From: Lacinutrix sp. 5H-3-7-4
GTDB taxonomy: Bacteria > Bacteroidota > Bacteroidia > Flavobacteriales > Flavobacteriaceae
Direction of reading: 5' to 3'
NCBI RefSeq assembly: GCF_000211855.2
Contig: NC_015638.1
Location: 1,798,001-1,862,000 of the forward strand
Length of the DNA: 64,000 bases
A model generated the notes under the pieces. It made no database searches, had not been told where the DNA came from, and worked only from the letters and a program-made list of their open reading frames with translations. A program made the translations under genes and the position numbers. The first letter of the stretch is position 1. The number at the start of each line of letters is the position of its first letter. Below are positions 1-64,000 of this stretch, in pieces.

Positions 1-62
1 CCTATTAGGTATAAAATTATAATGATATAGTCTATGTAATTCATTTGTAGTTGGTTGTTTAT

Positions 63-1367
63 TTAGTCGTTTAATAAATCTATTAATAATGCAGCACTCC
101 ATGAAAAGTTATGACCACCATAACCAGCTTTTCCATTATTATGTTCTTCTTTTCTCGAATCAAAATACTCATAAAAACCATTTTTTTCTATAATTTCTAT
201 AGTGTCTTTTTTCATTCGTTTTGCTAAATCGTTAAAACCATTTTGTTTTAAACCATGGTATAGCATCCAGTTTAAATTAACCCAAACTGGACCTCTCCAA
301 TATTTTTTAGGGTTGAACCTTTCACTTGTAGGATCAAAAGAAGCACAAAGATATTGGTCTGGATTGCCAAATTTTTCCATCATAACATCAACCATTTTAT
401 TTGCAACCTCTTTACTAGGTAAATTTGCAAAAAGAGGAGAGAAAGAAGAAGATGATACGTGCTTTAATAATTTTTCATTTCTTAAATCGTAATGCACGTA
501 AACACCTAATTCTGAATCGTAAAGTTTGCTATTAATTGATTCTGTACCTTTTTTCTGCCATTTTTGAAGTTGCTTAATTTTATCTTCATTATTGCCAATT
601 ATACTATATAAATCTATTAAACTTTGATTAGATTTTAATAGCACAGCATTAAATAATGGGTCTTGAACTAAAAATGGAGAAAGTTCGGCTATTTTTTGAT
701 CGTTATAATTGTTTTGTTTTGCAATTTCTATAATATGTAAATAGTGGTCGTATTCTCTTTTAGAAGGTCTTTGAGCAGCATCAACATGTGTTGTGTCTCG
801 TCTTTCAAAAGTATATTCTGGTGGATTCATGGTGTCCCAAATGTCATCCCAAATAGGAGAGTTGTCTGTACCAGACTCCCAATTATGGTAGATGTAAACT
901 AAACCTTCATTTTGAGGATCGCGCTGGCTGTAAAAGTATTCGTGGTTTTTGTAAACTTTATCTATTACGCTTTCAATAAATTTAAGTGTAGCTTTTTTGT
1001 CTTTACTAATACGGTATAAATCCTGTAATACAAATCCTGTTACAGGTGGCTGAGTCATTCCTGTAGATTTATATTTTTTTGATGATTGCGGATGTAAATC
1101 TGAACGGTGAAAATCTGGTCCAGGAAAATACGAATCACTTTCTGTATGAAAAATAATATGAGGTATAAAGCCATTGCTCCATTGCGCATCAAGTAATGTT
1201 TCTATTTCTTTTTCTGCTTTAGGCATATCAAAATGTGCAAACCCAATTGCAATTAATCCTGAGTCCCAAAACCATTGAAATGGATATAGCTTTTCGCATG
1301 GTATGCTAAATTTATCTTTCCAGTTATTGTTTAATACTGTAATAGCGTTTTTTTGTAAATCCTTCAT
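63..1367 (-). CDS. GH63-like glycoside hydrolase (mannosylglycerate hydrolase / trehalase-like)
   Basis: A 434-residue cytoplasmic-looking protein with no signal peptide. It has the (alpha/alpha)6-barrel signature of GH63/GH37-type glucosidases: an FWDSG motif near residue 33, WESGTDNSP at 163-170 (the Asp in DNSP matches the catalytic acid of bacterial mannosylglycerate hydrolases), YWRGPVWVNLNWM near 357 and a C-terminal GYGGHNFSWSAALL block. The length suits this short single-domain GH63 branch. It lies downstream of the TonB receptor on the same strand, with a terminator-like hairpin between them, and near a divergent LacI gene. This points to breakdown of an imported glycoside. A hexosylglycerate or a small alpha-glucoside is the likeliest substrate, but the sequence alone does not fix it. 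Confidence 0.8.
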   Translation of the reverse strand: MKDLQKNAITVLNNNWKDKFSIPCEKLYPFQWFWDSGLIAIGFAHFDMPKAEKEIETLLDAQWSNGFIPHIIFHTESDSYFPGPDFHRSDLHPQSSKKYKSTGMTQPPVTGFVLQDLYRISKDKKATLKFIESVIDKVYKNHEYFYSQRDPQNEGLVYIYHNWESGTDNSPIWDDIWDTMNPPEYTFERRDTTHVDAAQRPSKREYDHYLHIIEIAKQNNYNDQKIAELSPFLVQDPLFNAVLLKSNQSLIDLYSIIGNNEDKIKQLQKWQKKGTESINSKLYDSELGVYVHYDLRNEKLLKHVSSSSFSPLFANLPSKEVANKMVDVMMEKFGNPDQYLCASFDPTSERFNPKKYWRGPVWVNLNWMLYHGLKQNGFNDLAKRMKKDTIEIIEKNGFYEYFDSRKEEHNNGKAGYGGHNFSWSAALLIDLLND

Positions 1368-1390
1368 ATAATAAAGATTGTTTTTTTTTT

Positions 1391-1433
1391 GAAAAAATAA
1401 CCCATCACTTTACTTAGCTAAAAGTGATGAGTT
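1391..1433 (-). terminator. Intrinsic terminator after the TonB receptor gene
   Basis: The arms 1399-1411 and 1421-1433 pair in 12 of 13 positions around a 9-nt loop. On the minus strand the hairpin is followed by a T-rich run (plus-strand A run at 1392-1397). It lies 32 bases beyond the receptor stop and before the glycoside hydrolase, so the hydrolase may be expressed only by read-through or from its own promoter. Confidence 0.7.
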
Positions 1434-1464
1434 ATATGACTAATTGAATATTGAATTATAAAAA

Positions 1465-4128
1465 TTAAAAGTTGAAAGTAGCTGTTAAAAATAAACGTCT
1501 TGGTAAAATTGGACGTCCAACAAAAAAGTCTCCATCTGCAGACTGTCCTGCAATTCCAGCTCTTGGATTACCTTCTGTAATTCCAGAACTATCAAATAAA
1601 TTAAAGACAGATACACCAAAACGTAAAGCTGTTTCTTCGTTTGTTTTAAATGTGTAACCAGCACCTAATCTTGCAATTGTAATAGCATCTAATTCTACAT
1701 TATTTGTATCGTCTGTAAACTTTTTACCTGTATGATTTACAGAGAAGTTTGCATCAAATACTTTGTTGTCAAAATTAATTCCTAGGTTCCCTAATACATT
1801 AGGTTGTCTAGCTATTTCATTACCTTCATTAATAGTACTTGTAGTGCCATTAACTAAATCTTCGGTTTGATTAGTTGTAATCTCATGATTTTGATATGTT
1901 AAAGTAGCAGTAGCATTTAAATAGTCTGTAAATTTATATTTAGCAGTTGCCTCAAGACCTAAAGTTTGTGTAGATTGTTCGCTCCTAGCTTGGTCAACTA
2001 ACTGTCCTCCAGAAATGGCTTGGTCTATTCTAATACGATCACTTAATCCTACATAGTATGCTGCAACAGATCCAGAGAATTTTGAGGTTCCAAATTTGGC
2101 ACCAATTTCACCTTGTATAATTGTTTCGGCTTCATAATTAGTGTCTCTTATTCCTGGTGTTGGACTAAAGCCACGTTGTTGTGGGAAAAAGTATCCTTTA
2201 GAGAAGTTTGCGTATAGGTTTGTAGCGTCTGTTAATTTATATAATCCGGCCAGAGATATTGCCCAATCTGTATCTTTTATTTCACCTGTTGTAAAAGTGC
2301 CATCGGCAAATTGTACGTTTTGTAAGCTAGTTGTTAACTCGGTATCCTCATAAACCTGAGACTCTTCAATATTACCTCTTCTAAATGTACCTGTTGTAGA
2401 TTCTATACGAAAACCCACATCAAAACGCCATCTATCAAAAACCATTTCATCTGTAAAATAAAAGGCAGTCCTGCTTTGTGTTAGGTAGTTATTTGCTGTC
2501 ATACCTATTCTGTTGTATAAACCTCCTTCAGAATATATAACATTATTTCCACCAGCATCTGTATAACTTAAGTTTACAAGTTGTGGATTATTATTGAATT
2601 CTGAAAGTACTCTGTATTGGTAGTTAACATCTTCGGCTTCTGTTCTTGCTAAAAAAGTTCCGGCAGTATAAGTGTGAATGCCGTTATCTGATTTTAAAAT
2701 GAAACTTGCTTCACCAGAATAATCTGTCATAGGTCTCAACCTATCTACATGTAAATTTTCTATAACTAAATCGTTACCGTTAATTTGGTTGCCTGCGCCA
2801 CCTTGATATGTTGCATTGAATGCAGTATTGTTTGGCGCTACTGCAGCAACATAGTCATTAAGAGTAATTGGGTTGCCGTAATCACCACTACCACCAACGT
2901 ACAGTGCAAAATTGTGCTGGTAGCTGGCATATTTAACTTTAGATTTAAATCTTAAATTGTCGTTTAAATTATAATTAAAATCTGCTAAAACATAACCACC
3001 TTTTGTGTAAACACCATCTTCAATTGGGCTTTCGTAAACGCCACCAGGAGTTAAAAATGAAGTGTTTGCTAATTCTCCAGATAATAATTGATTTACTTCT
3101 TCACCATCATTACCATTTAGTCTTTCTCTTGAATTTCCATCAAGCGGTAATGGTAAATAAAATTGTGCCTTATCATTAATATATTGACCATGAACTGTAA
3201 AGGATCCATTCTCAAATTTTTGTTTTATGTTTCCTCTAAATTGTGCTCCTTTAGTTGTTAAACCTGTTTCTATTGGTCCATCATCTTTTCTTACAAAACC
3301 TGTAAATGCATAGTATGTATTAGAGTCTTCACTACCTAATTGACCACCGGTATAGAAATCGGTTTTTAGTCTTCCATTATTTCCCCATTCAACATTTATT
3401 AAATTTTCGTCGTTAGAATCTCCTGTTTTACTTGTGTAGTTAATAATACCAGCAACAGATCCGGCTCCATATAATACAGCAGATCCGCCACGTACAAATT
3501 CTACACCTTTAAATCCAACGTCTGGTCTTGCATAAACATCATGAGCAGATGAGTTTAAACCAAACGTACTCATAAGTGGCATACCGTCGTATTGTAAAGG
3601 ATTAAATACATACTGTCCACCAGATGGTAAACCTCTTACAAAAAGATTGGTTGCCGTTTCACCACCACCACCTTCGGCAGTAATACCAGGAACATCTCTT
3701 AAAATATCTGCTTGGCTATTAGCAGAAAGTCTAGTGATTTCTTTAATACCTTTAGAGCTAATAGATAAAGGAGCTTCTTTTTGTGACCTAAATGTAGAAG
3801 ATGCTGTAAGTACAATCTCTTCTAAATTGTTTCCTTCTTGCAAAACTATATTAAGTGTAATTGGAGTTCCTGTTAATTCAATATTTTGAGTATAGGTTGT
3901 GTACCCAATATAAGATACTTGTAATTGTTGTGTTCCTGTTAGATTTGTAGTAAAAGTGAAATTTCCATCAAAATCTGATGAAGCTCCAGAATTACTGTCT
4001 AAAATAATAACATTCGCTCCAGGAATAACAAACCCAGCATTATCTTTAACTGTACCAGAAATTTCGGTTTGCGAAAATGTTGCGGATAAGCTAAAAAGAC
4101 ATAAAATTAAGATAGTTAGTTTTCTCAT
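1465..4128 (-). CDS. TonB-dependent outer-membrane receptor with carboxypeptidase-like domain
   Basis: An 887-residue TonB-dependent transporter. A signal peptide ends around residue 19 (LSATFSQ). A CarboxypepD-regulatory-like beta-sandwich follows at about 22-105, then a plug domain at about 115-235 with GGSAVLYGAGSVAG, and a beta-barrel that ends in an aromatic residue (TATFNF), as expected for Bam-assembled proteins. EEIVLTAS near 107 may be the TonB box. The barrel resembles FecA-like single receptors, and no SusD partner is adjacent. The gene is divergent from a LacI regulator and upstream of a GH63-like enzyme, which suggests carbohydrate or compatible-solute uptake rather than iron. 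The substrate is inferred from context only. Confidence 0.88.
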   Translation of the reverse strand: MRKLTILILCLFSLSATFSQTEISGTVKDNAGFVIPGANVIILDSNSGASSDFDGNFTFTTNLTGTQQLQVSYIGYTTYTQNIELTGTPITLNIVLQEGNNLEEIVLTASSTFRSQKEAPLSISSKGIKEITRLSANSQADILRDVPGITAEGGGGETATNLFVRGLPSGGQYVFNPLQYDGMPLMSTFGLNSSAHDVYARPDVGFKGVEFVRGGSAVLYGAGSVAGIINYTSKTGDSNDENLINVEWGNNGRLKTDFYTGGQLGSEDSNTYYAFTGFVRKDDGPIETGLTTKGAQFRGNIKQKFENGSFTVHGQYINDKAQFYLPLPLDGNSRERLNGNDGEEVNQLLSGELANTSFLTPGGVYESPIEDGVYTKGGYVLADFNYNLNDNLRFKSKVKYASYQHNFALYVGGSGDYGNPITLNDYVAAVAPNNTAFNATYQGGAGNQINGNDLVIENLHVDRLRPMTDYSGEASFILKSDNGIHTYTAGTFLARTEAEDVNYQYRVLSEFNNNPQLVNLSYTDAGGNNVIYSEGGLYNRIGMTANNYLTQSRTAFYFTDEMVFDRWRFDVGFRIESTTGTFRRGNIEESQVYEDTELTTSLQNVQFADGTFTTGEIKDTDWAISLAGLYKLTDATNLYANFSKGYFFPQQRGFSPTPGIRDTNYEAETIIQGEIGAKFGTSKFSGSVAAYYVGLSDRIRIDQAISGGQLVDQARSEQSTQTLGLEATAKYKFTDYLNATATLTYQNHEITTNQTEDLVNGTTSTINEGNEIARQPNVLGNLGINFDNKVFDANFSVNHTGKKFTDDTNNVELDAITIARLGAGYTFKTNEETALRFGVSVFNLFDSSGITEGNPRAGIAGQSADGDFFVGRPILPRRLFLTATFNF

Positions 4129-4189
4129 ATTATTTTTAATTAGTTAATTTTTAGCTAATATAATTGCATTATATGCATTTTAATATGTA

Positions 4190-4197
4190 AAAAAGTA
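4190..4197 (-). promoter_or_regulatory. Possible -7 box for the TonB receptor (TACTTTTT on minus strand)
   Basis: On the minus strand this reads TACTTTTT, seven of eight matches to TAnnTTTG. It lies about 60 bases upstream of the receptor ATG and next to the LacI operator at 4209-4222. No clear -33 element was seen. Confidence 0.4.
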
Positions 4198-4208
4198 CGA
4201 TATTTGTA

Positions 4209-4222
4209 CGCAATCGTTTGCG
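4209..4222. promoter_or_regulatory. LacI/GalR-type operator between receptor and regulator genes
   Basis: CGCAATCGTTTGCG fits the AAnCGnTT core bound by LacI/GalR-family proteins, with 6 of 7 symmetric pairs and the central CG. It lies between the divergent receptor and lacI-type genes, directly after a GATATTTG box (4199-4206) reading toward the regulator. The position suits autoregulation plus control of the receptor. Confidence 0.65.
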
Positions 4223-4253
4223 GGAACGATTGTTTTTTTAAGCATTTATAAAT

Positions 4254-5276
4254 ATGAAAAAAGAAGTTACAACCTTAAAAAAATTAGCGTTAGAGCTAAA
4301 CCTATCTACCTCAACAGTTTCCAGAGCTTTAAATGACCATCCTGATATAAGTTTACAAACCAAGAAGCGTGTTAAAAACTTAGCACAATCTTTAAACTAT
4401 GTGCCTAACATTTTTGCTAAAGGTTTTAGAAATCACAAAACAAATATTATAGGTGTTATAGTACCAAACATAACGCATTACTTCACTACTACTATGGTAA
4501 GAGGTATATTAAAAGAAGCTGAAGCAAAAGGTTATAGAGTTATTATATCTGAATCGAATAATGATGAAAACAAACAAAAAGAAATGTTTAACACTATGCT
4601 GCAGTTTGGAGTAGATGGTATTTTAGCCTCACTAACAAAGCGAACTAGAGAAGTAGAACAAATTTTATCTACATTAAATAATTTACCAATTGTTTTATTT
4701 GATAAAGTTTCTAACAAAATACCATGTACACAAATAACGATTAACGATGAAGAAGCCGCTTATAATGTTGTAGAACATTTAATTAACATTGGAAAAAAAC
4801 GAATAGCTATTATAAAGGAAGGCGATTATTCTTATAACTCTGAAAAACGTTATTTAGGTTACAAAAAAGCCTTACTAGATAATAATATTGAATTAAATGA
4901 GAAACTAGTGCTTAGTGTTGAAGATATTTCTTTAAAAGAAGGTAAAAGAATGGCAAATATATTACTTAGTGCAAAAAAACGTCCTGATGCCATTTTTGCA
5001 ATAACTGATGCTGCAGCAATTGGAGTTATGCAAGCATTAAAAAAATTTAATGTAGAAATACCTAGAGATATTGCTGTGGTTGGTTTTAGTAACTCATCTC
5101 ACTCAACAATAGTAGAGCCAAAACTCACAACGGTTGATCAATCTGGAGAGAAAATGGGAAAAGTAGCTGTTAAATATTTAATAGATGAAATTGAAGCGGA
5201 AACAGAAAGTGTTTCTAGCAAATTAGTAGAAATAAAGAGTAGTATTATTATAAGAGAATCGTCTTTTAAAGCTTAG
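4254..5276 (+). CDS. LacI family transcriptional regulator
   Basis: A 340-residue repressor. The N-terminal LacI helix-turn-helix (LKKLALELNLSTSTVSRAL, about residues 9-27) includes the VSRAL helix. A hinge and a periplasmic-binding-protein-like effector domain (about 60-338) follow, containing IIGVIVPNITHYF and the C-terminal TTVDQSGEKMGKVA. The length is standard. It is divergent from the TonB receptor with a LacI-type operator in the 125-bp gap, so it probably controls the receptor, and perhaps the GH63-like enzyme, in response to a sugar ligand. The gene ends at a strong bidirectional terminator. Confidence 0.93.
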   Translation: MKKEVTTLKKLALELNLSTSTVSRALNDHPDISLQTKKRVKNLAQSLNYVPNIFAKGFRNHKTNIIGVIVPNITHYFTTTMVRGILKEAEAKGYRVIISESNNDENKQKEMFNTMLQFGVDGILASLTKRTREVEQILSTLNNLPIVLFDKVSNKIPCTQITINDEEAAYNVVEHLINIGKKRIAIIKEGDYSYNSEKRYLGYKKALLDNNIELNEKLVLSVEDISLKEGKRMANILLSAKKRPDAIFAITDAAAIGVMQALKKFNVEIPRDIAVVGFSNSSHSTIVEPKLTTVDQSGEKMGKVAVKYLIDEIEAETESVSSKLVEIKSSIIIRESSFKA

Positions 5277-5291
5277 TAAATATTAAAAATA

Positions 5292-5318
5292 AAAAACCTC
5301 GCAAAATGCGAGGTTTTT
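5292..5318. terminator. Bidirectional terminator between convergent genes
   Basis: A perfect 12-bp stem (5292-5303 with 5307-5318) around a 3-nt AAA loop. The A-run and T-run ends make it work on both strands. It lies between the lacI-type gene and the convergent secreted-protein gene. Confidence 0.9.
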
Positions 5319-5340
5319 AATATTTGTGGTTGTTGTATTA

Positions 5341-5898
5341 TTACAGGTTCTTCGATTTAAAAGACTTGTTTACAACTTTGTTTAATTTTGTATCATAATA
5401 TTCAATTACAAAATTCTTGTTATTGTCAAAATATCCAACACCATTATATCCTTTAGAATCAAATAAATAAAATTGACCGTTTGATGATTTTCTTGCAGTA
5501 CCATACACCACATCTTTAGTTCCATTGTTTGTGGTCATTACAAATCCATTTTTTCCACTCTTAAAACTATATTTTACATCCTCGTATGTGTAATATGAAA
5601 TAGTGTTCATAGTCTCATAACGGTTATCGCTATTATTGTCTATAGATACTGTTTTGGTTGTTTTGGTTGGTGCCATCACTTGGTCTGCATCTCTTAAGTG
5701 AGATTGTCTAGGATCTGTCATTACTTCTTGTTCTTTTTTAGTAACAACTTTTACCTTTGTTTGTTTTAATTCACCATTTGTTTTTACACCTTCAGTTTTT
5801 ACTTTGGTGGTTTCCATATGGTCTACAGGATTATCGCTGTCTTGAGCAAATGCTGTTCCAGCTATTAATAATGCAAATGTGTATAATAAAGTTTTCAT
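5341..5898 (-). CDS. Secreted hypothetical protein
   Basis: A 185-residue protein with a clear Sec signal peptide (MKTLLYTFALLIAGTAFA, then Q), so it is periplasmic or surface-exposed. After a Lys/Thr-rich segment (about 30-85) the C-terminal 100 residues are rich in Tyr, Asn and Gly and look like repeated beta-hairpins (YSFKSGKNGF, YLFDSKGYNGVGYFD). I do not recognise a named family. It is monocistronic, sharing a terminator with the convergent lacI-type gene. No function is assigned. Confidence 0.75.
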   Translation of the reverse strand: MKTLLYTFALLIAGTAFAQDSDNPVDHMETTKVKTEGVKTNGELKQTKVKVVTKKEQEVMTDPRQSHLRDADQVMAPTKTTKTVSIDNNSDNRYETMNTISYYTYEDVKYSFKSGKNGFVMTTNNGTKDVVYGTARKSSNGQFYLFDSKGYNGVGYFDNNKNFVIEYYDTKLNKVVNKSFKSKNL

Positions 5899-6130
5899 TT
5901 TTAAATAATTTTTTGGTTAATAATTGATAAACAAAACTAATGTTTCGTTTAATTCTTTACCAAAACTAAAGGCATTTGGGAGTGCTTTTTTGTTCATTTA
6001 AAATGTGGCTTGACTCATTTGCTAAAACATAATTAAGTTTAGCAGTTTTTAACAACTTATAATTTTGAGTTATGATAAATTAACATAACAAACACTTGTT
6101 TATCAGTGTTTTATTTTTGTAATATAAATA

Positions 6131-7156
6131 TTAAGCAACTTCTCTAAGCTTATTTTTTAAAAAAGCACTCGGACTAATATTGTATTTTTTCTTGAAGATT
6201 TTAGAAAAATAACTACGGCTGCTAAAACCTATAGAGTAAACAATTTCAGAAATATTTAAATTAGTTGTACTCATTAAATCTCTAGCTTTTTCTAAGCGTA
6301 CATGTCTTATATATTCTATTACAGTTCTGGCATATAAAAATTTAAATCCTTCCTGAAGTTTTGCTTGTGGTAATCCAGAGATGTTTGAAAGTTCTGCAAC
6401 TGTATAGTTTGTAGATACGTTTTTTAAAATTTGCTTAGAAAGTTCTCGTATTTGTTTTAACTCTGTTTTAGAGAGTGAAGTTTTTTTCTTTTTAATGGCA
6501 ACATCTTTTTTGTGTTGCTCCATATGTAAAGCTAAAATTTGGTAGACTTGTCCTTCTATTAACAATAAACGCATCATACCTTTATTTTTAATTTTTCTTA
6601 GCGCACTAATTTTATCGGCAAGTTTTAAATTGTATGTTCCAAAGTATGAAAATACATTTTCGTGATCTGTATCACAAAATACATTGTATAGGTTTTGATT
6701 TAGTAATGAAGCATCATTTAACCTTTTGTTTATAAATTTTACACGGTTTATTTGAATGACGTTTATTTCTAATTTTATGTCTTTAGGAAAATACCCATAA
6801 TTAAAACCTCCGTTTTTTGATGAGATTATTACAGATTGAAATTGCTCTAAGCGTTTTCTTTGTTTTTGAGAATCGAACTTATGCTCGCAATACCCATTTA
6901 AGCAATAAGTAAAATGAATTGGGTTGTATTTAGAGGTGTCCATTTTAAGTTCTACTTCTTCAAAAAAAGTAATATTATACTCTAATAAACTTCCACCCCA
7001 ATCAAAGGTTATAAATCTTATATCTCCTTTAGCAATATCATTATCCACTTGAAGTGTATATTCTCCCCAACGCTCAACTATAACACCTCCAATAATTAAT
7101 TGAATTTGTTTTACAGTTTCGGCAGTACTTTCTGCAGTGATATTAATATGCTTCAT
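6131..7156 (-). CDS. AraC family transcriptional regulator
   Basis: A 341-residue regulator. The last roughly 100 residues form the AraC double helix-turn-helix: YTVAELSNISGLPQAKLQ, then the signature IVYSIGFSSRSYFSKIFKK and the P-SAF ending. The N-terminal part has no clear ligand-domain signature; many Bacteroidota AraC proteins of this size look the same. I chose the ATG at 7156. A further upstream in-frame start at 7234 would put the first codons inside the terminator hairpin of the preceding gene (7214-7243), and the extra residues are hydrophobic junk. The target genes cannot be told from the sequence. Confidence 0.85.
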   Translation of the reverse strand: MKHINITAESTAETVKQIQLIIGGVIVERWGEYTLQVDNDIAKGDIRFITFDWGGSLLEYNITFFEEVELKMDTSKYNPIHFTYCLNGYCEHKFDSQKQRKRLEQFQSVIISSKNGGFNYGYFPKDIKLEINVIQINRVKFINKRLNDASLLNQNLYNVFCDTDHENVFSYFGTYNLKLADKISALRKIKNKGMMRLLLIEGQVYQILALHMEQHKKDVAIKKKKTSLSKTELKQIRELSKQILKNVSTNYTVAELSNISGLPQAKLQEGFKFLYARTVIEYIRHVRLEKARDLMSTTNLNISEIVYSIGFSSRSYFSKIFKKKYNISPSAFLKNKLREVA

Positions 7157-7213
7157 TCTAGAAATTACAGTTTTAGTAAAGATAAAAGTAAATATTTTAA
7201 ATCCTAAATAAAA

Positions 7214-7243
7214 AAAGCACTTTTGAGATCTCAAAAGTGCTTT
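7214..7243 (-). terminator. Perfect palindromic terminator after the DUF2911 gene
   Basis: These 30 bases are identical to their own reverse complement, giving a very stable hairpin. On the minus strand the T-rich run at 7205-7213 follows it, 38 bases past the DUF2911 stop codon. Confidence 0.88.
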
Positions 7244-7280
7244 ATTAAATTTACTTTGTGTTAAAGTAAATTATTAGTAG

Positions 7281-7856
7281 TTATTTAATTGAAATTGGAA
7301 ATTCTGCAATACTTTTATCCCAACCAATTTTTAGGTGTACTGTGTTTTTTGAAGCCTCGTATAAAGCAATAGAAAGGTTTTCAATTTCTTTACTACTTTT
7401 AGCTACAGGCGCTGTAATACTAGCAATATCTTTGCTGGCATCATAGCCATAATTTCCCCAACCGTCTAAACCGGTATTTAATTTTAATGTCCACTCTGTA
7501 GCAGTAGGAATAATAATTAATGAATAACGACCAGCTTTTATGTTTTTACCACCAAAATTAACATCGTTTACAAATAAAATTTCTGTAGATTCATTTGCTC
7601 CAATTCTCCAGGCTTCTCCAAATTTTAATAATCCACCAAAGACATCTCTTCCTTTTTTCGCAGGTCTAGAATATGTAACTCTTATTTGTGGTTCTAAAGC
7701 CATTTTTTCTGCGGCATCTTTTTTAAAGGCTCTATGTGGTGCTCCAGCAGGAAAGTAAGCGCGATCCATTGGGCTTTTGTCCATTTTAGCAAATTCCTGA
7801 GCGTTAACTGTTGTTGCTGTAATAGCAATTGCGATAATAAATAATAGTTTTTTCAT
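7281..7856 (-). CDS. DUF2911 domain-containing secreted protein
   Basis: A 191-residue protein with a Sec signal peptide (cut after VNA, about residue 19) followed by one DUF2911 domain. The family hallmarks are visible: IRVTYSRPAKKGRDVFG near 58-74, FGEAWRIGANESTEI near 79-93 and KAGRYSLIIIP. The family is common in Bacteroidota and its biochemical role is unknown. It lies 3 bases downstream of the DUF6503 lipoprotein gene, so the two are almost certainly co-transcribed and end at the palindromic terminator. Confidence 0.85.
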   Translation of the reverse strand: MKKLLFIIAIAITATTVNAQEFAKMDKSPMDRAYFPAGAPHRAFKKDAAEKMALEPQIRVTYSRPAKKGRDVFGGLLKFGEAWRIGANESTEILFVNDVNFGGKNIKAGRYSLIIIPTATEWTLKLNTGLDGWGNYGYDASKDIASITAPVAKSSKEIENLSIALYEASKNTVHLKIGWDKSIAEFPISIK

Positions 7857-7859
7857 TTT

Positions 7860-8663
7860 TTAGTGTTTGTTTAAGTTAATTATATTTTCGGTTTGTATTC
7901 TAGAAACTTCTTTAAGCTTGCCAGCTTCAAAAAGTTTAGGTAAATCTTTTAAGTGCGTTCCTGTTTCAGCTTTATAATTTATATAATCTTGAAATGTTAC
8001 ACCATCTATTACTCTAGGGTTATAGGCACTTCTAAATCTTACGCCACCTTTATTTACGTTATAACTGTAAGCTAAATAGTCTATTTTATTTGTGTTTGTA
8101 TTTATCCAATAATAAAACTCATCGTCAAAATCTTCACCGCCACCATTTTTATTAAATGTAACTTCTATAACATTGTATTGTTTGTCTTTAATAGTTGTGG
8201 TTTCAATAAATTTTGAATTAACAGCACTATCACTTAATTTATAAGGTAATGTGGCAAAATATATTACAGAGTTTATTCCTGAAGAAGCGCTTTTAGTAAG
8301 CTTATTAGAAAGTGAAATTTCTTGATTGTTTATTGTTCTTGAAAAAGTACCATTTTTCAAAGCATCTGTAATAGAAAACTCATCTTTAGTGTATATTTTT
8401 TTATATTCAAAATTGTTTCCGTTGTTTTTAAAGTGATAAGTATTTCCTCTAAAAACAAAAGAAAAGTGAGCAGTGTTATATAATGTACCACCATGTGCAG
8501 CTATAGTTTCTGCTATTATTTTTTGAGATTTGCTAAGTTTTTTAGTTACAATTGTATCTTGAGTTGTGGTAATAGTTTTGTTTACAGTGTTTTCTTTGTC
8601 GTCTTTACATGAGATGAAAACAGAAGCGGTAATAATAACCAGAAATAATTTACGTAGTGACAT
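7860..8663 (-). CDS. DUF6503 family lipoprotein
   Basis: A 267-residue lipoprotein. The signal peptide MSLRKLFLVIITASVFISC ends in a lipobox with Cys19, followed by KDD. The body has the DUF6503-type start (IAETIAAHGG near 52-61) and a beta-rich fold ending with VIDGVTFQDYINYK, resembling LolA/LolB-like outer-membrane lipoproteins. It leads a two-gene operon with DUF2911, and both products are cell-envelope proteins. The function is unknown. Confidence 0.75.
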   Translation of the reverse strand: MSLRKLFLVIITASVFISCKDDKENTVNKTITTTQDTIVTKKLSKSQKIIAETIAAHGGTLYNTAHFSFVFRGNTYHFKNNGNNFEYKKIYTKDEFSITDALKNGTFSRTINNQEISLSNKLTKSASSGINSVIYFATLPYKLSDSAVNSKFIETTTIKDKQYNVIEVTFNKNGGGEDFDDEFYYWINTNTNKIDYLAYSYNVNKGGVRFRSAYNPRVIDGVTFQDYINYKAETGTHLKDLPKLFEAGKLKEVSRIQTENIINLNKH

Positions 8664-8784
8664 TTTTTAATTTTGGATAAATCTACAAGTTTTGTCGTTT
8701 TAAACTTGAGACCTTTCAGTTAATTAATAAAACTTTAAGAAAGTACTTTGTTAAAATACAAGAGTATAAAAAGTATAAAAATTT

Positions 8785-8792
8785 TACTTTTG
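8785..8792 (+). promoter_or_regulatory. TAnnTTTG -7 box for the TrmH-like/era operon
   Basis: TACTTTTG ends only 4 bases before the ATG at 8797. Transcription from it would start at or within a few bases of the start codon, so the mRNA would be leaderless or nearly so. Confidence 0.6.
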
Positions 8793-8796
8793 TAAA

Positions 8797-9255
8797 ATGG
8801 TAGATAATTTTGAAAATGAATATTTCGGAATAGGAATACAAAACGGAAAAACGCCCGAAAACTTAGGTGTACTTTGGCGAACCGCACAAAATCTAGGAGC
8901 AAGTTATATTTTTACAATAGGTAATCGTTATGCAAAGCAAGCTTGTGATACGCATAATGCGGTAAAATCTATGCCTTATTTTCATTATAAAACGTTCGAA
9001 GATTTTTATAAAAATATTCCTAAAGGCGCAAGATTAGTTGGTGTGGAGTTAGATGATAGTGCTGTAGCGCTAGAAACCTTTCATCATCCAAGACGTTGCG
9101 TATACCTTTTAGGAGCAGAAGATCATGGTTTATCTAAGCAAGCTATAGAAAAAAGCCATTTTTTAGTTAAATTTAAATCGCAATTAAGTTTAAATGTAGC
9201 AGTCGCAGGAAGTATTGTTATGTATGATAGAGGAATAAACAAACCAAGGTCGTAA
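8797..9255 (+). CDS. TrmH/SpoU-family RNA 2'-O-methyltransferase
   Basis: A compact 152-residue SPOUT methyltransferase made only of the knotted catalytic domain. Motif 1 is KTPENLGVLWRTAQNLGA (about 18-35); motif 2 is YLLGAEDHGLS (about 107-117); motif 3 is LSLNVAVAGSIVMYD (about 133-147), the SAM-binding trefoil knot. The missing N-terminal RNA-binding domain puts it near the TrmL-like small members, which modify tRNA wobble positions, but the exact target cannot be assigned. It lies 29 bases upstream of era, so the two genes probably form an RNA-maturation operon. Confidence 0.85.
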   Translation: MVDNFENEYFGIGIQNGKTPENLGVLWRTAQNLGASYIFTIGNRYAKQACDTHNAVKSMPYFHYKTFEDFYKNIPKGARLVGVELDDSAVALETFHHPRRCVYLLGAEDHGLSKQAIEKSHFLVKFKSQLSLNVAVAGSIVMYDRGINKPRS

Positions 9256-9284
9256 CTTTGCAACCTATTAAAACAAAAAAGAGT

Positions 9285-10166
9285 ATGAGTCATAAAGCAG
9301 GCTTTGTAAATATTATTGGAAATCCTAATGTTGGGAAATCTACACTAATGAATGCCTTTGTAGGTGAAAAATTATCTATAATAACCTCTAAGGCGCAAAC
9401 AACACGACACCGTATTTTAGGTATTGTAAATGGAGAAAATTTTCAAGTTGTATTAAGTGATACACCTGGAATTATTAAACCTGCTTACGAGTTACAAGCC
9501 TCTATGATGGATTTTGTAAAATCTGCTTTTGATGATGCCGATTTACTTATCTACATGGTAGAAATAGGTGAAAAAGAATTAAAAGATGAAGCTTTTTTTA
9601 ATAAAATAACCAATGCAAAAATTCCTGTTTTATTATTATTAAATAAAATAGATAAATCTAATCAAGTACAATTAGAAGAACAAGTGCAATTATGGGCTAC
9701 AAAAGTACCTAATGCCGAAATTATTGCAATATCTGCTTTAGAAGGTTTTAATGTAAAAGAAGTTTTTGATCGTATTATAGAGTTATTACCAGAATCACCA
9801 CCGTTTTACCCAAAAGATCAACTTACAGATAAGCCAGAACGTTTTTTTATAAACGAAACTATTCGCGAAAAAATCTTGATGCATTATAAAAAGGAAATAC
9901 CTTATGCAGTAGAGATTGATACCGAAGAGTTTTTTGAAGAAGAAGAAATTATTAGAGTACGATCTGTAATAATGGTTGAGCGCGAAACACAAAAAGGAAT
10001 TATTATAGGTCACAAAGGTAGTGCCTTAAAACGTGTTGGAGTAGAAGCTAGAAAAGATTTAGAAACATTTTTTGGTAAACAAATTCACTTAGAATTATAC
10101 GTAAAAGTTAATAAAAACTGGAGGAGTAATCAACGCCAGTTAAAACGCTTTGGTTACAATCAGTAA
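9285..10166 (+). CDS. era: GTPase Era
   Basis: A 293-residue Era GTPase that binds the 3' end of 16S rRNA during 30S assembly. The G motifs are intact: GNPNVGKS (G1), the TTR switch, DTPG (G3) and NKID (G4), followed by a C-terminal KH domain with the GHKG loop and LELYVKVNKNWR. The ATG at 9285 is preferred over an upstream in-frame TTG at 9258, because it places the standard SHKAGFVNIIG start right after Met. Downstream of the TrmH-like gene. Confidence 0.97.
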   Translation: MSHKAGFVNIIGNPNVGKSTLMNAFVGEKLSIITSKAQTTRHRILGIVNGENFQVVLSDTPGIIKPAYELQASMMDFVKSAFDDADLLIYMVEIGEKELKDEAFFNKITNAKIPVLLLLNKIDKSNQVQLEEQVQLWATKVPNAEIIAISALEGFNVKEVFDRIIELLPESPPFYPKDQLTDKPERFFINETIREKILMHYKKEIPYAVEIDTEEFFEEEEIIRVRSVIMVERETQKGIIIGHKGSALKRVGVEARKDLETFFGKQIHLELYVKVNKNWRSNQRQLKRFGYNQ

Positions 10167-10198
10167 ATAATAACGTTACATTCATTTAAAAAACAACT

Positions 10199-10206
10199 TA
10201 CTTTTG
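10199..10206 (+). promoter_or_regulatory. TAnnTTTG -7 box for the choice-of-anchor I gene
   Basis: TACTTTTG lies 90 bases upstream of the ATG at 10296 and just after era, giving the next gene its own promoter. Confidence 0.5.
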
Positions 10207-10295
10207 GATTAAAAAACTAAGGATTTGTTGTGGTTGGCATAACATTTAAGTTAAGCTATTATTTCAATTTTATGGTTAAACAATAAACCAAAATA

Positions 10296-11825
10296 ATGAA
10301 ATACTTTAAACCAACCACATTAGCTTTAATAGCATTACTTTCTTTTAGTTGTCAAGATGATGATGACACAACTATTGTAACAGAACCTGTTAATACAGAA
10401 GTTAATTTTCAATACAAAACAACAATTAATGTTGGAGGAGAAGCTTCAGCCGAAATTTCAGCATTCGATTCTTCTACAAATAAGTTATTTGTTACAAATG
10501 TAGAATCCAACGAAATTTCAATTTATAATATTTCAGATTTAGATACACCTGTACAAGAAACATCAATTAGTTTAAATGCTTTTGGAGTTCCAAATAGTGT
10601 TTCAGTATCTAACGGGAAATTAGCTATTGCAGTAGAAGCAAACGTTAAACAAAATCCTGGAAAAATATTAGTTTACAATACAACAGATGCTACATTAATT
10701 AATGAATATACTGTTGGAGCATTACCAGACATGGTAACATTTTCTAATAATGGAAATTTAATCGTATCTGCTAACGAGGGAGAACCAAATGCAGATTATA
10801 CTGTTGATCCAATGGGAACAATTAGTATTATTGATTTAAACGACGATTCTATAACAACATTAGATTTTACATCATTTAATACACAGGAAGAAACTTTAAA
10901 ATCTCAAAACTTTAGAGTTTTTGGACCTAATGCTAGTTTAGCACAAGATGTAGAACCAGAATATATTACAATATCAGACGATTCTCAAACGGCTTGGGTA
11001 TCATTACAAGAAAACAACGGTATTGCAAAAGTAAATTTAGTAACAAAAACTATTGAAACTATATATCCATTAGGGTATAAGGACCATATGTTACCTCAAA
11101 ACAGTTTAGATGCTAGTAATGACGATGGAGAAACAGTTTTAAAAAATTGGCCAGTTCGTGGTTTATACCAACCAGATGCAATTACTTACGTAAATATTTT
11201 AGGTACAGATTATATTATTTCTGCTAACGAAGGTGATGCAAGAGAATATGATGGTTCACCAGGTTATATAGGAGAAGAGCGTATTAAAGATTTAAATTTA
11301 GACCCAACAGCTTTTCCTGCTATAGAGAATTTTCAGGATGATGCTAATTTAGGTCGTTTAAAAGCTATGATTTCTGAAGGTGATACAGATAACGATGGCG
11401 ATTACGATGTGTTATACTCTTATGGCGCACGTTCTTTTACAATTTGGAATGGAAATGGAGCTAAGGTTTACGATAGTGGTAATAGTATAGCAACAGAAAC
11501 ACTAGCAGCAACACCAGCTAATTTTAATGATGGTGATGGTAGAAGTGATGATAAAGGAGCAGAGCCAGAAAGTGTAGAGGTTTTAAACTTGGGTAACCAA
11601 CGTTATATTCTTTTTGTAGGCTTAGAAAGAACAGATCAAATTATGGTTTACGATATTACAAATCCTGCTGCTCCAGTATTTTTAACTATCTTATCTCATA
11701 GTGGAGATGAAGCACCAGAAGGATTATTAATTGTGCCAGCAATAAACAGTCCAAATGAGAGAGACTTGCTAATAGTCTCAAATGAAGATAGTGGTACTGT
11801 AACTATTTACGAAAACCAACAGTAA
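10296..11825 (+). CDS. Choice-of-anchor I family lipoprotein (alkaline-phosphatase-like beta-propeller)
   Basis: A 509-residue lipoprotein. The signal peptide MKYFKPTTLALIALLSFSC has Cys19 followed by QDDDD, an acidic stretch typical of surface-exported Bacteroidota lipoproteins. The rest is a repeated beta-propeller: GALPDMVTFSNNGNLIVSAN near 141-160, ANEGEPNADY and ANEGDAREYDG, both typical of the choice-of-anchor I / PhoA-annotated family, and a C-terminal ILSHSGDEAPEGLL. Members are often called alkaline phosphatases, but I see no classical PhoA active site, so that name is not supported. It is monocistronic, with its own promoter-like box and terminator. Confidence 0.82.
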   Translation: MKYFKPTTLALIALLSFSCQDDDDTTIVTEPVNTEVNFQYKTTINVGGEASAEISAFDSSTNKLFVTNVESNEISIYNISDLDTPVQETSISLNAFGVPNSVSVSNGKLAIAVEANVKQNPGKILVYNTTDATLINEYTVGALPDMVTFSNNGNLIVSANEGEPNADYTVDPMGTISIIDLNDDSITTLDFTSFNTQEETLKSQNFRVFGPNASLAQDVEPEYITISDDSQTAWVSLQENNGIAKVNLVTKTIETIYPLGYKDHMLPQNSLDASNDDGETVLKNWPVRGLYQPDAITYVNILGTDYIISANEGDAREYDGSPGYIGEERIKDLNLDPTAFPAIENFQDDANLGRLKAMISEGDTDNDGDYDVLYSYGARSFTIWNGNGAKVYDSGNSIATETLAATPANFNDGDGRSDDKGAEPESVEVLNLGNQRYILFVGLERTDQIMVYDITNPAAPVFLTILSHSGDEAPEGLLIVPAINSPNERDLLIVSNEDSGTVTIYENQQ

Positions 11826-11844
11826 AATTAATAATCAAAATAAT

Positions 11845-11881
11845 AAAATGCTTTGTCTTAAATATTTAGGCAAAGCATTTT
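11845..11881 (+). terminator. Intrinsic terminator
   Basis: An 11-bp perfect stem (11845-11855 with 11871-11881) with the T-run at 11878-11883. It lies 20 bases after the stop of the choice-of-anchor gene. Confidence 0.85.
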
Positions 11882-11938
11882 TTGATTTAAATACTTATAA
11901 AGATTAAAAAAATGTGTATTTTATCTTAAACTAAACAT

Positions 11939-11946
11939 TACCTTTG
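11939..11946 (+). promoter_or_regulatory. TAnnTTTG -7 box for der
   Basis: TACCTTTG lies 42 bases upstream of the der ATG, leaving a leader of about 35 nt. Confidence 0.55.
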
Positions 11947-11988
11947 CAGCCGCTTACAGGATATGTAATGCAGACTAAAACATAAATT

Positions 11989-13296
11989 ATGAGTAATATA
12001 GTAGCTATAGTAGGAAGACCAAATGTTGGAAAATCAACATTCTTTAACCGTTTAATACAACGTCGTGAGGCGATTGTAGATGCCGTTAGTGGAGTGACTA
12101 GAGATCGCCATTATGGTAAAAGTGATTGGAATGGAAAAGAATTCTCCTTAATAGATACTGGAGGTTATGTTAAAGGAAGTGACGATATTTTTGAAGCCGA
12201 AATAGATAAACAAGTAGAGTTAGCTATTGAAGAAGCAGATGCTATAATTTTTATGGTAGATGTAGAAGCTGGAGTTACAGGAATGGATGAAGATGTTGCT
12301 AGACTATTACGAAAAGTAACAAAACCAGTTTTTTTAGTTGTAAATAAAGTCGATAACGGAAAAAGAGCAGAAGATGCAGTAGAGTTTTATAGTCTTGGTT
12401 TAGGAGATTATTTTACAATAGCAAGTATAAACGGAAGCGGTACAGGAGATTTACTAGACGCATTAGTTGAAGCCTTACCAGAACAGGAAGAAGAAGAAGA
12501 AAAAGACGAGTTGCCACGATTTGCTGTAGTTGGTCGTCCTAATGCAGGTAAATCATCATTTATTAATGCTTTAATAGGAGAAGATAGATATATTGTTACA
12601 GATATTGCAGGAACCACTCGTGATGCTATAGATACAAAGTATAACCGCTTTGGTTTCGATTTTAATTTAGTTGATACTGCAGGAATTAGAAAAAAATCTA
12701 AAGTAAAAGAAGATCTAGAATTTTACTCTGTTATGCGTAGTGTTAGAGCTATAGAACATAGTGATGTATGCTTATTAGTTGTAGATGCAAATAGAGGTTT
12801 CGATGGGCAAGTACAAAACATTTTTTGGTTAGCCGAAAGAAATAGAAAAGGTATTGTAATACTAGTTAATAAATGGGATTTAGTAGAAAAAGACAATAAA
12901 ACTACTAACGAATTTGAAAAATATATTCGTTCTCAAATCGAACCATTTACAGATGTGCCAATTGTATTTATCTCTGCGCTTACAAAGCAACGTATTTATA
13001 AAGCAATAGAAACAGCTGTTGAGGTTTATAAAAACCGAAGTAAAAAAATTAAAACAAGTGTTTTAAATGATACTTTACTACCAATAATAGAAAATTATCC
13101 ACCACCAGCATATAAAGGTAAGTTTGTAAAAATTAAATACATAATGCAACTACCTACACCACAACCACAATTTGCATTTTTCTGTAATTTACCGCAATAC
13201 GTTAGAGAACCTTACAAGCGTTTTTTAGAAAATAAATTACGTGATTTATTTGATTTTGAAGGTGTTCCGGTAAGTGTATATATGCGTAAAAAATAA
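11989..13296 (+). CDS. der: GTPase Der (EngA), double-GTPase ribosome assembly factor
   Basis: A 435-residue tandem GTPase needed for 50S subunit maturation. The first G domain (about 1-165) has [13 protein letters not shown] and NKVD; the second (about 175-350) has GRPNAGKSS, the TTR switch, DTAG and NKWD; a KH-like C-terminal domain ends in [11 protein letters not shown]. An acidic EEEEEEKDE linker (about 166-174) separates the two domains. The length is normal. It has its own promoter-like box and stands separate from the era operon. Confidence 0.97.
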
Positions 13297-13385
13297 ATAA
13301 AAGGGTTAGGTTAAGTAACAAAAAGAATTAAAGAACTAACAGGTTATGCATTCAAAAGTAAAAAACTTGTTTACTTTTACGTTTC

Positions 13386-15818
13386 ATGTTATTTAAAAAT
13401 AAAACAGTATTACTAACAGCATTAGCATTAGTTGCTATTTGTATGTCTTGGGCTCAAAATAATCCGCCAGAAATTATAGCTGCGGGAAATATAAATTATT
13501 GTCCAGGATCAAATGTACCTATAGTTTCTAATGTGTCTATAACCGATCCAGACGCCGGAGATACAACTTTAGATGTAGTCGTTATTCAAATTTCTCAAGG
13601 TTACAGTCAAGGAGAAGATGTTTTAATGTTAAGTAACTTACAACCAAATATTATAGCAACTTGGTCTGCTATTCAAGGAGAGCTTACACTATCAGGAACC
13701 GCATCATTTTCAGAATACGAGACAGCAATTTTAGCTGTGGTTTTTCAAACATCTCAAACCAGTTTTAATGAAGATAAAACCATATCCATTAACTTAGGTA
13801 ACGCTAATTATTTACCTTCAACAGGACATTATTATTTTTATGTTTCTAATGAAGGAATTCGTTGGGACGATGCTAAAACTGCTGCCGAAAATCAAACTTT
13901 TTTTGGTTTACAAGGGTATTTAGCAACAATAACAACTGCTGAAGAATCTCAACTTGCAGGAGAGCAAAGTCCAGGTACAGGCTGGATAGGTGCTAACGAT
14001 GTAGATAATGAGGGCGAATGGAAATGGGTTACTGGTCCAGAAGCTGGTACTGTGTTTTGGATTGGTAATTTTAATGGTTCTACACAAAACAATGCGTTTA
14101 GTTTTTGGAATAATGCAGAACCTAACAATTTTGGAGGTAACGAGCATTACGCACATATTACAGATCCCAGTATTGGTAATCCTGGCTCTTGGAACGATTT
14201 ACCAATTGCTGGAGATGTAGTAGGAAGTCCTTATCATCCTCAAGGTTATTTAGTAGAATTTGGTGGTATGCCAGGCGATGCACAAGTAAACTTATCTGCA
14301 AGCACAACTATTGTTACACCTAAAATACTTGGAATAAGTACTCTTGATTTTTGTGAAAACACTCCAGTTTCTTTAACACTACAAACTAATACAGATACTG
14401 TTTTATGGTTTGACTCGGCAACATCTACAACTCCTATTTTTAATGGTTTAACATTTAATCCTTCAATTTCTACAACAACAAATTATTGGGTTAGTCCTAT
14501 GTTTTCTGGCTGTAACACACCTGCAAAAACTCAAATTACAGCAACAATAAATCAACAACCTATAGCAAATTCAATAACAATTTTCGAGTGTAATGATAAT
14601 TTCACGACTAACGGTATAGCAACTTTTGTATTAAATAATAGCGCAAATGATATTTCTGGAGCAATACCAAATACAACAGTTGAGTTTTTTGAAGATTCAA
14701 ATTTAAGTAATAGCATTAATGGAGAAGCTTTTGTAAATACAACAAATCCTCAAACTATATACGCTAGAGTAACAAATACAAATACAGGTTGTAGTCGTCA
14801 TACAGCAATTGTTTTAGAAGTAGGAACAAACGTTTTAAATAATGCTACACTTATTAGTTGTGAAGATTTAGGTAGCGATGGAATAACAACATTTAACCTT
14901 TTAGATGCAAGTGCACAATTAGTGCAAGGTTTACCACCTGGAATTAATTTGGAGTTTTATGAGACACTACAAGATGTGGAGTTGCAAACAAATGCTTTAA
15001 ATACAACATACACTAATACGGTTCCATTTTTGCAAACACTTTACGTTATGGGAAATGAAAACGGAAATTGTTATGGTGTTTCAGAACTTAGTTTACAAGT
15101 TGAAAATTTACCAGAAACAATTGGAGACTCTCAAAAATATTATTGTTTAAATAATTATCCAGGAACTATAAATATTTCAAGCGGTGTTGTTTTAGATAAT
15201 TCAAATTATACATATAGTTGGTCTACAGGAGACACTCAAGAAACCATTCAAATTAATGAAATAGGAATTTATAGTGTAACTATTACAAACTCACAAACAC
15301 AATGTGAAACAACAAGAATTATAGACGTGTTGCCATCTAATATAGCAACTTTTGTAGATGTAAATGTTGAAGATATAGTTGAGAATAATTCCATTTTTGT
15401 TTTAGTATCTGGAGAAGGCGAATATGAATTTGCTTTAGACAATAGTTTGGGTCCATATCAGGTTTCCAATAACTTTATAGGTGTAAGTCCAGGAAACCAT
15501 ACTGTTTATGTAAAAGATGTTTTAAATAATTGCGGTACTGTTTCTACTAATGTCAATGTTATTGGTTATCCTTACTTTTTTACACCTAATGGAGACAATA
15601 AAAATGAAACTTGGAGTATAGATGGCTTAAATACTAACGAAATCTTTCAGGTTTTAATTTTTAATCGTTTTGGTAAACATCTACAAACATTAAACAATCT
15701 TAATCCTAAATGGGATGGAAGATACAAGGGAGCTTTGCTTCCAACTTCAGATTATTGGTTTTCTGCCACTCTACAAAACGGGAAAAATTTTACAGGCCAT
15801 TTTACGCTTAAGCGATAA
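13386..15818 (+). CDS. C-type lectin domain protein with T9SS type B sorting domain
   Basis: An 810-residue secreted protein. Signal peptide to about residue 23 (SWAQ). A Ca-binding C-type lectin domain follows at 148-293 with the sugar-specificity triad EPN at 245-247 and WND at 269-271, the classic mannose/glucose-type Ca2+ site. Ig-like repeats with paired Cys and Gly-Asn-rich beta strands come next. The C-terminal gliding-motility-associated domain (about 725-810, starting FFTPNGDNKNETWSI) is a type B signal for T9SS export. It is probably a surface adhesin that binds polysaccharide. TACTTTTA ends 6 bases before the ATG. Confidence 0.87.
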   Translation: MLFKNKTVLLTALALVAICMSWAQNNPPEIIAAGNINYCPGSNVPIVSNVSITDPDAGDTTLDVVVIQISQGYSQGEDVLMLSNLQPNIIATWSAIQGELTLSGTASFSEYETAILAVVFQTSQTSFNEDKTISINLGNANYLPSTGHYYFYVSNEGIRWDDAKTAAENQTFFGLQGYLATITTAEESQLAGEQSPGTGWIGANDVDNEGEWKWVTGPEAGTVFWIGNFNGSTQNNAFSFWNNAEPNNFGGNEHYAHITDPSIGNPGSWNDLPIAGDVVGSPYHPQGYLVEFGGMPGDAQVNLSASTTIVTPKILGISTLDFCENTPVSLTLQTNTDTVLWFDSATSTTPIFNGLTFNPSISTTTNYWVSPMFSGCNTPAKTQITATINQQPIANSITIFECNDNFTTNGIATFVLNNSANDISGAIPNTTVEFFEDSNLSNSINGEAFVNTTNPQTIYARVTNTNTGCSRHTAIVLEVGTNVLNNATLISCEDLGSDGITTFNLLDASAQLVQGLPPGINLEFYETLQDVELQTNALNTTYTNTVPFLQTLYVMGNENGNCYGVSELSLQVENLPETIGDSQKYYCLNNYPGTINISSGVVLDNSNYTYSWSTGDTQETIQINEIGIYSVTITNSQTQCETTRIIDVLPSNIATFVDVNVEDIVENNSIFVLVSGEGEYEFALDNSLGPYQVSNNFIGVSPGNHTVYVKDVLNNCGTVSTNVNVIGYPYFFTPNGDNKNETWSIDGLNTNEIFQVLIFNRFGKHLQTLNNLNPKWDGRYKGALLPTSDYWFSATLQNGKNFTGHFTLKR

Positions 15819-15947
15819 ATTCTAAAAAAAACAGTCTATTTAAGTAAATTTTATAATTCCTTTAAGAAAATCATAACATTACTGTGGTATTTTCGTTCTT
15901 GATATTACGCTATAAATATCATCAATCAAAAAACCAATCAAAAAAAT

Positions 15948-18731
15948 ATGCGAAAGCTACTTCTAATTGTTTCAATTTTATTTGTCTCAATTTCATTCTC
16001 ACAAACAAAAGATTTTTTAGTAACAGGAAAATTAATTGGCTCAGACGACCAGTTACCACTTGAGGCAGCCACAGTTTACTTGCAAAGAGTAAAAGACAGC
16101 TCTTTGGTTGCTTATACTATTTCCGACAGAAACGGAAACTTTAAATTAGAAGATGAAACAGGAGATAGTAACCTTAATTTATTCATTTCTTATGTAGGTT
16201 ATAAAACCTATTTTAAAGAGCTGAAAATGGATAAAAAAGAATTTAATTTAGGAACAGTTTCTCTAGAAATAAGTTCTAATACTTTAGATGAAGTTGTAAT
16301 AAAATCTGTCGCTCCGGTAACCATTAAAAAAGATACTTTAGAGTTTAACGTAAAATCTTTCAAAACTAAAAAAGACGCTAACGTAGAGGACTTGCTAAAA
16401 CAATTACCAGGAGTTGAGGTAGATGAAGAAGGAAAAATAAAAGTAAACGGAAAGGAAGTAAATAAAATTCTTGTAAACGGCAAACCGTTTTTTGGTGACG
16501 ACCCAACCATTACAACTAAAAACTTAACAAAAGATATTATAGAGAAAATTCAGATTGTAGATACCAAAACAAAATCTGAAGCCTTTACAGGAGAAGCTGG
16601 AGATAAAGAGAATAAAACCATTAACTTAACCATAAAAGAAGAAAACAATAAAGGTGTATTTGGGCGTGTTTCTGCTGGTGGAGGAACAGATGAAAGGTAT
16701 GAACTTGCCGGTATGGTTAATGTGTTTGATAATGATAGAAGAATAAGCGTTTTAGCAGGTGGTAATAATACTAATTCACCAGGTTTTAGCTTTGGTGAAA
16801 TTTCTAAAATGTTTGGTCGTGGCGGCGGCATGACATTTAATAGTAATGGTTCTTTTTCTATTGGAGGAAGATCTTTTGGTGGTGGACAAGGTATTACAAC
16901 CTCACAAAATATAGGTGCTAATTACGCCGATAAAATTGGTGAGAAAATTGAAGCTAATGGCGATTATTTTTATGCATCTAGTAGTTCTTTTAATGAGAGT
17001 TCTTCGCAAAGAGAAACCATTCTATCAGACTCTCGATTTTTTACAAATTCAAATTCTAGATCAGATAATGACACAGACAGTCACACTGTAAATCTAGAAT
17101 TTGAAATAGAAACAGATTCAACGTTTCAAATTAATATTGAGCCTTCATTTTCTTATTCAAAAAACAATACAAGATACAGTAATAACGACGAGACTTTAAA
17201 TAGCGACCGTGTTTTAACCAACCAATCTTCTACAAACTCTAATGTAGAAAGTTTTGCAAAACAATTTAAAAACGATTTAAGTGTAACTAAACGTTTAGGA
17301 AGTAAAGGCGCTTTTTTAAAGTTTGAATTAGAAAATACTATAGGAAGAAACGAAAGCGACGATTTCTTAAATTCTAATACCGAAATATTTGGTACAAACC
17401 CAGAAACAATAGTTAGAAACCAATACACAATAGGTGATAATGAAAGTAACGGTGTAACTGGAGAATTTACTTATAGATTACCGTTAATTGCTAAAAAATT
17501 ATTTTTAAATTTTGAGTACGAATACTCTCGAGATAGAGATGAAAACACACAAAGTACTTTCGATTTTGATGAAGTAAGCCAGACTTATTCAGAATTTAAT
17601 ACAGATTTAAGTACAGACTTTAATTATACAGATTCTAGAAGTATTCCAGGAATAGGAATAACCTATAGAGGTGAAAAATGGTCTACAAGATTTAATGCCA
17701 GTTATAACTTTAGAACACTTAAAAATGAAGATCTTCTACGTCCACAATTTAATGTAGAAAGAAAATTTAAAAATTTAGAATTAAGTTATAGCACAGATTA
17801 TAGATTTAGTGAAAAAGCATCATTGTATTTTAATTATAGATTACGAAATAATCCACCACAATTAAGACAATTACAAGCATTTACAGATGTATCAAACCCA
17901 TTAAATACCATAATAGGTAATCCAAATTTAGGACCTGCAAATAATCATAATTTCTATTTAGGTTTTAATAACTACGATTGGCAAAAACGTACAGGACTTT
18001 ATTTTAACTTAAACGGAAGCATAGACAATAACCAAGTCGTATCAAAAACAATTGTAGATCCAGAAAGTTTAGAGCGTGTAACAACATACGAAAACGTAGA
18101 TGGTAATTATAGATTTGGAGCCTCTGGAAGTTATAGTAAACGCATAAAAATAGATTCGGTTAAAAGTGTAAGATTACGTGGTGGCGCTTGGGCTAATTTT
18201 AATAGAAATATTAATTTTAATAATGATGTAAAATACTCAAGTAACGTAAGTAGTATTACACCAAATTTTGGTGTAGATTTTGTTTGGACTAAAGTATTAG
18301 AGTTTAAACCATACTATCGTATAACTTTTACAAATAATGCTTACGATATTGAAGCTTTTGAAGATAGAGAGTTTACAAGGCATTCTGCAGGATTAAGAAC
18401 AGCAACATTTTTACCAAAAAAATTAGAATGGCGTAACGATATAAGTTATAATTATAATCCAGATGTGGCAGATGGTTTTCAAAAAAGTGCTTGGTTCTGG
18501 AATTCTACTTTAGCATATTCTATTTTAAAAGATAAAGCAGCAATAACTTTAAAAGTTTACGATTTGCTTAACCAAAACACCAACGCTAGGCGTACAGCAA
18601 CTCAAGATTATATAGAAGATTCACAAAGTACAGTCCTGCAGCAGTTTTTTATGGTAAGCTTTAGTTGGAAGTTTAATAGTTTAGGACCAAAAGGAAAAAC
18701 AGGAGGAAATGATGTGTTTTTCTTCGATTAA
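15948..18731 (+). CDS. Outer-membrane beta-barrel protein, TonB-receptor-like with carboxypeptidase-like domain
   Basis: A 927-residue protein. Signal peptide MRKLLLIVSILFVSISFS. A CarboxypepD-regulatory-like domain spans about 22-110 and a plug-like region about 125-240 (NVEDLLKQLPGVEVDEEGKI). A Gly/Phe/Ser-rich insert at about 275-320 (RGGGMTFNSNGSFSIGG) is followed by a long outer-membrane beta-barrel. This is the OMP_b-brl-type receptor found in many Bacteroidota, distinct from SusC. Its ligand is unknown. The stop codon overlaps that of the convergent TPM lipoprotein gene by a few bases. Confidence 0.83.
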   Translation: MRKLLLIVSILFVSISFSQTKDFLVTGKLIGSDDQLPLEAATVYLQRVKDSSLVAYTISDRNGNFKLEDETGDSNLNLFISYVGYKTYFKELKMDKKEFNLGTVSLEISSNTLDEVVIKSVAPVTIKKDTLEFNVKSFKTKKDANVEDLLKQLPGVEVDEEGKIKVNGKEVNKILVNGKPFFGDDPTITTKNLTKDIIEKIQIVDTKTKSEAFTGEAGDKENKTINLTIKEENNKGVFGRVSAGGGTDERYELAGMVNVFDNDRRISVLAGGNNTNSPGFSFGEISKMFGRGGGMTFNSNGSFSIGGRSFGGGQGITTSQNIGANYADKIGEKIEANGDYFYASSSSFNESSSQRETILSDSRFFTNSNSRSDNDTDSHTVNLEFEIETDSTFQINIEPSFSYSKNNTRYSNNDETLNSDRVLTNQSSTNSNVESFAKQFKNDLSVTKRLGSKGAFLKFELENTIGRNESDDFLNSNTEIFGTNPETIVRNQYTIGDNESNGVTGEFTYRLPLIAKKLFLNFEYEYSRDRDENTQSTFDFDEVSQTYSEFNTDLSTDFNYTDSRSIPGIGITYRGEKWSTRFNASYNFRTLKNEDLLRPQFNVERKFKNLELSYSTDYRFSEKASLYFNYRLRNNPPQLRQLQAFTDVSNPLNTIIGNPNLGPANNHNFYLGFNNYDWQKRTGLYFNLNGSIDNNQVVSKTIVDPESLERVTTYENVDGNYRFGASGSYSKRIKIDSVKSVRLRGGAWANFNRNINFNNDVKYSSNVSSITPNFGVDFVWTKVLEFKPYYRITFTNNAYDIEAFEDREFTRHSAGLRTATFLPKKLEWRNDISYNYNPDVADGFQKSAWFWNSTLAYSILKDKAAITLKVYDLLNQNTNARRTATQDYIEDSQSTVLQQFFMVSFSWKFNSLGPKGKTGGNDVFFFD

Positions 18732-19201
18732 TTCCATTTAACAAAAATAGAATCTAATGCTATTGAAACACCTTTATAAAATTCCTGGTTTTTAAAATTA
18801 GGTACAATTGTATTTTCAATAATTGTATAAGCAACTGTATCTGTAATTTGTTTCTCTGTTCCTATACCCGTAGCAATCGCAATGGCTCGATCGTATCTAG
18901 AAATTAATAATAAAAGACCATTATTTTTTTCTTTTAACCCAACACCAAGTTGTGTGGCAAGTAACGTAGCATGATTTAATGCCGTTACATTTTTAGGTAA
19001 AGAGTCTATAGTATAAATACAAATTTGATTACTGGTTTTAAATTGGTGATTTTTAATTTTTTCTAAAAGAAATTTCGCTTCAGTGGTAGAAAATAAATTG
19101 GTGTAATCTTGAATAAAATTTTCATTTTTTTCAAGGTTAGAAACGTCTTGTTTACAAGAAATTGTAAATATGAAACATAAAAACAGTATGAAGTTTTTCA
19201 T
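18728..19201 (-). CDS. TPM domain lipoprotein
   Basis: A 157-residue lipoprotein (signal MKNFILFLCFIFTISC, Cys16) with one TPM (TLP18.3/Psb32/MOLO-1) domain. The family signs are KEKNNGLLLLISRYDRAIAIATGIGTEKQITD and the C-terminal YKGVSIALDSIFV. It is the third TPM gene in a row, 39 bases after the Gly-rich TPM gene. TPM proteins are envelope-associated and some have acid-phosphatase activity; this copy lacks a C-terminal membrane anchor. Its stop overlaps the convergent outer-membrane protein gene. Confidence 0.78.
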   Translation of the reverse strand: MKNFILFLCFIFTISCKQDVSNLEKNENFIQDYTNLFSTTEAKFLLEKIKNHQFKTSNQICIYTIDSLPKNVTALNHATLLATQLGVGLKEKNNGLLLLISRYDRAIAIATGIGTEKQITDTVAYTIIENTIVPNFKNQEFYKGVSIALDSIFVKWN

Positions 19202-19240
19202 ATTATAACTTCTGTTTTAAAAGTTAATTGTAATACTAAT

Positions 19241-20107
19241 TTACCAACCACCAGAAGCGCCACCACCGCCAAAACCGCCGCCGCCAAAGCCACCGCCAAA
19301 ACCGCCACCAGAGCTACCTCCAAAACCGCCGCCAAAACCACCAGAACCACTTCTATAGCCACCACGACCAGAATTACTAAGTATAATAGCTTCGAGTATG
19401 TCTCGTGTAGTGTTTCGGCTATCGTAACCACTGCCATTGTTACCGCCACCATTTCTGTTTTTTACAATTGAAATAATTAGAATAATAAATACAATAAGTA
19501 AAAAGAAAGCAACTCCAGCCGGAAAAGTACCACTATCATTTTGTCTTGTACCTTGGTATTCACCATTCATAACTTCAAAAATGGCATCGGCTCCACGATT
19601 TAAACCTCCATAATAATCGTTACGTTTAAAGTATGGGATAATGTCTCGCTCTATTATACGACGCGACATAGCATCTGTCATTAAATGCTCTGTGCCATAT
19701 CCTGTGCTAATGCCTATTTTTCTGTCATCACGAGCTAATAAAATAAAGATACCATTATCTTTTTCTTGATCTCCAATTCCCCATTTTTGTGCCCATTGCG
19801 TGCCAAGATAGTTTATGTATTCTCCTTGAGTTGAAGAGATAATTGCTACAACAATTTGTGTTGAAGTTGTATCAGAATATTTAACAAGTTTATGCTCTAA
19901 GTTGGTTTTTTGTCCAGGTTGCAATAAGTCTATATAATCATAAACACTGGTTTGGCCACCATTTTTTTTTGATGGTTTAGGTGGAATTTCAAATTGGGCA
20001 AAAGCAATTTGACCTATAAAAAATAGAGACATTACTAAAATTACTTTTTTTAGTATGCTTTTTTTTAAGCTTGTTTTATAAACGAGATGCTGCTTTGTTC
20101 TTTTCAT
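19241..20107 (-). CDS. TPM domain membrane protein with Gly-rich C-terminus (YgcG family)
   Basis: A 288-residue protein. An N-terminal signal/anchor ends at about residue 37 (GQIAFAQ). A TPM domain spans about 55-175, with TQIVVAIISST, KDNGIFILLARDDRKIGISTGYG and a final YYGGLNRGADAIFEVM. A transmembrane helix at about 194-212 precedes a low-complexity Gly/Ser tail (from about 245) ending in GGASGGW. This layout is typical of YgcG-type proteins found with LemA. It overlaps the upstream TPM gene by 4 bases (ATGA), so the two are translationally coupled. Confidence 0.85.
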   Translation of the reverse strand: MKRTKQHLVYKTSLKKSILKKVILVMSLFFIGQIAFAQFEIPPKPSKKNGGQTSVYDYIDLLQPGQKTNLEHKLVKYSDTTSTQIVVAIISSTQGEYINYLGTQWAQKWGIGDQEKDNGIFILLARDDRKIGISTGYGTEHLMTDAMSRRIIERDIIPYFKRNDYYGGLNRGADAIFEVMNGEYQGTRQNDSGTFPAGVAFFLLIVFIILIISIVKNRNGGGNNGSGYDSRNTTRDILEAIILSNSGRGGYRSGSGGFGGGFGGSSGGGFGGGFGGGGFGGGGASGGW

Positions 20108-20544
20108 CCTTTAGAAATAGTGTTGCTTAACTCGTTTGTGTCATTTTCTAATCTTGGGAAATAAGATTTTAACTGGTTTCCAGCTAAAAGAATACCGTCT
20201 ACCAAGCCTTGTTTGTAATTTCCGTTTTTAAAATGGATTTGTATTGTGTTTTTAGTATCGTCCCAAAATGTTTTTGATACAACACTATTAATACCTTTAT
20301 CTCCATAAATAGCAAAAGCCTTATCGTTTACCGCTACATAAATTAAAACACCATTATGTAATTCTGTATTGTGCATTTTTAAAATAGAGAATACTTCTAA
20401 AGCTCGCGCTTCAATATTACCTTTTGCAGAGGTTTCAATATGCACACGTATTTCTCCAGAAGTTTGTAATTCTGCCTCACGTATTGCGGCAACAATTTCT
20501 TGTTCTTCAATGGTGGTTAAAAAGGCTTCAACAGGATTTTGCAT
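20104..20544 (-). CDS. TPM domain protein (cytoplasmic-facing, no signal peptide)
   Basis: A 146-residue single TPM domain: AAIREAELQTSGEIRVHIE near 19-37, HNGVLIYVAVNDKAFAIYGDKGIN near 82-105, and a C-terminal GNYKQGLVDGILLAGNQLKSYFP. There is no signal peptide or membrane helix, unlike the two downstream TPM proteins. It lies 7 bases after lemA and overlaps the next TPM gene by 4 bases. Conserved lemA-TPM-TPM order is common in Bacteroidota. Confidence 0.83.
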   Translation of the reverse strand: MQNPVEAFLTTIEEQEIVAAIREAELQTSGEIRVHIETSAKGNIEARALEVFSILKMHNTELHNGVLIYVAVNDKAFAIYGDKGINSVVSKTFWDDTKNTIQIHFKNGNYKQGLVDGILLAGNQLKSYFPRLENDTNELSNTISKG

Positions 20545-20551
20545 GTATAAT

Positions 20552-21151
20552 CTATTCGAAATTAAATTCTACATCTGGAACTTTTTCAGAACCTGGATCT
20601 GCTTTATATCTAGCCATTTCTTTAAAGCCAAACATGCCTGCAAGTATTTTATTTGGAAATTTTGTAGTATAAATATCGTATTTATTTACAGCATCATTAT
20701 ATCTGTCTCTTGCAACATTAATACGGTTTTCTGTTCCTTCTTGTTGCGAAATAAATTCTTTAAACTGCTCTGTTGTTCTTAATTCTGGATAACGCTCAAA
20801 TGATGCAATAAGTCTACTAAACGAACCGCTTAACTGGCTTTGCGCTTGTTGAAATTTAGCTACATTTTCTGGTGTTAAATTATTAGCATCAATATTTACA
20901 GAGGTAGCTTTAGATCTTGCTTCTATAACTTCGTTTAAAGTTTTTCTTTCAAAATCTGCCGACCCTTGTACTGTTTTTATAACACTACTATATAAATCGC
21001 TTCTTCTTTGGTAGCTACTTTCTACGTTAGACCATGCTGTCTTTGCATTGGCTTCAAGCTCTACTGCTGTATTATTTATGCCAACTCCCCAAGAGTAAAT
21101 AGCAAAAATAATAAGGCCAATAACTATAAGTGGTATAAGAAATTTTTTCAT
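20552..21151 (-). CDS. lemA: LemA family membrane protein
   Basis: A LemA protein of about 199 residues. One N-terminal membrane helix (MKKFLIPLIVIGLIIFAIYS) is followed by long helices with family signature segments (TAWSNVESSYQRRSDLYSSV, about residues 38-57 of the short form, then FQQAQSQLSGSFSRLIASFE and YNDAVNKYDI). I chose the ATG at 21151, which starts at the membrane helix. An in-frame ATG at 21199 would add 16 polar residues and overlap merR by 11 bases; it cannot be excluded. Upstream of the TPM genes in one operon. Confidence 0.88.
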   Translation of the reverse strand: MKKFLIPLIVIGLIIFAIYSWGVGINNTAVELEANAKTAWSNVESSYQRRSDLYSSVIKTVQGSADFERKTLNEVIEARSKATSVNIDANNLTPENVAKFQQAQSQLSGSFSRLIASFERYPELRTTEQFKEFISQQEGTENRINVARDRYNDAVNKYDIYTTKFPNKILAGMFGFKEMARYKADPGSEKVPDVEFNFE

Positions 21152-21188
21152 GGTGTTTGGTTTTTTAGTTGAGTTTTCTGGTAGTGCT

Positions 21189-21518
21189 TTATAATTCATT
21201 TTTTAATTTTATTAACTGTGCCTTGATTCCTTCTAATTTACTAATAATTTCAAAATTAGTTAGGCTTTTTTGTTTTTCTTCTTTTAAATGCGTTTTTGCA
21301 CCTTCTAAAGTAAAACCTCGCTCTTTAACTAGGTGATATATAAATTTAAGATTCTTTATATCTTCTGGCGTAAATTTACGATTGCCTTTAGCTGTTTTTT
21401 TAGGTTTTAATAAATCGAATTCTTTTTCCCAAAATCTAATTAAAGACGTGTTTACGTTAAAAGCTTTAGCAACTTCACCAATAGAATAATAACGTTTTTC
21501 TGGAAGGTTAATTTGCAT
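21189..21518 (-). CDS. Short MerR family transcriptional regulator
   Basis: A 109-residue MerR-type protein. The winged helix-turn-helix at 8-75 includes YYSIGEVAKAFNVNTSLIRF, WEKEFDLLKPKKTAKGNRKF and the DIKNLKFIYHLVKERGFTL helix; a short coiled tail follows and no effector domain is present. Its start overlaps the stop of the M23 gene (TAATG), so translation is coupled. Found widely next to M23 peptidase and LemA genes in flavobacteria; it probably regulates envelope genes, but no target site was recognised. Confidence 0.88.
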   Translation of the reverse strand: MQINLPEKRYYSIGEVAKAFNVNTSLIRFWEKEFDLLKPKKTAKGNRKFTPEDIKNLKFIYHLVKERGFTLEGAKTHLKEEKQKSLTNFEIISKLEGIKAQLIKLKNEL

Positions 21519-22489
21519 TAATCTAGAGATTGATTTTCTAATGATGCACGCTCTAGTAACTTATTAAACTCTTCGGCTGTTAAGCTACCATAGTAAAAGT
21601 TTATTGGGTTTATGCGTTGGTCGTCTTTAAAAATTTCGTAGTGTAAGTGCGGTGCTTCACTTCGGCCTGTACTTCCCACAAAACCTATTAAATCTCCACG
21701 TTTTACTTTTTGGTTTTTACCTACGTTATATTTGTATAAATGTGCATATAAGGATACATAACCATAGCCATGATCTATACGTATATGCTTACCGTAACCA
21801 GAAGAGTTACTATCTGCTCTTGTTACAACACCATCGCCAGAAGCATATACAGGTGTGCCGCGAGGAGCTGTAAAATCCATTCCCCAATGCATTTTTCGGG
21901 CTTTTGTAAATGGGTCTGTTCGCATACCGAAACCGGATGCCATTCGGGTTAAATCTTCATTGTTCACCGGTTGTATTGCAGGAATAGTTGCTAGGAATTT
22001 TTCTTTTTCTTCTGCTAAAATGGCAATTTCATCTAAAGATTTAGATTGTACAACAATACGTTTTTGTAGTATATCTATACGTTTATTACTTTCTTTTATA
22101 AGTTTAGAGTTGTCAAAGCCTTCAAAAACTTTATACCTGTTAACACCGCCAAAGCCAGCTTTACGTTGTTCTTCTGGTATTGGGTTTGCTTCAAAATACA
22201 ATCTATAAATGTTGTTGTCTCTATCTTCTATGCTTGCTAAAACAGCATCAGCTTCATCCATTTTTTTGTTAAGCAATTCAAACTGCAGTTGCATATTGCT
22301 TAATTCACGTTTAAGTGCTTTTTCTTTTGGAGATTCTAAAAACTGGCTCGCAAGAAGCACAGTTAAAATTCCAAATACTGCTGCCGAAAATAAAAACGCT
22401 ACTGCATACTTAAAAGTACGCCTTTTTTTTCGTGTAATTTTACGATACGATAACGTATCTGCATCATAATAATATTTTACCTTACTCAT
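21518..22489 (-). CDS. M23 family peptidase (LytM domain, cell-wall hydrolase or regulator)
   Basis: A 323-residue inner-membrane-anchored protein. Membrane helix at about 28-50, coiled coil at about 55-95, and a C-terminal M23/LytM domain at about 190-305. The zinc and catalytic residues are present: H201 and D205 (HWGMDF), H250 in YAH, and H283 in HLH, so the domain should be active. It cleaves or helps remodel peptidoglycan cross-links, probably with a cell-division role like other membrane-tethered M23 proteins with coiled coils. First gene of the M23-merR-lemA-TPM operon. Confidence 0.92.
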   Translation of the reverse strand: MSKVKYYYDADTLSYRKITRKKRRTFKYAVAFLFSAAVFGILTVLLASQFLESPKEKALKRELSNMQLQFELLNKKMDEADAVLASIEDRDNNIYRLYFEANPIPEEQRKAGFGGVNRYKVFEGFDNSKLIKESNKRIDILQKRIVVQSKSLDEIAILAEEKEKFLATIPAIQPVNNEDLTRMASGFGMRTDPFTKARKMHWGMDFTAPRGTPVYASGDGVVTRADSNSSGYGKHIRIDHGYGYVSLYAHLYKYNVGKNQKVKRGDLIGFVGSTGRSEAPHLHYEIFKDDQRINPINFYYGSLTAEEFNKLLERASLENQSLD

Positions 22490-22558
22490 TATCTAATTTA
22501 TGCTATTTTTGCACTGAAACTTTGCTCAAAAGCGAGCAGCTTTCATAAAAACGCAAAA

Positions 22559-22566
22559 CAAATATA
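22559..22566 (-). promoter_or_regulatory. TAnnTTTG -7 box for the M23-merR-lemA operon
   Basis: The minus strand reads TATATTTG. It lies 70 bases upstream of the M23 ATG in the region divergent from alaS. Confidence 0.55.
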
Positions 22567-22708
22567 TAAATTGTTTTCTAACGTTCGCGATTAGTTAAAG
22601 CAAGATTATTAACAATACTAATTGAAATAAGCCATTGGCATTAGGTTTTATAAAGCTTAAGTCGTAAAGTGAGTTTCATTTATTAATATAAAAGCAAGAA
22701 ATAAACAG

Positions 22709-25324
22709 ATGAAATCTCAAGATATTCGCTCTACATTTTTAAATTTTTTCGAAAAAAAGAAACACAGTATTGTGCCTTCTGCACCTATGGTTTTAAAGGA
22801 TGATCCAACGTTAATGTTTGTAAATGCTGGAATGGTTCCTTTTAAAGAGTATTTTTTGGGAAATTCTGAACCTAAAAATACGCGTTTAACAGATTCTCAA
22901 AAATGTTTACGTGTTTCTGGTAAACATAACGATTTAGAAGAAGTTGGTTACGATACTTACCACCATACTTTATTCGAAATGTTAGGAAACTGGTCTTTTG
23001 GAGATTACTTTAAAAAAGAAGCTATTGCTTGGGCTTGGGAGTTGTTAACCGAAGTTTATAAAATAGATAAAGATATTTTATATGTTACTGTTTTTGAAGG
23101 TAGCGAAGATAGCGATAAGCTTGATATGGATACAGAAGCTTATGATATTTGGAAACAATACATTAGCGAAGACCGCATTTTAAAAGGTAATAAAAAAGAT
23201 AATTTCTGGGAAATGGGAGAACAAGGACCTTGCGGACCTTGTAGTGAGATACATGTAGATATACGTTCGGCTGAAGAAAAAGCAAAAGTAAACGGTAAAG
23301 ATTTAGTAAATATGGATCACCCACAAGTGGTCGAAATCTGGAACCTTGTATTTATGCAATATAACCGTAAAGCAAATGGTTCGCTTGAAGGTTTGCCAAA
23401 TAAGCATATAGATACAGGCATGGGATTTGAGCGTTTATGTATGGTGTTGCAAAATGTACAATCTAATTACGATACAGATGTTTTTACACCAATTATTCGT
23501 GAAATTGAAACCATAACAGATAAAGAATACAATAAAAACGAAAAAACAGATATTGCTATTCGAGTAATATCAGACCACGTACGTGCAGTAGCATTCTCAA
23601 TTGCCGATGGACAATTGCCTAGTAATACAGGTGCTGGATATGTAATACGTAGAATTTTACGTCGCGCAGTACGTTATGGTTTTACATTTTTAGACAAAAA
23701 AGAACCTTTTATTTACCGTTTAGTAGATGTTTTAAGTGATAAAATGGGAGAAGCATTCCCAGAATTAAAAACACAAAAACAACTTATTGAAAATGTAATT
23801 AAAGAAGAAGAAACCTCTTTTTTAAGAACATTAGATCAAGGTTTATTATTACTAGACCGTATTATAGAAACTACAAAAGGAAAAGAAGTTTTAGGCGCTA
23901 AGGTATTTGAGTTAAAAGATACTTATGGTTTTCCTGAAGATTTAACCGATTTAATTCTACGTGAAAAAGGCTACACATATAATGTAGAAGAATTTAATGC
24001 AGAGCTTGAAAAACAAAAAAGTCGTGGTAGAGAATCATCAGCTTTAAAATCTGACGATTGGACAACGCTAGTTGAAGATGCTGAGCAAGAATTTATTGGT
24101 TATGATGCTTTAGAAGCTAATGTGAAAATTACACGATATAGAAAAGTAACCTCTAAAAAAGATGGTGAAATGTATCAACTTGTATTTAATTTAACACCGT
24201 TTTATGCTGAAGGTGGCGGACAAGTTGGTGATAAAGGATATTTAGAAGATGCTCACGGAGATGTTGTTTATATTTTAGATACCAAAAAGGAAAATAACGT
24301 AATCATTCATTTTGCTAAAAATCTTCCAAAGCATTTAAATGAAACCTTTAAAGCTGTTGTAGATGCAAAACAACGTTATAGAACAGAGTGTAACCATACA
24401 GCAACACATTTATTACATCAAGGATTACGTGAGGTTTTAGGAACACACGTTGAGCAGAAAGGTAGTGCAGTGCACTCAAAATACTTACGTTTTGATTTTT
24501 CTCATTTTTCTAAAGTTACAAACGAACAATTACAAGAGGTTGAAGACTTTGTAAACCGAAGAATTGACGGTAAATTGGAGTTAGAAGAAAATAGAAATGT
24601 ACCAATGGACCAAGCGATTGAAGATGGCGCAATGGCTTTATTTGGTGAAAAATATGGAGACACTGTAAGAACAATTCGTTTTGGGCAATCTATAGAATTA
24701 TGTGGTGGTACGCATGTAAAAAATACTAGCGATATCTGGCATTTTAAAATAGTATCAGAAGGCGCAGTTGCCTCTGGAATAAGAAGAATTGAAGCAATTA
24801 CAAGTGATGCTGTTAAAGATTTTTATGCTGAAAATAGCAAGGTGTTTTCTGAAATGAAATCATTATTAAACAATGCAAAAGATCCTAAAGAAGCTTTAGT
24901 GAAACTGCAAACTGAAAATAATGACTTAAAAAAGCAAATTGAAAGTTTACTTAAAGACAAAGCCAAAAATTTAAAAGCTGAATTAGAAAATAATTTAACC
25001 GAAATTAATGGTGTGCAATTTTTAGCCGAAAAAGTAGATTTAGACGCTTCTGGAATTAAAGATGTAGCTTTCGATTTAGGACAAAAGCATAAAAATTTAT
25101 TCCTAATATTTGGTGCAGATACTGGCGGAAAAGCATTATTAACATGTTATATTTCTAAAGAATTAGTAGCCGAAAAAGGATTAAATGCAGGAACTGTTGT
25201 TAGAGAATTAGGGAAATTAATTCAAGGCGGCGGCGGCGGACAACCATTTTTTGCAACCGCAGGCGGAAAAAATCCTGAAGGGATTCAAGAGGCTTTAAAC
25301 GAAGCGAAAAAATACATTCAATAA
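22709..25324 (+). CDS. alaS: Alanine--tRNA ligase
   Basis: A full-length 871-residue class II synthetase. The aminoacylation domain begins [14 protein letters not shown] and contains [10 protein letters not shown]. The editing domain has the zinc motifs [10 protein letters not shown] and [13 protein letters not shown]-terminal coiled coil and oligomerisation domain end in a Gly-rich [18 protein letters not shown]. It charges tRNA-Ala and edits mischarged Ser and Gly. The gene is transcribed divergently from the M23 operon and lies 31 bases before the GSCFA gene. Confidence 0.98.
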
Positions 25325-25355
25325 TGCTGCTTTAATTAAAAAGCTAAGCTTATAA

Positions 25356-26300
25356 ATGAAACTACAAACAAACATAAAACTTAAAAAGCAAGAGCATAAT
25401 CTTATCGATTATAATTCAAAACTCTTGCTTTTAGGTTCTTGTTTTTCAGAGAATATAGGTAGTGAGTTGGATTATTTCAAATTTCAATCGGTTTCAAATC
25501 CTTTTGGTATATTATTTCATCCTAAAGCTATAGAAACAGTAGTTTTAAAAGCACTTCAGCAAAAAAAATATACAGACAGCGATGTCTTTTTTCATAATGA
25601 ACAATGGCATAGTTTTGATGCGCATTCGGTGTTAAGTAATACTTCAAAAGAAGGTTTGCTTAAAAATTTAAATGCACAATTACTTTTACTTGAAAAAAGT
25701 ATTTTAGAATCAACACATATTATAATTACCTTAGGTACAGCTTGGATTTATAATTTAATAGAAGAAAATAAAATTGTAGCTAATTGCCATAAAGTGCCTC
25801 AAAAAGCATTTAAAAAAACACTACTGTCTATTAAAGGCATAGAGGATAGTCTTCAAAATTGTTTAGAAAATATAAAAAAGCTAAATAAACATGCTACAGT
25901 AGTTTTTACAGTGTCTCCAGTAAGGCATATTAAAGATGGCTTTGTAGAAAATATGCAAAGCAAGTCACATCTAATATCTGCTATACATCAAGTTGTAAAT
26001 AAAAATGCGCTTTATTTTCCATCTTACGAGATTATGATGGATGAGCTTCGCGATTATCGTTTTTATAAGAGCGATATGTTGCATCCTAATGATACAGCTA
26101 TAAAATATATATGGCATAAATTTCAAGACGTTTGGATGAGTATAGAAACTCAAAAAATAATGGATGAGGTAAATGTTGTGCAAAGAGGACTTCAGCATAA
26201 ACCATTTAATAGAGAGTCTCAAGCTCACCAAAAGTTTTTGTTTAAACTAAATGTTAAAAAGGAATCATTAATATCTCAATTTCCACATATTATATTTTAA
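25356..26300 (+). CDS. GSCFA domain-containing protein (GDSL-like hydrolase)
   Basis: A 314-residue protein with the signature GSCFSENIG near residue 27 that names the family, then SNPFGILFHP and a later SPVRHIKDG and LHPNDTAIKYIWHKF. These blocks match an SGNH/GDSL-type esterase fold, in which the GSC and HPND motifs supply catalytic residues. There is no signal peptide. It follows alaS closely and is probably co-transcribed. The substrate is unknown; members occur near polysaccharide and lipid A genes, but nothing here indicates that. Confidence 0.83.
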   Translation: MKLQTNIKLKKQEHNLIDYNSKLLLLGSCFSENIGSELDYFKFQSVSNPFGILFHPKAIETVVLKALQQKKYTDSDVFFHNEQWHSFDAHSVLSNTSKEGLLKNLNAQLLLLEKSILESTHIIITLGTAWIYNLIEENKIVANCHKVPQKAFKKTLLSIKGIEDSLQNCLENIKKLNKHATVVFTVSPVRHIKDGFVENMQSKSHLISAIHQVVNKNALYFPSYEIMMDELRDYRFYKSDMLHPNDTAIKYIWHKFQDVWMSIETQKIMDEVNVVQRGLQHKPFNRESQAHQKFLFKLNVKKESLISQFPHIIF

Positions 26301-26793
26301 ATAGAATGTAAAATTATGTAACATTTTTTGTGATGTTGATATTTTTTTAATAATTTATCTATTAATTATACATTTAAACAGTTTTTTGGTGATTTTATCG
26401 AATAAAAAAAGAACTTAGAATAATTAAACTTAAATTGTTTTTGCTATTAATCAACTCTATTCCCAAACATCAGTATTCAAGTACGAGAAACTTGTATACT
26501 GATGTTTTTTTTTGTTTAAAATTTTACAGTTAGTTACTTTAATTTAATCGTAAAGCTAAAACATAATGTAATGTAAACATTGCAAATTTGCTTTTTTCAT
26601 TGGTCTAATTTAGACATCATTTTAACGATTTTTTGCTGCTCTTAAAGTTCTTGTTTTTATATTTACTATGCTATTAATCATCTATTTAATTAAAACATCA
26701 ATTACTTAATTAAGTTATTTTATTTAAAAGTTTTTGGTGTTTTTTTAGGTTTAATTTATTACTTGTAAATTAATCTTTCACTATATTAGATGT
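26301..26793. other. 493-bp AT-rich intergenic region
   Basis: No supportable ORF or tRNA was seen. A terminator hairpin (26467-26505) lies 165 bases after the GSCFA stop. Either the GSCFA mRNA has a long 3' UTR, or a small RNA ends at that hairpin; I saw no convincing promoter for the latter. The rest is AT-rich sequence before the DUF4230 gene. Confidence 0.5.
26467..26514 (+). terminator. Intrinsic terminator
   Basis: Arms 26467-26476 and 26496-26505 pair perfectly over 10 bp, extended by an inner CAAG/CTTG pairing, and a run of nine T follows. Confidence 0.85.
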
Positions 26794-27408
26794 ATGAGAA
26801 AGATACTTTTTGGAGTCATTATAACCTTAATAATACTCTTTGGCTTTAAATACTGTAGTGATAAAAAAGAAGACAAAATTACGCTTCAAGAAAACTCTGC
26901 TTTAATTCAAGAATCACTTAAAAATGTTGGTAAACTTGTGGTTACCGAAGGTCATTTTAGTCAAGTATTTAATTATAATAATTCAAAAGATTTATTTGGA
27001 AGTTTAATTTCTGTAGAAAAAAAAGCGTTGGTAGTTGTAAATGCAGATGTTACTGTGGCTTACGATTTAAGTAAAATTGAATATAAAATTAACGAAGAAA
27101 CAAAAACGCTAACTATTTTAAATATTCCAAAGGAAGAAATAAAAATTAATCCCGATTTTGAGTACTACGATGTACAAGCCGATTTTTTAAACCCATTTGA
27201 GGCAAAAGATTATAATGCCATTAAAAAAACGGTAAACCAGCAATTTATGAAAAAAATCGAAGCTTCAGATTTAAAATCTAATGCACAAAATAGATTAATT
27301 AGTGAGTTAGCTAAATTTTATATTCTTACTAATTCTCTAGGATGGACACTGCAATACAATCAAAATACCATACAAGCAGTGGAAGAATTAAACGGTTTAA
27401 AATTATAA
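26794..27408 (+). CDS. DUF4230 domain-containing membrane-anchored protein
   Basis: A 204-residue protein. An N-terminal membrane helix (MRKILFGVIITLIILFGF) is followed by a DUF4230 domain: VGKLVVTEGHFSQVFNY near 46-62, KKALVVVNADVTVAYDLSKI near 78-97, and a C-terminal FYILTNSLGWTLQY. The Cys after the helix is not in a good lipobox, so I read it as a membrane anchor. Function is unknown. Its stop overlaps the convergent rhodanese gene by 6 bases. Confidence 0.8.
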   Translation: MRKILFGVIITLIILFGFKYCSDKKEDKITLQENSALIQESLKNVGKLVVTEGHFSQVFNYNNSKDLFGSLISVEKKALVVVNADVTVAYDLSKIEYKINEETKTLTILNIPKEEIKINPDFEYYDVQADFLNPFEAKDYNAIKKTVNQQFMKKIEASDLKSNAQNRLISELAKFYILTNSLGWTLQYNQNTIQAVEELNGLKL

Positions 27409-27708
27409 TTTCTTTTTTAAACCAATCCAACCACCACCATTTATAGCGCTAATATTATTTAAGTTTAAAAATTTTGCTGCTTTGGCAGAACGTACACCAC
27501 TTTCGCAACAAGCTATAATAGGTTTGTTTAAAGCTTTAACTTCATCAACACGATTGTTTAATTCGTCTATTGGTATGTGTACAGCATTTTCAATATGGCC
27601 TTTATCCCATTCGCGTTGACTTCTTACGTCTAAAATCACTGCGCCATTATTTAAATATGTTTCAACTTGTCGTTTTTTAGCACCAAAAATAAAATCTAAA
27701 AATCCCAT
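27403..27708 (-). CDS. Rhodanese-like domain protein
   Basis: A 101-residue single-domain rhodanese. The CH2A-type start ILDVRSQREWDKGHIENAVH and the active-site loop CESGVRS with Cys68 are intact, so persulfide transfer is plausible. No signal peptide. It lies 4 bases downstream of the aromatic amino acid hydroxylase gene and is surely co-transcribed with it; any functional link is unproven. Confidence 0.88.
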   Translation of the reverse strand: MGFLDFIFGAKKRQVETYLNNGAVILDVRSQREWDKGHIENAVHIPIDELNNRVDEVKALNKPIIACCESGVRSAKAAKFLNLNNISAINGGGWIGLKKKL

Positions 27709-27712
27709 AATT

Positions 27713-29455
27713 TTAATTTGTTAATTCAAGACCATTTGTAATTAGATGAGCAACTTCTGGTCTTTTATGTTTTATATCATCTAAATGTGTTAATAGTAAT
27801 TCACTTAAATTTTGATCGCTCTTATTTGTAATTTCATACAGTTCTAAAAGTAATAACCAATCCTCTGGATGGTCACTTTTTAAACTTTGTACAATCAAAG
27901 TTACGCTTTCTTTAGAATATTCTAAACTTCTTAAATCTCTAACATTTTTATATAAACGTTCTAACGCTAATGTTTTTTCGCTTTTAATATTTTGTTCTGT
28001 ATTTGTTTCAGAAACATGATACAAATTATTAAAAGATCTAAAATCTGCTGCACCTGCAAAAGCAGAAACTATAGATGAGCCAACTGCAAGTTTAAAAGAG
28101 CCTTGATTTGGAGAAAATAATATTCTGTCTTTATGTTTAACAGTGCAATCTTCAAATTCAATTAAAATTAATTTACCATAAATATTTCTTATTCCAGTTA
28201 CGTTTAAGCCTTCTACGGTAATACCGCTATCGTATTCTATAAATAAACGTTTGCCATCGTAAAAGTTGTAAGCTTTAAGATCGCGTGGTCCCATATCTTC
28301 AATAGCAAGATTGATGCCTTTTAATTTTCCAATAGGCGAACAAAAACCATTTATATTTTCATGTTGTCCGTGCCCAATTAATTCTTTTTCTCTATTAGCT
28401 AAAGCTGTAGGACCTTCTGTTTTAAAAAATACAACATTGTTGTCTTCATCGGTTATCATTTCAGTAAATACGCCAGAAATTTGTAAACCAGTATTAAGTT
28501 CAATACTTCCTATTTTTTTAGAATCTATTAATTTTTGCATACCTCTAAAACCGCCTTTTCTTAAAGCCATAGTACTAGAAAATTCTTCAAGAACTTCCAT
28601 AAGATAAGCAAAATCTGGAGTAACAAAAAGTTGAGGCTGTGGTTTTGTAATATCAAATTCTACTTCGGCAGCATCAATGCTGTATGGTTTTTTAATTACA
28701 GCATCTGTCATGCACCATTCACTTTCACCAATGGAAGATAGTAATCCAGCACCATAAATTTTTGGGCTTTTAATAGAGCCTATTAGTCCGTATTCTACAG
28801 TCCACCAATGTAAATTTCTGATTTTTGCCATTTCAGAAAGTGGTACTTTTTTATTTTGTAAAGTATTTACATGTTCTTCGGCTTTGGCAATTTCTTCGAT
28901 AGTTGATGTTGAAGCTTCTTTTAAAATAGATAAAGTACGAACAGCTTCGTACATGTCATTATCATGTGAAGATAAAATAGCTTTCGACCCTATTTCTCCA
29001 AAACGTCTTAAGTACTCAGCATAATCTGGGTTTGCAATAATTGGAGCGTGTCCTGCGGCTTCATGTATAATATCTGGAGCAGGTGTATATTCTATATTTT
29101 CTAATTGCCTAATATCTGAAGCTATAACTAAAACTTTATAAGCTTGAAACTCCATAAAAGCATTAGGAGGAATAAAACCATCTACAGCAACAGCAGCCCA
29201 ACCAATATTTTTTAATATACGGTTCATGCCATACATGCTTGGGATGGATTCTATGGAAATACCTGTTAAATCAAGCCCTTTTAAATAAGAATGGTGAGCA
29301 ACTTTACTTAAATAAAAAACATTTCTTCTCATAATATAACGCCAAACAGCTTGATTAATTGGGCTGTAATCATCATAATTTTGCGGCTTTATAAATTGTT
29401 TTAAATGAGGAGGAAGTCTGTCTATAAGTGGATTTGTCTCAATGTTCTGGTTCAT
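27713..29455 (-). CDS. phhA: Aromatic amino acid hydroxylase (phenylalanine 4-monooxygenase type), long form
   Basis: A 580-residue biopterin-dependent hydroxylase. The catalytic domain occupies about residues 15-310. The iron ligands are visible: H131 and H136 (DIIHEAAGHAP) and E221 (HWWTVEYGL). The last 270 residues are an extension not found in short bacterial PhhA (about 260-300 aa), with predicted beta structure and HGQHENINGFCSPIG near 357. The likely reaction is Phe to Tyr. It is divergent from the paa regulator, with TAACTTTG on the minus strand 35 bases upstream, and sits next to the phenylacetate cluster, which fits aromatic amino acid catabolism. Confidence 0.85.
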   Translation of the reverse strand: MNQNIETNPLIDRLPPHLKQFIKPQNYDDYSPINQAVWRYIMRRNVFYLSKVAHHSYLKGLDLTGISIESIPSMYGMNRILKNIGWAAVAVDGFIPPNAFMEFQAYKVLVIASDIRQLENIEYTPAPDIIHEAAGHAPIIANPDYAEYLRRFGEIGSKAILSSHDNDMYEAVRTLSILKEASTSTIEEIAKAEEHVNTLQNKKVPLSEMAKIRNLHWWTVEYGLIGSIKSPKIYGAGLLSSIGESEWCMTDAVIKKPYSIDAAEVEFDITKPQPQLFVTPDFAYLMEVLEEFSSTMALRKGGFRGMQKLIDSKKIGSIELNTGLQISGVFTEMITDEDNNVVFFKTEGPTALANREKELIGHGQHENINGFCSPIGKLKGINLAIEDMGPRDLKAYNFYDGKRLFIEYDSGITVEGLNVTGIRNIYGKLILIEFEDCTVKHKDRILFSPNQGSFKLAVGSSIVSAFAGAADFRSFNNLYHVSETNTEQNIKSEKTLALERLYKNVRDLRSLEYSKESVTLIVQSLKSDHPEDWLLLLELYEITNKSDQNLSELLLTHLDDIKHKRPEVAHLITNGLELTN

Positions 29456-29489
29456 TCTAAAAATTAAAATAATATAAATTAGAGATTTA

Positions 29490-29497
29490 CAAAGTTA
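29490..29497 (-). promoter_or_regulatory. TAnnTTTG -7 box for the hydroxylase operon
   Basis: The minus strand reads TAACTTTG, with about 28 bases of leader before the ATG at 29455. Confidence 0.55.
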
Positions 29498-29571
29498 TGA
29501 ATAATAAAACCGCATTTATAAGGTAATTTTTTTAATCTTTTAATTTCTGTTGAATATGTATATTAGTGGCG

Positions 29572-30141
29572 ATGAAACAAGAAACACGTAAAGAAGAAAT
29601 AATAAGAGTAGCAGCTAAACTTTTTAAAGAAAAAGGATACAGTGCGGTTACTATGCGAGATTTGGCAACAGCTATGGGAATAAAAGCAGCCAGTCTTTAC
29701 AACCATATAAATTCTAAACAAGATATTTTAAATACTATAATAATTTCAATTGCCGAAGAATTTACACAAGGCATGAAGCTGGTACAAGACTCAAAACTAT
29801 CTTGTATAGATAAGCTAAAGCAAATTGTTGCTTTGCATGTAAAAATAGCAAGTGAAAATATATATGGAATGGCATCCTTAAATAACGATTGGATGCATTT
29901 AGAAACACAATTAAACTATTATTTAAGTTTAAGAGATAATTACGAAAAAGATTTTCTTTCCATCATACAACAAGGTATTGAATCGTCAGAACTTAAAAAT
30001 GTAAATCCAGAAATTGTAATGTTTTCAATGCTTACCACATTACGATCACTATATATATGGATACCTAAAAAAGAAGAACTCAACGCAAACGATTTAGCAA
30101 ATAATTTAAATAAAGTACTCATTCACGGAATTAACATTTAG
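29572..30141 (+). CDS. paaR: TetR/AcrR family regulator, probable phenylacetate operon regulator PaaR
   Basis: A 189-residue TetR-family protein. The N-terminal helix-turn-helix (IIRVAAKLFKEKGYSAVTMR, then DLATAMGIKAASLYNHINSK) is followed by a ligand domain with a TetR_C-type helical pattern. The ATG at 29572 is preferred over a GTG two codons earlier. It directly precedes paaE, and an 18-bp palindrome overlaps the predicted paa start site. TetR-type PaaR proteins control paa genes in other bacteria and respond to phenylacetyl-CoA; the same role here is inferred from position. Confidence 0.85.
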   Translation: MKQETRKEEIIRVAAKLFKEKGYSAVTMRDLATAMGIKAASLYNHINSKQDILNTIIISIAEEFTQGMKLVQDSKLSCIDKLKQIVALHVKIASENIYGMASLNNDWMHLETQLNYYLSLRDNYEKDFLSIIQQGIESSELKNVNPEIVMFSMLTTLRSLYIWIPKKEELNANDLANNLNKVLIHGINI

Positions 30142-30157
30142 GTATCAAATTATTTCT

Positions 30158-30165
30158 TAACTTTG
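30158..30165 (+). promoter_or_regulatory. TAnnTTTG -7 box for the paa operon
   Basis: TAACTTTG lies 17 bases after the TetR stop and ends 7 bases before the palindromic operator. No clear -33 element was seen. Confidence 0.65.
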
Positions 30166-30172
30166 TATCACT

Positions 30173-30190
30173 AACTAACAAGTGTTAGTT
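30173..30190. promoter_or_regulatory. TetR-type operator overlapping the predicted paa start site
   Basis: The perfect 8-bp arms AACTAACA and TGTTAGTT are separated by 2 bases, the size and symmetry of TetR-family operators. It lies exactly where transcription from the TAACTTTG box should begin, 20 bases before the paaE ATG. Confidence 0.7.
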
Positions 30191-30209
30191 TAAGGATTAA
30201 GAAATAATA

Positions 30210-31283
30210 ATGGCACAATTCTATAAACTAAAAATACAAGATATATATAAGGAGACAGACGATACTTCGGTTGTTTCTTTCGCTGTTCCAGATAATTTAA
30301 AAAACGAATTCAAATTTCGTCAAGGTCAGCATTTAACGCTAAAAGCAGATATTAATGGCGAAGATGTTCGTCGTTCATATTCACTATGTTCTGGCCCAAA
30401 CGATAACGAGTGGAAAGTTGCAGTAAAACAAATTTCCGGAGGTAAGTTTTCAAGTTATATAAATAATAATTTAAAAGCAGGAGACGAGCTAGAAGTTATG
30501 GTGCCAAGTGGAACATTTGGTGTCGAGGTACAGCCAGAAGCATCAAAAAATTATCTGTTTTTTGCAGCAGGAAGTGGTATCACGCCAGTGCTTTCAATGT
30601 TAAAAGCACATTTATCGGCAGAGCCTAACGCAACTTGCAAATTGTTTTACGTTAATAAAACAGCAAAATCAATAATCTTTAAAGAAGCCTTAGAGCAACT
30701 TCGAAACACATACTTTGGTAGATTAGAAATCTATTATTTTTTAACCAAAGAACGTCGTGATATCGAGTTGTTTAACGGACGTTTTGACGATGAAAAGATG
30801 CAAGTTTTAACCAAAACGTTTATAGATATCCCAGACACAAGCGAGGTTTTCCTTTGCGGACCAGAAAAAATGGTACACTTCGTAAGTGACTATTTAGTAA
30901 ACGCAGGTTTACCTAAAGAACTCGTGCATTTCGAGTTATTCGTAACAGGTTTATCAGACGAAGATATTAAAAGAGCCGAGCGTCTAGCACAACAAAATGT
31001 AGAAGGAACAGAAGTAACCATAGTCGATGGCGGAAAAGAATTCGCCTTCACCATGACCAAAGAGTACGATAACATTCTCGATGCAGCCTTAGGTGCAGGA
31101 GCCGATTTGCCATTCGCCTGCAAAGGTGGCGTTTGTAGCACCTGCAAATGCGAGGTCATAGAAGGAAACGTAGAAATGAAAATAAATTATGCGCTAGACG
31201 ATAAAGAAGTCGCGCAAAACCTGGTGCTAAGCTGTCAAGCAGTACCAACAACAGATAAAGTAATCGTCGATTTTGATGTGTGA
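30210..31283 (+). CDS. paaE: Phenylacetyl-CoA 1,2-epoxidase reductase subunit PaaE
   Basis: A 357-residue reductase that passes electrons from NADPH to the PaaABC(D) epoxidase. An FAD domain comes first (RRSYSLCSGP near 50-59), then an NAD(P) domain (FFAAGSGITPVLSML near 112-126), and a C-terminal plant-type ferredoxin with four Cys at 304, 309, 312 and 342 (CKGGVCSTC and LSCQ). The order and length match PaaE. It is the first gene after the regulator and the predicted promoter, so it opens the operon. Confidence 0.95.
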   Translation: MAQFYKLKIQDIYKETDDTSVVSFAVPDNLKNEFKFRQGQHLTLKADINGEDVRRSYSLCSGPNDNEWKVAVKQISGGKFSSYINNNLKAGDELEVMVPSGTFGVEVQPEASKNYLFFAAGSGITPVLSMLKAHLSAEPNATCKLFYVNKTAKSIIFKEALEQLRNTYFGRLEIYYFLTKERRDIELFNGRFDDEKMQVLTKTFIDIPDTSEVFLCGPEKMVHFVSDYLVNAGLPKELVHFELFVTGLSDEDIKRAERLAQQNVEGTEVTIVDGGKEFAFTMTKEYDNILDAALGAGADLPFACKGGVCSTCKCEVIEGNVEMKINYALDDKEVAQNLVLSCQAVPTTDKVIVDFDV

Positions 31284-31296
31284 GCCAAAGGCGAGC

Positions 31297-31316
31297 ATTC
31301 CCATGAAAATGGGAAT
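31297..31316. repeat. Short palindromic repeat (hairpin), paaE-paaA spacer
   Basis: Perfect 8-bp stem ATTCCCAT/ATGGGAAT with a GAAA loop, 14 bases after the paaE stop. One of the small hairpins scattered through this gene cluster. Confidence 0.75.
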
Positions 31317-31342
31317 CTTATCTATATGTAATAATAATTTTA

Positions 31343-31429
31343 GCGTTACCCAAAAGGGTCAGGCTTTCGGCAGTCGCTTTTTTTGAGAAAAACAAAAAAG
31401 AGCTTCAACAAAGCCTCAATCCTTAACGC
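31343..31429. repeat. ~87-bp palindromic repeat, copy 1
   Basis: Bounded by GCGTTA and TAACGC as inverted ends. Contains an inner hairpin (GCTTTTTT ... AAAAAAGAGC). The same element recurs at 38854-38940, 39053-39138 (inverted) and 52444-52525. Confidence 0.8.
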
Positions 31430-31430
31430 G

Positions 31431-31511
31431 CCAACAGCAAAAGGCCAACAGCCAACAGCTAATAAAAAAGAAGTTCAACAAGCTAAAAGCCAAAAGCTAG
31501 TAGCTAAAAGC
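31431..31511. repeat. Low-complexity tandem words before paaA
   Basis: About 80 bases made of imperfect repeats of GCCAACAG and CTAAAAGC just upstream of the paaA start. Shows no coding potential. Confidence 0.65.
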
Positions 31512-31519
31512 TTAAGATT

Positions 31520-32476
31520 ATGAGTGAAGAACAAGTAAAAAATTTAGAAGAACAATTCGAAGCACGTATCGCAAGAGACGAGAAAATCGAACCAAAAGAT
31601 TGGATGCCAGAAAAATATCGTAAAACGCATATTAGGCAAATGTCGCAACACGCACATTCCGAAATTGTAGGTATGCTTCCAGAAGGTAACTGGATTACAA
31701 GAGCACCTTCTTTAAGACGTAAAGTAGCATTGCTTGCAAAAGTTCAAGACGAAGCTGGACATGGATTATATCTATATTCAGCAACCGAAACTTTAGGTAT
31801 TTCTAGAGAAGAAATGTACGAGCAGTTACATACAGGTAAAGCAAAATATTCATCTATTTTTAACTATCCAACAATAACTTGGGCAGATATGGGAGCCATT
31901 GGCTGGTTAGTTGATGGTGCAGCAATTATTAATCAAGTGCCATTATGTAACACGTCTTATGGACCATACGCAAGAGCAATGATTCGTGTGTGTAAAGAAG
32001 AAAGTTTCCACCAACGTCAAGGGTATGAAATCATGATAAAATTGGCAAACGGAACACCAGAACAAAAGGAAATGGCACAAGATGCTTTAAATCGTTGGTG
32101 GTGGCCAAGTTTAATGATGCTTGGACCAACAGATGCAGAGTCAATCCATACAGCACAATCTATGAAATGGAAACTAAAACGTAAGTCTAACGACGATTTA
32201 CGTCAGCAGTTCATAGATCAAACCGTTCCGCAAGCAGAATTAATTGGTTTAACCATTCCAGATCCAGATTTAAAATGGAATGAAGAACGCCAAAGTTATG
32301 ACTTTGGAGAAATCGATTGGGACGAGTTTTGGCAAGTGGTAAAAGGTCATGGACCAATGAATAAGGAACGCATGAAAGCAAGAGTAAATGCATGGGAAGA
32401 AGGTGAATGGGTTAGAGACGCAGCAATGGCTCATGCGGAGAAGAAACAAGAAAGAAAAGAGAAGAAAGCGGTTTAA
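31520..32476 (+). CDS. paaA: Phenylacetyl-CoA 1,2-epoxidase catalytic subunit PaaA
   Basis: A 318-residue di-iron ferritin-like subunit that epoxidises the phenyl ring of phenylacetyl-CoA. The iron-ligand helices are present: [13 protein letters not shown] near 74-86 and the later [31 protein letters not shown] near 23-42 is a PaaA hallmark. The length is normal. It is encoded with PaaB, C and D; PaaA and PaaC form the catalytic pair. The spacers on each side are unusually long and contain palindromic repeats. Confidence 0.97.
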
Positions 32477-32533
32477 TAAAGTTAAATAGTCAATGACTTT
32501 TGATTTAAAAATCAGTTAGCAAATAATCACCAC

Positions 32534-32691
32534 GTTGAAATGCAGAATAATAAAATGAAATCGTTAAGAATTTTTGAAGCCTTGGAAAAAATTTAGATTT
32601 TATTTTGAGGTTTTAAAACTCTAAAAGAAGTTTTAAAAATTCCTCATTTCAACTTGAACTTTTGGTTCGTTTTGTTTCAAGACAAAATGAA
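32534..32691. repeat. Composite repeat element, copy 1 (paaA-paaB spacer)
   Basis: Outer arms GTTGAAATG (32534-32542) and CATTTCAAC (32645-32653) are inverted. They are followed by a hairpin with arms TTCGTTTTGT and ACAAAATGAA (32666-32691, one mismatch). The same blocks in the same order occur at 37433-37574 before paaJ. Confidence 0.7.
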
Positions 32692-32731
32692 CATTAAGAA
32701 AAAAGAAAACATAAATATAATTAACAAGATA

Positions 32732-32745
32732 CCTGTTCTCACAGG
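32732..32745. repeat. Short palindromic repeat before paaB
   Basis: CCTGT/ACAGG stem with a 4-base loop, followed by GCATTA, 12 bases before the paaB ATG. The same arrangement recurs before paaJ and paaZ. Confidence 0.65.
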
Positions 32746-32756
32746 CATTAGAAATT

Positions 32757-33044
32757 ATGTCAACAAAAAATTGGCCCTTATGGGAAGTCTTCGTAAGAAG
32801 TAAAAACGGATTAGAACATCGTCACTGCGGAAGTTTACACGCAGCAGATGAGGAAATGGCATTAGAAAACGCAAGAGATGTCTACACTAGAAGAAGCGAA
32901 GGTGTAAGTATTTGGGTGGTAGAATCTAAGCATATTACAGCATCCAATCCTGAGAATAATGGTGAAATGTTTGAACCTGCTCAAGATAAAGTATATCGTC
33001 ATCCAACATTTTACGATTTACCAGACGAAGTAAAGCATATGTGA
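32757..33044 (+). CDS. paaB: Phenylacetyl-CoA epoxidase subunit PaaB
   Basis: A 95-residue structural subunit that links PaaAC heterodimers. Family blocks are clear: WPLWEVFVRSKNGLEHRHCG at 6-25, SLHAADEEMALENARDVYTR at 26-45 and EGVSIWVV. The length matches E. coli PaaB (95 aa). It lies between paaA and paaC in the usual order. Confidence 0.96.
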   Translation: MSTKNWPLWEVFVRSKNGLEHRHCGSLHAADEEMALENARDVYTRRSEGVSIWVVESKHITASNPENNGEMFEPAQDKVYRHPTFYDLPDEVKHM

Positions 33045-33061
33045 TAAATCTTTGATTTGTC

Positions 33062-33082
33062 ATCCTGAACTTGTTTCAGGAT
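33062..33082. repeat. Short palindromic repeat, paaB-paaC spacer
   Basis: ATCCTGAA and TTCAGGAT pair perfectly around a 5-base loop; a GTC-type lead and a TC tail flank it. Same family as 33878-33898 and 34427-34447. Confidence 0.75.
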
Positions 33083-33104
33083 CTTATCAAATGAAACAAT
33101 TAAA

Positions 33105-33860
33105 ATGAAAAACGAAAACTTATACAAATACATACTTGGTATAGCAGACAATTCACTTATTCTTGGACAAAGACTAGGAGAGTTAACAGGTCACGGACCA
33201 AGCTTAGAAACAGATATTGCCTGTACTAATATTTCACTAGATTTATTTGGTCAAGTACGCAGCTATTACCAATATGCAGCAAAAATAGCTGGTGATAATA
33301 GAACCGAAGATGATATTGCAATGCTTCGTAAAGAAAGAGAATATGTAAATGTGTTATTGGTAGAACAACCAAATACCAATTTTGCATATACTATTGCACG
33401 TCAGTTTTTGTTCGATGTGTATCACTTTCTCTTTTTAACTCAATTGGAAAAAAGTAAGGATTTAACGCTTTCAGCAATTGCAACAAAGTCGCTAAAAGAA
33501 GTAAGCTATCATCAACGTTTTTCTACCGATTGGTTAAAACGATTGGGAGATGGAACAGCTGAAAGTAAAGAAAAAATGCAAGAAGCCATAGATGGTTTAT
33601 GGACCTACACAGATGAGCTTTTTCATCAAACCGAAGCAGATATAGCTATGGTTTCAGAAGGTGTTGGTGTAGATGTAACCAAACTAAAGGAAGCATATTA
33701 CGAGAAAGTAGAAGCGGTTTTAAAAGAAGCAACTTTAACTGTTCCGGAATCTAAGTGGTTTCAAAAAGGAGGGAAACAAGGTATTCATACAGAACATTTA
33801 GGATATTTATTAAGCGATTTACAATACATGCAGCGTACCTATCCAAATATGGAATGGTAA
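33105..33860 (+). CDS. paaC: Phenylacetyl-CoA epoxidase structural subunit PaaC
   Basis: A 251-residue ferritin-like helical protein that pairs with PaaA and binds substrate CoA. Family blocks: GQRLGELTGHGPSLETDIAC near 21-40, LFLTQLEKSKD near 109-119 and LKEVSYHQRFSTDWLKRLGD near 129-148. The C-terminus has KQGIHTEHLGYLLSDLQYMQ. The length is normal. Palindromic repeats occupy both flanking spacers. Confidence 0.96.
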   Translation: MKNENLYKYILGIADNSLILGQRLGELTGHGPSLETDIACTNISLDLFGQVRSYYQYAAKIAGDNRTEDDIAMLRKEREYVNVLLVEQPNTNFAYTIARQFLFDVYHFLFLTQLEKSKDLTLSAIATKSLKEVSYHQRFSTDWLKRLGDGTAESKEKMQEAIDGLWTYTDELFHQTEADIAMVSEGVGVDVTKLKEAYYEKVEAVLKEATLTVPESKWFQKGGKQGIHTEHLGYLLSDLQYMQRTYPNMEW

Positions 33861-33877
33861 CAAATCATTGATTTGTC

Positions 33878-33898
33878 ATCCTGAACTTGATTCAGGAT
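33878..33898. repeat. Short palindromic repeat, paaC-paaD spacer
   Basis: Perfect ATCCTGAA/TTCAGGAT stem. An in-frame TTG inside this repeat (33887) would extend PaaD; the real start is the ATG at 33914. Confidence 0.75.
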
Positions 33899-33913
33899 CT
33901 CATAAAAAATAAT

Positions 33914-34414
33914 ATGACAACAACAGAGCAAAACATAGAATCAATATTAATTCCAATTCTGGAAAAAGTGTCTGATCCTGAAATTCCAGTATTATCCATT
34001 ATGGATATGGGAGTTGTCCGTTCTGCTGTCATCGAAAATAATAAAGTGAAAGTTCAAATCACACCAACCTATAGTGGTTGTCCAGCAATGGACGTGATTG
34101 GTGACGATATAAAAGCAGCTTTAAAAACCGCAGGATATGATTCTGAAATAGAATTAATCCTTGCACCAGCTTGGACAACCGATTGGATTACACCAAGAGG
34201 ACGAAAAGCGCTAGAAGATTACGGTATTGCAGCACCTTTAAATGCAGAAGCAGATAAAGACGTGTTGCTAAATGGAAAACGATTGGTGAAATGTACTAAT
34301 TGTGGTTCCACAAATACAAGATTAGTAAGTCAGTTTGGTTCTACAGCATGCAAAGCACAATTTCAGTGCGACGATTGCCAAGAGCCTTTCGATTATTTTA
34401 AATGTTTGAAATGA
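33914..34414 (+). CDS. paaD: Phenylacetyl-CoA epoxidase maturation factor PaaD
   Basis: A 166-residue protein. The N-terminal DUF59/MIP18 domain (VSDPEIPVLSIMDMGVVRS near 19-37, then TPTYSGCPAMDVIG) is linked to Fe-S or di-iron centre assembly. A C-terminal zinc-ribbon-like segment has the four Cys of CTNCG and CDDC plus GSTACK. The ATG at 33914 is chosen because the earlier TTG lies inside a palindromic repeat. Last of the epoxidase genes. Confidence 0.94.
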   Translation: MTTTEQNIESILIPILEKVSDPEIPVLSIMDMGVVRSAVIENNKVKVQITPTYSGCPAMDVIGDDIKAALKTAGYDSEIELILAPAWTTDWITPRGRKALEDYGIAAPLNAEADKDVLLNGKRLVKCTNCGSTNTRLVSQFGSTACKAQFQCDDCQEPFDYFKCLK

Positions 34415-34426
34415 CAACATATTGTC

Positions 34427-34447
34427 ATTCTGAACTTGATTCAGGAT
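34427..34447. repeat. Short palindromic repeat, paaD-paaG spacer (first of two)
   Basis: ATTCTGAA/TTCAGGAT stem with one mismatch, preceded by GTC. Confidence 0.7.
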
Positions 34448-34493
34448 CTCATCAAAAAAATAGAACTGAAATTTTTAAATAAAACGATTTGTC

Positions 34494-34514
34494 ATTCCGC
34501 ATTTGATGCAGAAT
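34494..34514. repeat. Short palindromic repeat, paaD-paaG spacer (second of two)
   Basis: ATTCCGCAT and ATGCAGAAT arms around TTG (one mismatch), preceded by GTC. Ends 16 bases before the paaG ATG. Confidence 0.7.
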
Positions 34515-34530
34515 TCAAAATAAAAAACAT

Positions 34531-35313
34531 ATGAGTAAAAGCATTCTTTTAAAAATAGAAAATAAAATAGCTTACATCACGCTAAACAGACCAGAAGTAT
34601 TTAATAGTATTAATCGCGAAATGGCATTTCTATTTCAAGATACTTTAGATACTTGCGAAGCAAATGCAGACGTTAGAGCCATTGTAATCACTGGAGCAGG
34701 AAAAGCGTTTGGTGCTGGTCAAGATTTAAAGGAAGTTACAGATCCAGACTTAAATCCTGGTTTCAAAAAAATATTAGACGAGCACTATAATCCAATAATA
34801 ATGAAAATTCGTGCTATAAAAAAGCCAATTATCGCAGCAGTAAATGGTGTTGCAGCTGGAGCAGCAGCCAATATTGCTTTAGCTTGTGATATTGTTGTAG
34901 CACATGAAAAAGTGAATTTTATTCAAGCATTTAGTTTAATAGGCTTAATTCCAGATAGTGCAGGAACGTATTTTTTACCTCGATTAATCGGTTTTCAAAA
35001 AGCGCAAGCATTAGCTATGTTAGGTGATAAGATTGGAGCTGAAGAAGCAGAAAAAATGGGAATGATTTACAAAATGATTCCATTAGAAAATTTTGAAGAA
35101 GACGTTAATAAACTCGCTTTAAAATTAGCAAACATGCCAACCTTAGCTCTAGGTAAAATTAAAGAAGCATTTAATGCATCATTAACCAATACTTTAGAGC
35201 AACAACTGGCTTTAGAATCTAAATTACAAATAGAAGCAGCAAGTAGTAATGATTATGCCGAAGGTGTTGCTGCATTTATTGAAAAACGTAAACCAAATTT
35301 CAAAGGCAATTAA
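34531..35313 (+). CDS. paaG: Epoxy-phenylacetyl-CoA isomerase PaaG (crotonase family)
   Basis: A 260-residue crotonase-fold protein. ITGAGKAFGAGQDLKEV near 54-70 and AAVNGVAAGAAANIALACDI near 106-125 form the oxyanion hole. FIQAFSLIGLIPDSAGTYFL near 135-154 carries the catalytic Asp and matches PaaG more than plain enoyl-CoA hydratase. It converts the ring epoxide to the oxepin and later shifts a double bond in the degradation. Operon position after paaD fits. Confidence 0.9.
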   Translation: MSKSILLKIENKIAYITLNRPEVFNSINREMAFLFQDTLDTCEANADVRAIVITGAGKAFGAGQDLKEVTDPDLNPGFKKILDEHYNPIIMKIRAIKKPIIAAVNGVAAGAAANIALACDIVVAHEKVNFIQAFSLIGLIPDSAGTYFLPRLIGFQKAQALAMLGDKIGAEEAEKMGMIYKMIPLENFEEDVNKLALKLANMPTLALGKIKEAFNASLTNTLEQQLALESKLQIEAASSNDYAEGVAAFIEKRKPNFKGN

Positions 35314-35327
35314 ATAACAGTTTTGTC

Positions 35328-35348
35328 ATTCTGCACGTGATGCGGAAT
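35328..35348. repeat. Short palindromic repeat, paaG-paaH spacer
   Basis: ATTCTGCAC.. and ..TGCGGAAT arms, preceded by GTC; 17 bases before the paaH ATG. Confidence 0.7.
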
Positions 35349-35365
35349 CCATAAAAAAGAAATAA

Positions 35366-36520
35366 ATGAACGTAGGAATAATAGGATCTGGCACAATGGG
35401 AAGCGGCATAGCACAAGTTGCTGCAACTGCTGGTTGTAAAGTAAAATTATACGATACCAATCAAGCGGCTTTAGATAAAGCTAAAGCGAGTTTGGAGAAA
35501 ATTTTAAATCGTTTAATTGAAAAAGGACGAATAAATACAGAAGAAAAAAACAGAATTCAATCTAACATTTCTTATGTAGATAGTCTTAAAGATTTAGCAG
35601 ATGCTAACTTAACGATCGAAGCTATTATTGAAAACCTAGACATTAAGAAAAAAGTCTTTTCAGAATTAGAAAGTTATGTTGCATACGATTGCATCATAGC
35701 ATCAAACACATCAAGTTTATCCATAGCATCCATTGCAGCTTCACTACAAAAACCAGAACGCTGTGTCGGAATTCATTTTTTCAATCCAGCACCTTTAATG
35801 AAATTGGTGGAGGTTATTCCTGCTATTCAAACCTCAAAAGAAGTGCTTGAAAAAGCCATTCAAACGATTTCCAATTGGAAAAAAGTTGTGGCTGTTGCTA
35901 AAGACACACCAGGTTTTATTGTAAACAGAGTCGCAAGACCTTTTTATGGCGAAGCATTAAGAATATATGAAGAAGGATTGGCAGATTTTACAACCATAGA
36001 TTACAGTTTAAAAAGTTTAGGTGGTTTCAGAATGGGACCATTTGAGTTGATGGATTTTATAGGAAATGATGTTAATTATACAGTAACCGAAACCGTATTT
36101 ACAGCATTTTATTTCGATCCAAGATATAAACCAGCATTCACACAAAAGCGTTTTGCAGAAGCAGGATATTTAGGACGTAAATCAGGAAAAGGTTATTATG
36201 ATTATTCTGAAGGAGCTGTAAAACCAGAACCAAAAGAAGATAATGATGTAGCAGAACAAATATGCAACAGAGTTTTAGTCATGTTAATCAATGAAGCAGC
36301 AGACGCACTATTCTTAAATATTGCTTCAGCAGAAGATATAGATAATGCTATGACCAAAGGTGTCAACTATCCAAAAGGGTTATTGGCTTGGGCAGATGAA
36401 AAAGGCATCGATTGGTGTGTTAATAAAATGGATGAATTATATAACGAGTACCACGAAGATAGATACCGTTGCAGTCCATTATTACGTAAAATGAATAGAG
36501 AAAACAAAACGTTTTTTTAA
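35366..36520 (+). CDS. paaH: 3-hydroxyadipyl-CoA dehydrogenase PaaH (3-hydroxyacyl-CoA dehydrogenase family)
   Basis: A 384-residue NAD-dependent dehydrogenase. The Rossmann motif GIIGSGTMGSGIAQVAATAG starts at residue 4; the catalytic His region is CVGIHFFNPAPLMKLVEVIP; NRVARPFYGEALRIYEEG follows in the helical C-terminal domain. E. coli PaaH is longer (about 475 aa) because it has an added C-terminal repeat; here one and a half C-terminal domains are present. It makes 3-oxoadipyl-CoA for PaaJ. Confidence 0.92.
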   Translation: MNVGIIGSGTMGSGIAQVAATAGCKVKLYDTNQAALDKAKASLEKILNRLIEKGRINTEEKNRIQSNISYVDSLKDLADANLTIEAIIENLDIKKKVFSELESYVAYDCIIASNTSSLSIASIAASLQKPERCVGIHFFNPAPLMKLVEVIPAIQTSKEVLEKAIQTISNWKKVVAVAKDTPGFIVNRVARPFYGEALRIYEEGLADFTTIDYSLKSLGGFRMGPFELMDFIGNDVNYTVTETVFTAFYFDPRYKPAFTQKRFAEAGYLGRKSGKGYYDYSEGAVKPEPKEDNDVAEQICNRVLVMLINEAADALFLNIASAEDIDNAMTKGVNYPKGLLAWADEKGIDWCVNKMDELYNEYHEDRYRCSPLLRKMNRENKTFF

Positions 36521-36530
36521 TTAGAGAGGA

Positions 36531-36542
36531 ATTAGGGATTAG
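36531..36542 (+). repeat. Left inverted repeat of the four-helix-bundle cassette in paa
   Basis: ATTAGGGATTAG here is matched in inverse as CTAATCCCTAAT at 36931-36942, a perfect 12-bp pair. A second word pair, AGGCATTA (36548-36555) and TAATGCCT (36953-36960), lies alongside. Confidence 0.75.
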
Positions 36543-36557
36543 GAAATAGGCATTAGT

Positions 36558-36941
36558 ATGAAAAGTAATTACCATTTTAAATTTGAGGATTTAATAGTAT
36601 ATCAAAAAGCTATGGACTTTGGAGAAGTGGTTGATGAACAAGTAAAACAATTTCCTAATCACGAATTATATGCTTTGTCTTCGCAATTTAGAAGAGCAGC
36701 AGATTCTATTGCTTTAAACCTTGCAGAAGGATATCCTGGTTCAGATGCTCAATTTGTTAAGCATATTAATCATGCTATTCATAGTGCTAATGAATGTGTA
36801 AGTTGTAGTACCAAAGCTAAAAGAAGAAAGTATGTTAGTTTTGAACAGAATGAAAATAATAGAAAATTAATTTCTGAATTAACTAAAATGATGTCATCAT
36901 TAAGAAATAAAATTATTGAACGAAATAAGACTAATCCCTAA
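36558..36941 (+). CDS. Four helix bundle protein (23S rRNA intervening-sequence protein family)
   Basis: A 127-residue, all-helical protein of the S23/IVP family. Signs: FEDLIVYQKAMDFGEVV near 10-26, LSSQFRRAADSIALNLAEGY near 41-60, then HINHAIHSANE. Family members occur inside 23S rRNA insertions and as free genes in Bacteroidota; related Avd proteins serve diversity-generating retroelements. It has no known role in phenylacetate degradation. It is flanked by a perfect 12-bp inverted repeat, and its 3' end lies inside the right-hand copy, so it looks like an inserted passenger between paaH and paaI. Confidence 0.85.
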   Translation: MKSNYHFKFEDLIVYQKAMDFGEVVDEQVKQFPNHELYALSSQFRRAADSIALNLAEGYPGSDAQFVKHINHAIHSANECVSCSTKAKRRKYVSFEQNENNRKLISELTKMMSSLRNKIIERNKTNP

Positions 36942-36942
36942 T
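36931..36942 (-). repeat. Right inverted repeat of the four-helix-bundle cassette in paa
   Basis: CTAATCCCTAAT is the exact reverse complement of 36531-36542. The following word TAATGCCT contains the paaI ATG (36955). Confidence 0.75.
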
Positions 36943-36954
36943 ACCAAATCCCTA

Positions 36955-37368
36955 ATGCCTTTAACTGGAGACCAAATCCCACATAAAATGTTATCCCAAG
37001 ATGCCTACAGCACGTGGCTAGGAATCGAAATCCTAGAATGCGAAATAGGTCGCTGTAAAGTAGCAATGACTGTAAGAAAAGAAATGCTAAATAGCATGGG
37101 TAAAGCACATGGCGGAATCAGTTATTCCTTAGCTGATACAGCTTTTGGCTTTGCAGCAAATACACATGGTAAATATGCAGTGTCTATAGAAACAAGCATT
37201 AATCATATTGAAGCATTGGAAGAAGGCGATTATTTAACAGCAGAATCTGTAATAGAAAACGTAAAAAATAAATTAGGTTTCAATATTATTGAAGTAAAAA
37301 GAGGAGAAGAATTAGTTGCACTTTTTAAAGGTGTGGTTTATAGAACAAGTAAATCTTGGGAAGAATAG
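36955..37368 (+). CDS. paaI: Hydroxyphenylacetyl-CoA thioesterase PaaI
   Basis: A 137-residue hotdog-fold thioesterase. MGKAHGGISYSLADTAFGFA (about 49-68) carries the HGG and catalytic Asp region, as in PaaI. It removes CoA from dead-end hydroxyphenylacetyl-CoA products. I chose the ATG at 36955; the resulting start aligns in length with E. coli PaaI up to the conserved His-x-Met. Longer in-frame starts from 36916 lie inside the preceding gene. The ATG is within the right repeat of the four-helix cassette. Confidence 0.92.
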   Translation: MPLTGDQIPHKMLSQDAYSTWLGIEILECEIGRCKVAMTVRKEMLNSMGKAHGGISYSLADTAFGFAANTHGKYAVSIETSINHIEALEEGDYLTAESVIENVKNKLGFNIIEVKRGEELVALFKGVVYRTSKSWEE

Positions 37369-37432
37369 TATAGAATTAAAGCACTAACAAAATTAAAAAG
37401 TCAAGTCCCTATTTCAATTCATAGAATTGAAC

Positions 37433-37574
37433 ATTGAAATGCAGAAATAATGAATGAAGGAATGTAGATGCAAAGCGAAGCTTTAAGCACGTAATTCCGA
37501 AAGAGAATGTTGCTTTAGCAATTTCCTCATTTCAATATGATTTTTTGGTTCGTTTTGTATCAAGACAAAATGAA
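37433..37574. repeat. Composite repeat element, copy 2 (paaI-paaJ spacer)
   Basis: Same blocks as at 32534-32691: ATTGAAATG/CATTTCAAT arms (37433-37441 and 37528-37536), then the TTCGTTTTGT/ACAAAATGAA hairpin at 37549-37574. The inner 85 bases differ. Confidence 0.7.
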
Positions 37575-37606
37575 TAGAAGAAAAAAGAAATAACAATATA
37601 AAAGCT

Positions 37607-37620
37607 CCTGTCTAAGCAGG
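37607..37620. repeat. Short palindromic repeat before paaJ
   Basis: A CCTG..CAGG hairpin (CCTGTCTAAGCAGG) followed by CATTA, 9 bases before the paaJ ATG. Confidence 0.65.
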
Positions 37621-37628
37621 CATTAATT

Positions 37629-38843
37629 ATGAAAGAAGCATACATAATAGACGGAATTAGAACACCAATAGGAAACTACAAAGGCACTTTATCTGCTGTT
37701 CGTACAGACGATTTAGGCGCTTTAGTAATTTCAGAAGTTGTAAAACGTAATCCAAACATCCCAAAAGAAGCATACGACGATGTTATTATGGGTTGTGCCA
37801 ACCAAGCAGGAGAAGACAATCGTAATGTTGCACGTATGTCTTCACTCTTAGCAGGATTACCATATACCGTTCCTGGCGAAACCGTTAACCGACTTTGTAG
37901 TTCAGGATTATCAGCAATTATTCATGCTAATCGTGCCATAAAAACAGGCGATGGAGATGTTTTTATTTCTGGTGGAGTAGAAAACATGACACGCGGACCA
38001 TACGTTATGGCAAAACCATCATCAGCATTTGGAGGCGATTCAAAAATGTATGATTCTACTTTCGGATGGCGATTTGTAAATCCGAAAATGCACGAAATGT
38101 ATGGCACAGATGGCATGGGAATGACTGCAGAAAACTTAGTAGAAAAATATAATATATCTCGCGAAGACCAAGATAAATTCGCACTTTGGAGTCAGCAAAA
38201 GGCAACCAAAGCACAAGAAAACGGACGACTAGCAAAAGAAATAGTTACTGTCGAAATTCCGCAACGTAAAAAAGACCCAATTCAATTTTCAAAAGATGAG
38301 TTTGTAAAACCAACAACATCTCTTGAGGTTTTAGGAAAACTAAGAGCAGCCTTTAAAAAAGAAGGCGGAAGCGTAACTGCAGGAAATTCTTCAGGATTAA
38401 ACGATGGAGCAGCAGCAACCATTATTGCGAGTGAAGATGCGGTGAAAAAGTATAATTTAAAACCATTAGCAAGAATAGTGAGTTCTGCAGTGGTTGGTGT
38501 CGAGCCAAGAATCATGGGTATTGGTCCAGTGCAAGCGTCTAATAAAGCATTAGAAAAAGCAGGTTTAACCATGGACGATATGGATATCATCGAGCTTAAC
38601 GAAGCCTTTGCGGCACAAGCTTTGGCCTGCATTCGCGCTTGGGGATTAGAAGATAACGACCCAAGAATTAATCCAAATGGAGGTGCCATTGCCATTGGTC
38701 ATCCACTTGGCGTTACAGGAGCAAGAGTGGCCTATTCTGCGGCTTTAGAGTTGCAGGAGCAGAACAAGAAATATGCGTTGATTACCATGTGTATAGGCGT
38801 TGGACAAGGTTACGCGGCAATAATTGAAAATGTAAATATGTAA
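37629..38843 (+). CDS. paaJ: 3-oxoadipyl-CoA thiolase PaaJ
   Basis: A 404-residue thiolase that splits 3-oxoadipyl-CoA into succinyl-CoA and acetyl-CoA, and cleaves the earlier dehydro form. The nucleophile Cys is in NRLCSSGLSAI near 87-97; NEAFAAQALAC, GGAIAIGHPLGVTGAR and the second Cys region ITMCIGVGQG follow. E. coli PaaJ is 401 aa. The gene is preceded by a composite repeat and followed by two copies of the 87-bp palindrome. Confidence 0.93.
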   Translation: MKEAYIIDGIRTPIGNYKGTLSAVRTDDLGALVISEVVKRNPNIPKEAYDDVIMGCANQAGEDNRNVARMSSLLAGLPYTVPGETVNRLCSSGLSAIIHANRAIKTGDGDVFISGGVENMTRGPYVMAKPSSAFGGDSKMYDSTFGWRFVNPKMHEMYGTDGMGMTAENLVEKYNISREDQDKFALWSQQKATKAQENGRLAKEIVTVEIPQRKKDPIQFSKDEFVKPTTSLEVLGKLRAAFKKEGGSVTAGNSSGLNDGAAATIIASEDAVKKYNLKPLARIVSSAVVGVEPRIMGIGPVQASNKALEKAGLTMDDMDIIELNEAFAAQALACIRAWGLEDNDPRINPNGGAIAIGHPLGVTGARVAYSAALELQEQNKKYALITMCIGVGQGYAAIIENVNM

Positions 38844-38853
38844 TATAGTTTGG

Positions 38854-38940
38854 GCGTTACCACAAGGGTCGCGCTTTCACTACTCGCTCTTTTTTAGAAA
38901 AACAAAAAGGAGCTCAAACAAACCGTTCAATCGCTAACGC
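38854..38940. repeat. ~87-bp palindromic repeat, copy 2
   Basis: GCGTTA/TAACGC inverted ends. The inner hairpin is GCTCTTTTTT with AAAAAGGAGC, differing in bases from copies 1 and 4 but keeping the pairing. Confidence 0.8.
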
Positions 38941-38979
38941 AGCAATCCGCTAAGATTAGTGATTAATTAAAGTTTTGTC

Positions 38980-38999
38980 ATTCTTGCGTAGGCAGGAAT
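38980..38999. repeat. Short palindromic repeat, paaJ-paaZ spacer
   Basis: ATTCTTGC/GCAGGAAT arms around GTAG (one mismatch), preceded by GTC. It lies between two oppositely oriented copies of the 87-bp repeat. Confidence 0.7.
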
Positions 39000-39052
39000 C
39001 TCTTAGTAAAAAGGAAATAAATTTTGACTAAGAAAGAACATAGCAAGTAAGT

Positions 39053-39138
39053 GCGTTAGGGATAGAGGCATTTGTTGAAGCTCTTTTTTGTTTTTCACAA
39101 AAAAAGCGACTGCCGAAAGCCCGACCTTTAGGTAACGC
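39053..39138. repeat. ~86-bp palindromic repeat, copy 3 (inverted)
   Basis: Reads as the reverse complement of copies 1, 2 and 4: GCGTTAGGGAT ... GGTAACGC. With copy 2 it fills most of the 348-bp paaJ-paaZ spacer. Confidence 0.8.
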
Positions 39139-39170
39139 CAAAAAAGAATAGAAGTCTAATTTAATAGATA

Positions 39171-39184
39171 CCCATTTTCGTGGG
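39171..39184. repeat. Short palindromic repeat before paaZ
   Basis: CCCA/TGGG stem with TTTTCG loop, followed by GCATTA. It contains a GTG (39180) in frame with paaZ, rejected as start in favour of the ATG at 39192. Confidence 0.65.
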
Positions 39185-39191
39185 CATTAAG

Positions 39192-41729
39192 ATGGAAAAG
39201 ATAAAACATTACGTTCAAGGTTCTTGGACAACAGGAAAAGAAGAAGGAACACCAATCTTAGATGCAGTAACTGGCGAAGCATTCACTAGCGTTGCAATAG
39301 AAGGATTAGACGTTCCTGAAATTTTAAACTACGGACGAACAAAAGGAGGAGAAGTACTTCGTAAAATGACCTTTCAAGAGCGTGGAAACATGCTTAAAAA
39401 ACTAGCATTATATCTTACCAAAAGAAAAGATGCTTTTTACGATTTAAGTTATAGAACAGGAGCAACCAAAGTAGATAGTTGGATAGATATTGAAGGTGGT
39501 TTTGGTAACCTGTTTGCAAACGCGTCGTTACGAAAATTGTTTCCTAATCAACCCTATCACGTAGAAGGCGATGCTATCGATTTGTCTCGTGGTGGACGCT
39601 TTATGGCGCATCATATTATGGTGCCTAAAAAAGGAGTTGCAGTGCATATTAATGCTTTTAACTTCCCAGTTTGGGGCATGTTAGAAAAATGTGCGGTAAA
39701 CTGGATGGCTGGAGTTCCTGCGGTAGTGTTACCTGCACCTTCATCATCTTATTTAGCAGAAGCAGTTGCAAGAACCATTATAGATTCTGGAATTTTGCCA
39801 GAAGGCGCATTACAAATCATAAACGGAACGGTTAAAAATATTCTAGACACTGTAGAATCCCAAGATGTAGTTACCTTTACAGGTTCTGCACAAACCGGAC
39901 GCTTATTAAAAGCGCATCCAAGATTAATTCAAGAATCTGTACCTTTTACTATGGAAGCCGATTCTTTAAATGCTTCTATTTTAGGAGAAGATGCGGTTCC
40001 TGGAACACCAGAATTCGACTTGTTTATTAAAGAAGTTAGAAAGGAAATGACGGTTAAAGCAGGTCAAAAATGTACTGCCATTAGACGCATCATTGTTCCT
40101 GAGAAATTAGTAGACGATGTAGAAACTGCATTAGCAAAACAACTAGATAAAGTAACTATTGGAGACCCAAGATTAAAAGAGGTGAGAATGGGTTCTTTAG
40201 TTAGTCATCAACAAGTACAAGCAGTTCGAGATTCAGTAAATGATTTGTCAAAAGAAGCACAAATTGTATACGGTAATTTAAACGAAATTAATACCATTGG
40301 AGCAGATGCCAAAAAAGGCGCATTTATTAGTCCGATTTTATTACGAGCAGATAACCCATTTCAAAATACAGTCATTCACGAACGTGAAGCATTTGGACCA
40401 GTAAGTACCATCATGCCTTATAAAAACCTAGACGAAGCCATTACTTTGGCGCAAATGGGAAAAGGATCGTTAGTGTCTTCTATTGCTACCAATGATGATA
40501 AAATCGCTAAAGAGTATGTGATAAATGCAGCATCTCATCATGGTAGAATTTTAGTTTTAAATAGAGAAAGTGCGAAGCAAAGTACAGGTCATGGTTCGCC
40601 ATTACCATATTTAGTTCATGGCGGTCCAGGACGTGCTGGTGGAGGTGAAGAAATGGGAGGCATGCGAGGTATTAAACATTATTTACAACGTACAGCCATT
40701 CAAGGTTCGCCTACAACGATAACGGAAATTACAGGAATTTACCAGCAAAATGCAAAATACAAGGAAGCAGAACAGCATCCGTTTCAATACCATTGGGAAG
40801 ACATCCAACCAGGAATGTCATTAAAAACCCATAAGCGTACATTAACTGATAATGATATTCAAAATTTTGCCAATTTAACTTGGGATCATTTTTATGCACA
40901 TACTGATATTACATCTTTAGATGGAAGTATTTTCGAAAAGAGAACAGCGCATGGTTATTTCATTATTTCAGCAGCAGCAGGATTATTTGTGTATCCAAAT
41001 AAAGGACCAGTTGCAGCCAATTATGGTTTAGATAGTATTCGTTTTTTAAGACCATTATATCATAACGATACTATTTATGTACGTTTAACCTGCAAGGAAA
41101 AAGTAGATAGAGATGTTGCTTCTGCAGAACACCCAAGTGGTATTGTAAAATGGCACGTTGAGGTATTTGATGCTAATTTTGAAAACCGTCCCGAAAGTCA
41201 GAAAACAGAAAAAGATAGTCCGTTAGTAGCTGTCGCAACCATATTAACGATGGTGGAGAAAAAGCAAGAAACCTTTGTGGAGATGACTTCGGAAAAAATT
41301 GACGAATGTCTTTCTAATTTAAAAGCAGATGCTAAACCTAAATGGGGAATTATGACGCCACAACACATGATTGAGCATTTAGAATATACCTATAAAATTG
41401 CTTCAGGTGAAATTCAAGATTTTGATGTCAATACACCAGAAAAGATTTTAGAAAAAGTACATCATAGTTTATATAACTACGATAAATTCCCGAAGAACAG
41501 TCAATTTCCACATTTAGAAAAAGACACATTAGATGATTTAAAGCATGCTGATTTAGAAACAGCAATTGAAAAATTTAAAGAACAACGCGAAAAATATATT
41601 GAATTTCATAAAGAGAATCCAGATGTTAAATTGAAGAATTTAGTCTTCGGTGAATTAAATAAATACGAAGCGTATTTATTAGAAAGAAAACATTTGAATC
41701 ATCACTTTGAGCAATTTAATTTGCTTTAA
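39192..41729 (+). CDS. paaZ: PaaZ bifunctional ring-opening enzyme with extra C-terminal DinB/DUF1569-like domain
   Basis: An 845-residue protein; E. coli PaaZ is 681 aa. The aldehyde dehydrogenase domain spans about 1-520 with E255 and C294 (GQKCTAIRR), matching E. coli E256/C295. The MaoC-like hydratase spans about 530-685 with D565 and H570 (DHFYAH). It opens the oxepin ring and oxidises the resulting aldehyde. Residues about 695-845 are extra: they start TSEKIDECL, contain TPQHMIEHLEY, and end with a NLVFGELNKYEAYLLERKHL block and HHFEQFNL, the pattern of DUF1569/DinB-fold domains with metal-binding His. Its role here is unknown. A GTG at 39180 lies inside a repeat and is not used. Confidence 0.93.
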   Translation: MEKIKHYVQGSWTTGKEEGTPILDAVTGEAFTSVAIEGLDVPEILNYGRTKGGEVLRKMTFQERGNMLKKLALYLTKRKDAFYDLSYRTGATKVDSWIDIEGGFGNLFANASLRKLFPNQPYHVEGDAIDLSRGGRFMAHHIMVPKKGVAVHINAFNFPVWGMLEKCAVNWMAGVPAVVLPAPSSSYLAEAVARTIIDSGILPEGALQIINGTVKNILDTVESQDVVTFTGSAQTGRLLKAHPRLIQESVPFTMEADSLNASILGEDAVPGTPEFDLFIKEVRKEMTVKAGQKCTAIRRIIVPEKLVDDVETALAKQLDKVTIGDPRLKEVRMGSLVSHQQVQAVRDSVNDLSKEAQIVYGNLNEINTIGADAKKGAFISPILLRADNPFQNTVIHEREAFGPVSTIMPYKNLDEAITLAQMGKGSLVSSIATNDDKIAKEYVINAASHHGRILVLNRESAKQSTGHGSPLPYLVHGGPGRAGGGEEMGGMRGIKHYLQRTAIQGSPTTITEITGIYQQNAKYKEAEQHPFQYHWEDIQPGMSLKTHKRTLTDNDIQNFANLTWDHFYAHTDITSLDGSIFEKRTAHGYFIISAAAGLFVYPNKGPVAANYGLDSIRFLRPLYHNDTIYVRLTCKEKVDRDVASAEHPSGIVKWHVEVFDANFENRPESQKTEKDSPLVAVATILTMVEKKQETFVEMTSEKIDECLSNLKADAKPKWGIMTPQHMIEHLEYTYKIASGEIQDFDVNTPEKILEKVHHSLYNYDKFPKNSQFPHLEKDTLDDLKHADLETAIEKFKEQREKYIEFHKENPDVKLKNLVFGELNKYEAYLLERKHLNHHFEQFNLL

Positions 41730-41746
41730 CAAATTGAATTGCTCAA
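41708..41746. terminator. Long hairpin spanning the paaZ stop codon
   Basis: Arms 41708-41724 and 41730-41746 pair in 16 of 17 positions around a 5-base loop. The stop codon TAA (41727-41729) sits in the loop. No T-run follows, so it may stabilise the mRNA end rather than terminate. Confidence 0.6.
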
Positions 41747-41748
41747 AG

Positions 41749-41766
41749 CACCCGAGAAATCGGGTG
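41749..41766. repeat. Short palindrome after paaZ
   Basis: CACCCGA/TCGGGTG stem with GAAA loop, 3 bases after the long hairpin at the paaZ stop. Confidence 0.7.
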
Positions 41767-41820
41767 TCTTGAAACTAAAAGCAGTAAGTTGAAATATTGC
41801 AGTTTTCAAAGCAAATAACT

Positions 41821-42108
41821 ATGAAACATTACATCTATATAATAACAAATAAAAAGGATGGTGTTTTGTATATTGGAGAGACAAAAAATTTAAAAAAAAG
41901 AATTTATCAGCATAAAAATAAAGTCCATCCAACTACATTTTCTGCAAGGTATAATTTAGATAAACTTGTTTACTCAGAAGAGTTTGAGACAAAAGAAGAA
42001 GCTAAATTAAGAGAAAAGCAAATGAAAAAATGGAATAGAGCTTGGAAAATAGAATTGATAGAAGAACAAAATGCAAAGTGGTTGGATTTGTATAATAAAA
42101 TTAAGTAG
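41821..42108 (+). CDS. Small GIY-YIG nuclease family protein
   Basis: A 95-residue single-domain GIY-YIG protein (UPF0213-like). The YIYII and LYIGETKNLKKRIYQHK blocks give the GIY-YIG core with the catalytic Arg, and EEAKLREKQMKKW supplies the catalytic Glu. The ATG at 41821 is chosen over an upstream TTG. Its role is unknown; family members are common standalone genes in flavobacteria. It sits between paaZ and the enoyl-CoA hydratase gene, where it has no obvious metabolic link and looks like an insertion. Confidence 0.85.
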   Translation: MKHYIYIITNKKDGVLYIGETKNLKKRIYQHKNKVHPTTFSARYNLDKLVYSEEFETKEEAKLREKQMKKWNRAWKIELIEEQNAKWLDLYNKIK

Positions 42109-42125
42109 AACTAAAATTAATAAGA

Positions 42126-42143
42126 TTCCCGTTTTCACGGGAA
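42126..42143. repeat. Short palindromic repeat before the paaF-like gene
   Basis: TTCCCGT/ACGGGAA perfect 7-bp stem with TTTC loop, 10 bases before the ATG. Confidence 0.7.
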
Positions 42144-42153
42144 CACTATCGTG

Positions 42154-42906
42154 ATGACAGAACCATACGTAAAACAAACCATAAAAAACGAAGTAGGATA
42201 CATAGAATTTTTTCATCCTGCTCACAATTCTTTGCCAGGTAATATTCTGGCAGAATTAGCACAAACTATAACAGATGCAGGAACTAACGATGCTATTAAA
42301 GTTATCGTGCTTAAAAGTGGAAAAGACAGAACCTTTTGCGCAGGAGCCAGCTTTAAAGAATTAATAAATATTAATGATGCAGCAACAGGGAAAGTATTCT
42401 TTTCTGGCTTTGCTAATGTGATTAACGCTATGCGTAAATGTCCAAAATTTATAATTGGTCGCATACAAGGTAAAACTGTTGGCGGTGGAGTAGGATTAGC
42501 AGCTTCAACCGATTATTGTATGGCTTCAAAATATGCAGCTATAAAATTAAGCGAGCTAAATATTGGAATTGGACCATTTGTTGTTGGGCCAGCAATAGAG
42601 CGTAAAATTGGTTTAAGCGGTATGTCGCAAATCGCAATAGATGCTAATAGTTTTTATCCTGCAGAATGGGCAAAACAAAAAGGATTATTTACACATGTTT
42701 TCGAAAGTAATGAAGAACTAGATGAAGCTGTTAAAGCAACAGCAGAACATTTATGTACTTATAATCCAGATGCCATGCAAGAAATGAAAAAAGTCTTTTG
42801 GCAAGGTACAGATCATTGGGATGATTTACTTGCTGAGCGTGCTGCAACCAGTGGAAAACTTGTGCTTTCAGAATTTACAAAAGAGAAACTAAAAGGGTTT
42901 AAATAA
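42154..42906 (+). CDS. paaF: Enoyl-CoA hydratase/isomerase family protein, probable PaaF
   Basis: A 250-residue crotonase. KDRTFCAGASFKEL near 53-66 and IGRIQGKTVGGGVGLAASTD near 105-124 form the oxyanion hole; the ATG at 42154 is chosen over a GTG one codon earlier. In the paa pathway PaaF hydrates 2,3-dehydroadipyl-CoA, and this second crotonase next to paaG fits that step. Divergent from PaaF in sequence, so the exact reaction is inferred from context. Confidence 0.8.
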   Translation: MTEPYVKQTIKNEVGYIEFFHPAHNSLPGNILAELAQTITDAGTNDAIKVIVLKSGKDRTFCAGASFKELININDAATGKVFFSGFANVINAMRKCPKFIIGRIQGKTVGGGVGLAASTDYCMASKYAAIKLSELNIGIGPFVVGPAIERKIGLSGMSQIAIDANSFYPAEWAKQKGLFTHVFESNEELDEAVKATAEHLCTYNPDAMQEMKKVFWQGTDHWDDLLAERAATSGKLVLSEFTKEKLKGFK

Positions 42907-42914
42907 ACTTTTAG

Positions 42915-43205
42915 TTATTCAATGTAAATAATACTGTGCTTAGGTATGGTGATGCCTTGTTTTAAAACAACAAAGTTAGAAGTTACAGCCCAGATAGTAG
43001 TATTTACACTTATTAATTTGTTGGTGCTGTCTCTAAAGTAAATTTTTACTTTAGTTTTTAATAAGTTACCTAATTGAGAAGCGCGTTCTAAATAATGAGA
43101 TCTAAGTTTTCTCTTTTTTGAACTTAGTAAAGTTTCTGTTTTAGAAAATTTTATTTGAGGTATCTCTTCTTTTTGTATAGTTAAAGATGATGTTGGGTAA
43201 TTCAT
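42915..43205 (-). CDS. Conserved-looking hypothetical protein, 96 aa
   Basis: A 96-residue protein of unknown function, encoded against the direction of the paa genes. It is basic in the middle (SSKKRKLRSHYLERASQLGN) and has a beta-rich C-terminal half (TKVKIYFRD, NTTIWAVTSNFVVLKQGITI, HSIIYIE) that could form a small barrel. No signal peptide, helix-turn-helix or catalytic motif was seen. It looks like a real gene: convergent with the paaF-like gene by a small gap and divergent from paaY. Confidence 0.65.
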   Translation of the reverse strand: MNYPTSSLTIQKEEIPQIKFSKTETLLSSKKRKLRSHYLERASQLGNLLKTKVKIYFRDSTNKLISVNTTIWAVTSNFVVLKQGITIPKHSIIYIE

Positions 43206-43309
43206 AAATTAAAGTTTTGTTAGGGAATAGTATGCTTAAATATACAAAACCTTACATTTTATTGTCATTTTTATAGGTATTTAACATTTTTTAAAAATTT
43301 TGTATTACT

Positions 43310-43906
43310 ATGGTTTATAGTTTTAATGGGTTTATTCCAGTTGTTCACGAGTCAAGTTTCGTGCATCCTTTGGCTGCAGTCACCGGAAATGTTATTATTG
43401 GTAAAAACTGTTACATTGGTCCGGGAGCAGCTATTCGTGGAGATTGGGGACAAATTATTTTAGAAGATGGTGTTAATGTACAAGAAAATTGTACAGTGCA
43501 TATGTTTCCAGGTAAATCTATCACATTAAAAGAAAGTGCTCATGTTGGTCATGGAGCCATAATTCATGGTGCAAATTTAGGACGTAATTGTCTAATTGGA
43601 ATGAACACTGTAATCATGGACGATGCCGAAATTGGAGATGAAAGTATTGTTGGAGCGATGGCATTTGTAAAAGCCGAAACTATAATTCCAAATCGTAGCT
43701 TGGTCGTTGGTAATCCTGCAAAAGTAATAAAGCAAGTAAGTGATGAAATGATTGCATGGAAAACAAAAGGCACGGAATTATATCAACAATTACCAGGAGA
43801 TTGTCATGAAACACTTAAAGCAGTTGAGCCACTTCGAGAAGTTCCAGAAAACATGAAAGTTCAAGATGATGTTTATAAAACGCTTAGGGAAACGTTTAAA
43901 AAATAG
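43310..43906 (+). CDS. paaY: PaaY, gamma-class carbonic-anhydrase-like hexapeptide thioesterase
   Basis: A 198-residue left-handed beta-helix protein. Repeated hexapeptides run from about 25 to 150, with VHMF and HVGHGAIIHG giving the three His that bind metal in this family. The C-terminal helix with VGNPAKVIKQVSDE is typical. The length matches E. coli PaaY (196 aa). PaaY hydrolyses off-pathway CoA thioesters in phenylacetate degradation. It is separated from the paaF-like gene by the reverse-strand hypothetical gene. Confidence 0.9.
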   Translation: MVYSFNGFIPVVHESSFVHPLAAVTGNVIIGKNCYIGPGAAIRGDWGQIILEDGVNVQENCTVHMFPGKSITLKESAHVGHGAIIHGANLGRNCLIGMNTVIMDDAEIGDESIVGAMAFVKAETIIPNRSLVVGNPAKVIKQVSDEMIAWKTKGTELYQQLPGDCHETLKAVEPLREVPENMKVQDDVYKTLRETFKK

Positions 43907-43907
43907 A

Positions 43908-44807
43908 TTAAATAGTTACATTACTATTAGCAAGTTTATTTTTTTTATAAGTCATGGGAGATATACCTTTTATTTTTTTAAACGATTTGTAGAAATGTTC
44001 GTAAGTATTAAAACCACTTTGGAAAGCAACACTTTGTAAACTATCGATACTTTTAATTATTTTTAATGAATATTTAATACGTTCTTCCATTATATAATTT
44101 ACAGGAGTAACTCCAAAAGTCTCTTTAAATCTGCTGAAGAGTTTTGTTTTTCCAAAACCAGAAATACGCACCAAATCATTTATAGTAATTTTATTTCTTA
44201 AATTCGTTTTTATATAGCTTATTGTTTTTTCTAAATTCCTATCTTTTATTTTATTCCTCACATTTTCTACCAACAGTGATCCAGCTTCAGTTTGTAGCAC
44301 TCTCAAAATTAACTCTCGTAAAATAACATTGTTAATTCTAGAACTAAGTCCAGTATTGCCTAATTTTAAATATTTGTAAAAGCGTTCGAAGCTTTCAATA
44401 GTGTTAGAATCATTAGAAATAAAATGAGAATGTTTTTCATTTAAAGTATAATCAAAATTTGTTTTCCAAGCTTCGTCTTCCATTAATTCTAGTACTAGAT
44501 TTTCAATAAATTTAGGTTCAACATCAAGCACTAGGCATTTTGTTGGGTTAGAAAAACTAGCGTTACTTATTTCTACAGTTTGAGTTATGTTAATTTCTGG
44601 AATAAATACCATGCCTGGAAAAAACTCAACCTTAACATTTTTAGAAACAACTGTTTTGTGTCCCGAAAGCATTATAGTAATCATGTATTTATCAAAAGTA
44701 AATAGAATGTCCTTGCAAGGAGAGTTTGTTTCGTAAATGGTTAATAGTCCATTATCAAACTTATATTCTGTGCTTTTCTCAATAAAAATTTTTCTCTCAA
44801 TTTTCAT
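43908..44807 (-). CDS. AraC family regulator of the aldehyde dehydrogenase/PaaK operon
   Basis: A 299-residue protein. The C-terminal AraC DNA-binding domain (about 200-295) has ITINDLVRISGFGKTKLFSR, the signature VAFQSGFNTYEHFYKSFKK and SPMTYKK. The N-terminal 190 residues look like a beta-rich effector domain. I chose the ATG at 44807; the longer in-frame start at 44846 (TTG) overlaps a TATATTTG box. Divergent from the ALDH-paaK-GMC operon, so it is the likely regulator, as FeaR is for phenylethylamine genes in E. coli (analogy only). Confidence 0.87.
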   Translation of the reverse strand: MKIERKIFIEKSTEYKFDNGLLTIYETNSPCKDILFTFDKYMITIMLSGHKTVVSKNVKVEFFPGMVFIPEINITQTVEISNASFSNPTKCLVLDVEPKFIENLVLELMEDEAWKTNFDYTLNEKHSHFISNDSNTIESFERFYKYLKLGNTGLSSRINNVILRELILRVLQTEAGSLLVENVRNKIKDRNLEKTISYIKTNLRNKITINDLVRISGFGKTKLFSRFKETFGVTPVNYIMEERIKYSLKIIKSIDSLQSVAFQSGFNTYEHFYKSFKKIKGISPMTYKKNKLANSNVTI

Positions 44808-44843
44808 ATTATGAATTATAGTTAATAAAAGAGGTGTATAATT

Positions 44844-44851
44844 CAAATATA
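44844..44851 (-). promoter_or_regulatory. TAnnTTTG -7 box for the AraC gene
   Basis: The minus strand reads TATATTTG, 37 bases upstream of the ATG at 44807. This supports that start. Confidence 0.55.
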
Positions 44852-45003
44852 CGTAATTTTAATAGTTAAAAATTGTTAAATGTGTTATAGTTTGAGTAAT
44901 GCGTATAATAATTCAATAATTTTTTCTTTTTGAATGGTAATTTGGTGCAAAGTTGTTTTAACTCATAAAATAATAACTAAATAAATAATTTCTAAACCTT
45001 ATC

Positions 45004-46419
45004 ATGAAAACGTACAATACAATAATAGGAGGAAAACAAATAACGGCAAAAAACACCTTTGAAGTTAAAAATCCTGCTACCGAAGAACTTATCGGTCACG
45101 CACCAATTTCTACCAAAACAGAAGTAGAACAAGCAGTTAATGCTGCAAAAAAAGCACAGCCAAGTTGGGCTGCTTTAGAAGATGATGTGAGAAAAGACTA
45201 TATAATGAAAGTTGCAGATGTACTTTCTAATAATACAGAAATATTAGCAAGATGGATAACAAAAGAACAAGGGAAACCTTTGGCTGGGCCTGGTTCTATG
45301 TTTGAAATGGAAGCGTGTGTTGGTTGGACTCAAGTTCCAGCATCTTTAGATTTGCCTGTTGAGGTTGTTTTTGAAGATGACACTAGGCGAGACGAATTAC
45401 ATAGAAAACCAATAGGTGTTGTAGCAGCAATAGCACCTTGGAATTGGCCTTTAATGATTGCTATTTGGCAAATAATTCCAGCAATTAGAGCAGGAAATAC
45501 GGTTGTTTTAAAACCTTCGGAATATACTACAATTGGTACTCTAGAAATGGTAAGATTAATTAATGAAGTGTTGCCTGCTGGAGTTTTAAATACGGTAAGT
45601 GGTCCAGGAGAAATTGGAGCAGAGTTAGTTGCTAATAAAGATGTTGGTAAAGTAATGTTCACTGGATCTAACAGTACTGGTGAAAAAATTATTAAGGCTA
45701 CTGCTGGGAATATGACGCGTTTAACTTTAGAATTAGGAGGTAACGATGCTGCAATTATAATGGAAGATATAAATGCTGAAGCTATAGCTGAAGGTTTATT
45801 TTGGGGGTCGTTTTTAAATATGGGACAAACATGTGCTTGTGCCAAACGATTGTATGTTCATGAGAGTAAATATGAAGAAGTAATTAGTGTTCTTAGTGAT
45901 TTGGCTCAAAAAATGCCTATGGGAAATGGTTTAGACGAAGGTGTTGTTTTAGGACCAATTCAAAATAAAATGCAGTATGATAAAGTGGTGGACTTGGTAG
46001 AAGATGCTAAAGCAAATAACGCTCGAATAGTTTGTGGAGGATCTGCCAAAGAAGGGAAAGGTTTTTTCTATCCAATTACAATTATAGCAGATGTTACAGA
46101 TGGAACAAGAATAGTAGACGAAGAGCAATTTGGACCTGTTTTACCAATTATTAAATATTCGAATATTGAAGAAGCTATAAAAAGTGCTAATAGGTTAGAA
46201 GCTGGTTTGGGAGCTTCAGTTTGGTCTTCAAATATAGACGAAGCTAAAAAAGTGGCAGCAAGAGTAGAAGCAGGAACCGTTTGGATAAATCAACATGGAG
46301 CAATACATCCAATGGTTCCTTTTGGAGGAATTAAAGGATCTGGTTATGGAGTAGAGTTTGGAGTAGATGGACTAAAATCTGTAACTCAGCCACAAGTAAT
46401 TAGTATTAATAAAGCTTAA
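45004..46419 (+). CDS. NAD(P)-dependent aldehyde dehydrogenase
   Basis: A 471-residue ALDH-superfamily enzyme. APWNWPLMIAIWQIIPAIRA near 140-159, FTGSNSTGEKI, the catalytic Glu in LELGGNDAA, and the catalytic Cys in GQTCACAKRL are all present. It oxidises an aldehyde to the acid. In this operon, with a CoA ligase and a GMC oxidoreductase, phenylacetaldehyde or a similar arylaldehyde is the likely substrate, giving phenylacetate for PaaK. First gene of the AraC-linked operon, 8 bases before paaK. Confidence 0.88.
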   Translation: MKTYNTIIGGKQITAKNTFEVKNPATEELIGHAPISTKTEVEQAVNAAKKAQPSWAALEDDVRKDYIMKVADVLSNNTEILARWITKEQGKPLAGPGSMFEMEACVGWTQVPASLDLPVEVVFEDDTRRDELHRKPIGVVAAIAPWNWPLMIAIWQIIPAIRAGNTVVLKPSEYTTIGTLEMVRLINEVLPAGVLNTVSGPGEIGAELVANKDVGKVMFTGSNSTGEKIIKATAGNMTRLTLELGGNDAAIIMEDINAEAIAEGLFWGSFLNMGQTCACAKRLYVHESKYEEVISVLSDLAQKMPMGNGLDEGVVLGPIQNKMQYDKVVDLVEDAKANNARIVCGGSAKEGKGFFYPITIIADVTDGTRIVDEEQFGPVLPIIKYSNIEEAIKSANRLEAGLGASVWSSNIDEAKKVAARVEAGTVWINQHGAIHPMVPFGGIKGSGYGVEFGVDGLKSVTQPQVISINKA

Positions 46420-46427
46420 TTTTTAAT

Positions 46428-47714
46428 ATGATTTACAATAAAAAAATAGAAACGTTACCATTAGAAGAACTTAGAAAACTTCAAAACCAACGTTTAGCAA
46501 CCATGCTTAATCGTATTTATACAAAAGTGCCTTTTTATAAAAACAAATTCGATGAGTTAGGTATAAGACCAAGTGATATTAAAGGTGTTCAAGATTTGCA
46601 TTTGTTACCATTTACAAAAAAAACAGACTTAAGAGATCATTATCCTTTTGGGTTGTTTACTTGTGGAGTAGACCAATTAAGTAGAATTCATTGTTCTAGT
46701 GGTACAACAGGAAAGCCAACAGTGGTTGGTTATACTAAAAACGATTTAGATGTTTTCGATGAAGTTGTAGCAAGGTCGTTAGCTTGTGCAGGAGCAACAC
46801 CAGAAATGCGTTTACATAATGCATATGGTTATGGTTTGTTTACAGGAGGTTTAGGTTTACATAGTGGAGCAACAAAAATGGGAATGACAGTAATTCCAGT
46901 TTCTGGCGGAATGACAGATAGGCAACTTCAACTTTTAGAAGATTTTCAGTCAGAGGTTATTTGTTGTACGCCTTCGTATGCGCAAACTATTGCTAATGAA
47001 TGTGAAAAAAGAGGAATAGATCCATCAAGATTCAATTTAAAATATGCCATTCTAGGAGCAGAACCTTGGACAGATGCGATTAGAGATGAAATTGAGCAAA
47101 AGTTAAATGTAAAAGCAACTAATATTTACGGGTTAAGTGAAATTATTGGGCCTGGAGTTTCTCAAGAAGATTTTGAAGAGCAAGGTACTGGTAGTTATAT
47201 ATGGGAAGATCATTTTTATCCAGAAATAGTAGATAAAGATACTGGAGAACCTTTGCCTTATGGAGAAGAAGGTGTTTTGGTTTTAACAACATTAACTAAA
47301 GAAGCTTTTCCTGTTTTAAGATATTGGACTAATGATATTTGTAGTCTTTCTTACGATAATAGTATAAAACGAACGCATGTAAAAATGAGTCCTATAAAAG
47401 GAAGATCAGACGATATGCTAATAATAAGAGGTGTTAATCTTTTTCATACTCAAGTGGAAGATGTAATATCAAATATTGAAGAGTTATCTCCTAATTATCA
47501 GCTAATAGTTTCTAAAGATAAAGCTATGGACATAGTAGAAGTTAAAGTAGAAGTGGTAGATAATTCTTTATTAAATAATGAAAGCTTAATAAAAAAGTTT
47601 TCAAAAAAAATAAAAGATAATATAGGTCTGTCTATGAAAATTAACCTTCAGGCAATAGGAACAATACCTAGAAGTGAAGGAGGAAAACTCAATAGAATAC
47701 TTGATAAAAGATAA
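46428..47714 (+). CDS. paaK: Phenylacetate--CoA ligase PaaK
   Basis: A 428-residue adenylating enzyme that activates phenylacetate with ATP and CoA. Motifs: HCSSGTTGKPTVVGYTKND (P-loop-like A3, about 89-107), YGLSEIIGPG and the final KGRSDDMLIIRGVNLF with IPRSEGGKLNRI. The length matches the 437-aa E. coli enzyme. Found in the aldehyde dehydrogenase/GMC operon rather than next to paaE, so entry of phenylacetate may be under a different regulator than the ring-cleavage genes. Confidence 0.92.
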   Translation: MIYNKKIETLPLEELRKLQNQRLATMLNRIYTKVPFYKNKFDELGIRPSDIKGVQDLHLLPFTKKTDLRDHYPFGLFTCGVDQLSRIHCSSGTTGKPTVVGYTKNDLDVFDEVVARSLACAGATPEMRLHNAYGYGLFTGGLGLHSGATKMGMTVIPVSGGMTDRQLQLLEDFQSEVICCTPSYAQTIANECEKRGIDPSRFNLKYAILGAEPWTDAIRDEIEQKLNVKATNIYGLSEIIGPGVSQEDFEEQGTGSYIWEDHFYPEIVDKDTGEPLPYGEEGVLVLTTLTKEAFPVLRYWTNDICSLSYDNSIKRTHVKMSPIKGRSDDMLIIRGVNLFHTQVEDVISNIEELSPNYQLIVSKDKAMDIVEVKVEVVDNSLLNNESLIKKFSKKIKDNIGLSMKINLQAIGTIPRSEGGKLNRILDKR

Positions 47715-47738
47715 AATTAAACCTTAAAATTTAACAAT

Positions 47739-49244
47739 ATGAATTATGATTATATAGTAGTTGGAGCTGGATCTGCAGGCTGTGTTTTAGCAAATCGCTT
47801 GTCTGAAGATGTAAACAATAAAGTTTTATTAATAGAAGCAGGAAGTCCAGATAACGATCCTAATATTCAAGCTCCAGCAGGTTGGCCAGCAACTTGGAAT
47901 ACAGAAAGAGATTGGGCATACATGACGGTTCCTCAAAAAAACGCTGGAAATAAGGTTAAGTATTGGCCAAGAGGAAAAACCTTAGGAGGAAGTAGTAGTA
48001 TTAACGGTATGATTTACATTAGAGGTCATAAAACAGATTACGATAATTGGGCGTACCAAGGTTGTCAAGGTTGGGATTATGACAGTGTTCTACCATATTT
48101 CAAAAAATCTGAAAATTTTGAAAAAGGAGCAAATGAAGCTCATGGAGTAAATGGGCCATTGCACGTCACAACAATTAAAAAGCCTAGTCCAATTTCAGAT
48201 ATTGCAATAGCAGCCTGTAAAGAAGTTGGTTTGCCTGTAACAGACGATTTTAATACAGATATTTGGGGAGCAGGTTTAAATCACATAACGGTAACTCCAG
48301 AAGGAGAGCGTTGCTCGGCAGCTAAAGCTTTTTTAGTACCTGCACTTTCTCGCGAAAACTTAACAGTAATTACTAATGCACAAGCACAAAAACTGACCTT
48401 TAATGGTAAAAAATGCTCGGGTCTTGTATATAAAAAAGATGGAGAATTACATGAAGTTAGCTGTACTAAAGAAGTTATTTTATCTGGAGGAGCAATTGGT
48501 TCGCCTCAATTATTAATGCTTTCTGGTGTTGGTAATGCTAAAGATTTAAATGAGCATGGTATTGATAGCGTTGTAGATTTGCCTGGAGTTGGACAAAATT
48601 TACACGATCATATTTTGGTGAGTGTTATTTTTGAAGCTAAACAGCAAATTCCTGCTCCACAAGCAAATTTATTAGAAGCACAGTTGTTTTGGAAAAGTAA
48701 ACCAGAAATGATTGTTCCAGATTTACAGCCTCTATTTATGGGATTGCCTTATTATAGTCCAGGCTTAGAAGGACCTGCAAATGCATTTACATTATGTGCA
48801 GGATTGGTGCGTCCAGTAAGTAGAGGAGAAATAAAATTAAATTCAGCAAATGCGGAAGATGATCCATATTTAGATCCAAATTATCTAGGAGAACAAGCAG
48901 ATTATGATGCTATTTACGAAGCGGTCAAACTATGTCAGCAACTTGGTCGTACAAAAGCAATGTCAGAATGGATGAAAGAAGAAGTATATCCAGGAAATAA
49001 TAAAAGTGAAGCAGAAATCGAAGATTATATAAGAAACTCTTGCGAAACTTACCATCACATGGTAGGCACTTGTAAAATGGGAATCGATAGTATGTCTGTT
49101 GTAGATCCAGAATTAAAAGTACGTGGTATCGAAGGTCTTCGTGTGGCAGATGCTTCAATCATGCCAACAATAATTTCAGGTAATACTAATGCTCCAGCTA
49201 TTATGATTGGTGAAAAAGCTGCAGATATGATTTTAAAAGGCTAA
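47739..49244 (+). CDS. GMC family FAD-dependent alcohol oxidoreductase
   Basis: A 501-residue GMC flavoenzyme of the choline dehydrogenase/AlkJ-like type. The N-terminal ADP-binding motif DYIVVGAGSAGCVLANRLSE (about 4-23), the signature WPRGKTLGGSSSINGMIYIR (about 74-93) and a C-terminal TYHHMVGTCKMG are clear; the later His/Asn pair of the active site should lie in the C-terminal region. It oxidises a primary alcohol, passing electrons to a quinone. In this operon an aryl alcohol such as 2-phenylethanol is a plausible substrate (inference). Confidence 0.88.
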   Translation: MNYDYIVVGAGSAGCVLANRLSEDVNNKVLLIEAGSPDNDPNIQAPAGWPATWNTERDWAYMTVPQKNAGNKVKYWPRGKTLGGSSSINGMIYIRGHKTDYDNWAYQGCQGWDYDSVLPYFKKSENFEKGANEAHGVNGPLHVTTIKKPSPISDIAIAACKEVGLPVTDDFNTDIWGAGLNHITVTPEGERCSAAKAFLVPALSRENLTVITNAQAQKLTFNGKKCSGLVYKKDGELHEVSCTKEVILSGGAIGSPQLLMLSGVGNAKDLNEHGIDSVVDLPGVGQNLHDHILVSVIFEAKQQIPAPQANLLEAQLFWKSKPEMIVPDLQPLFMGLPYYSPGLEGPANAFTLCAGLVRPVSRGEIKLNSANAEDDPYLDPNYLGEQADYDAIYEAVKLCQQLGRTKAMSEWMKEEVYPGNNKSEAEIEDYIRNSCETYHHMVGTCKMGIDSMSVVDPELKVRGIEGLRVADASIMPTIISGNTNAPAIMIGEKAADMILKG

Positions 49245-49277
49245 TCTTAAGTCTTGATAATGTAACAGATTTGAGTG

Positions 49278-49751
49278 TTAAGAAGCACTCAAATCTATTA
49301 CATTAGTTTCTTTTCCTGTAGAAAGCGTAATTAAACTCTGTACGTTTCCTAAATAAGGTAATAACGTTAATTTCGAAATAATAAAAGTCTCGTAAGCTTC
49401 AATATCTTCAACAACAAGCTTTAAAAGATAATCAAAATTCCCACTAACTCTGTGGCACTCTACCACTTCAGGAAAATTGTTTATTTCGTTTACAAATTTC
49501 TCTAAATAACTTCGGGTATGTCCTTGCAAAGTGATGCCAATAAAAACTGTAAGTTTTAGTCCTATTTTCTTTTTGTCTAAAACGGCAACATATTTTTTAA
49601 TATAACCTTCTTTTTCTAATTTTTTAATACGCTCAAAAATTGGTGATGTAGTCATTCCTAATTCCTTAGCAATGCTTTTTGTTGTTCTATTACTATTCGC
49701 TTGTAGAATATTTAAAATTTGAGTGTCTATTTTATCAAGAGTATTTAACAT
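49278..49751 (-). CDS. Lrp/AsnC family transcriptional regulator
   Basis: A 157-residue regulator. Helix-turn-helix at about 6-60 (IDTQILNILQANSNRTTKSI and AKELGMTTSPIFERIKKLEK), then an RAM/ACT-like ligand domain with VIGIT-type strands and VECHRVSGNFDYLLKLVVED near 95-114. Divergent from the E2-ilvE-E1 operon, the same arrangement as bkdR-like regulators of branched-chain keto acid dehydrogenases, so that is its likely target. Confidence 0.88.
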   Translation of the reverse strand: MLNTLDKIDTQILNILQANSNRTTKSIAKELGMTTSPIFERIKKLEKEGYIKKYVAVLDKKKIGLKLTVFIGITLQGHTRSYLEKFVNEINNFPEVVECHRVSGNFDYLLKLVVEDIEAYETFIISKLTLLPYLGNVQSLITLSTGKETNVIDLSAS

Positions 49752-49920
49752 AAGGAAATAATATTTTAAAGACGATTATATTTAGATGTAAAAGTAAATT
49801 ATTCTTTTATTTTAACATTAATAAGAATAAAATTCTTTTTACGATTTATTTTAAAGTTTTTAACAATTGCAGATTCTAATATTTATTATCTTTATTTCTT
49901 GAAATAAAAAGATATTTAAC

Positions 49921-51225
49921 TTGAAGAATTTTGAATTAAAAATGCCCAAAATGGGCGAAAGTATAACGGAAGGAACCATCATCAATTGGTTAATTTCTGA
50001 AGGAGATAGTTTTGATGAAGGAGATATTATTCTTGAAGTAGCTACAGATAAAGTAGATAACGAAGTACCTGCGCCAGCATCTGGAGTATTGGTTAAAACC
50101 TTATTTCAAGCAAAAGATGTTGTTCCGGTTGGAGAAGTAATTGCTGTGTTAGAAGTTTCAGAAGAGGTAAAAACTTCTAATGAAACAAAGGTCTCGTCGA
50201 GCGCTGTCGAGACGTCTAAAAAGAAACAAAAGACACCAAAAAGACCAAAACCAGTTCAGCAAGCATCAGCTTCAACTTCATTTTCAACATCAAATTCAAA
50301 TACATTCTTTTCACCATTAGTACTCGAAATTGCAAAAGAACATCATATTAGTTTTGAAGAATTAGCCAGAATACCGGCAACAGGTCATGAAGGCAGATTG
50401 CGTAAAAGTGATGTGTTTCAATATATAGAAGAAGGCAGGCCATACAAATTTGCACAACCAGTAGCCGAAAAAGATCCTACGGCTTATCGTATTCCGCAAT
50501 TGCAGTTCGATAAAGGCAAAGGTAAAGTGATTGAAATGGATCGCATGCGCCAAATGATTGCAGATCATATGGTGTATTCAAAGCACACGTCGCCACACGT
50601 TACAGCTTATGTTGAGGCAGATTTAACCAATATGGTAAATTGGCGAAATGCTAATAAAGTGGCGTTTCAAGAAAAGTATGGTGAGCGTTTAACCTTTACA
50701 CCATTATTTGTTGAAGCCGTAGCAAAAGCAGTAAAAGATTTCCCAAATATTAATGCTTCGGTAGATGGTAATAGCATTATAGTAAAAGAAGACATCAATA
50801 TTGGTATGGCAACCGCATTACCAAGCGGAAACTTAATAGTTCCTGTGGTAAAAAATGCAGACACGAAAGATTTAAAAACCATTGCCAGCAATGTTAATGA
50901 ACTTGCAGGAAAAGCAAGAGAAAATAAATTGGCAGGAGACGATATAAAAGGCAGTACGTTCACAATATCAAATGTTGGAACTTTTGGTAGCGTCATGGGA
51001 ACACCAATAATAAATCAACCAGAAGTAGCAATTCTTGCCTTAGGAATTATTAAAAAACGACCAGAAGTTATCGAAACCGAAAACGGAGACGAAATCGCAA
51101 TACGTAGCATGATGTATCTATCATTATCATTCGATCATCGTGTTGTAGATGGTTTCCTTGGTGGAAGCTTCGTAAGACGTGTAGCCGATTATTTCGAGCA
51201 ATTTGATATCAATAGAGACATTTAA
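49921..51225 (+). CDS. Branched-chain 2-oxoacid dehydrogenase E2 (dihydrolipoyl acyltransferase)
   Basis: A 434-residue E2. The lipoyl domain (about 3-77) has the lipoyl-Lys in ATDKVDNEV. A linker (about 80-120) contains VSSSAVE at 91-97, encoded by a palindrome. The peripheral subunit-binding domain follows at about 124-165 (SPLVLEIAKEHHISFEELA), then the acyltransferase core ending in LSFDHRVVDGFLGGSF. The start is TTG at 49921: no in-frame ATG occurs upstream before a stop, and the first ATG at 49942 would cut the first lipoyl beta-strand. Works with E1 from this operon and an E3 encoded elsewhere. Confidence 0.92.
   Translation: MKNFELKMPKMGESITEGTIINWLISEGDSFDEGDIILEVATDKVDNEVPAPASGVLVKTLFQAKDVVPVGEVIAVLEVSEEVKTSNETKVSSSAVETSKKKQKTPKRPKPVQQASASTSFSTSNSNTFFSPLVLEIAKEHHISFEELARIPATGHEGRLRKSDVFQYIEEGRPYKFAQPVAEKDPTAYRIPQLQFDKGKGKVIEMDRMRQMIADHMVYSKHTSPHVTAYVEADLTNMVNWRNANKVAFQEKYGERLTFTPLFVEAVAKAVKDFPNINASVDGNSIIVKEDINIGMATALPSGNLIVPVVKNADTKDLKTIASNVNELAGKARENKLAGDDIKGSTFTISNVGTFGSVMGTPIINQPEVAILALGIIKKRPEVIETENGDEIAIRSMMYLSLSFDHRVVDGFLGGSFVRRVADYFEQFDINRDI
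50191..50213 (+). repeat. Palindromic repeat inside the E2 coding sequence
   Basis: GTCTCG and CGAGAC arms around TCGAGCGCTGT, in frame, encoding VSSSAVE plus a partial codon. Same peptide and orientation as the copy in E1 at 53063-53086. Confidence 0.75.
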
Positions 51226-51286
51226 TTCCTGCGACGTAGCAATCTCTTAGTAAAAGAGAGAGTATATTAATATAAATAGTATTGTC

Positions 51287-51307
51287 ATTCCATATTTGAT
51301 ACGGAAT
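51287..51307. repeat. Short palindromic repeat, E2-ilvE spacer
   Basis: ATTCCATAT.. and ..ATACGGAAT arms, preceded by GTC. A degenerate relative sits at 51225-51243. Confidence 0.65.
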
Positions 51308-51340
51308 CCACAATAAAAAATAAGTTTAATTAATGAGATA

Positions 51341-51356
51341 CCCACTTTCGTGTGGG
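51341..51356. repeat. Short palindromic repeat before ilvE
   Basis: CCCAC/GTGGG stem with TTTCGT loop, 9 bases before the ilvE ATG. Confidence 0.7.
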
Positions 51357-51365
51357 CATAAAATT

Positions 51366-52433
51366 ATGAAACATAACATTTCAATAACAACAGTAACCGA
51401 ATCTAAAGTTAAAGGCATAGACTTTAACAATATTCCTTTAGGTACAACCTTTACAGATCACATGTTTATTTGTGATTATAACAACGGTGTTTGGGAAAAC
51501 CCAAGAATAGAACCAATGGGAATGATTCCTACGCATCCAGCAGCCATGGCATTACACTACGGTCAAGCCATTTTCGAAGGCATGAAGGCAACAGTAGATG
51601 CAGATGGAAACCCAATGTTATTTAGAGCAGATAAAAATGCAGCACGATTAAATACCAGTGCAGACCGTATGGGAATGCCACATTTCCCAACAGATTTGTT
51701 TGTAGAAGGCTTAACAAAATTAGTAGATTTAGAGCGTAACTGGATTCCACCAACCGATGGTAGCGCACTTTATTTAAGACCATTTATGTACGCAGACGAA
51801 GCCTTTATAGGTATGCGTGCAGCAACACATTATAAGTTTATAATCATGGCCTCACCAGCAGGACCATTTTTTAGTAAGCGCATTAGGTTGTGGGCCGAAA
51901 AACATTATATACGTGCCGTAAATGGTGGAACAGGAGAAGCAAAAGCAGCCGGAAACTACGCCGCAGCCATTCGTCCAACAGAATTAGCAAAAGCAAAAGG
52001 ATTCGATCAAGTATTGTGGTTAGATGCTATCGAGCACAAATACATTCAAGAAGTTGGAACCATGAATATTTTCTTTAAAATCGACGGAAAATTCATCACA
52101 CCAAATCGAGACGGTTCTATATTAGACGGTATCACGCGCATGAGTGTAATCGATATTTTAAGAGATAAAGGTTATCAGGTTACAGAGCGTACAATAACCA
52201 TAGACGAGATTCAAGAAGCGGCAAAAAATAAAACATTAGAAGAAGCCTTTGGAACAGGAACAGCCGTTGGTATTGCTTACATTCAAGACATTGGAGTAGG
52301 CGATGAGGTTATACACGTATCCAACGAAAGTCCAGTAGGTTTAGATGTTAACAATACTTTAAACGCCATTAAAACTGGTAAAATAGAAGATAAATTTGGT
52401 TGGATGCTAAAAGTAGAAAATCAGTTAGCTTAA
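51366..52433 (+). CDS. ilvE: Branched-chain amino acid aminotransferase
   Basis: A 355-residue class IV aminotransferase of the mitochondrial-BCAT type. The PLP lysine is in GGTGEAKAAGNYAAAI, and QVLWLDAIEHKYIQEVGTMN follows. It transaminates Leu, Ile and Val to 2-oxo acids, the substrates of the flanking E2 and E1. I chose the ATG at 51366; an ATG 11 codons earlier (51333) would translate through the palindrome at 51341-51356. Confidence 0.94.
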   Translation: MKHNISITTVTESKVKGIDFNNIPLGTTFTDHMFICDYNNGVWENPRIEPMGMIPTHPAAMALHYGQAIFEGMKATVDADGNPMLFRADKNAARLNTSADRMGMPHFPTDLFVEGLTKLVDLERNWIPPTDGSALYLRPFMYADEAFIGMRAATHYKFIIMASPAGPFFSKRIRLWAEKHYIRAVNGGTGEAKAAGNYAAAIRPTELAKAKGFDQVLWLDAIEHKYIQEVGTMNIFFKIDGKFITPNRDGSILDGITRMSVIDILRDKGYQVTERTITIDEIQEAAKNKTLEEAFGTGTAVGIAYIQDIGVGDEVIHVSNESPVGLDVNNTLNAIKTGKIEDKFGWMLKVENQLA

Positions 52434-52443
52434 AATTTTTTGG

Positions 52444-52525
52444 GCGTTACCACAAGGGTCGCGCTTTCCGTTATATCTTTTTTGCTTTTAATGGCAAAAA
52501 AGGATGCCACATCAATCGCTAACGC
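52444..52525. repeat. ~82-bp palindromic repeat, copy 4
   Basis: GCGTTA/TAACGC inverted ends. The inner hairpin is TCTTTTTTGC with GCAAAAAAGGA, a different sequence from copies 1 and 2 but still paired. Confidence 0.8.
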
Positions 52526-52598
52526 AAACTAACGCTAACAAAAAAATCTTTTATACTAATAAAAAAGATTGATTTTGAGATTATAACAAAATAGATAC

Positions 52599-52610
52599 CT
52601 GCTTTCGCAG
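52599..52610. repeat. Short palindromic repeat before E1
   Basis: CTGC/GCAG stem with TTTC loop, followed by ACATG. The first in-frame ATG (52613) lies in this repeat's tail, so the ATG at 52619 is the preferred start. Confidence 0.6.
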
Positions 52611-52618
52611 ACATGAAT

Positions 52619-54706
52619 ATGAAAAAAGAAACACTAAAAAAAGGATTTTCAAAACTCTGCACAGCAAAAGCTATGGCAGAATTATACGAAGCTAATTTTA
52701 AGCAAGTCTCTAAATACGTACACGCTACATCAAGAGGTCACGAAGCTATCCAAATAGCTTTAGGTATGCAGTTATTACCACAGGATTATGCGTTTCCATA
52801 TTATAGAGATGATGCCATGTTATTATCATTTGGTTTAGAACCTTACGATTTAATGTTGCAATTATTAGCAAAAAAAGACGATCCATTTTCTGGCGGAAGA
52901 ACGTACTATTCGCATCCAAGTTTAAAAGATGACGATAAGCCAAAAATACCACATCAATCCTCAGCAACAGGTATGCAAACCATACCAGCAACAGGTGTGG
53001 CTATGGGAATGAAGTATAAAGAACTACAAGGATTGGATGATTATAGTTTAGAATCGGATCCTGTCAGTTCGAGCGCAGTCGAGAACGCTCTAAATCCAAT
53101 AACGGTTTGTTCTTTAGGCGATGCCTCAGTTACCGAAGGTGAAATAGCCGAAGCCTTCCAAATGGCAGCTTTAAAGCAAATGCCAATTTTATATTTAGTA
53201 CAAGATAACGGTTGGGATATTAGTGCCAATGCAGCAGAAACAAGAGCGCAAAATGCTTTTGAATATGCTCAAGGTTTTAAAGGCTTAGAAGCCATTTCAA
53301 TAGATGGTGCTAACTTTACAGAAAGTTACCAAGCGCTAGAAAAAGTAATAGAAACTATTCGTACAGAACGTAGACCATTTTTAGTACATGCAAAAGTGCC
53401 GTTACTAAATCACCACACATCTGGTGTAAGAATGGAATGGTATCGCGACGATTTAGACGAGGCGCGTTCTCGTGATCCATATCCAGTAATAAAACAACAA
53501 TTATTAGATGCAGGATTTTCAGAACAAGAAGTTGAAGAGATAGAAAATTCCGCGAAAGCGAAAGTACAATCAGATTTTGAAAAAGCCTTAAAAGCCGAAG
53601 ACCCAAAACCTGAGGATTTATTTACTAACGATTTTGTACCAACACCAATTACTGAAGAGCAAGGAACACGTGCACCAGAAGGTGCAGATAAAGTGGTAAT
53701 GGTAGATTGTGCCTTATTCGCAGTAGAAGAACTAATGAAAAAGCATAAAGAATGCTTGCTTTACGGTCAAGATGTTGGTGGCAGATTAGGTGGAGTTTTT
53801 AGAGAAGCAGCAACATTAGCTCAAAAATTTGGAGACGACCGCGTATTTAATACACCAATACAAGAAGCTTTTATTGTAGGCTCAACTGTTGGTATGAGCG
53901 CAGTTGGATTAAAACCAATTGTTGAGGTTCAGTTTGCCGATTATATTTGGCCAGGATTAAATCAGTTATTTACAGAAGTAAGTAGAAGTTGCTATTTGTC
54001 TAACGGTAAATGGCCAGTTAGCATGATACTTCGTGTGCCAATAGGCGCCTATGGTAGTGGTGGACCTTATCATTCATCTTCAGTAGAATCTGTAATAACA
54101 AATATTAGAGGTATAAAAATTGCCTATCCAAGTAATGGTGCCGATTTAAAAGGTTTGATGAAAGCTGCGTATTACGATCCAAATCCTGTAGTTATTTTAG
54201 AGCACAAAGGTTTGTATTGGTCTAAAGTACCAGGAACACAAGGTGCAACATCTGTTGAGCCAAGTGAAGATTATGTTTTACCATTTGGAAAAGCTTGGGT
54301 TTTACAAGAAATCTGGAAACAAGAAAATGTAGAAACGTTGACCATTGTTACTTATGGAATGGGCGTACATTGGGCAATGAATGCATCAGAAGAATTAGGC
54401 ATGCAAGACCAAATTGAAGTCATTGATTTGCGTACGTTATTCCCATTAGATGAAGACACGATTATGAAATCGGTTAAAAAAACAGGAAAGTGTTTAGTTG
54501 TTACTGAGGAACCTTCAAATAATAGTTTTGCCAGAGCATTATCTGGAAAAATTCAGGAAGAATGTTTTAAATATTTAGATGCACCAGTAATGACAATTGG
54601 TAGTGAAAACATGCCGGCAATACCTTTAAATTCAACTTTAGAGCAAACCATGATTCCTTCAACAGATAAGGTGAAAGCTAAAATTGAACAGCTAATTAAT
54701 TATTAA
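52619..54706 (+). CDS. Fused E1 alpha/beta of branched-chain 2-oxoacid dehydrogenase
   Basis: A 695-residue fusion, as usual in Bacteroidota. The alpha part (about 1-340) holds the TPP motif CSLGDASVTEGEIAEAFQM to QDNGWDIS; the beta part (about 355-695) has YGQDVGGRLGGVFREA and VPIGAYGSGGPYHSSSVES. It decarboxylates branched-chain 2-oxo acids and acylates E2. Residues 149-155 (VSSSAVE) are encoded by a palindrome in frame, in a loop between KELQGLDD and the TPP motif. Starts at 52619 rather than 52613, which lies in a repeat. Confidence 0.93.
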   Translation: MKKETLKKGFSKLCTAKAMAELYEANFKQVSKYVHATSRGHEAIQIALGMQLLPQDYAFPYYRDDAMLLSFGLEPYDLMLQLLAKKDDPFSGGRTYYSHPSLKDDDKPKIPHQSSATGMQTIPATGVAMGMKYKELQGLDDYSLESDPVSSSAVENALNPITVCSLGDASVTEGEIAEAFQMAALKQMPILYLVQDNGWDISANAAETRAQNAFEYAQGFKGLEAISIDGANFTESYQALEKVIETIRTERRPFLVHAKVPLLNHHTSGVRMEWYRDDLDEARSRDPYPVIKQQLLDAGFSEQEVEEIENSAKAKVQSDFEKALKAEDPKPEDLFTNDFVPTPITEEQGTRAPEGADKVVMVDCALFAVEELMKKHKECLLYGQDVGGRLGGVFREAATLAQKFGDDRVFNTPIQEAFIVGSTVGMSAVGLKPIVEVQFADYIWPGLNQLFTEVSRSCYLSNGKWPVSMILRVPIGAYGSGGPYHSSSVESVITNIRGIKIAYPSNGADLKGLMKAAYYDPNPVVILEHKGLYWSKVPGTQGATSVEPSEDYVLPFGKAWVLQEIWKQENVETLTIVTYGMGVHWAMNASEELGMQDQIEVIDLRTLFPLDEDTIMKSVKKTGKCLVVTEEPSNNSFARALSGKIQEECFKYLDAPVMTIGSENMPAIPLNSTLEQTMIPSTDKVKAKIEQLINY
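53063..53086 (+). repeat. Palindromic repeat inside the E1 coding sequence
   Basis: A 24-base element starting GTCAGTTCGAGCG and ending GTCGAGAAC, in frame, encoding VSSSAVEN. The same heptapeptide occurs in E2 at residues 91-97. Confidence 0.8.
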
Positions 54707-54750
54707 TTTTATGTCTGTTTAAAAACATATTTTTAATTATAAATAAACTA

Positions 54751-54784
54751 GGGATTAGTAATTGTACACACAATTATTAATCCC
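54751..54784 (+). terminator. Intrinsic terminator after E1
   Basis: 15-bp arms (54751-54765 and 54770-54784, one mismatch) with a 4-base loop, followed by TTTTATTTGC. Separates the bkd operon from the thiamine operon. Confidence 0.8.
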
Positions 54785-54894
54785 TTTTATTTGCTTTATA
54801 TTTTTGTTTTGATTTTATGGTATATAAAATCTTAATTAAAAAAAAAGAGCATAAAAATTACTTAAAAAGCGTTTTAAAGTAATAAATAATCTTC

Positions 54895-54902
54895 TATATT
54901 TG
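54895..54902 (+). promoter_or_regulatory. TAnnTTTG -7 box for the thiamine operon
   Basis: TATATTTG ends 8 bases before the first riboswitch stem, so the transcript should start at or just before the riboswitch. Confidence 0.65.
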
Positions 54903-54909
54903 AGGTGTA

Positions 54910-54989
54910 AACTTTAGGAGTAGCTATTAAATTAGTTTGAGAAACATCCTTAGAACCTGATTTGGTTAATACCAACGTAGGAAAAAGTT
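54910..54989 (+). ncRNA. TPP riboswitch (THI element)
   Basis: The conserved pieces are in order: TTTAGGAGTAGC, a GTTTGAGAAACATCC segment (the CTGAGA-like thiamin loop), then GAACCTGATTTGGTTAATA and CCAACGTAGGA. The outer stem P1 pairs AACTTT (54910-54915) with AAAGTT (54984-54989). It lies 57 bases before thiS. No clear terminator follows it, so control may act by blocking translation start. Confidence 0.93.
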
Positions 54990-55046
54990 ATGTTCGATAA
55001 TATGTCGATATACTACCATTCTGGTTTACAATAATATTTTATAAAT

Positions 55047-55250
55047 ATGATTGCTATAAAAGTAAACCAAAAAGACCACCACATTTTAGAAAATGTAACC
55101 TTACAAACATTTGTTGAACAATTAAAAATTGAAACAAATGGTATTGCTATTGCTATAAATAATGCTGTAATAAAAAAAGCAGATTGGTCTTCAAGATTAC
55201 TTCAAAATAACGATGATATTTTAATTATAAAATCTACTCAAGGAGGATGA
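55047..55250 (+). CDS. thiS: Sulfur carrier protein ThiS
   Basis: A 67-residue ubiquitin-like protein that ends in the required Gly-Gly (STQGG). It is adenylated by ThiF, thiocarboxylated, and donates sulfur to ThiG for the thiazole ring. First gene under the TPP riboswitch, 12 bases before thiC. Confidence 0.92.
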   Translation: MIAIKVNQKDHHILENVTLQTFVEQLKIETNGIAIAINNAVIKKADWSSRLLQNNDDILIIKSTQGG

Positions 55251-55262
55251 TTTTAATTTTAA

Positions 55263-57143
<1,881 letters not shown>

Positions 57144-57152
57144 TAAATAATA

Positions 57153-57230
57153 CAATTGGCAATGTGCAATTAACAATAACTCTTAAGTTATAAAATATTG
57201 TTCATTGTCAATTATAAATTGTTAATTGAC
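57153..57230. repeat. Inverted repeats in the thiC-thiE-like spacer
   Basis: CAATTGGCAATG.. at 57153-57178 and TATTGTTCATTG.. at 57197-57230 are related in inverse; CAATTAACAA (57167-57176) pairs perfectly with TTGTTAATTG (57219-57228). The same word family flanks the four-helix gene downstream. Confidence 0.65.
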
Positions 57231-57233
57231 AAA

Positions 57234-57821
57234 ATGATAGTCTTAATAGCACCAGAAAACGATATAAAAAATGAAATTGAAATACTAAACCAGTTATTTC
57301 AAGAAGGTTTGCAATATTATCATTTAAGAAAACCAAATAAAGATTTTAAACAACATTGCGATTATTTAAACCAAATAGACGAAAAATATCATAATAGAAT
57401 TGTGGTTCATTATTTTCATGAATTAATCAATACATTCAATTTAAAAGGTATTCATTTTCAAGAACAAAAACGAAAAGATCATATAGATAATCCAGGACAG
57501 TATTTTAAAAACTTAAACATGTTTGGAAAAACAATAAGCTCGTCGTTTCACGAACCAGACGAACTTGAAAATTGTTATTTCGAATTCGATTATCATTTAC
57601 TAAGTCCTGTGTTTTCTTCTATTTCAAAACAAGGCTATAAAGGTCGAGGTTTCAATGTTAACCATATCGATAAAACCATAATTGGTATGGGTGGAGTTAC
57701 TGCCAGTAACTTAAACGAATTCGATAAACTTGGTTATAAAGGCGTTGGTATTTTAGGAGGTATTTGGAATAGTAATCAACCTATGGAAGTTTTTAAAGCA
57801 ATAAAGCGTCATTTTGATTAA
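57234..57821 (+). CDS. ThiE/TenI-like protein (thiamine phosphate synthase fold)
   Basis: A 195-residue TIM-barrel protein of the ThiE/TenI family. It has YYHLRKP near 27-33, a phosphate-site GMGGVTASN and a final GVGILGGIW, but the ThiE motif that reads ND (for phosphate transfer) is replaced by VVHYFH. A second, intact thiE lies at 58977, so this copy may be TenI-like (thiazole tautomerase) rather than a synthase. Start taken as the ATG at 57234; earlier starts are within a repeat. Confidence 0.75.
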   Translation: MIVLIAPENDIKNEIEILNQLFQEGLQYYHLRKPNKDFKQHCDYLNQIDEKYHNRIVVHYFHELINTFNLKGIHFQEQKRKDHIDNPGQYFKNLNMFGKTISSSFHEPDELENCYFEFDYHLLSPVFSSISKQGYKGRGFNVNHIDKTIIGMGGVTASNLNEFDKLGYKGVGILGGIWNSNQPMEVFKAIKRHFD

Positions 57822-57828
57822 CAAATAA

Positions 57829-57847
57829 CAATTTGCAATGAGCAATA
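57829..57847 (+). repeat. Left inverted repeat of the four-helix-bundle cassette in thi
   Basis: CAATTTGCAATGAGCAATA matches the reverse complement of 58205-58223 in 16 of 19 positions. It contains the start codon of the four-helix gene. Confidence 0.7.
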
Positions 57848-58191
57848 ATATTATACTTGATAAAACTTATGACTTTGCAGTGGCAATAGTTAAACTTTCT
57901 CAGAAATTAGTTTCTGAAAAGAAAGAATATGTCTTGTCAAAACAAATATTACGCTCAGGAACTTCTATTGGAGCAAATACAGAAGAGGCTATTGGAGGCG
58001 TTTCTAAAAAAGATTTTATCTATAAATTGTCTATTGCTTATAAAGAGGCTCGTGAAACAAAATATTGGTTAAGATTATTAAAAGATACAGAATATATAAA
58101 CCAAGAAACGTTTAAATACTTGTTTGATAAAGTCGAAGAAATATTGAAGATTTTGTACAAAATCATAAATTCATCTAAAAACAATATCTAG
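57838..58191 (+). CDS. Four helix bundle protein (23S rRNA intervening-sequence protein family)
   Basis: A 117-residue member of the S23/IVP family. KQILRSGTSIGANTEEAIGG near 39-58 is the family signature, followed by DFIYKLSIAYKEARETKYWL. It is a different subfamily from the one in the paa operon, so the two are not recent duplicates. It lies between the ThiE-like gene and thiD with inverted repeats at both ends; the left one supplies its ATG and the right one begins the thiD coding region. A role in thiamine synthesis is not expected. Confidence 0.88.
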   Translation: MSNNIILDKTYDFAVAIVKLSQKLVSEKKEYVLSKQILRSGTSIGANTEEAIGGVSKKDFIYKLSIAYKEARETKYWLRLLKDTEYINQETFKYLFDKVEEILKILYKIINSSKNNI

Positions 58192-58192
58192 C

Positions 58193-58972
58193 ATGAAAAA
58201 AGAGAATTGTTCATTGCCAATTGATAATTGTATAGTAACCATTGCAGGTCATGATCCTTCAGGTGGAGCAGGATTAACTTCAGATATTAAAACATTTGAA
58301 GCTCATGGTTTGTATGGCTTATCTGTTTGTACTGCTATAACCATTCAAAACGATATCGATTTTAAAGCATGTATTTGGACAGATGTTGATATTATCATAG
58401 CTCAAATTGAAATCTTGTTTAAACGCTTTAAAATTTCAGTAGTTAAAATTGGCATCATTCAATCTTGGCAGACATTGTCTGTTTTGTTAGACAAGCTTTA
58501 TTCACTAAACTCAAATATAAAAGTCATTTTAGATCCTATTATAAAAGCTAGTGCAGGCTTTAATTTTCATGAAAAAGAAAACCAAGAAATATTAAATTCT
58601 GTATTTAAAAAATGCTTCATTATTACTCCAAATTATGAAGAAATACAGCTTTTATATCCAAATTTAAATATTCAAGACACTATCGAGCACATAAGTAATT
58701 TAACAAATATCTATTTAAAAGGCGGACATAAAACCGATAAAAAAGGATGGGATGAGTTGTATTACAGCAAAATAGTACTTGTAAATTTACCTCCAGCAAC
58801 CCAAAACGTTTCAGAAAAACATGGTAGCGGTTGTGTTTTATCTTCAGCATTGGCAAGTAATATTTTTTTTAAAGATAATTTAGAAGACGCAGCAAGAGAA
58901 GCCAAGTATTATACCGAGCAATTTTTAAGCTCAAACTCTACTTTATTAGGACAACACACGTATAAAAAATAA
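58193..58972 (+). CDS. thiD: HMP/HMP-phosphate kinase ThiD
   Basis: A 259-residue ribokinase-fold kinase. TIAGHDPSGGAGLTSDIKTF near 16-35 starts the conserved core; GSGCVLSSALASNI near the end is the catalytic anion hole. It phosphorylates HMP and HMP-P. The first 12 or so residues (KKENCSLPIDNC) are unusual and are encoded mostly by the right repeat of the upstream four-helix cassette (58205-58230). Starts 1 base after the four-helix stop. Confidence 0.94.
   Translation: MKKENCSLPIDNCIVTIAGHDPSGGAGLTSDIKTFEAHGLYGLSVCTAITIQNDIDFKACIWTDVDIIIAQIEILFKRFKISVVKIGIIQSWQTLSVLLDKLYSLNSNIKVILDPIIKASAGFNFHEKENQEILNSVFKKCFIITPNYEEIQLLYPNLNIQDTIEHISNLTNIYLKGGHKTDKKGWDELYYSKIVLVNLPPATQNVSEKHGSGCVLSSALASNIFFKDNLEDAAREAKYYTEQFLSSNSTLLGQHTYKK
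58205..58223 (-). repeat. Right inverted repeat of the four-helix-bundle cassette in thi, inside thiD
   Basis: AATTGTTCATTGCCAATTG, inverse partner of 57829-57847, lies within codons 5-10 of thiD. Confidence 0.7.
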
Positions 58973-58976
58973 AAAT

Positions 58977-59627
58977 ATGATAATACCTAAACTCCACTAT
59001 ATATCACAAGGCGATTCTCCAAAAGAACACATAGCCAACATACAAAAAGCATGTACTTCTGGAGCAGAATTAGTACAGTTACGTTTAAAAAATATATCGG
59101 AAAAAAAGATTTTAAAACAAGCTGAAGAAGCCAGAGAAATTACTTCTCACTTTCAAACCAGATTAATAATTAACGATCATTATAAAATTGCAAAAGCTAT
59201 AAAAGCAGGTGGTGTACACTTAGGTAAAACCGATACTTGTCCTACAATAGCAAGAAAACATTTATATACTTGGCAAATTATTGGAGGTACAGCAAACACG
59301 CTAGAAGAATGCGAAACATTAATAAATAAAAATGTAGATTATATAGGTTTAGGTCCTTTTAGATTTACAATAACCAAAGATAATTTAAGTCCAGTTTTAG
59401 GGCTTGATGGATATAAAGTAATTTTAGATAAGCTAGAAACAAAAACACCAATAATAGGCATTGGAGGTATTACACTAGAAGATGTTCCTGCTATTTTAGA
59501 AACAGGCATTTCGGGTATTGCAGTATCTGGAGAGATTACAAAAGACTTTAATAAAATAAGAACATTTAACCAGTTGCTAAATGCCTCTTCTACACTCGAG
59601 CAACGCCATACATTTAATAAAAAGTAG
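58977..59627 (+). CDS. thiE: Thiamine phosphate synthase ThiE
   Basis: A 216-residue ThiE. Motifs are intact: LVQLRLKN near 33-40, LIINDHYKIAKAIKAGGVHL near 63-82, GLGPFRFT near 122-129 and GIGGIT near 160. It couples thiazole phosphate with HMP-PP to give thiamine phosphate. Starts 4 bases after thiD, so coupled. Confidence 0.95.
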   Translation: MIIPKLHYISQGDSPKEHIANIQKACTSGAELVQLRLKNISEKKILKQAEEAREITSHFQTRLIINDHYKIAKAIKAGGVHLGKTDTCPTIARKHLYTWQIIGGTANTLEECETLINKNVDYIGLGPFRFTITKDNLSPVLGLDGYKVILDKLETKTPIIGIGGITLEDVPAILETGISGIAVSGEITKDFNKIRTFNQLLNASSTLEQRHTFNKK

Positions 59628-59636
59628 AATTTTAAT

Positions 59637-60407
59637 ATGAATGATTTATTAAAAATTGCAGATAAAGAGTTTAGTTCAAGACTATTTACTGGTACTGGGA
59701 AATTTAGTTCTAATACTTTAATGTCTGAAGCATTAAAAGCCTCAGAAAGTGAATTAATAACAGTAGCATTAAAACGTGTTGAGGTAGATAATGAACAAGA
59801 TAAAATGTTGCAAAGCATCATGAGTCCTAAAGTAAATTTATTACCAAATACTTCTGGAGTTAGAGATGCAAAAGAAGCTGTTTTCGCTGCGCAACTAGCT
59901 CGAGAAGCTTTAGAAACGAATTGGATAAAATTAGAAATACATCCCGATCCTAAATATTTATTACCAGACCCAATCGAGACTTTAAAAGCAGCAGAAGAAC
60001 TGGTTAAACAAGGTTTCGTGGTTATGCCATACATACATGCAGATCCAGTTTTATGCAAACGTTTGGAAGATGTAGGTACGCAATGTGTTATGCCATTGGG
60101 CGCACCAATTGGTACTAATAAAGGTATTAAAACAGTCGATTTTTTAGAAATTATAATAGAACAAAGTAATGTACCTGTAATTGTAGATGCAGGAATTGGC
60201 AGTCCGTCGCATGCAGCTTTTGCAATGGAGTTAGGCGCAGATGCTGTTTTGGTAAACACTGCTATTGCTGTTTCTAAAAACCCAACACAAATGGCTGTTG
60301 CTTTTAAAATGGCTGTCGAAGCTGGCCGAATGGCATTTAATGCCAAATTAGCTTCGGTTAAAAAACATGCAGAAGCTAGTAGTCCGTTAACTTCATTTTT
60401 AAACTAG
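59637..60407 (+). CDS. thiG: Thiazole synthase ThiG
   Basis: A 256-residue TIM barrel. FTGTGKFSS near 18-26, the Schiff-base Lys in [10 protein letters not shown] near 45, [14 protein letters not shown] near 98-111 and the phosphate-binding [12 protein letters not shown] near 183 identify it. It makes the thiazole from DXP, dehydroglycine (from ThiH) and ThiS thiocarboxylate. Confidence 0.97.
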
Positions 60408-60428
60408 AAATTGAATACACCATAAAAC

Positions 60429-61544
60429 ATGTCTTTTAAAACTACTTTTAATAAATATAATTGGGATACTTTAGAAAAAGAAATTTATGCTTTTACAGCA
60501 GAAGATGTTAAGGAAGTTCTTCAAAAAGAAAAAATAGATTTAGAAGATTTTAAAGCCTTAATATCTCCCGCAGCAAAACCTTTTATTGAGCATATGGCGC
60601 AACGTAGTCATGCTATTACTAAAAAACGTTTTGGTAACACTATACAAATGTATGTGCCTATGTATTTGTCTAACGAGTGTCAAAACATTTGTACTTATTG
60701 TGGTTTTAGTATGACTAATAAAATTGCACGTAGAACATTAAATGATGCCGAAATTTTAAAAGAAGTTAAATTTTTAAAAGCCAAAGGTTACAACCATATT
60801 TTATTGGTAACGGGCGAAGCAAATAAAACGGTTGGTGTCTCGTATATTAAACATGCTATAAGTTTAATTCGAGAGCATTTTTCTAATATAAGTATTGAGG
60901 TACAACCGTTAGATCAAAACGAATACGAACAACTAATTGAGGCTGGTTTGTATGCTGTTTTAGTGTATCAAGAAACCTATCATGAAGCGACTTATAAAAC
61001 ACATCACCCAAAAGGGAAAAAATCTAATTTTAATTATCGATTAGATACGCCAGATCGTTTAGGAAAAGCAGGAGTTCATAAAATAGGACTTGGTGCTTTA
61101 TTTGGTTTAGAAGATTGGCGTGTAGATAGTTTTTACACCGCTTTACATTTAAAATATTTGCAAAAAACCTACTGGAAAACCAAGTATTCTATATCATTTC
61201 CTAGGCTTAGACCGCATCAAGGTGAAGTACAACCAAAGGTAGAAATGACAGATTCTGATTTAGTTCAGCTTATTTGCGCGTACCGTTTACTAGATGAAGA
61301 TGTAGAGCTTTCTATGTCTACCCGCGAAAGTGAAACCTTTAGAAATAATATTATAAAACTTGGAATAACTTCTATTAGCGCAGAGTCTAAAACAAATCCT
61401 GGAGGTTATGCTGTAGCGCCAGAAAGTTTAGAGCAGTTTGAAATATCTGATGAACGCGAAACTAAAGACATTAAAGAAATGATTGAAAATCAAGGTTACG
61501 AAGTGGTTTGGAAAGATTGGGAATGTTTTGAAGAAACAAAATAA
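60429..61544 (+). CDS. thiH: 2-iminoacetate synthase ThiH
   Basis: A 371-residue radical SAM enzyme. CQNICTYCGF near 84-93 is the CxxxCxxC cluster motif; SISFPRLRPHQGE and SMSTRESETFRNN are typical. It makes dehydroglycine from Tyr, the oxygen-independent route, and no thiO was seen. The stop overlaps the thiF ATG by one base (TAATG). Confidence 0.95.
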   Translation: MSFKTTFNKYNWDTLEKEIYAFTAEDVKEVLQKEKIDLEDFKALISPAAKPFIEHMAQRSHAITKKRFGNTIQMYVPMYLSNECQNICTYCGFSMTNKIARRTLNDAEILKEVKFLKAKGYNHILLVTGEANKTVGVSYIKHAISLIREHFSNISIEVQPLDQNEYEQLIEAGLYAVLVYQETYHEATYKTHHPKGKKSNFNYRLDTPDRLGKAGVHKIGLGALFGLEDWRVDSFYTALHLKYLQKTYWKTKYSISFPRLRPHQGEVQPKVEMTDSDLVQLICAYRLLDEDVELSMSTRESETFRNNIIKLGITSISAESKTNPGGYAVAPESLEQFEISDERETKDIKEMIENQGYEVVWKDWECFEETK

Positions 61545-62593
61545 TGAGTCTTAGCGAAAAAGAAAAAAAGCAATATAGCAGACATCTTATTTTAGATAAA
61601 ATAGGAGAAGCAGGACAATTAAAACTAAAACAAGCAAAGGTTTTGGTTATTGGAGCTGGTGGTTTGGGTTGTCCAGTTTTACAATATTTAACAGCAGCTG
61701 GAGTAGGCACTATTGGTATTATAGATCATGATGTTATAGATCAAAGTAATTTGCAAAGGCAAATTTTATACACAATTAACGATGTTGGTTTGTATAAAGC
61801 TAAAATAGCAGCTAAAAAATTATCTAAATTAAATCCTTTTGTGAATTTTAATATCTATAATACAAAGTTAACACAAGAAAATGCCATTGCGTTATTTAAT
61901 AATTATGATATTATAGTTGACGGAAGCGATAATTTTTCTACCAGATATTTAACAAGCGATGCAGCAGTAATTACTAATAAACCGTTAGTTTATGGCGCTA
62001 TTTTTAAATTTGAAGGTCAAGTTAGTGTTTTTAATTATTTAGGTAGCGCAACCTATAGATGTTTATACCCAACACCACCAAGACCTGAAGATGCTCCTAA
62101 TTGTTCAGAGATTGGAGTTCTAGGTGTGTTGCCAGGAATTATAGGAAGTTTTCAAGCCAATGAAACCATTAAAATCATTTGTGGTTTAGGAGCGGTTTTA
62201 AGCAATAAGCTATTATTGTTTAATGCTTTAAATATGAGCCAACAAATATTAGGTTTTGAAAAAGATGAAAACATGAGAATTATTGCTTTAGAAAAAGACT
62301 ATAACCTTTTTTGTGGTATTAATAACGCTGAAGAAATTACCTTAGATGAATTTAATAAAAATAAATCAAGATATAATTTACTAGATGTTAGAGAGCAAAA
62401 CGAAAGAGAAGAATACCATATTGGTGGTCAACACATACCTCTAAAAGAAATACCAATTAGGTGTATGGAAATAGATACTTCACTACCTGTAATAGTATAT
62501 TGCAAATCGGGTAAAAGAAGTGCAAGAGCTATTTCTATATTAAAAACAGAATTTAAAAGCGCTCATTTTTATAGTTTAAAAAACGGATTGTAA
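61544..62593 (+). CDS. thiF: ThiF-type adenylyltransferase with C-terminal rhodanese domain
   Basis: A 349-residue E1-like enzyme that activates ThiS. The ATP site is GAGGLGCPVLQYLTAAGVG near 37-55, followed by IIDHDVIDQSNLQRQILY. The catalytic Cys lies in NCSEIGVLG. A rhodanese domain (about 275-349) has LLDVREQNEREEYHIGGQH and the active loop CKSGKRSAR. The two CxxC zinc motifs of MoeB/ThiF seem to have lost their first Cys (TYRC and NLFC). Last gene of the operon. Confidence 0.9.
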   Translation: MSLSEKEKKQYSRHLILDKIGEAGQLKLKQAKVLVIGAGGLGCPVLQYLTAAGVGTIGIIDHDVIDQSNLQRQILYTINDVGLYKAKIAAKKLSKLNPFVNFNIYNTKLTQENAIALFNNYDIIVDGSDNFSTRYLTSDAAVITNKPLVYGAIFKFEGQVSVFNYLGSATYRCLYPTPPRPEDAPNCSEIGVLGVLPGIIGSFQANETIKIICGLGAVLSNKLLLFNALNMSQQILGFEKDENMRIIALEKDYNLFCGINNAEEITLDEFNKNKSRYNLLDVREQNEREEYHIGGQHIPLKEIPIRCMEIDTSLPVIVYCKSGKRSARAISILKTEFKSAHFYSLKNGL

Positions 62594-62678
62594 AGCATTA
62601 AAATACTGTTTAATTATTTATAATAAATTATAATTGTATTATTTTGTATATTGATTTTTAGTCACTTAAAAATAGAAA

Positions 62679-63005
62679 ATGTATAATTATTACGCTAAAA
62701 TAATAGGAGTTTACGATGGTGATACGGTTACAGCAGTTGTAGATTTAGGGTTTTTACATTCGCAAGAAATGAAACTTCGTCTTTATGGCATTGATACTCC
62801 AGAATTAAGAGGAGAAGAAAAAGAAGAAGGAAAAAAAGTTAGAGATATTTTAAGAGAAATGATTCTTGATAAAGAAGTAGAACTAATTACTTATAAAGAT
62901 AAGCAAGGTAAGTATGGCAGATATTTAGCAACAATAATGATTGATGGTGTAGATGTAAACCAATGGTTAGTTGCAAACGGTCATGCTAAAGTTTATTTAC
63001 CATAA
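62679..63005 (+). CDS. Thermonuclease (SNase) family protein
   Basis: A 108-residue single SNase-like OB-fold domain. VYDGDTVTAVVDLGF near 12-26 gives the Ca-binding Asp, LRLYGIDTPELRGEE near 33-47 the catalytic Arg and Glu region, and KYGRYLATI the second Arg. No signal peptide, so it may act in the cytoplasm. It stands alone between the thi operon and a bidirectional terminator. Confidence 0.9.
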   Translation: MYNYYAKIIGVYDGDTVTAVVDLGFLHSQEMKLRLYGIDTPELRGEEKEEGKKVRDILREMILDKEVELITYKDKQGKYGRYLATIMIDGVDVNQWLVANGHAKVYLP

Positions 63006-63006
63006 A

Positions 63007-63042
63007 AAAAAAGCGATTCAGTAAATATTGAATCGCTTTTTT
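63007..63042. terminator. Bidirectional terminator
   Basis: Perfect 14-bp arms (63007-63020 and 63029-63042) around an 8-base loop, with A and T runs at the ends. Serves the thermonuclease gene and the convergent DUF4136 gene. Confidence 0.92.
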
Positions 63043-63046
63043 AATA

Positions 63047-63598
63047 TTATTTATTTGTTTCAGGTGGATATTTGGTCATAATCTTAGCAACAAATTCTTT
63101 TATTCTAGCTTCTTTTTTATCAATATTAGAAGAGTTTGTTAGGTAACCTTGACCTTTACCTTGCCAAATCAATTCTTTTTTAGAAGCATCTATTAAATCT
63201 ATATATAAAGAACCTTGAGTAGATGTGCTAACAGAGGTCCTATTAAAACCATTGTTCCAATACCAAGGGCTCCAACCCCAACCATAACCATATGGTCCAA
63301 AACCATTATTGTAAACATTAACTTGTTCTCTAGATTTTGTAAAAATACTTACTAATAAATCTGGATTTTCAGATTTTGTAAATCCTTTAGCAATCATTTC
63401 GGCTTCAATAGCTCTAAGAATTCGGCGTTTATCTAAGTCGCTTATCTCGGCTTTATCAATTCCAGTTTTGAAGAAGGCAAACGTTTTGTAAGAATCAAAA
63501 TCTGCATTTTTATCATAATCTGAAGCTACTCGAACTGAAGTACACGAGCTAACTACTACAAGAAGTAGTAAAATAGGTAGAGTTTTTAATAATTTCAT
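63047..63598 (-). CDS. DUF4136 domain-containing lipoprotein
   Basis: A 183-residue lipoprotein. The signal MKLLKTLPILLLLVVVSSC has Cys19. The DUF4136 pattern is visible: ASDYDKNADFDSYKTFAFF near 25-43, a MIAKGFTKSENPDLLVSIF block, a Gly/Trp/Tyr-rich loop (YGYGWGWSPWYW) and a final LIWQGKGQGYL. Function unknown. It lies 20 bases after hutU on the same strand. Confidence 0.85.
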   Translation of the reverse strand: MKLLKTLPILLLLVVVSSCTSVRVASDYDKNADFDSYKTFAFFKTGIDKAEISDLDKRRILRAIEAEMIAKGFTKSENPDLLVSIFTKSREQVNVYNNGFGPYGYGWGWSPWYWNNGFNRTSVSTSTQGSLYIDLIDASKKELIWQGKGQGYLTNSSNIDKKEARIKEFVAKIMTKYPPETNK

Positions 63599-63618
63599 CT
63601 TTTTTAATTTTTATAAAG

Positions 63619-64000
63619 TTATAACGAGTCTATAATAGCATCATCTACATTATTAGGTAATGTGACTTTTAAATTAGGCTCGCTATCCATTGCACGTTTA
63701 ATGGCAAAAATAGCACCTTCATTTCTTGCCCAACTTCGTCTTGAAATTCCGTTGTTTACATCCCAGAATAACATTGATTTTAAGCGAGTTGATGCTTCTT
63801 TACTACCATCAAGAACCATACCAAAACCACCATTAATAACTTCTCCCCAACCAACGCCACCACCGTTGTGAATACTTACCCAGGTTGCACCACGAAAACT
63901 ATCTCCTATTACATTTTGTATTGCCATATCTGCTGTAAAGCGTGAGCCATCATAAATATTACTGGTTTCGCGATATGGAGAATCTGTACCAGAAACATCA
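63619..64000 (-). CDS. hutU: Urocanate hydratase, C-terminal part (runs off the window)
   Basis: Only the last 127 or so codons are in the window; the gene continues beyond base 64000. The segment TSNIYDGSRFTADMAIQNVI, the NAD-binding-type GATWVSIHNGGGVGWGEVIN, and GFGMVLDGSKEAS match the C-terminal domain of urocanate hydratase, which turns urocanate into imidazolonepropionate in His degradation. An internal Met near 63927 is not the start, because the reading frame runs on upstream with conserved family sequence. Confidence 0.88.
   Translation of the reverse strand, partial: DVSGTDSPYRETSNIYDGSRFTADMAIQNVIGDSFRGATWVSIHNGGGVGWGEVINGGFGMVLDGSKEASTRLKSMLFWDVNNGISRRSWARNEGAIFAIKRAMDSEPNLKVTLPNNVDDAIIDSL

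Follow-up and report, generated by a model that had tools for sequence, protein, structure and literature searches.

TGTC-tagged hairpin repeats lie in frame in two dehydrogenase subunits of Lacinutrix and in many unrelated proteins of Flavobacteriaceae

Two neighboring genes of Lacinutrix sp. 5H-3-7-4 encode subunits of one 2-oxoacid (branched-chain type) dehydrogenase and share the peptide VSSSAVE, which raises the question of how both came to carry it. We analyzed a window of 64,000 nucleotides around them (contig NC_015638.1, positions 1,798,001 to 1,862,000). The E2 acyltransferase (49921..51225, + strand) has lipoyl, E3-binding, and catalytic domains (Pfam Biotin_lipoyl, residues 5-77; E3_binding, 129-165; 2-oxoacid_dh, 201-428), and E1 is an alpha-beta fusion (52613..54706, + strand; Pfam E1_dh, Transket_pyr, and Transketolase_C) whose PDB relatives are E1 chains of branched-chain/2-oxoacid and pyruvate dehydrogenases. 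The initial annotation attributed the peptide to one palindromic repeat lying in frame in both genes, and we confirmed this at 50191..50217 and 53062..53087 (both + strand). The shared unit thus stood, while the 21-mer quoted for it proved too short, the repeat measuring about 26-27 nt with its TGTC tag. We refer to this TGTC-tagged, REP-like hairpin repeat of Flavobacteriaceae as f1.

The E2 copy, GTCTCGTCGAGCGCTGTCGAGACGTCT, starts in frame at codon 91, in the linker between the lipoyl and E3-binding domains, and encodes V-S-S-S-A-V-E-T-S (codons 91-99). The E1 copy, TGTCAGTTCGAGCGCAGTCGAGAACG, is in frame at codon 151 and encodes (P)-V-S-S-S-A-V-E-N, its TGTC tag occupying 53062-53065. Scored with an f1 weight matrix, the E2 copy reached 42.4, against a background maximum of 1.5 in 64,722 windows, and the E1 copy reached 34.3. 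Searching the window for TCGAGCGCAGTCGAG with up to 3 mismatches returned these two places and nothing else; shuffled controls gave a mean of 0.24 matches, and two matches in 2 of 100 shuffles. Since the two copies have different stem types (AGT..AAC and TCG..ACG), one does not seem to have been copied locally from the other.

The repeat is dispersed well beyond the window. The Lacinutrix genome contains 11 exact occurrences of TCGAGCGCNGTCGAG and 13 copies of TCGAGCGCAGTCGAGA at no more than 1 mismatch (reversed-pattern controls, 0 in both cases), so the genome devoid of further copies that would have spoken against a mobile repeat is not what we found. A third genic copy, outside the window, lies in an alpha-2-macroglobulin-like gene and again encodes VSSSAVE; it has 31 nt in common with the E2 copy, with one mismatch. 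Across the family, f1 was present in 162 of 397 genomes (18-mer, up to 1 mismatch). The copy scan was run without loci L023-L082 and L371 onward. Alignment of 200 copies showed a hairpin of ~26 nt, TGTCWNNTCGAGCGCAGTCGAGANNT, with a sharp edge from TGTC to T and unrelated AT-rich flanks; each base of TGTC, at positions -7 to -4, occurred in 86-92% of these copies. Most f1 copies are intergenic and about half belong to inverted pairs, the tags of 196 such copies pointing outward in 176 and inward in 20. For this count and for the clustering of coding copies we set aside 13 loci titled as other groups, which kept 64 of 71 coding rows, including records labeled only Bacteroidia or Bacteroidetes.

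DNA folding of the 38- and 36-nt stretches alone was not clearly better than that of shuffles (z, -0.61 to -0.82). Because single copies gave no significant structure, we used covariation across copies. At stem pairs (-1,16) and (-2,17), 421 and 400 of the 439 copies formed Watson-Crick pairs (expected, 127 and 173), with all four pair types represented, while position -3 was unpaired with position 18 (161 of 439 copies; expected, 197). The stem thus comprises the two pairs that covary and a TCGA/TCGA segment carrying a GA bulge, closed by a 6-nt loop, GCGCAG. The palindrome is established by this covariation and not by single-sequence energy. Together, these results show that f1 is dispersed, has sharp boundaries, is under a structural constraint visible in its stem covariation, and occurs widely in Flavobacteriaceae.

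We then turned to the coding copies. They were collected by near-exact core matching, which biases them toward intact copies, from the matches listed, which comprised 118 stretches in the named-genome scan and places in a part of the 162 positive genomes. Among these matches, f1 resided in core proteins recognized by their Pfam domains, including PolA, Mfd, LeuS, MetG, GltX, PurL, MetH, HisA, TrpF, and PDH-type E2. We tallied reading frames for 29 single events among the matches listed, without inverted dimers at five sites and without L128 and L365, in which the true start probably falls downstream of the element. Sense frames S0, S2, and S1 held 16, 8, and 1 events and antisense frames A0, A1, and A2 held 1, 0, and 3 (chi-square p about 2e-7, for 29 events whose orthologues were merged by hand after the data had been seen). 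Restriction to Pfam-identified hosts left 15, 6, and 1 sense and 1, 0, and 3 antisense events in the same order. The VSSSAVE frame, in which the sense strand GTC-NNN-TCG-AGC-GCA-GTC-GAG reads V-x-S-S-A-V-E, accounted for 16 of the 29. Because the repeat lies in frame in many unrelated proteins, the PDH-type E2 linker among them, its presence in two partner subunits, which had seemed striking, is less special than supposed.

Genomes of the same genus revealed an empty site in E1. In 7 of the 11 intact E1 genes from the genus, a stretch of 36 nt (12 codons; 53057..53092, + strand) that includes the repeat was missing, as seen by tblastn and in the DNA of the empty sites; these loops are 12 residues shorter, and the other 4 genes are filled. 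A broken E1 copy in genome G009 also has the shorter loop. E1 residues 145-158 have a pLDDT below 50 in the structural model, between a helix (120-139) and a strand (164-169), as a flexible loop would give. Winogradskyella marina and W. eckloniae carry an inverted f1 dimer at the same E1 site, and W. eckloniae E2 also contains VSSSAVEN. Judged from these comparisons of sequence, the E1 copy is a genuine insertion that adds 12 residues to a loop. The initial annotation was right that a dispersed palindromic repeat is read in frame at places that tolerate it, as the Rickettsia elements are.

Two other candidates in E1 were rejected. A stretch at 53549-53569 (CGCGAAAGCGAAA) was dismissed as a second in-frame repeat because relatives in the genus match it in length and nearly in peptide; REP-like DNA can also form over conserved protein, here NSAKAKV. 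The E1 loop of G022 contains a palindrome that is single-copy in that genome, so that its status as a repeat is unsupported.

The E2 site behaved differently from E1. Linker length at the f1 position was unchanged among the relatives aligned, and four same-genus genomes carried in the same register a second tagged hairpin family, named here f2 (e.g., GTCATTCAGAGCGATAGCGAAGAATCT; ATTC...GAAT), with a weaker match in a fifth. The expectation of a discrete insertion thus held for E1 and failed for E2. The f2 family is itself dispersed in the genus, with 41 matches in 13 genomes (control, 6), at least 4 of which are the slots themselves; its matrix was built without coding-looking f2 copies. In both E2 and the macroglobulin gene, the two families begin at one and the same codon, all strong cases having a shift of 0, and the strong slot matches exceed every background window. 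The two matrices cross-react, macroglobulin f1 slots scoring 0.4 to 11.8 on f2, the upper value, from G008, being barely above the f2 background maximum of 11.5. Compared with macroglobulin loops that carry f1, those carrying f2 lack one codon just after the slot, so this site is not strictly length-neutral. Neither family matched in the E2 linkers of G003, G001, and G009, and among 12 macroglobulin genes those of G002, G010, and G004 had no clear match to either. Parsimony on the macroglobulin tree, whose forks are weakly supported, required only 2-3 changes between f1 and f2, and 4 on a wider tree. For neither E2 nor the macroglobulin did the genus show a clearly shorter site, which leaves replacement there indistinguishable from ancient insertion. 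In these alignments, no clear change in length goes with the E2 and macroglobulin copies, and since f2 occupies the same codon in same-genus species, both sites look like fixed in-frame slots in which the resident repeat family turns over.

We consider it very probable that one joint explanation covers these data: the E2 and E1 segments are REP-like f1 copies that survived in frame, and existing slots would be overwritten by whichever family is active. In this scheme, f1 would spread as selfish or neutral DNA via single-stranded hairpins, mobilized in trans by a putative enzyme. Copies landing in frame in linkers or loops would survive, the small polar peptide being the likely reason why the VSSSAVE frame is tolerated, and existing slots would be overwritten by the hairpin family active in that genome. 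The dehydrogenase probably makes no dedicated use of the peptide itself.

Independent insertions into permissive hot spots, followed by compensating deletions or loss, would need no replacement process, and we give this reading a little under an even chance. In five proteins, different species carry f1 in different frames at one site or a few residues from it: PurL (L117/L273), MetH (L097/L221), a glycosyltransferase (L140/L181), TrpF (L314/L344), and Mfd (L325/L355). These differing frames imply independent arrivals and, with the empty and filled E1 sites, favor hot spots. Against them, f1 and f2 occupy exactly the same codon in E2 and the macroglobulin, where more variation in position and length would be expected; length is equal in E2 and differs by one codon in the macroglobulin, with no clearly shorter congeneric site. 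Tentatively, and with more doubt than confidence, we propose that the prevailing hairpin family may rewrite fixed protein slots from outside, with the frame preserved and the length almost so. Inside genes, the process would then resemble gene conversion or use a single-strand template, and several unrelated proteins would change their loop peptide together (VSSSAVETS in one species, VVKSDNEEP and VVKSDSEES in a second species of the genus). Pairing in the DNA hairpin would dictate which protein residues covary, as in VSSSAVEN, VTSSAVEK, and V(R/G)SSAVET.

That the element has been domesticated as a peptide or RNA element, for example for subunit contact or mRNA control, seems to us very unlikely. 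Some slots are common across genera (PDH-type E2 in G159, G411, and G294; the macroglobulin slot also in two MAGs labeled Bacteroidia and Flavobacteriaceae), and the two covarying stem pairs are intact in 67 and 66 of 71 coding copies. The hosts, however, are unrelated proteins, seven same-genus E1 genes lack the repeat, the near-exact core matching favors intact coding copies, and model confidence is low in the E1 loop. Also very unlikely, and largely refuted for E1, is the reading of VSSSAVE-like residues as ancestral linker protein with a secondary likeness to the repeat. In its favor, G004 E2 encodes the similar peptide DSLSPVEESKK with different codons and a weak repeat match, in part the refuting case named in the initial annotation; the macroglobulin loops of G002 and G018 read VTSNASET and VTSGSDEES, and REP-like DNA lies over conserved NSAKAKV in E1. 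Against it, resemblance to the dispersed copies at the DNA level greatly exceeds background, the Lacinutrix copies in E2 and the macroglobulin agree over 31 nt with one mismatch, congeners carry a different family in both genes, and E1 has empty sites.

To look for the enzyme that might mobilize f1, we searched for the RAYT/Y1 transposase domain PF01797 (E <= 0.001), which had no match in the Lacinutrix genome. Matches occurred in 81 of 162 f1-positive and 75 of 235 f1-negative genomes (n = 397; p = 4e-4). Among genomes of at least about 2.6 Mb, the proportions were 77/155 and 60/150, a weak association (odds ratio, 1.48; p = 0.11), and genomes whose best match is weak numbered 48/155 and 30/150 (p = 0.035). 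The domain was absent from G213 and G165, which hold 43 and 40 f1 copies. We rejected RAYT as the f1 mobilizer on the absence from its own genome and the weak association across the family. The f1 repeat resembles GTAG REPs/REPINs in its imperfect hairpin, doublets, and genome-wide dispersal but differs in its TGTC tag and in the lack of a PF01797 match in its own genome and some of the highest-copy genomes.

CGTC REPs are a further point of comparison. As described in PMC3733652, they carry an unpaired terminal CGTC, or TGTC/CCTC, tag, a loop of 4-5 bases, and a CCA-type tail, form mostly HH dimers, have no dedicated transposase, and are reported in Bacteroidetes; that paper also reports two Xanthomonas species with different REPs at roughly one site in recB. 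With them f1 shares a TGTC tag variant, a short hairpin, inverted dimers, and intragenic copies; the search with PF01797 found no candidate for a dedicated transposase in the Lacinutrix genome. It differs from that description in lacking the two AT first stem pairs and, in the 200-copy profile, CCA after the hairpin, and in its 6-nt loop and GA bulge; f2 looks closer than f1 to the CGTC stem feature. Overall, f1 resembles CGTC REPs but shows no more than part of the features of the four families described. The string "Flavobacter" is absent from the main text of PMC3733652, and we recognized no description of f1 in Flavobacteriaceae coding regions in open-licence PMC full text.

In-frame palindromic repeats became famous through Rickettsia, a genus of intracellular bacteria whose genomes are reduced. 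Like the Rickettsia elements (RPEs), f1 is a short palindromic repeat that lies in frame in many unrelated, likely functional proteins and is tolerated in loops and linkers. It differs in host phylum and is much shorter than the ~150-bp RPEs (PMC10969869), two of which, RPE-4 and RPE-6, are assigned to CGTC families 4 and 1 by Di Nocera et al. 2013 (PMC3733652). A further difference is that f1 and f2 occupy shared slots in separate species of a single genus. In its behavior, f1 works like an RPE.

In-frame palindromic repeats in the style of Rickettsia are now shown in marine Flavobacteriaceae, where many sequenced genomes and cultivable strains make tolerance, frame choice, and mobility testable. 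That two families, in different species of one genus, take up identical codon positions in two unrelated proteins bears directly on the old question of REP transposition versus gene conversion. For annotators, recurring VSSSAVE and VTSSAVEK peptides in these genomes are repeat-derived and not conserved motifs.

E2 (49921-51225) and E1 (a fused alpha-beta ORF, 52613-54706), subunits of one branched-chain-type 2-oxoacid dehydrogenase, flank an ORF that we take to encode a branched-chain aminotransferase; the 64-kb window comes from a single-contig 3.30-Mb genome (G000:C1:1798001-1862000). Each gene carries an in-frame copy of a TGTC-tagged hairpin repeat, here called f1: the E2 copy, GTCTCGTCGAGCGCTGTCGAGACGTCT, occupies 50191-50217, and the E1 copy, TGTCAGTTCGAGCGCAGTCGAGAACG, occupies 53062-53087. 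DNA and translation at both places bore out the initial annotation that the two copies encode VSSSAVE. The proposed check for further genomic copies was also positive: TCGAGCGCNGTCGAG had 11 exact matches in this genome, covered by 9 loci, and TCGAGCGCAGTCGAGA had 13 with at most one mismatch, with 0 for both reversed-pattern controls. Three copies lie deep in long ORFs: those in E2 and E1, and one outside the window in a 920-codon stretch whose domains are of the bacterial alpha-2-macroglobulin type (hereafter macroglobulin). Each is read as VSSSAVE. None of the remaining copies passed the test for genes (ORF of at least 150 codons, 30 codons on either side), and several of them form inverted pairs spaced 35 to 45 bp. 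Two other repeat-like stretches were noted in the window. Directly from the sequence, TGTCATTCCATATTTGATACGGAATCCA at 51283-51310, 3' of E2, resembles a further tagged hairpin ending in a CCA tail. A repeat of about 90 nt lies upstream of E1 at 52440-52530 (GGGCGTTACCACAAGGGTCGCGCTTTCCGTTATATC ... GGATGCCACATCAATCGCTAACGC); its core recurs exactly in another locus of this genome (L002), with an f1 hairpin in the middle, and in further same-genus loci.

In a core alignment of 200 f1 copies, TCGAGCGCAGTCGAGA has two variable positions on each side; outside these, conserved TGTC and a mostly A/T base lead in and a T follows, between AT-rich, unrelated flanks. Positions -1 and 16 formed Watson-Crick pairs in 421 of 439 copies, versus 127 expected under independence, with all four pair types represented, and positions -2 and 17 did so in 400 of 439 (173 expected); the covariation test found no pairing of position -3 with 18. 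Since the variable positions pair and -3/18 do not, f1 is a hairpin of the form NN-TCGA-GCGCAG-TCGA-GA-NN whose TGTC tag stays unpaired. Inverted pairs account for 181 of 359 copies outside long ORFs versus 15 of 64 inside (P = 6e-5). The repeat is dispersed through 162 of 397 family genomes (at most one mismatch of GTTCGAGCGCAGTCGAGA; reversed control 0 in every row). Among the matches listed, the pattern also occurred in L232, L255, L266, L291, and L300, whose records are labeled Prevotella, Roseburia, Oscillospiraceae, Clostridia, and Treponema; near-core copies lie inside ORFs there, and these loci may be other repeats or contigs assigned to the wrong group.

The initial annotation likened both copies to Rickettsia palindromic elements (RPEs) inserted in frame. 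For E1 this reading was right: a 12-residue stretch is present in 4 of 11 intact same-genus genes (G000, the genome of the window, with G011, G008, and G003) and absent from 7 (G006, G005, G012, G002, G010, G004, and G001), as well as from the broken G009 copy. In G009 (L039, L386, and L390), E1 has in-frame stops and the macroglobulin gene is split, through decay or poor assembly. One clade (99/96) unites G000, G011, and G008; G003 has no firm place in the tree. The E1 genes of two Winogradskyella are 93 to 95% identical to that of the window, so the genome probably belongs to Winogradskyella or near it, and the family searched is probably Flavobacteriaceae. In W. marina and W. eckloniae, the site of the insertion holds an inverted dimer. 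In an AlphaFold model built from 23 sequences (mean pLDDT, 78.5), residues 145 to 158, between helix 120-139 and strand 164-169, fall below 50; low confidence is not peculiar to the insert, because five further segments do so too. Alignment to the Thermus alpha subunit breaks at the insert, where query residues 135 to 160 face only chain residues 162 to 165. These observations fit a tolerant loop. A second REP-like candidate in E1, CGCGAAAGCGAAA at 53549-53569 (NSAKAKV), was rejected as an insertion: it changes no length, and several relatives encode the peptide with other codons. In another genus (G022, L040), the same E1 loop holds the palindrome GATTCCCAGTCGAGCTGGGAAT; a search allowing 3 mismatches found no second copy in that genome.

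Across the fetched loci, 71 of 441 distinct f1 copies sit in ORFs of 150 codons or more, with 30 or more on either side; once 13 loci from other groups were set aside, 64 copies in 28 homology clusters were left. A Pfam scan of 24 host proteins found matches in 21 and none in 3. Judged by their domains, the hosts were RND efflux, PDH-type E2, alpha-2-macroglobulin, glycosyltransferase, TrpF, Mfd, MetH, PurL, HemW-like, PolA, LeuS, MeaB/methylmalonyl-CoA mutase, Eco57I-type methylases, HisA, MetG, BshC, methyltransferase, ketoacyl synthase, GltX, and mevalonate decarboxylase. After same-site, same-frame orthologues were merged by hand, 29 single events were distributed among sense (S) and antisense (A) frames as S0 (VxSSAVE) 16, S2 (SVRAQSR) 8, S1 1, A0 1, A1 0, and A2 3 (six-frame chi-square, P = 2e-7). 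Sense events outnumbered antisense events 25 to 4 (P = 1e-4, or 0.004 with one antisense frame counted as closed, as it is when A follows GTC), and S0 was in excess among sense events (P = 0.002). Pfam-identified hosts only gave S0 15, S2 6, S1 1, A0 1, A1 0, and A2 3. The simplest reason for the bias would be that the small polar S0 peptide is tolerated. As the stem pairs fall in codons 2 and 8 of that peptide, a covariation that may be read as dictated by hairpin pairing links S to N, T to K, and R or G to T. In PurL, MetH, the glycosyltransferase, TrpF, and Mfd, copies lie at or a few residues from one site in frames that differ between species, so the same loops have been struck repeatedly. 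The MeaB/methylmalonyl-CoA mutase fusion (L290 and L225) has a reversed f1 in one species and a third repeat-like sequence, GATTCTTCGACAAACTCAAAATGAT, at the same place in another.

For E2, the RPE-like reading had to be amended, because same-genus linkers holding f1 or a second tagged hairpin family, f2, are of equal length at the slot, the fixed codon position that holds the repeat. Same-genus macroglobulin loops agree within one residue, except in G005 and G004, and where f2 is present the loop is a codon shorter directly 3' of the slot. Both slots of G012 hold mutually similar non-f1 sequences, GTTGTTAAAAGCGATAACGAAGAACCT and GTCGTTAAAAGCGATAGCGAAGAATCT, that resemble f2 (GTCATTCAGAGCGNNAGCGAAGAATCT), a dispersed family whose pattern had 41 matches in 13 genomes versus 6 in the control; the slots themselves account for at least 4 of the 41, and G000, G011, and G008 had no match. 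We scored the slots with weight matrices from 32 f1 and 15 f2 copies, none of them from a slot or otherwise coding-looking; as background, 64,722 windows of these genes reached at most 1.5 (f1) and 11.5 (f2). The E2 slot is f1 in G000, G011, and G008 (26 to 42) and f2 in G012, G002, G005, and G010 (14 to 26), more weakly in G006 (3.5); G004 scored weakly for both, and the matrices detected neither in G003, G001, and G009. The macroglobulin slot is f1 in G000, G011, G008, and G007 (36 to 48) and f2 in G006, G001, and G012 (26 to 36), more weakly in G009 (10.5), with neither family clear by matrix in G010, G002, and G004. The matrices cross-react because both families have positions in common, and macroglobulin f1 slots score 0.4 to 11.8 on f2. 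All strong matches start at the identical codon (shift 0); the E2 and macroglobulin sites are slots common to both families. The macroglobulin slot of G005 holds an f1 remnant interrupted by an unrelated CCTTCGACTGCGCTCAGGATAAACTCC stretch. On a macroglobulin tree built without the slot, parsimony placed 2 f1/f2 changes, or 3 if G005 is counted as f1, over forks with weak support; the supported sisters G005 and G006 (96/98) have differing macroglobulin slots. With two other lineages added, a wider protein tree gave 4 changes, G005 counted as f1.

In-gene tagged palindromic repeats are already known as a kind. PMC3733652 describes CGTC-tagged REPs from five phyla, Bacteroidetes among them, with TGTC variants, intragenic copies, and no dedicated transposase, reports that REPs differ between two Xanthomonas species at about one recB site, and lists Higgins 1988 on gene conversion in REP evolution. 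PMC10969869 summarizes the in-frame presence of RPEs in genes of Rickettsia. PMC12306157 includes Flavobacterium genomes in its REP counts, and its available text has no match for intragenic or in-frame. Searches of open-licence PMC text turned up no description of the f1 family, of its frame bias, or of slots shared by two families. PF01797, considered as an explanation of f1 mobility, does not account for it. The repeat presumably moves as single-stranded hairpins, mobilized by an enzyme acting in trans. The turnover of f1 and f2 at shared slots is an unusual pattern, in which a genome's resident repeat family may overwrite existing slots.
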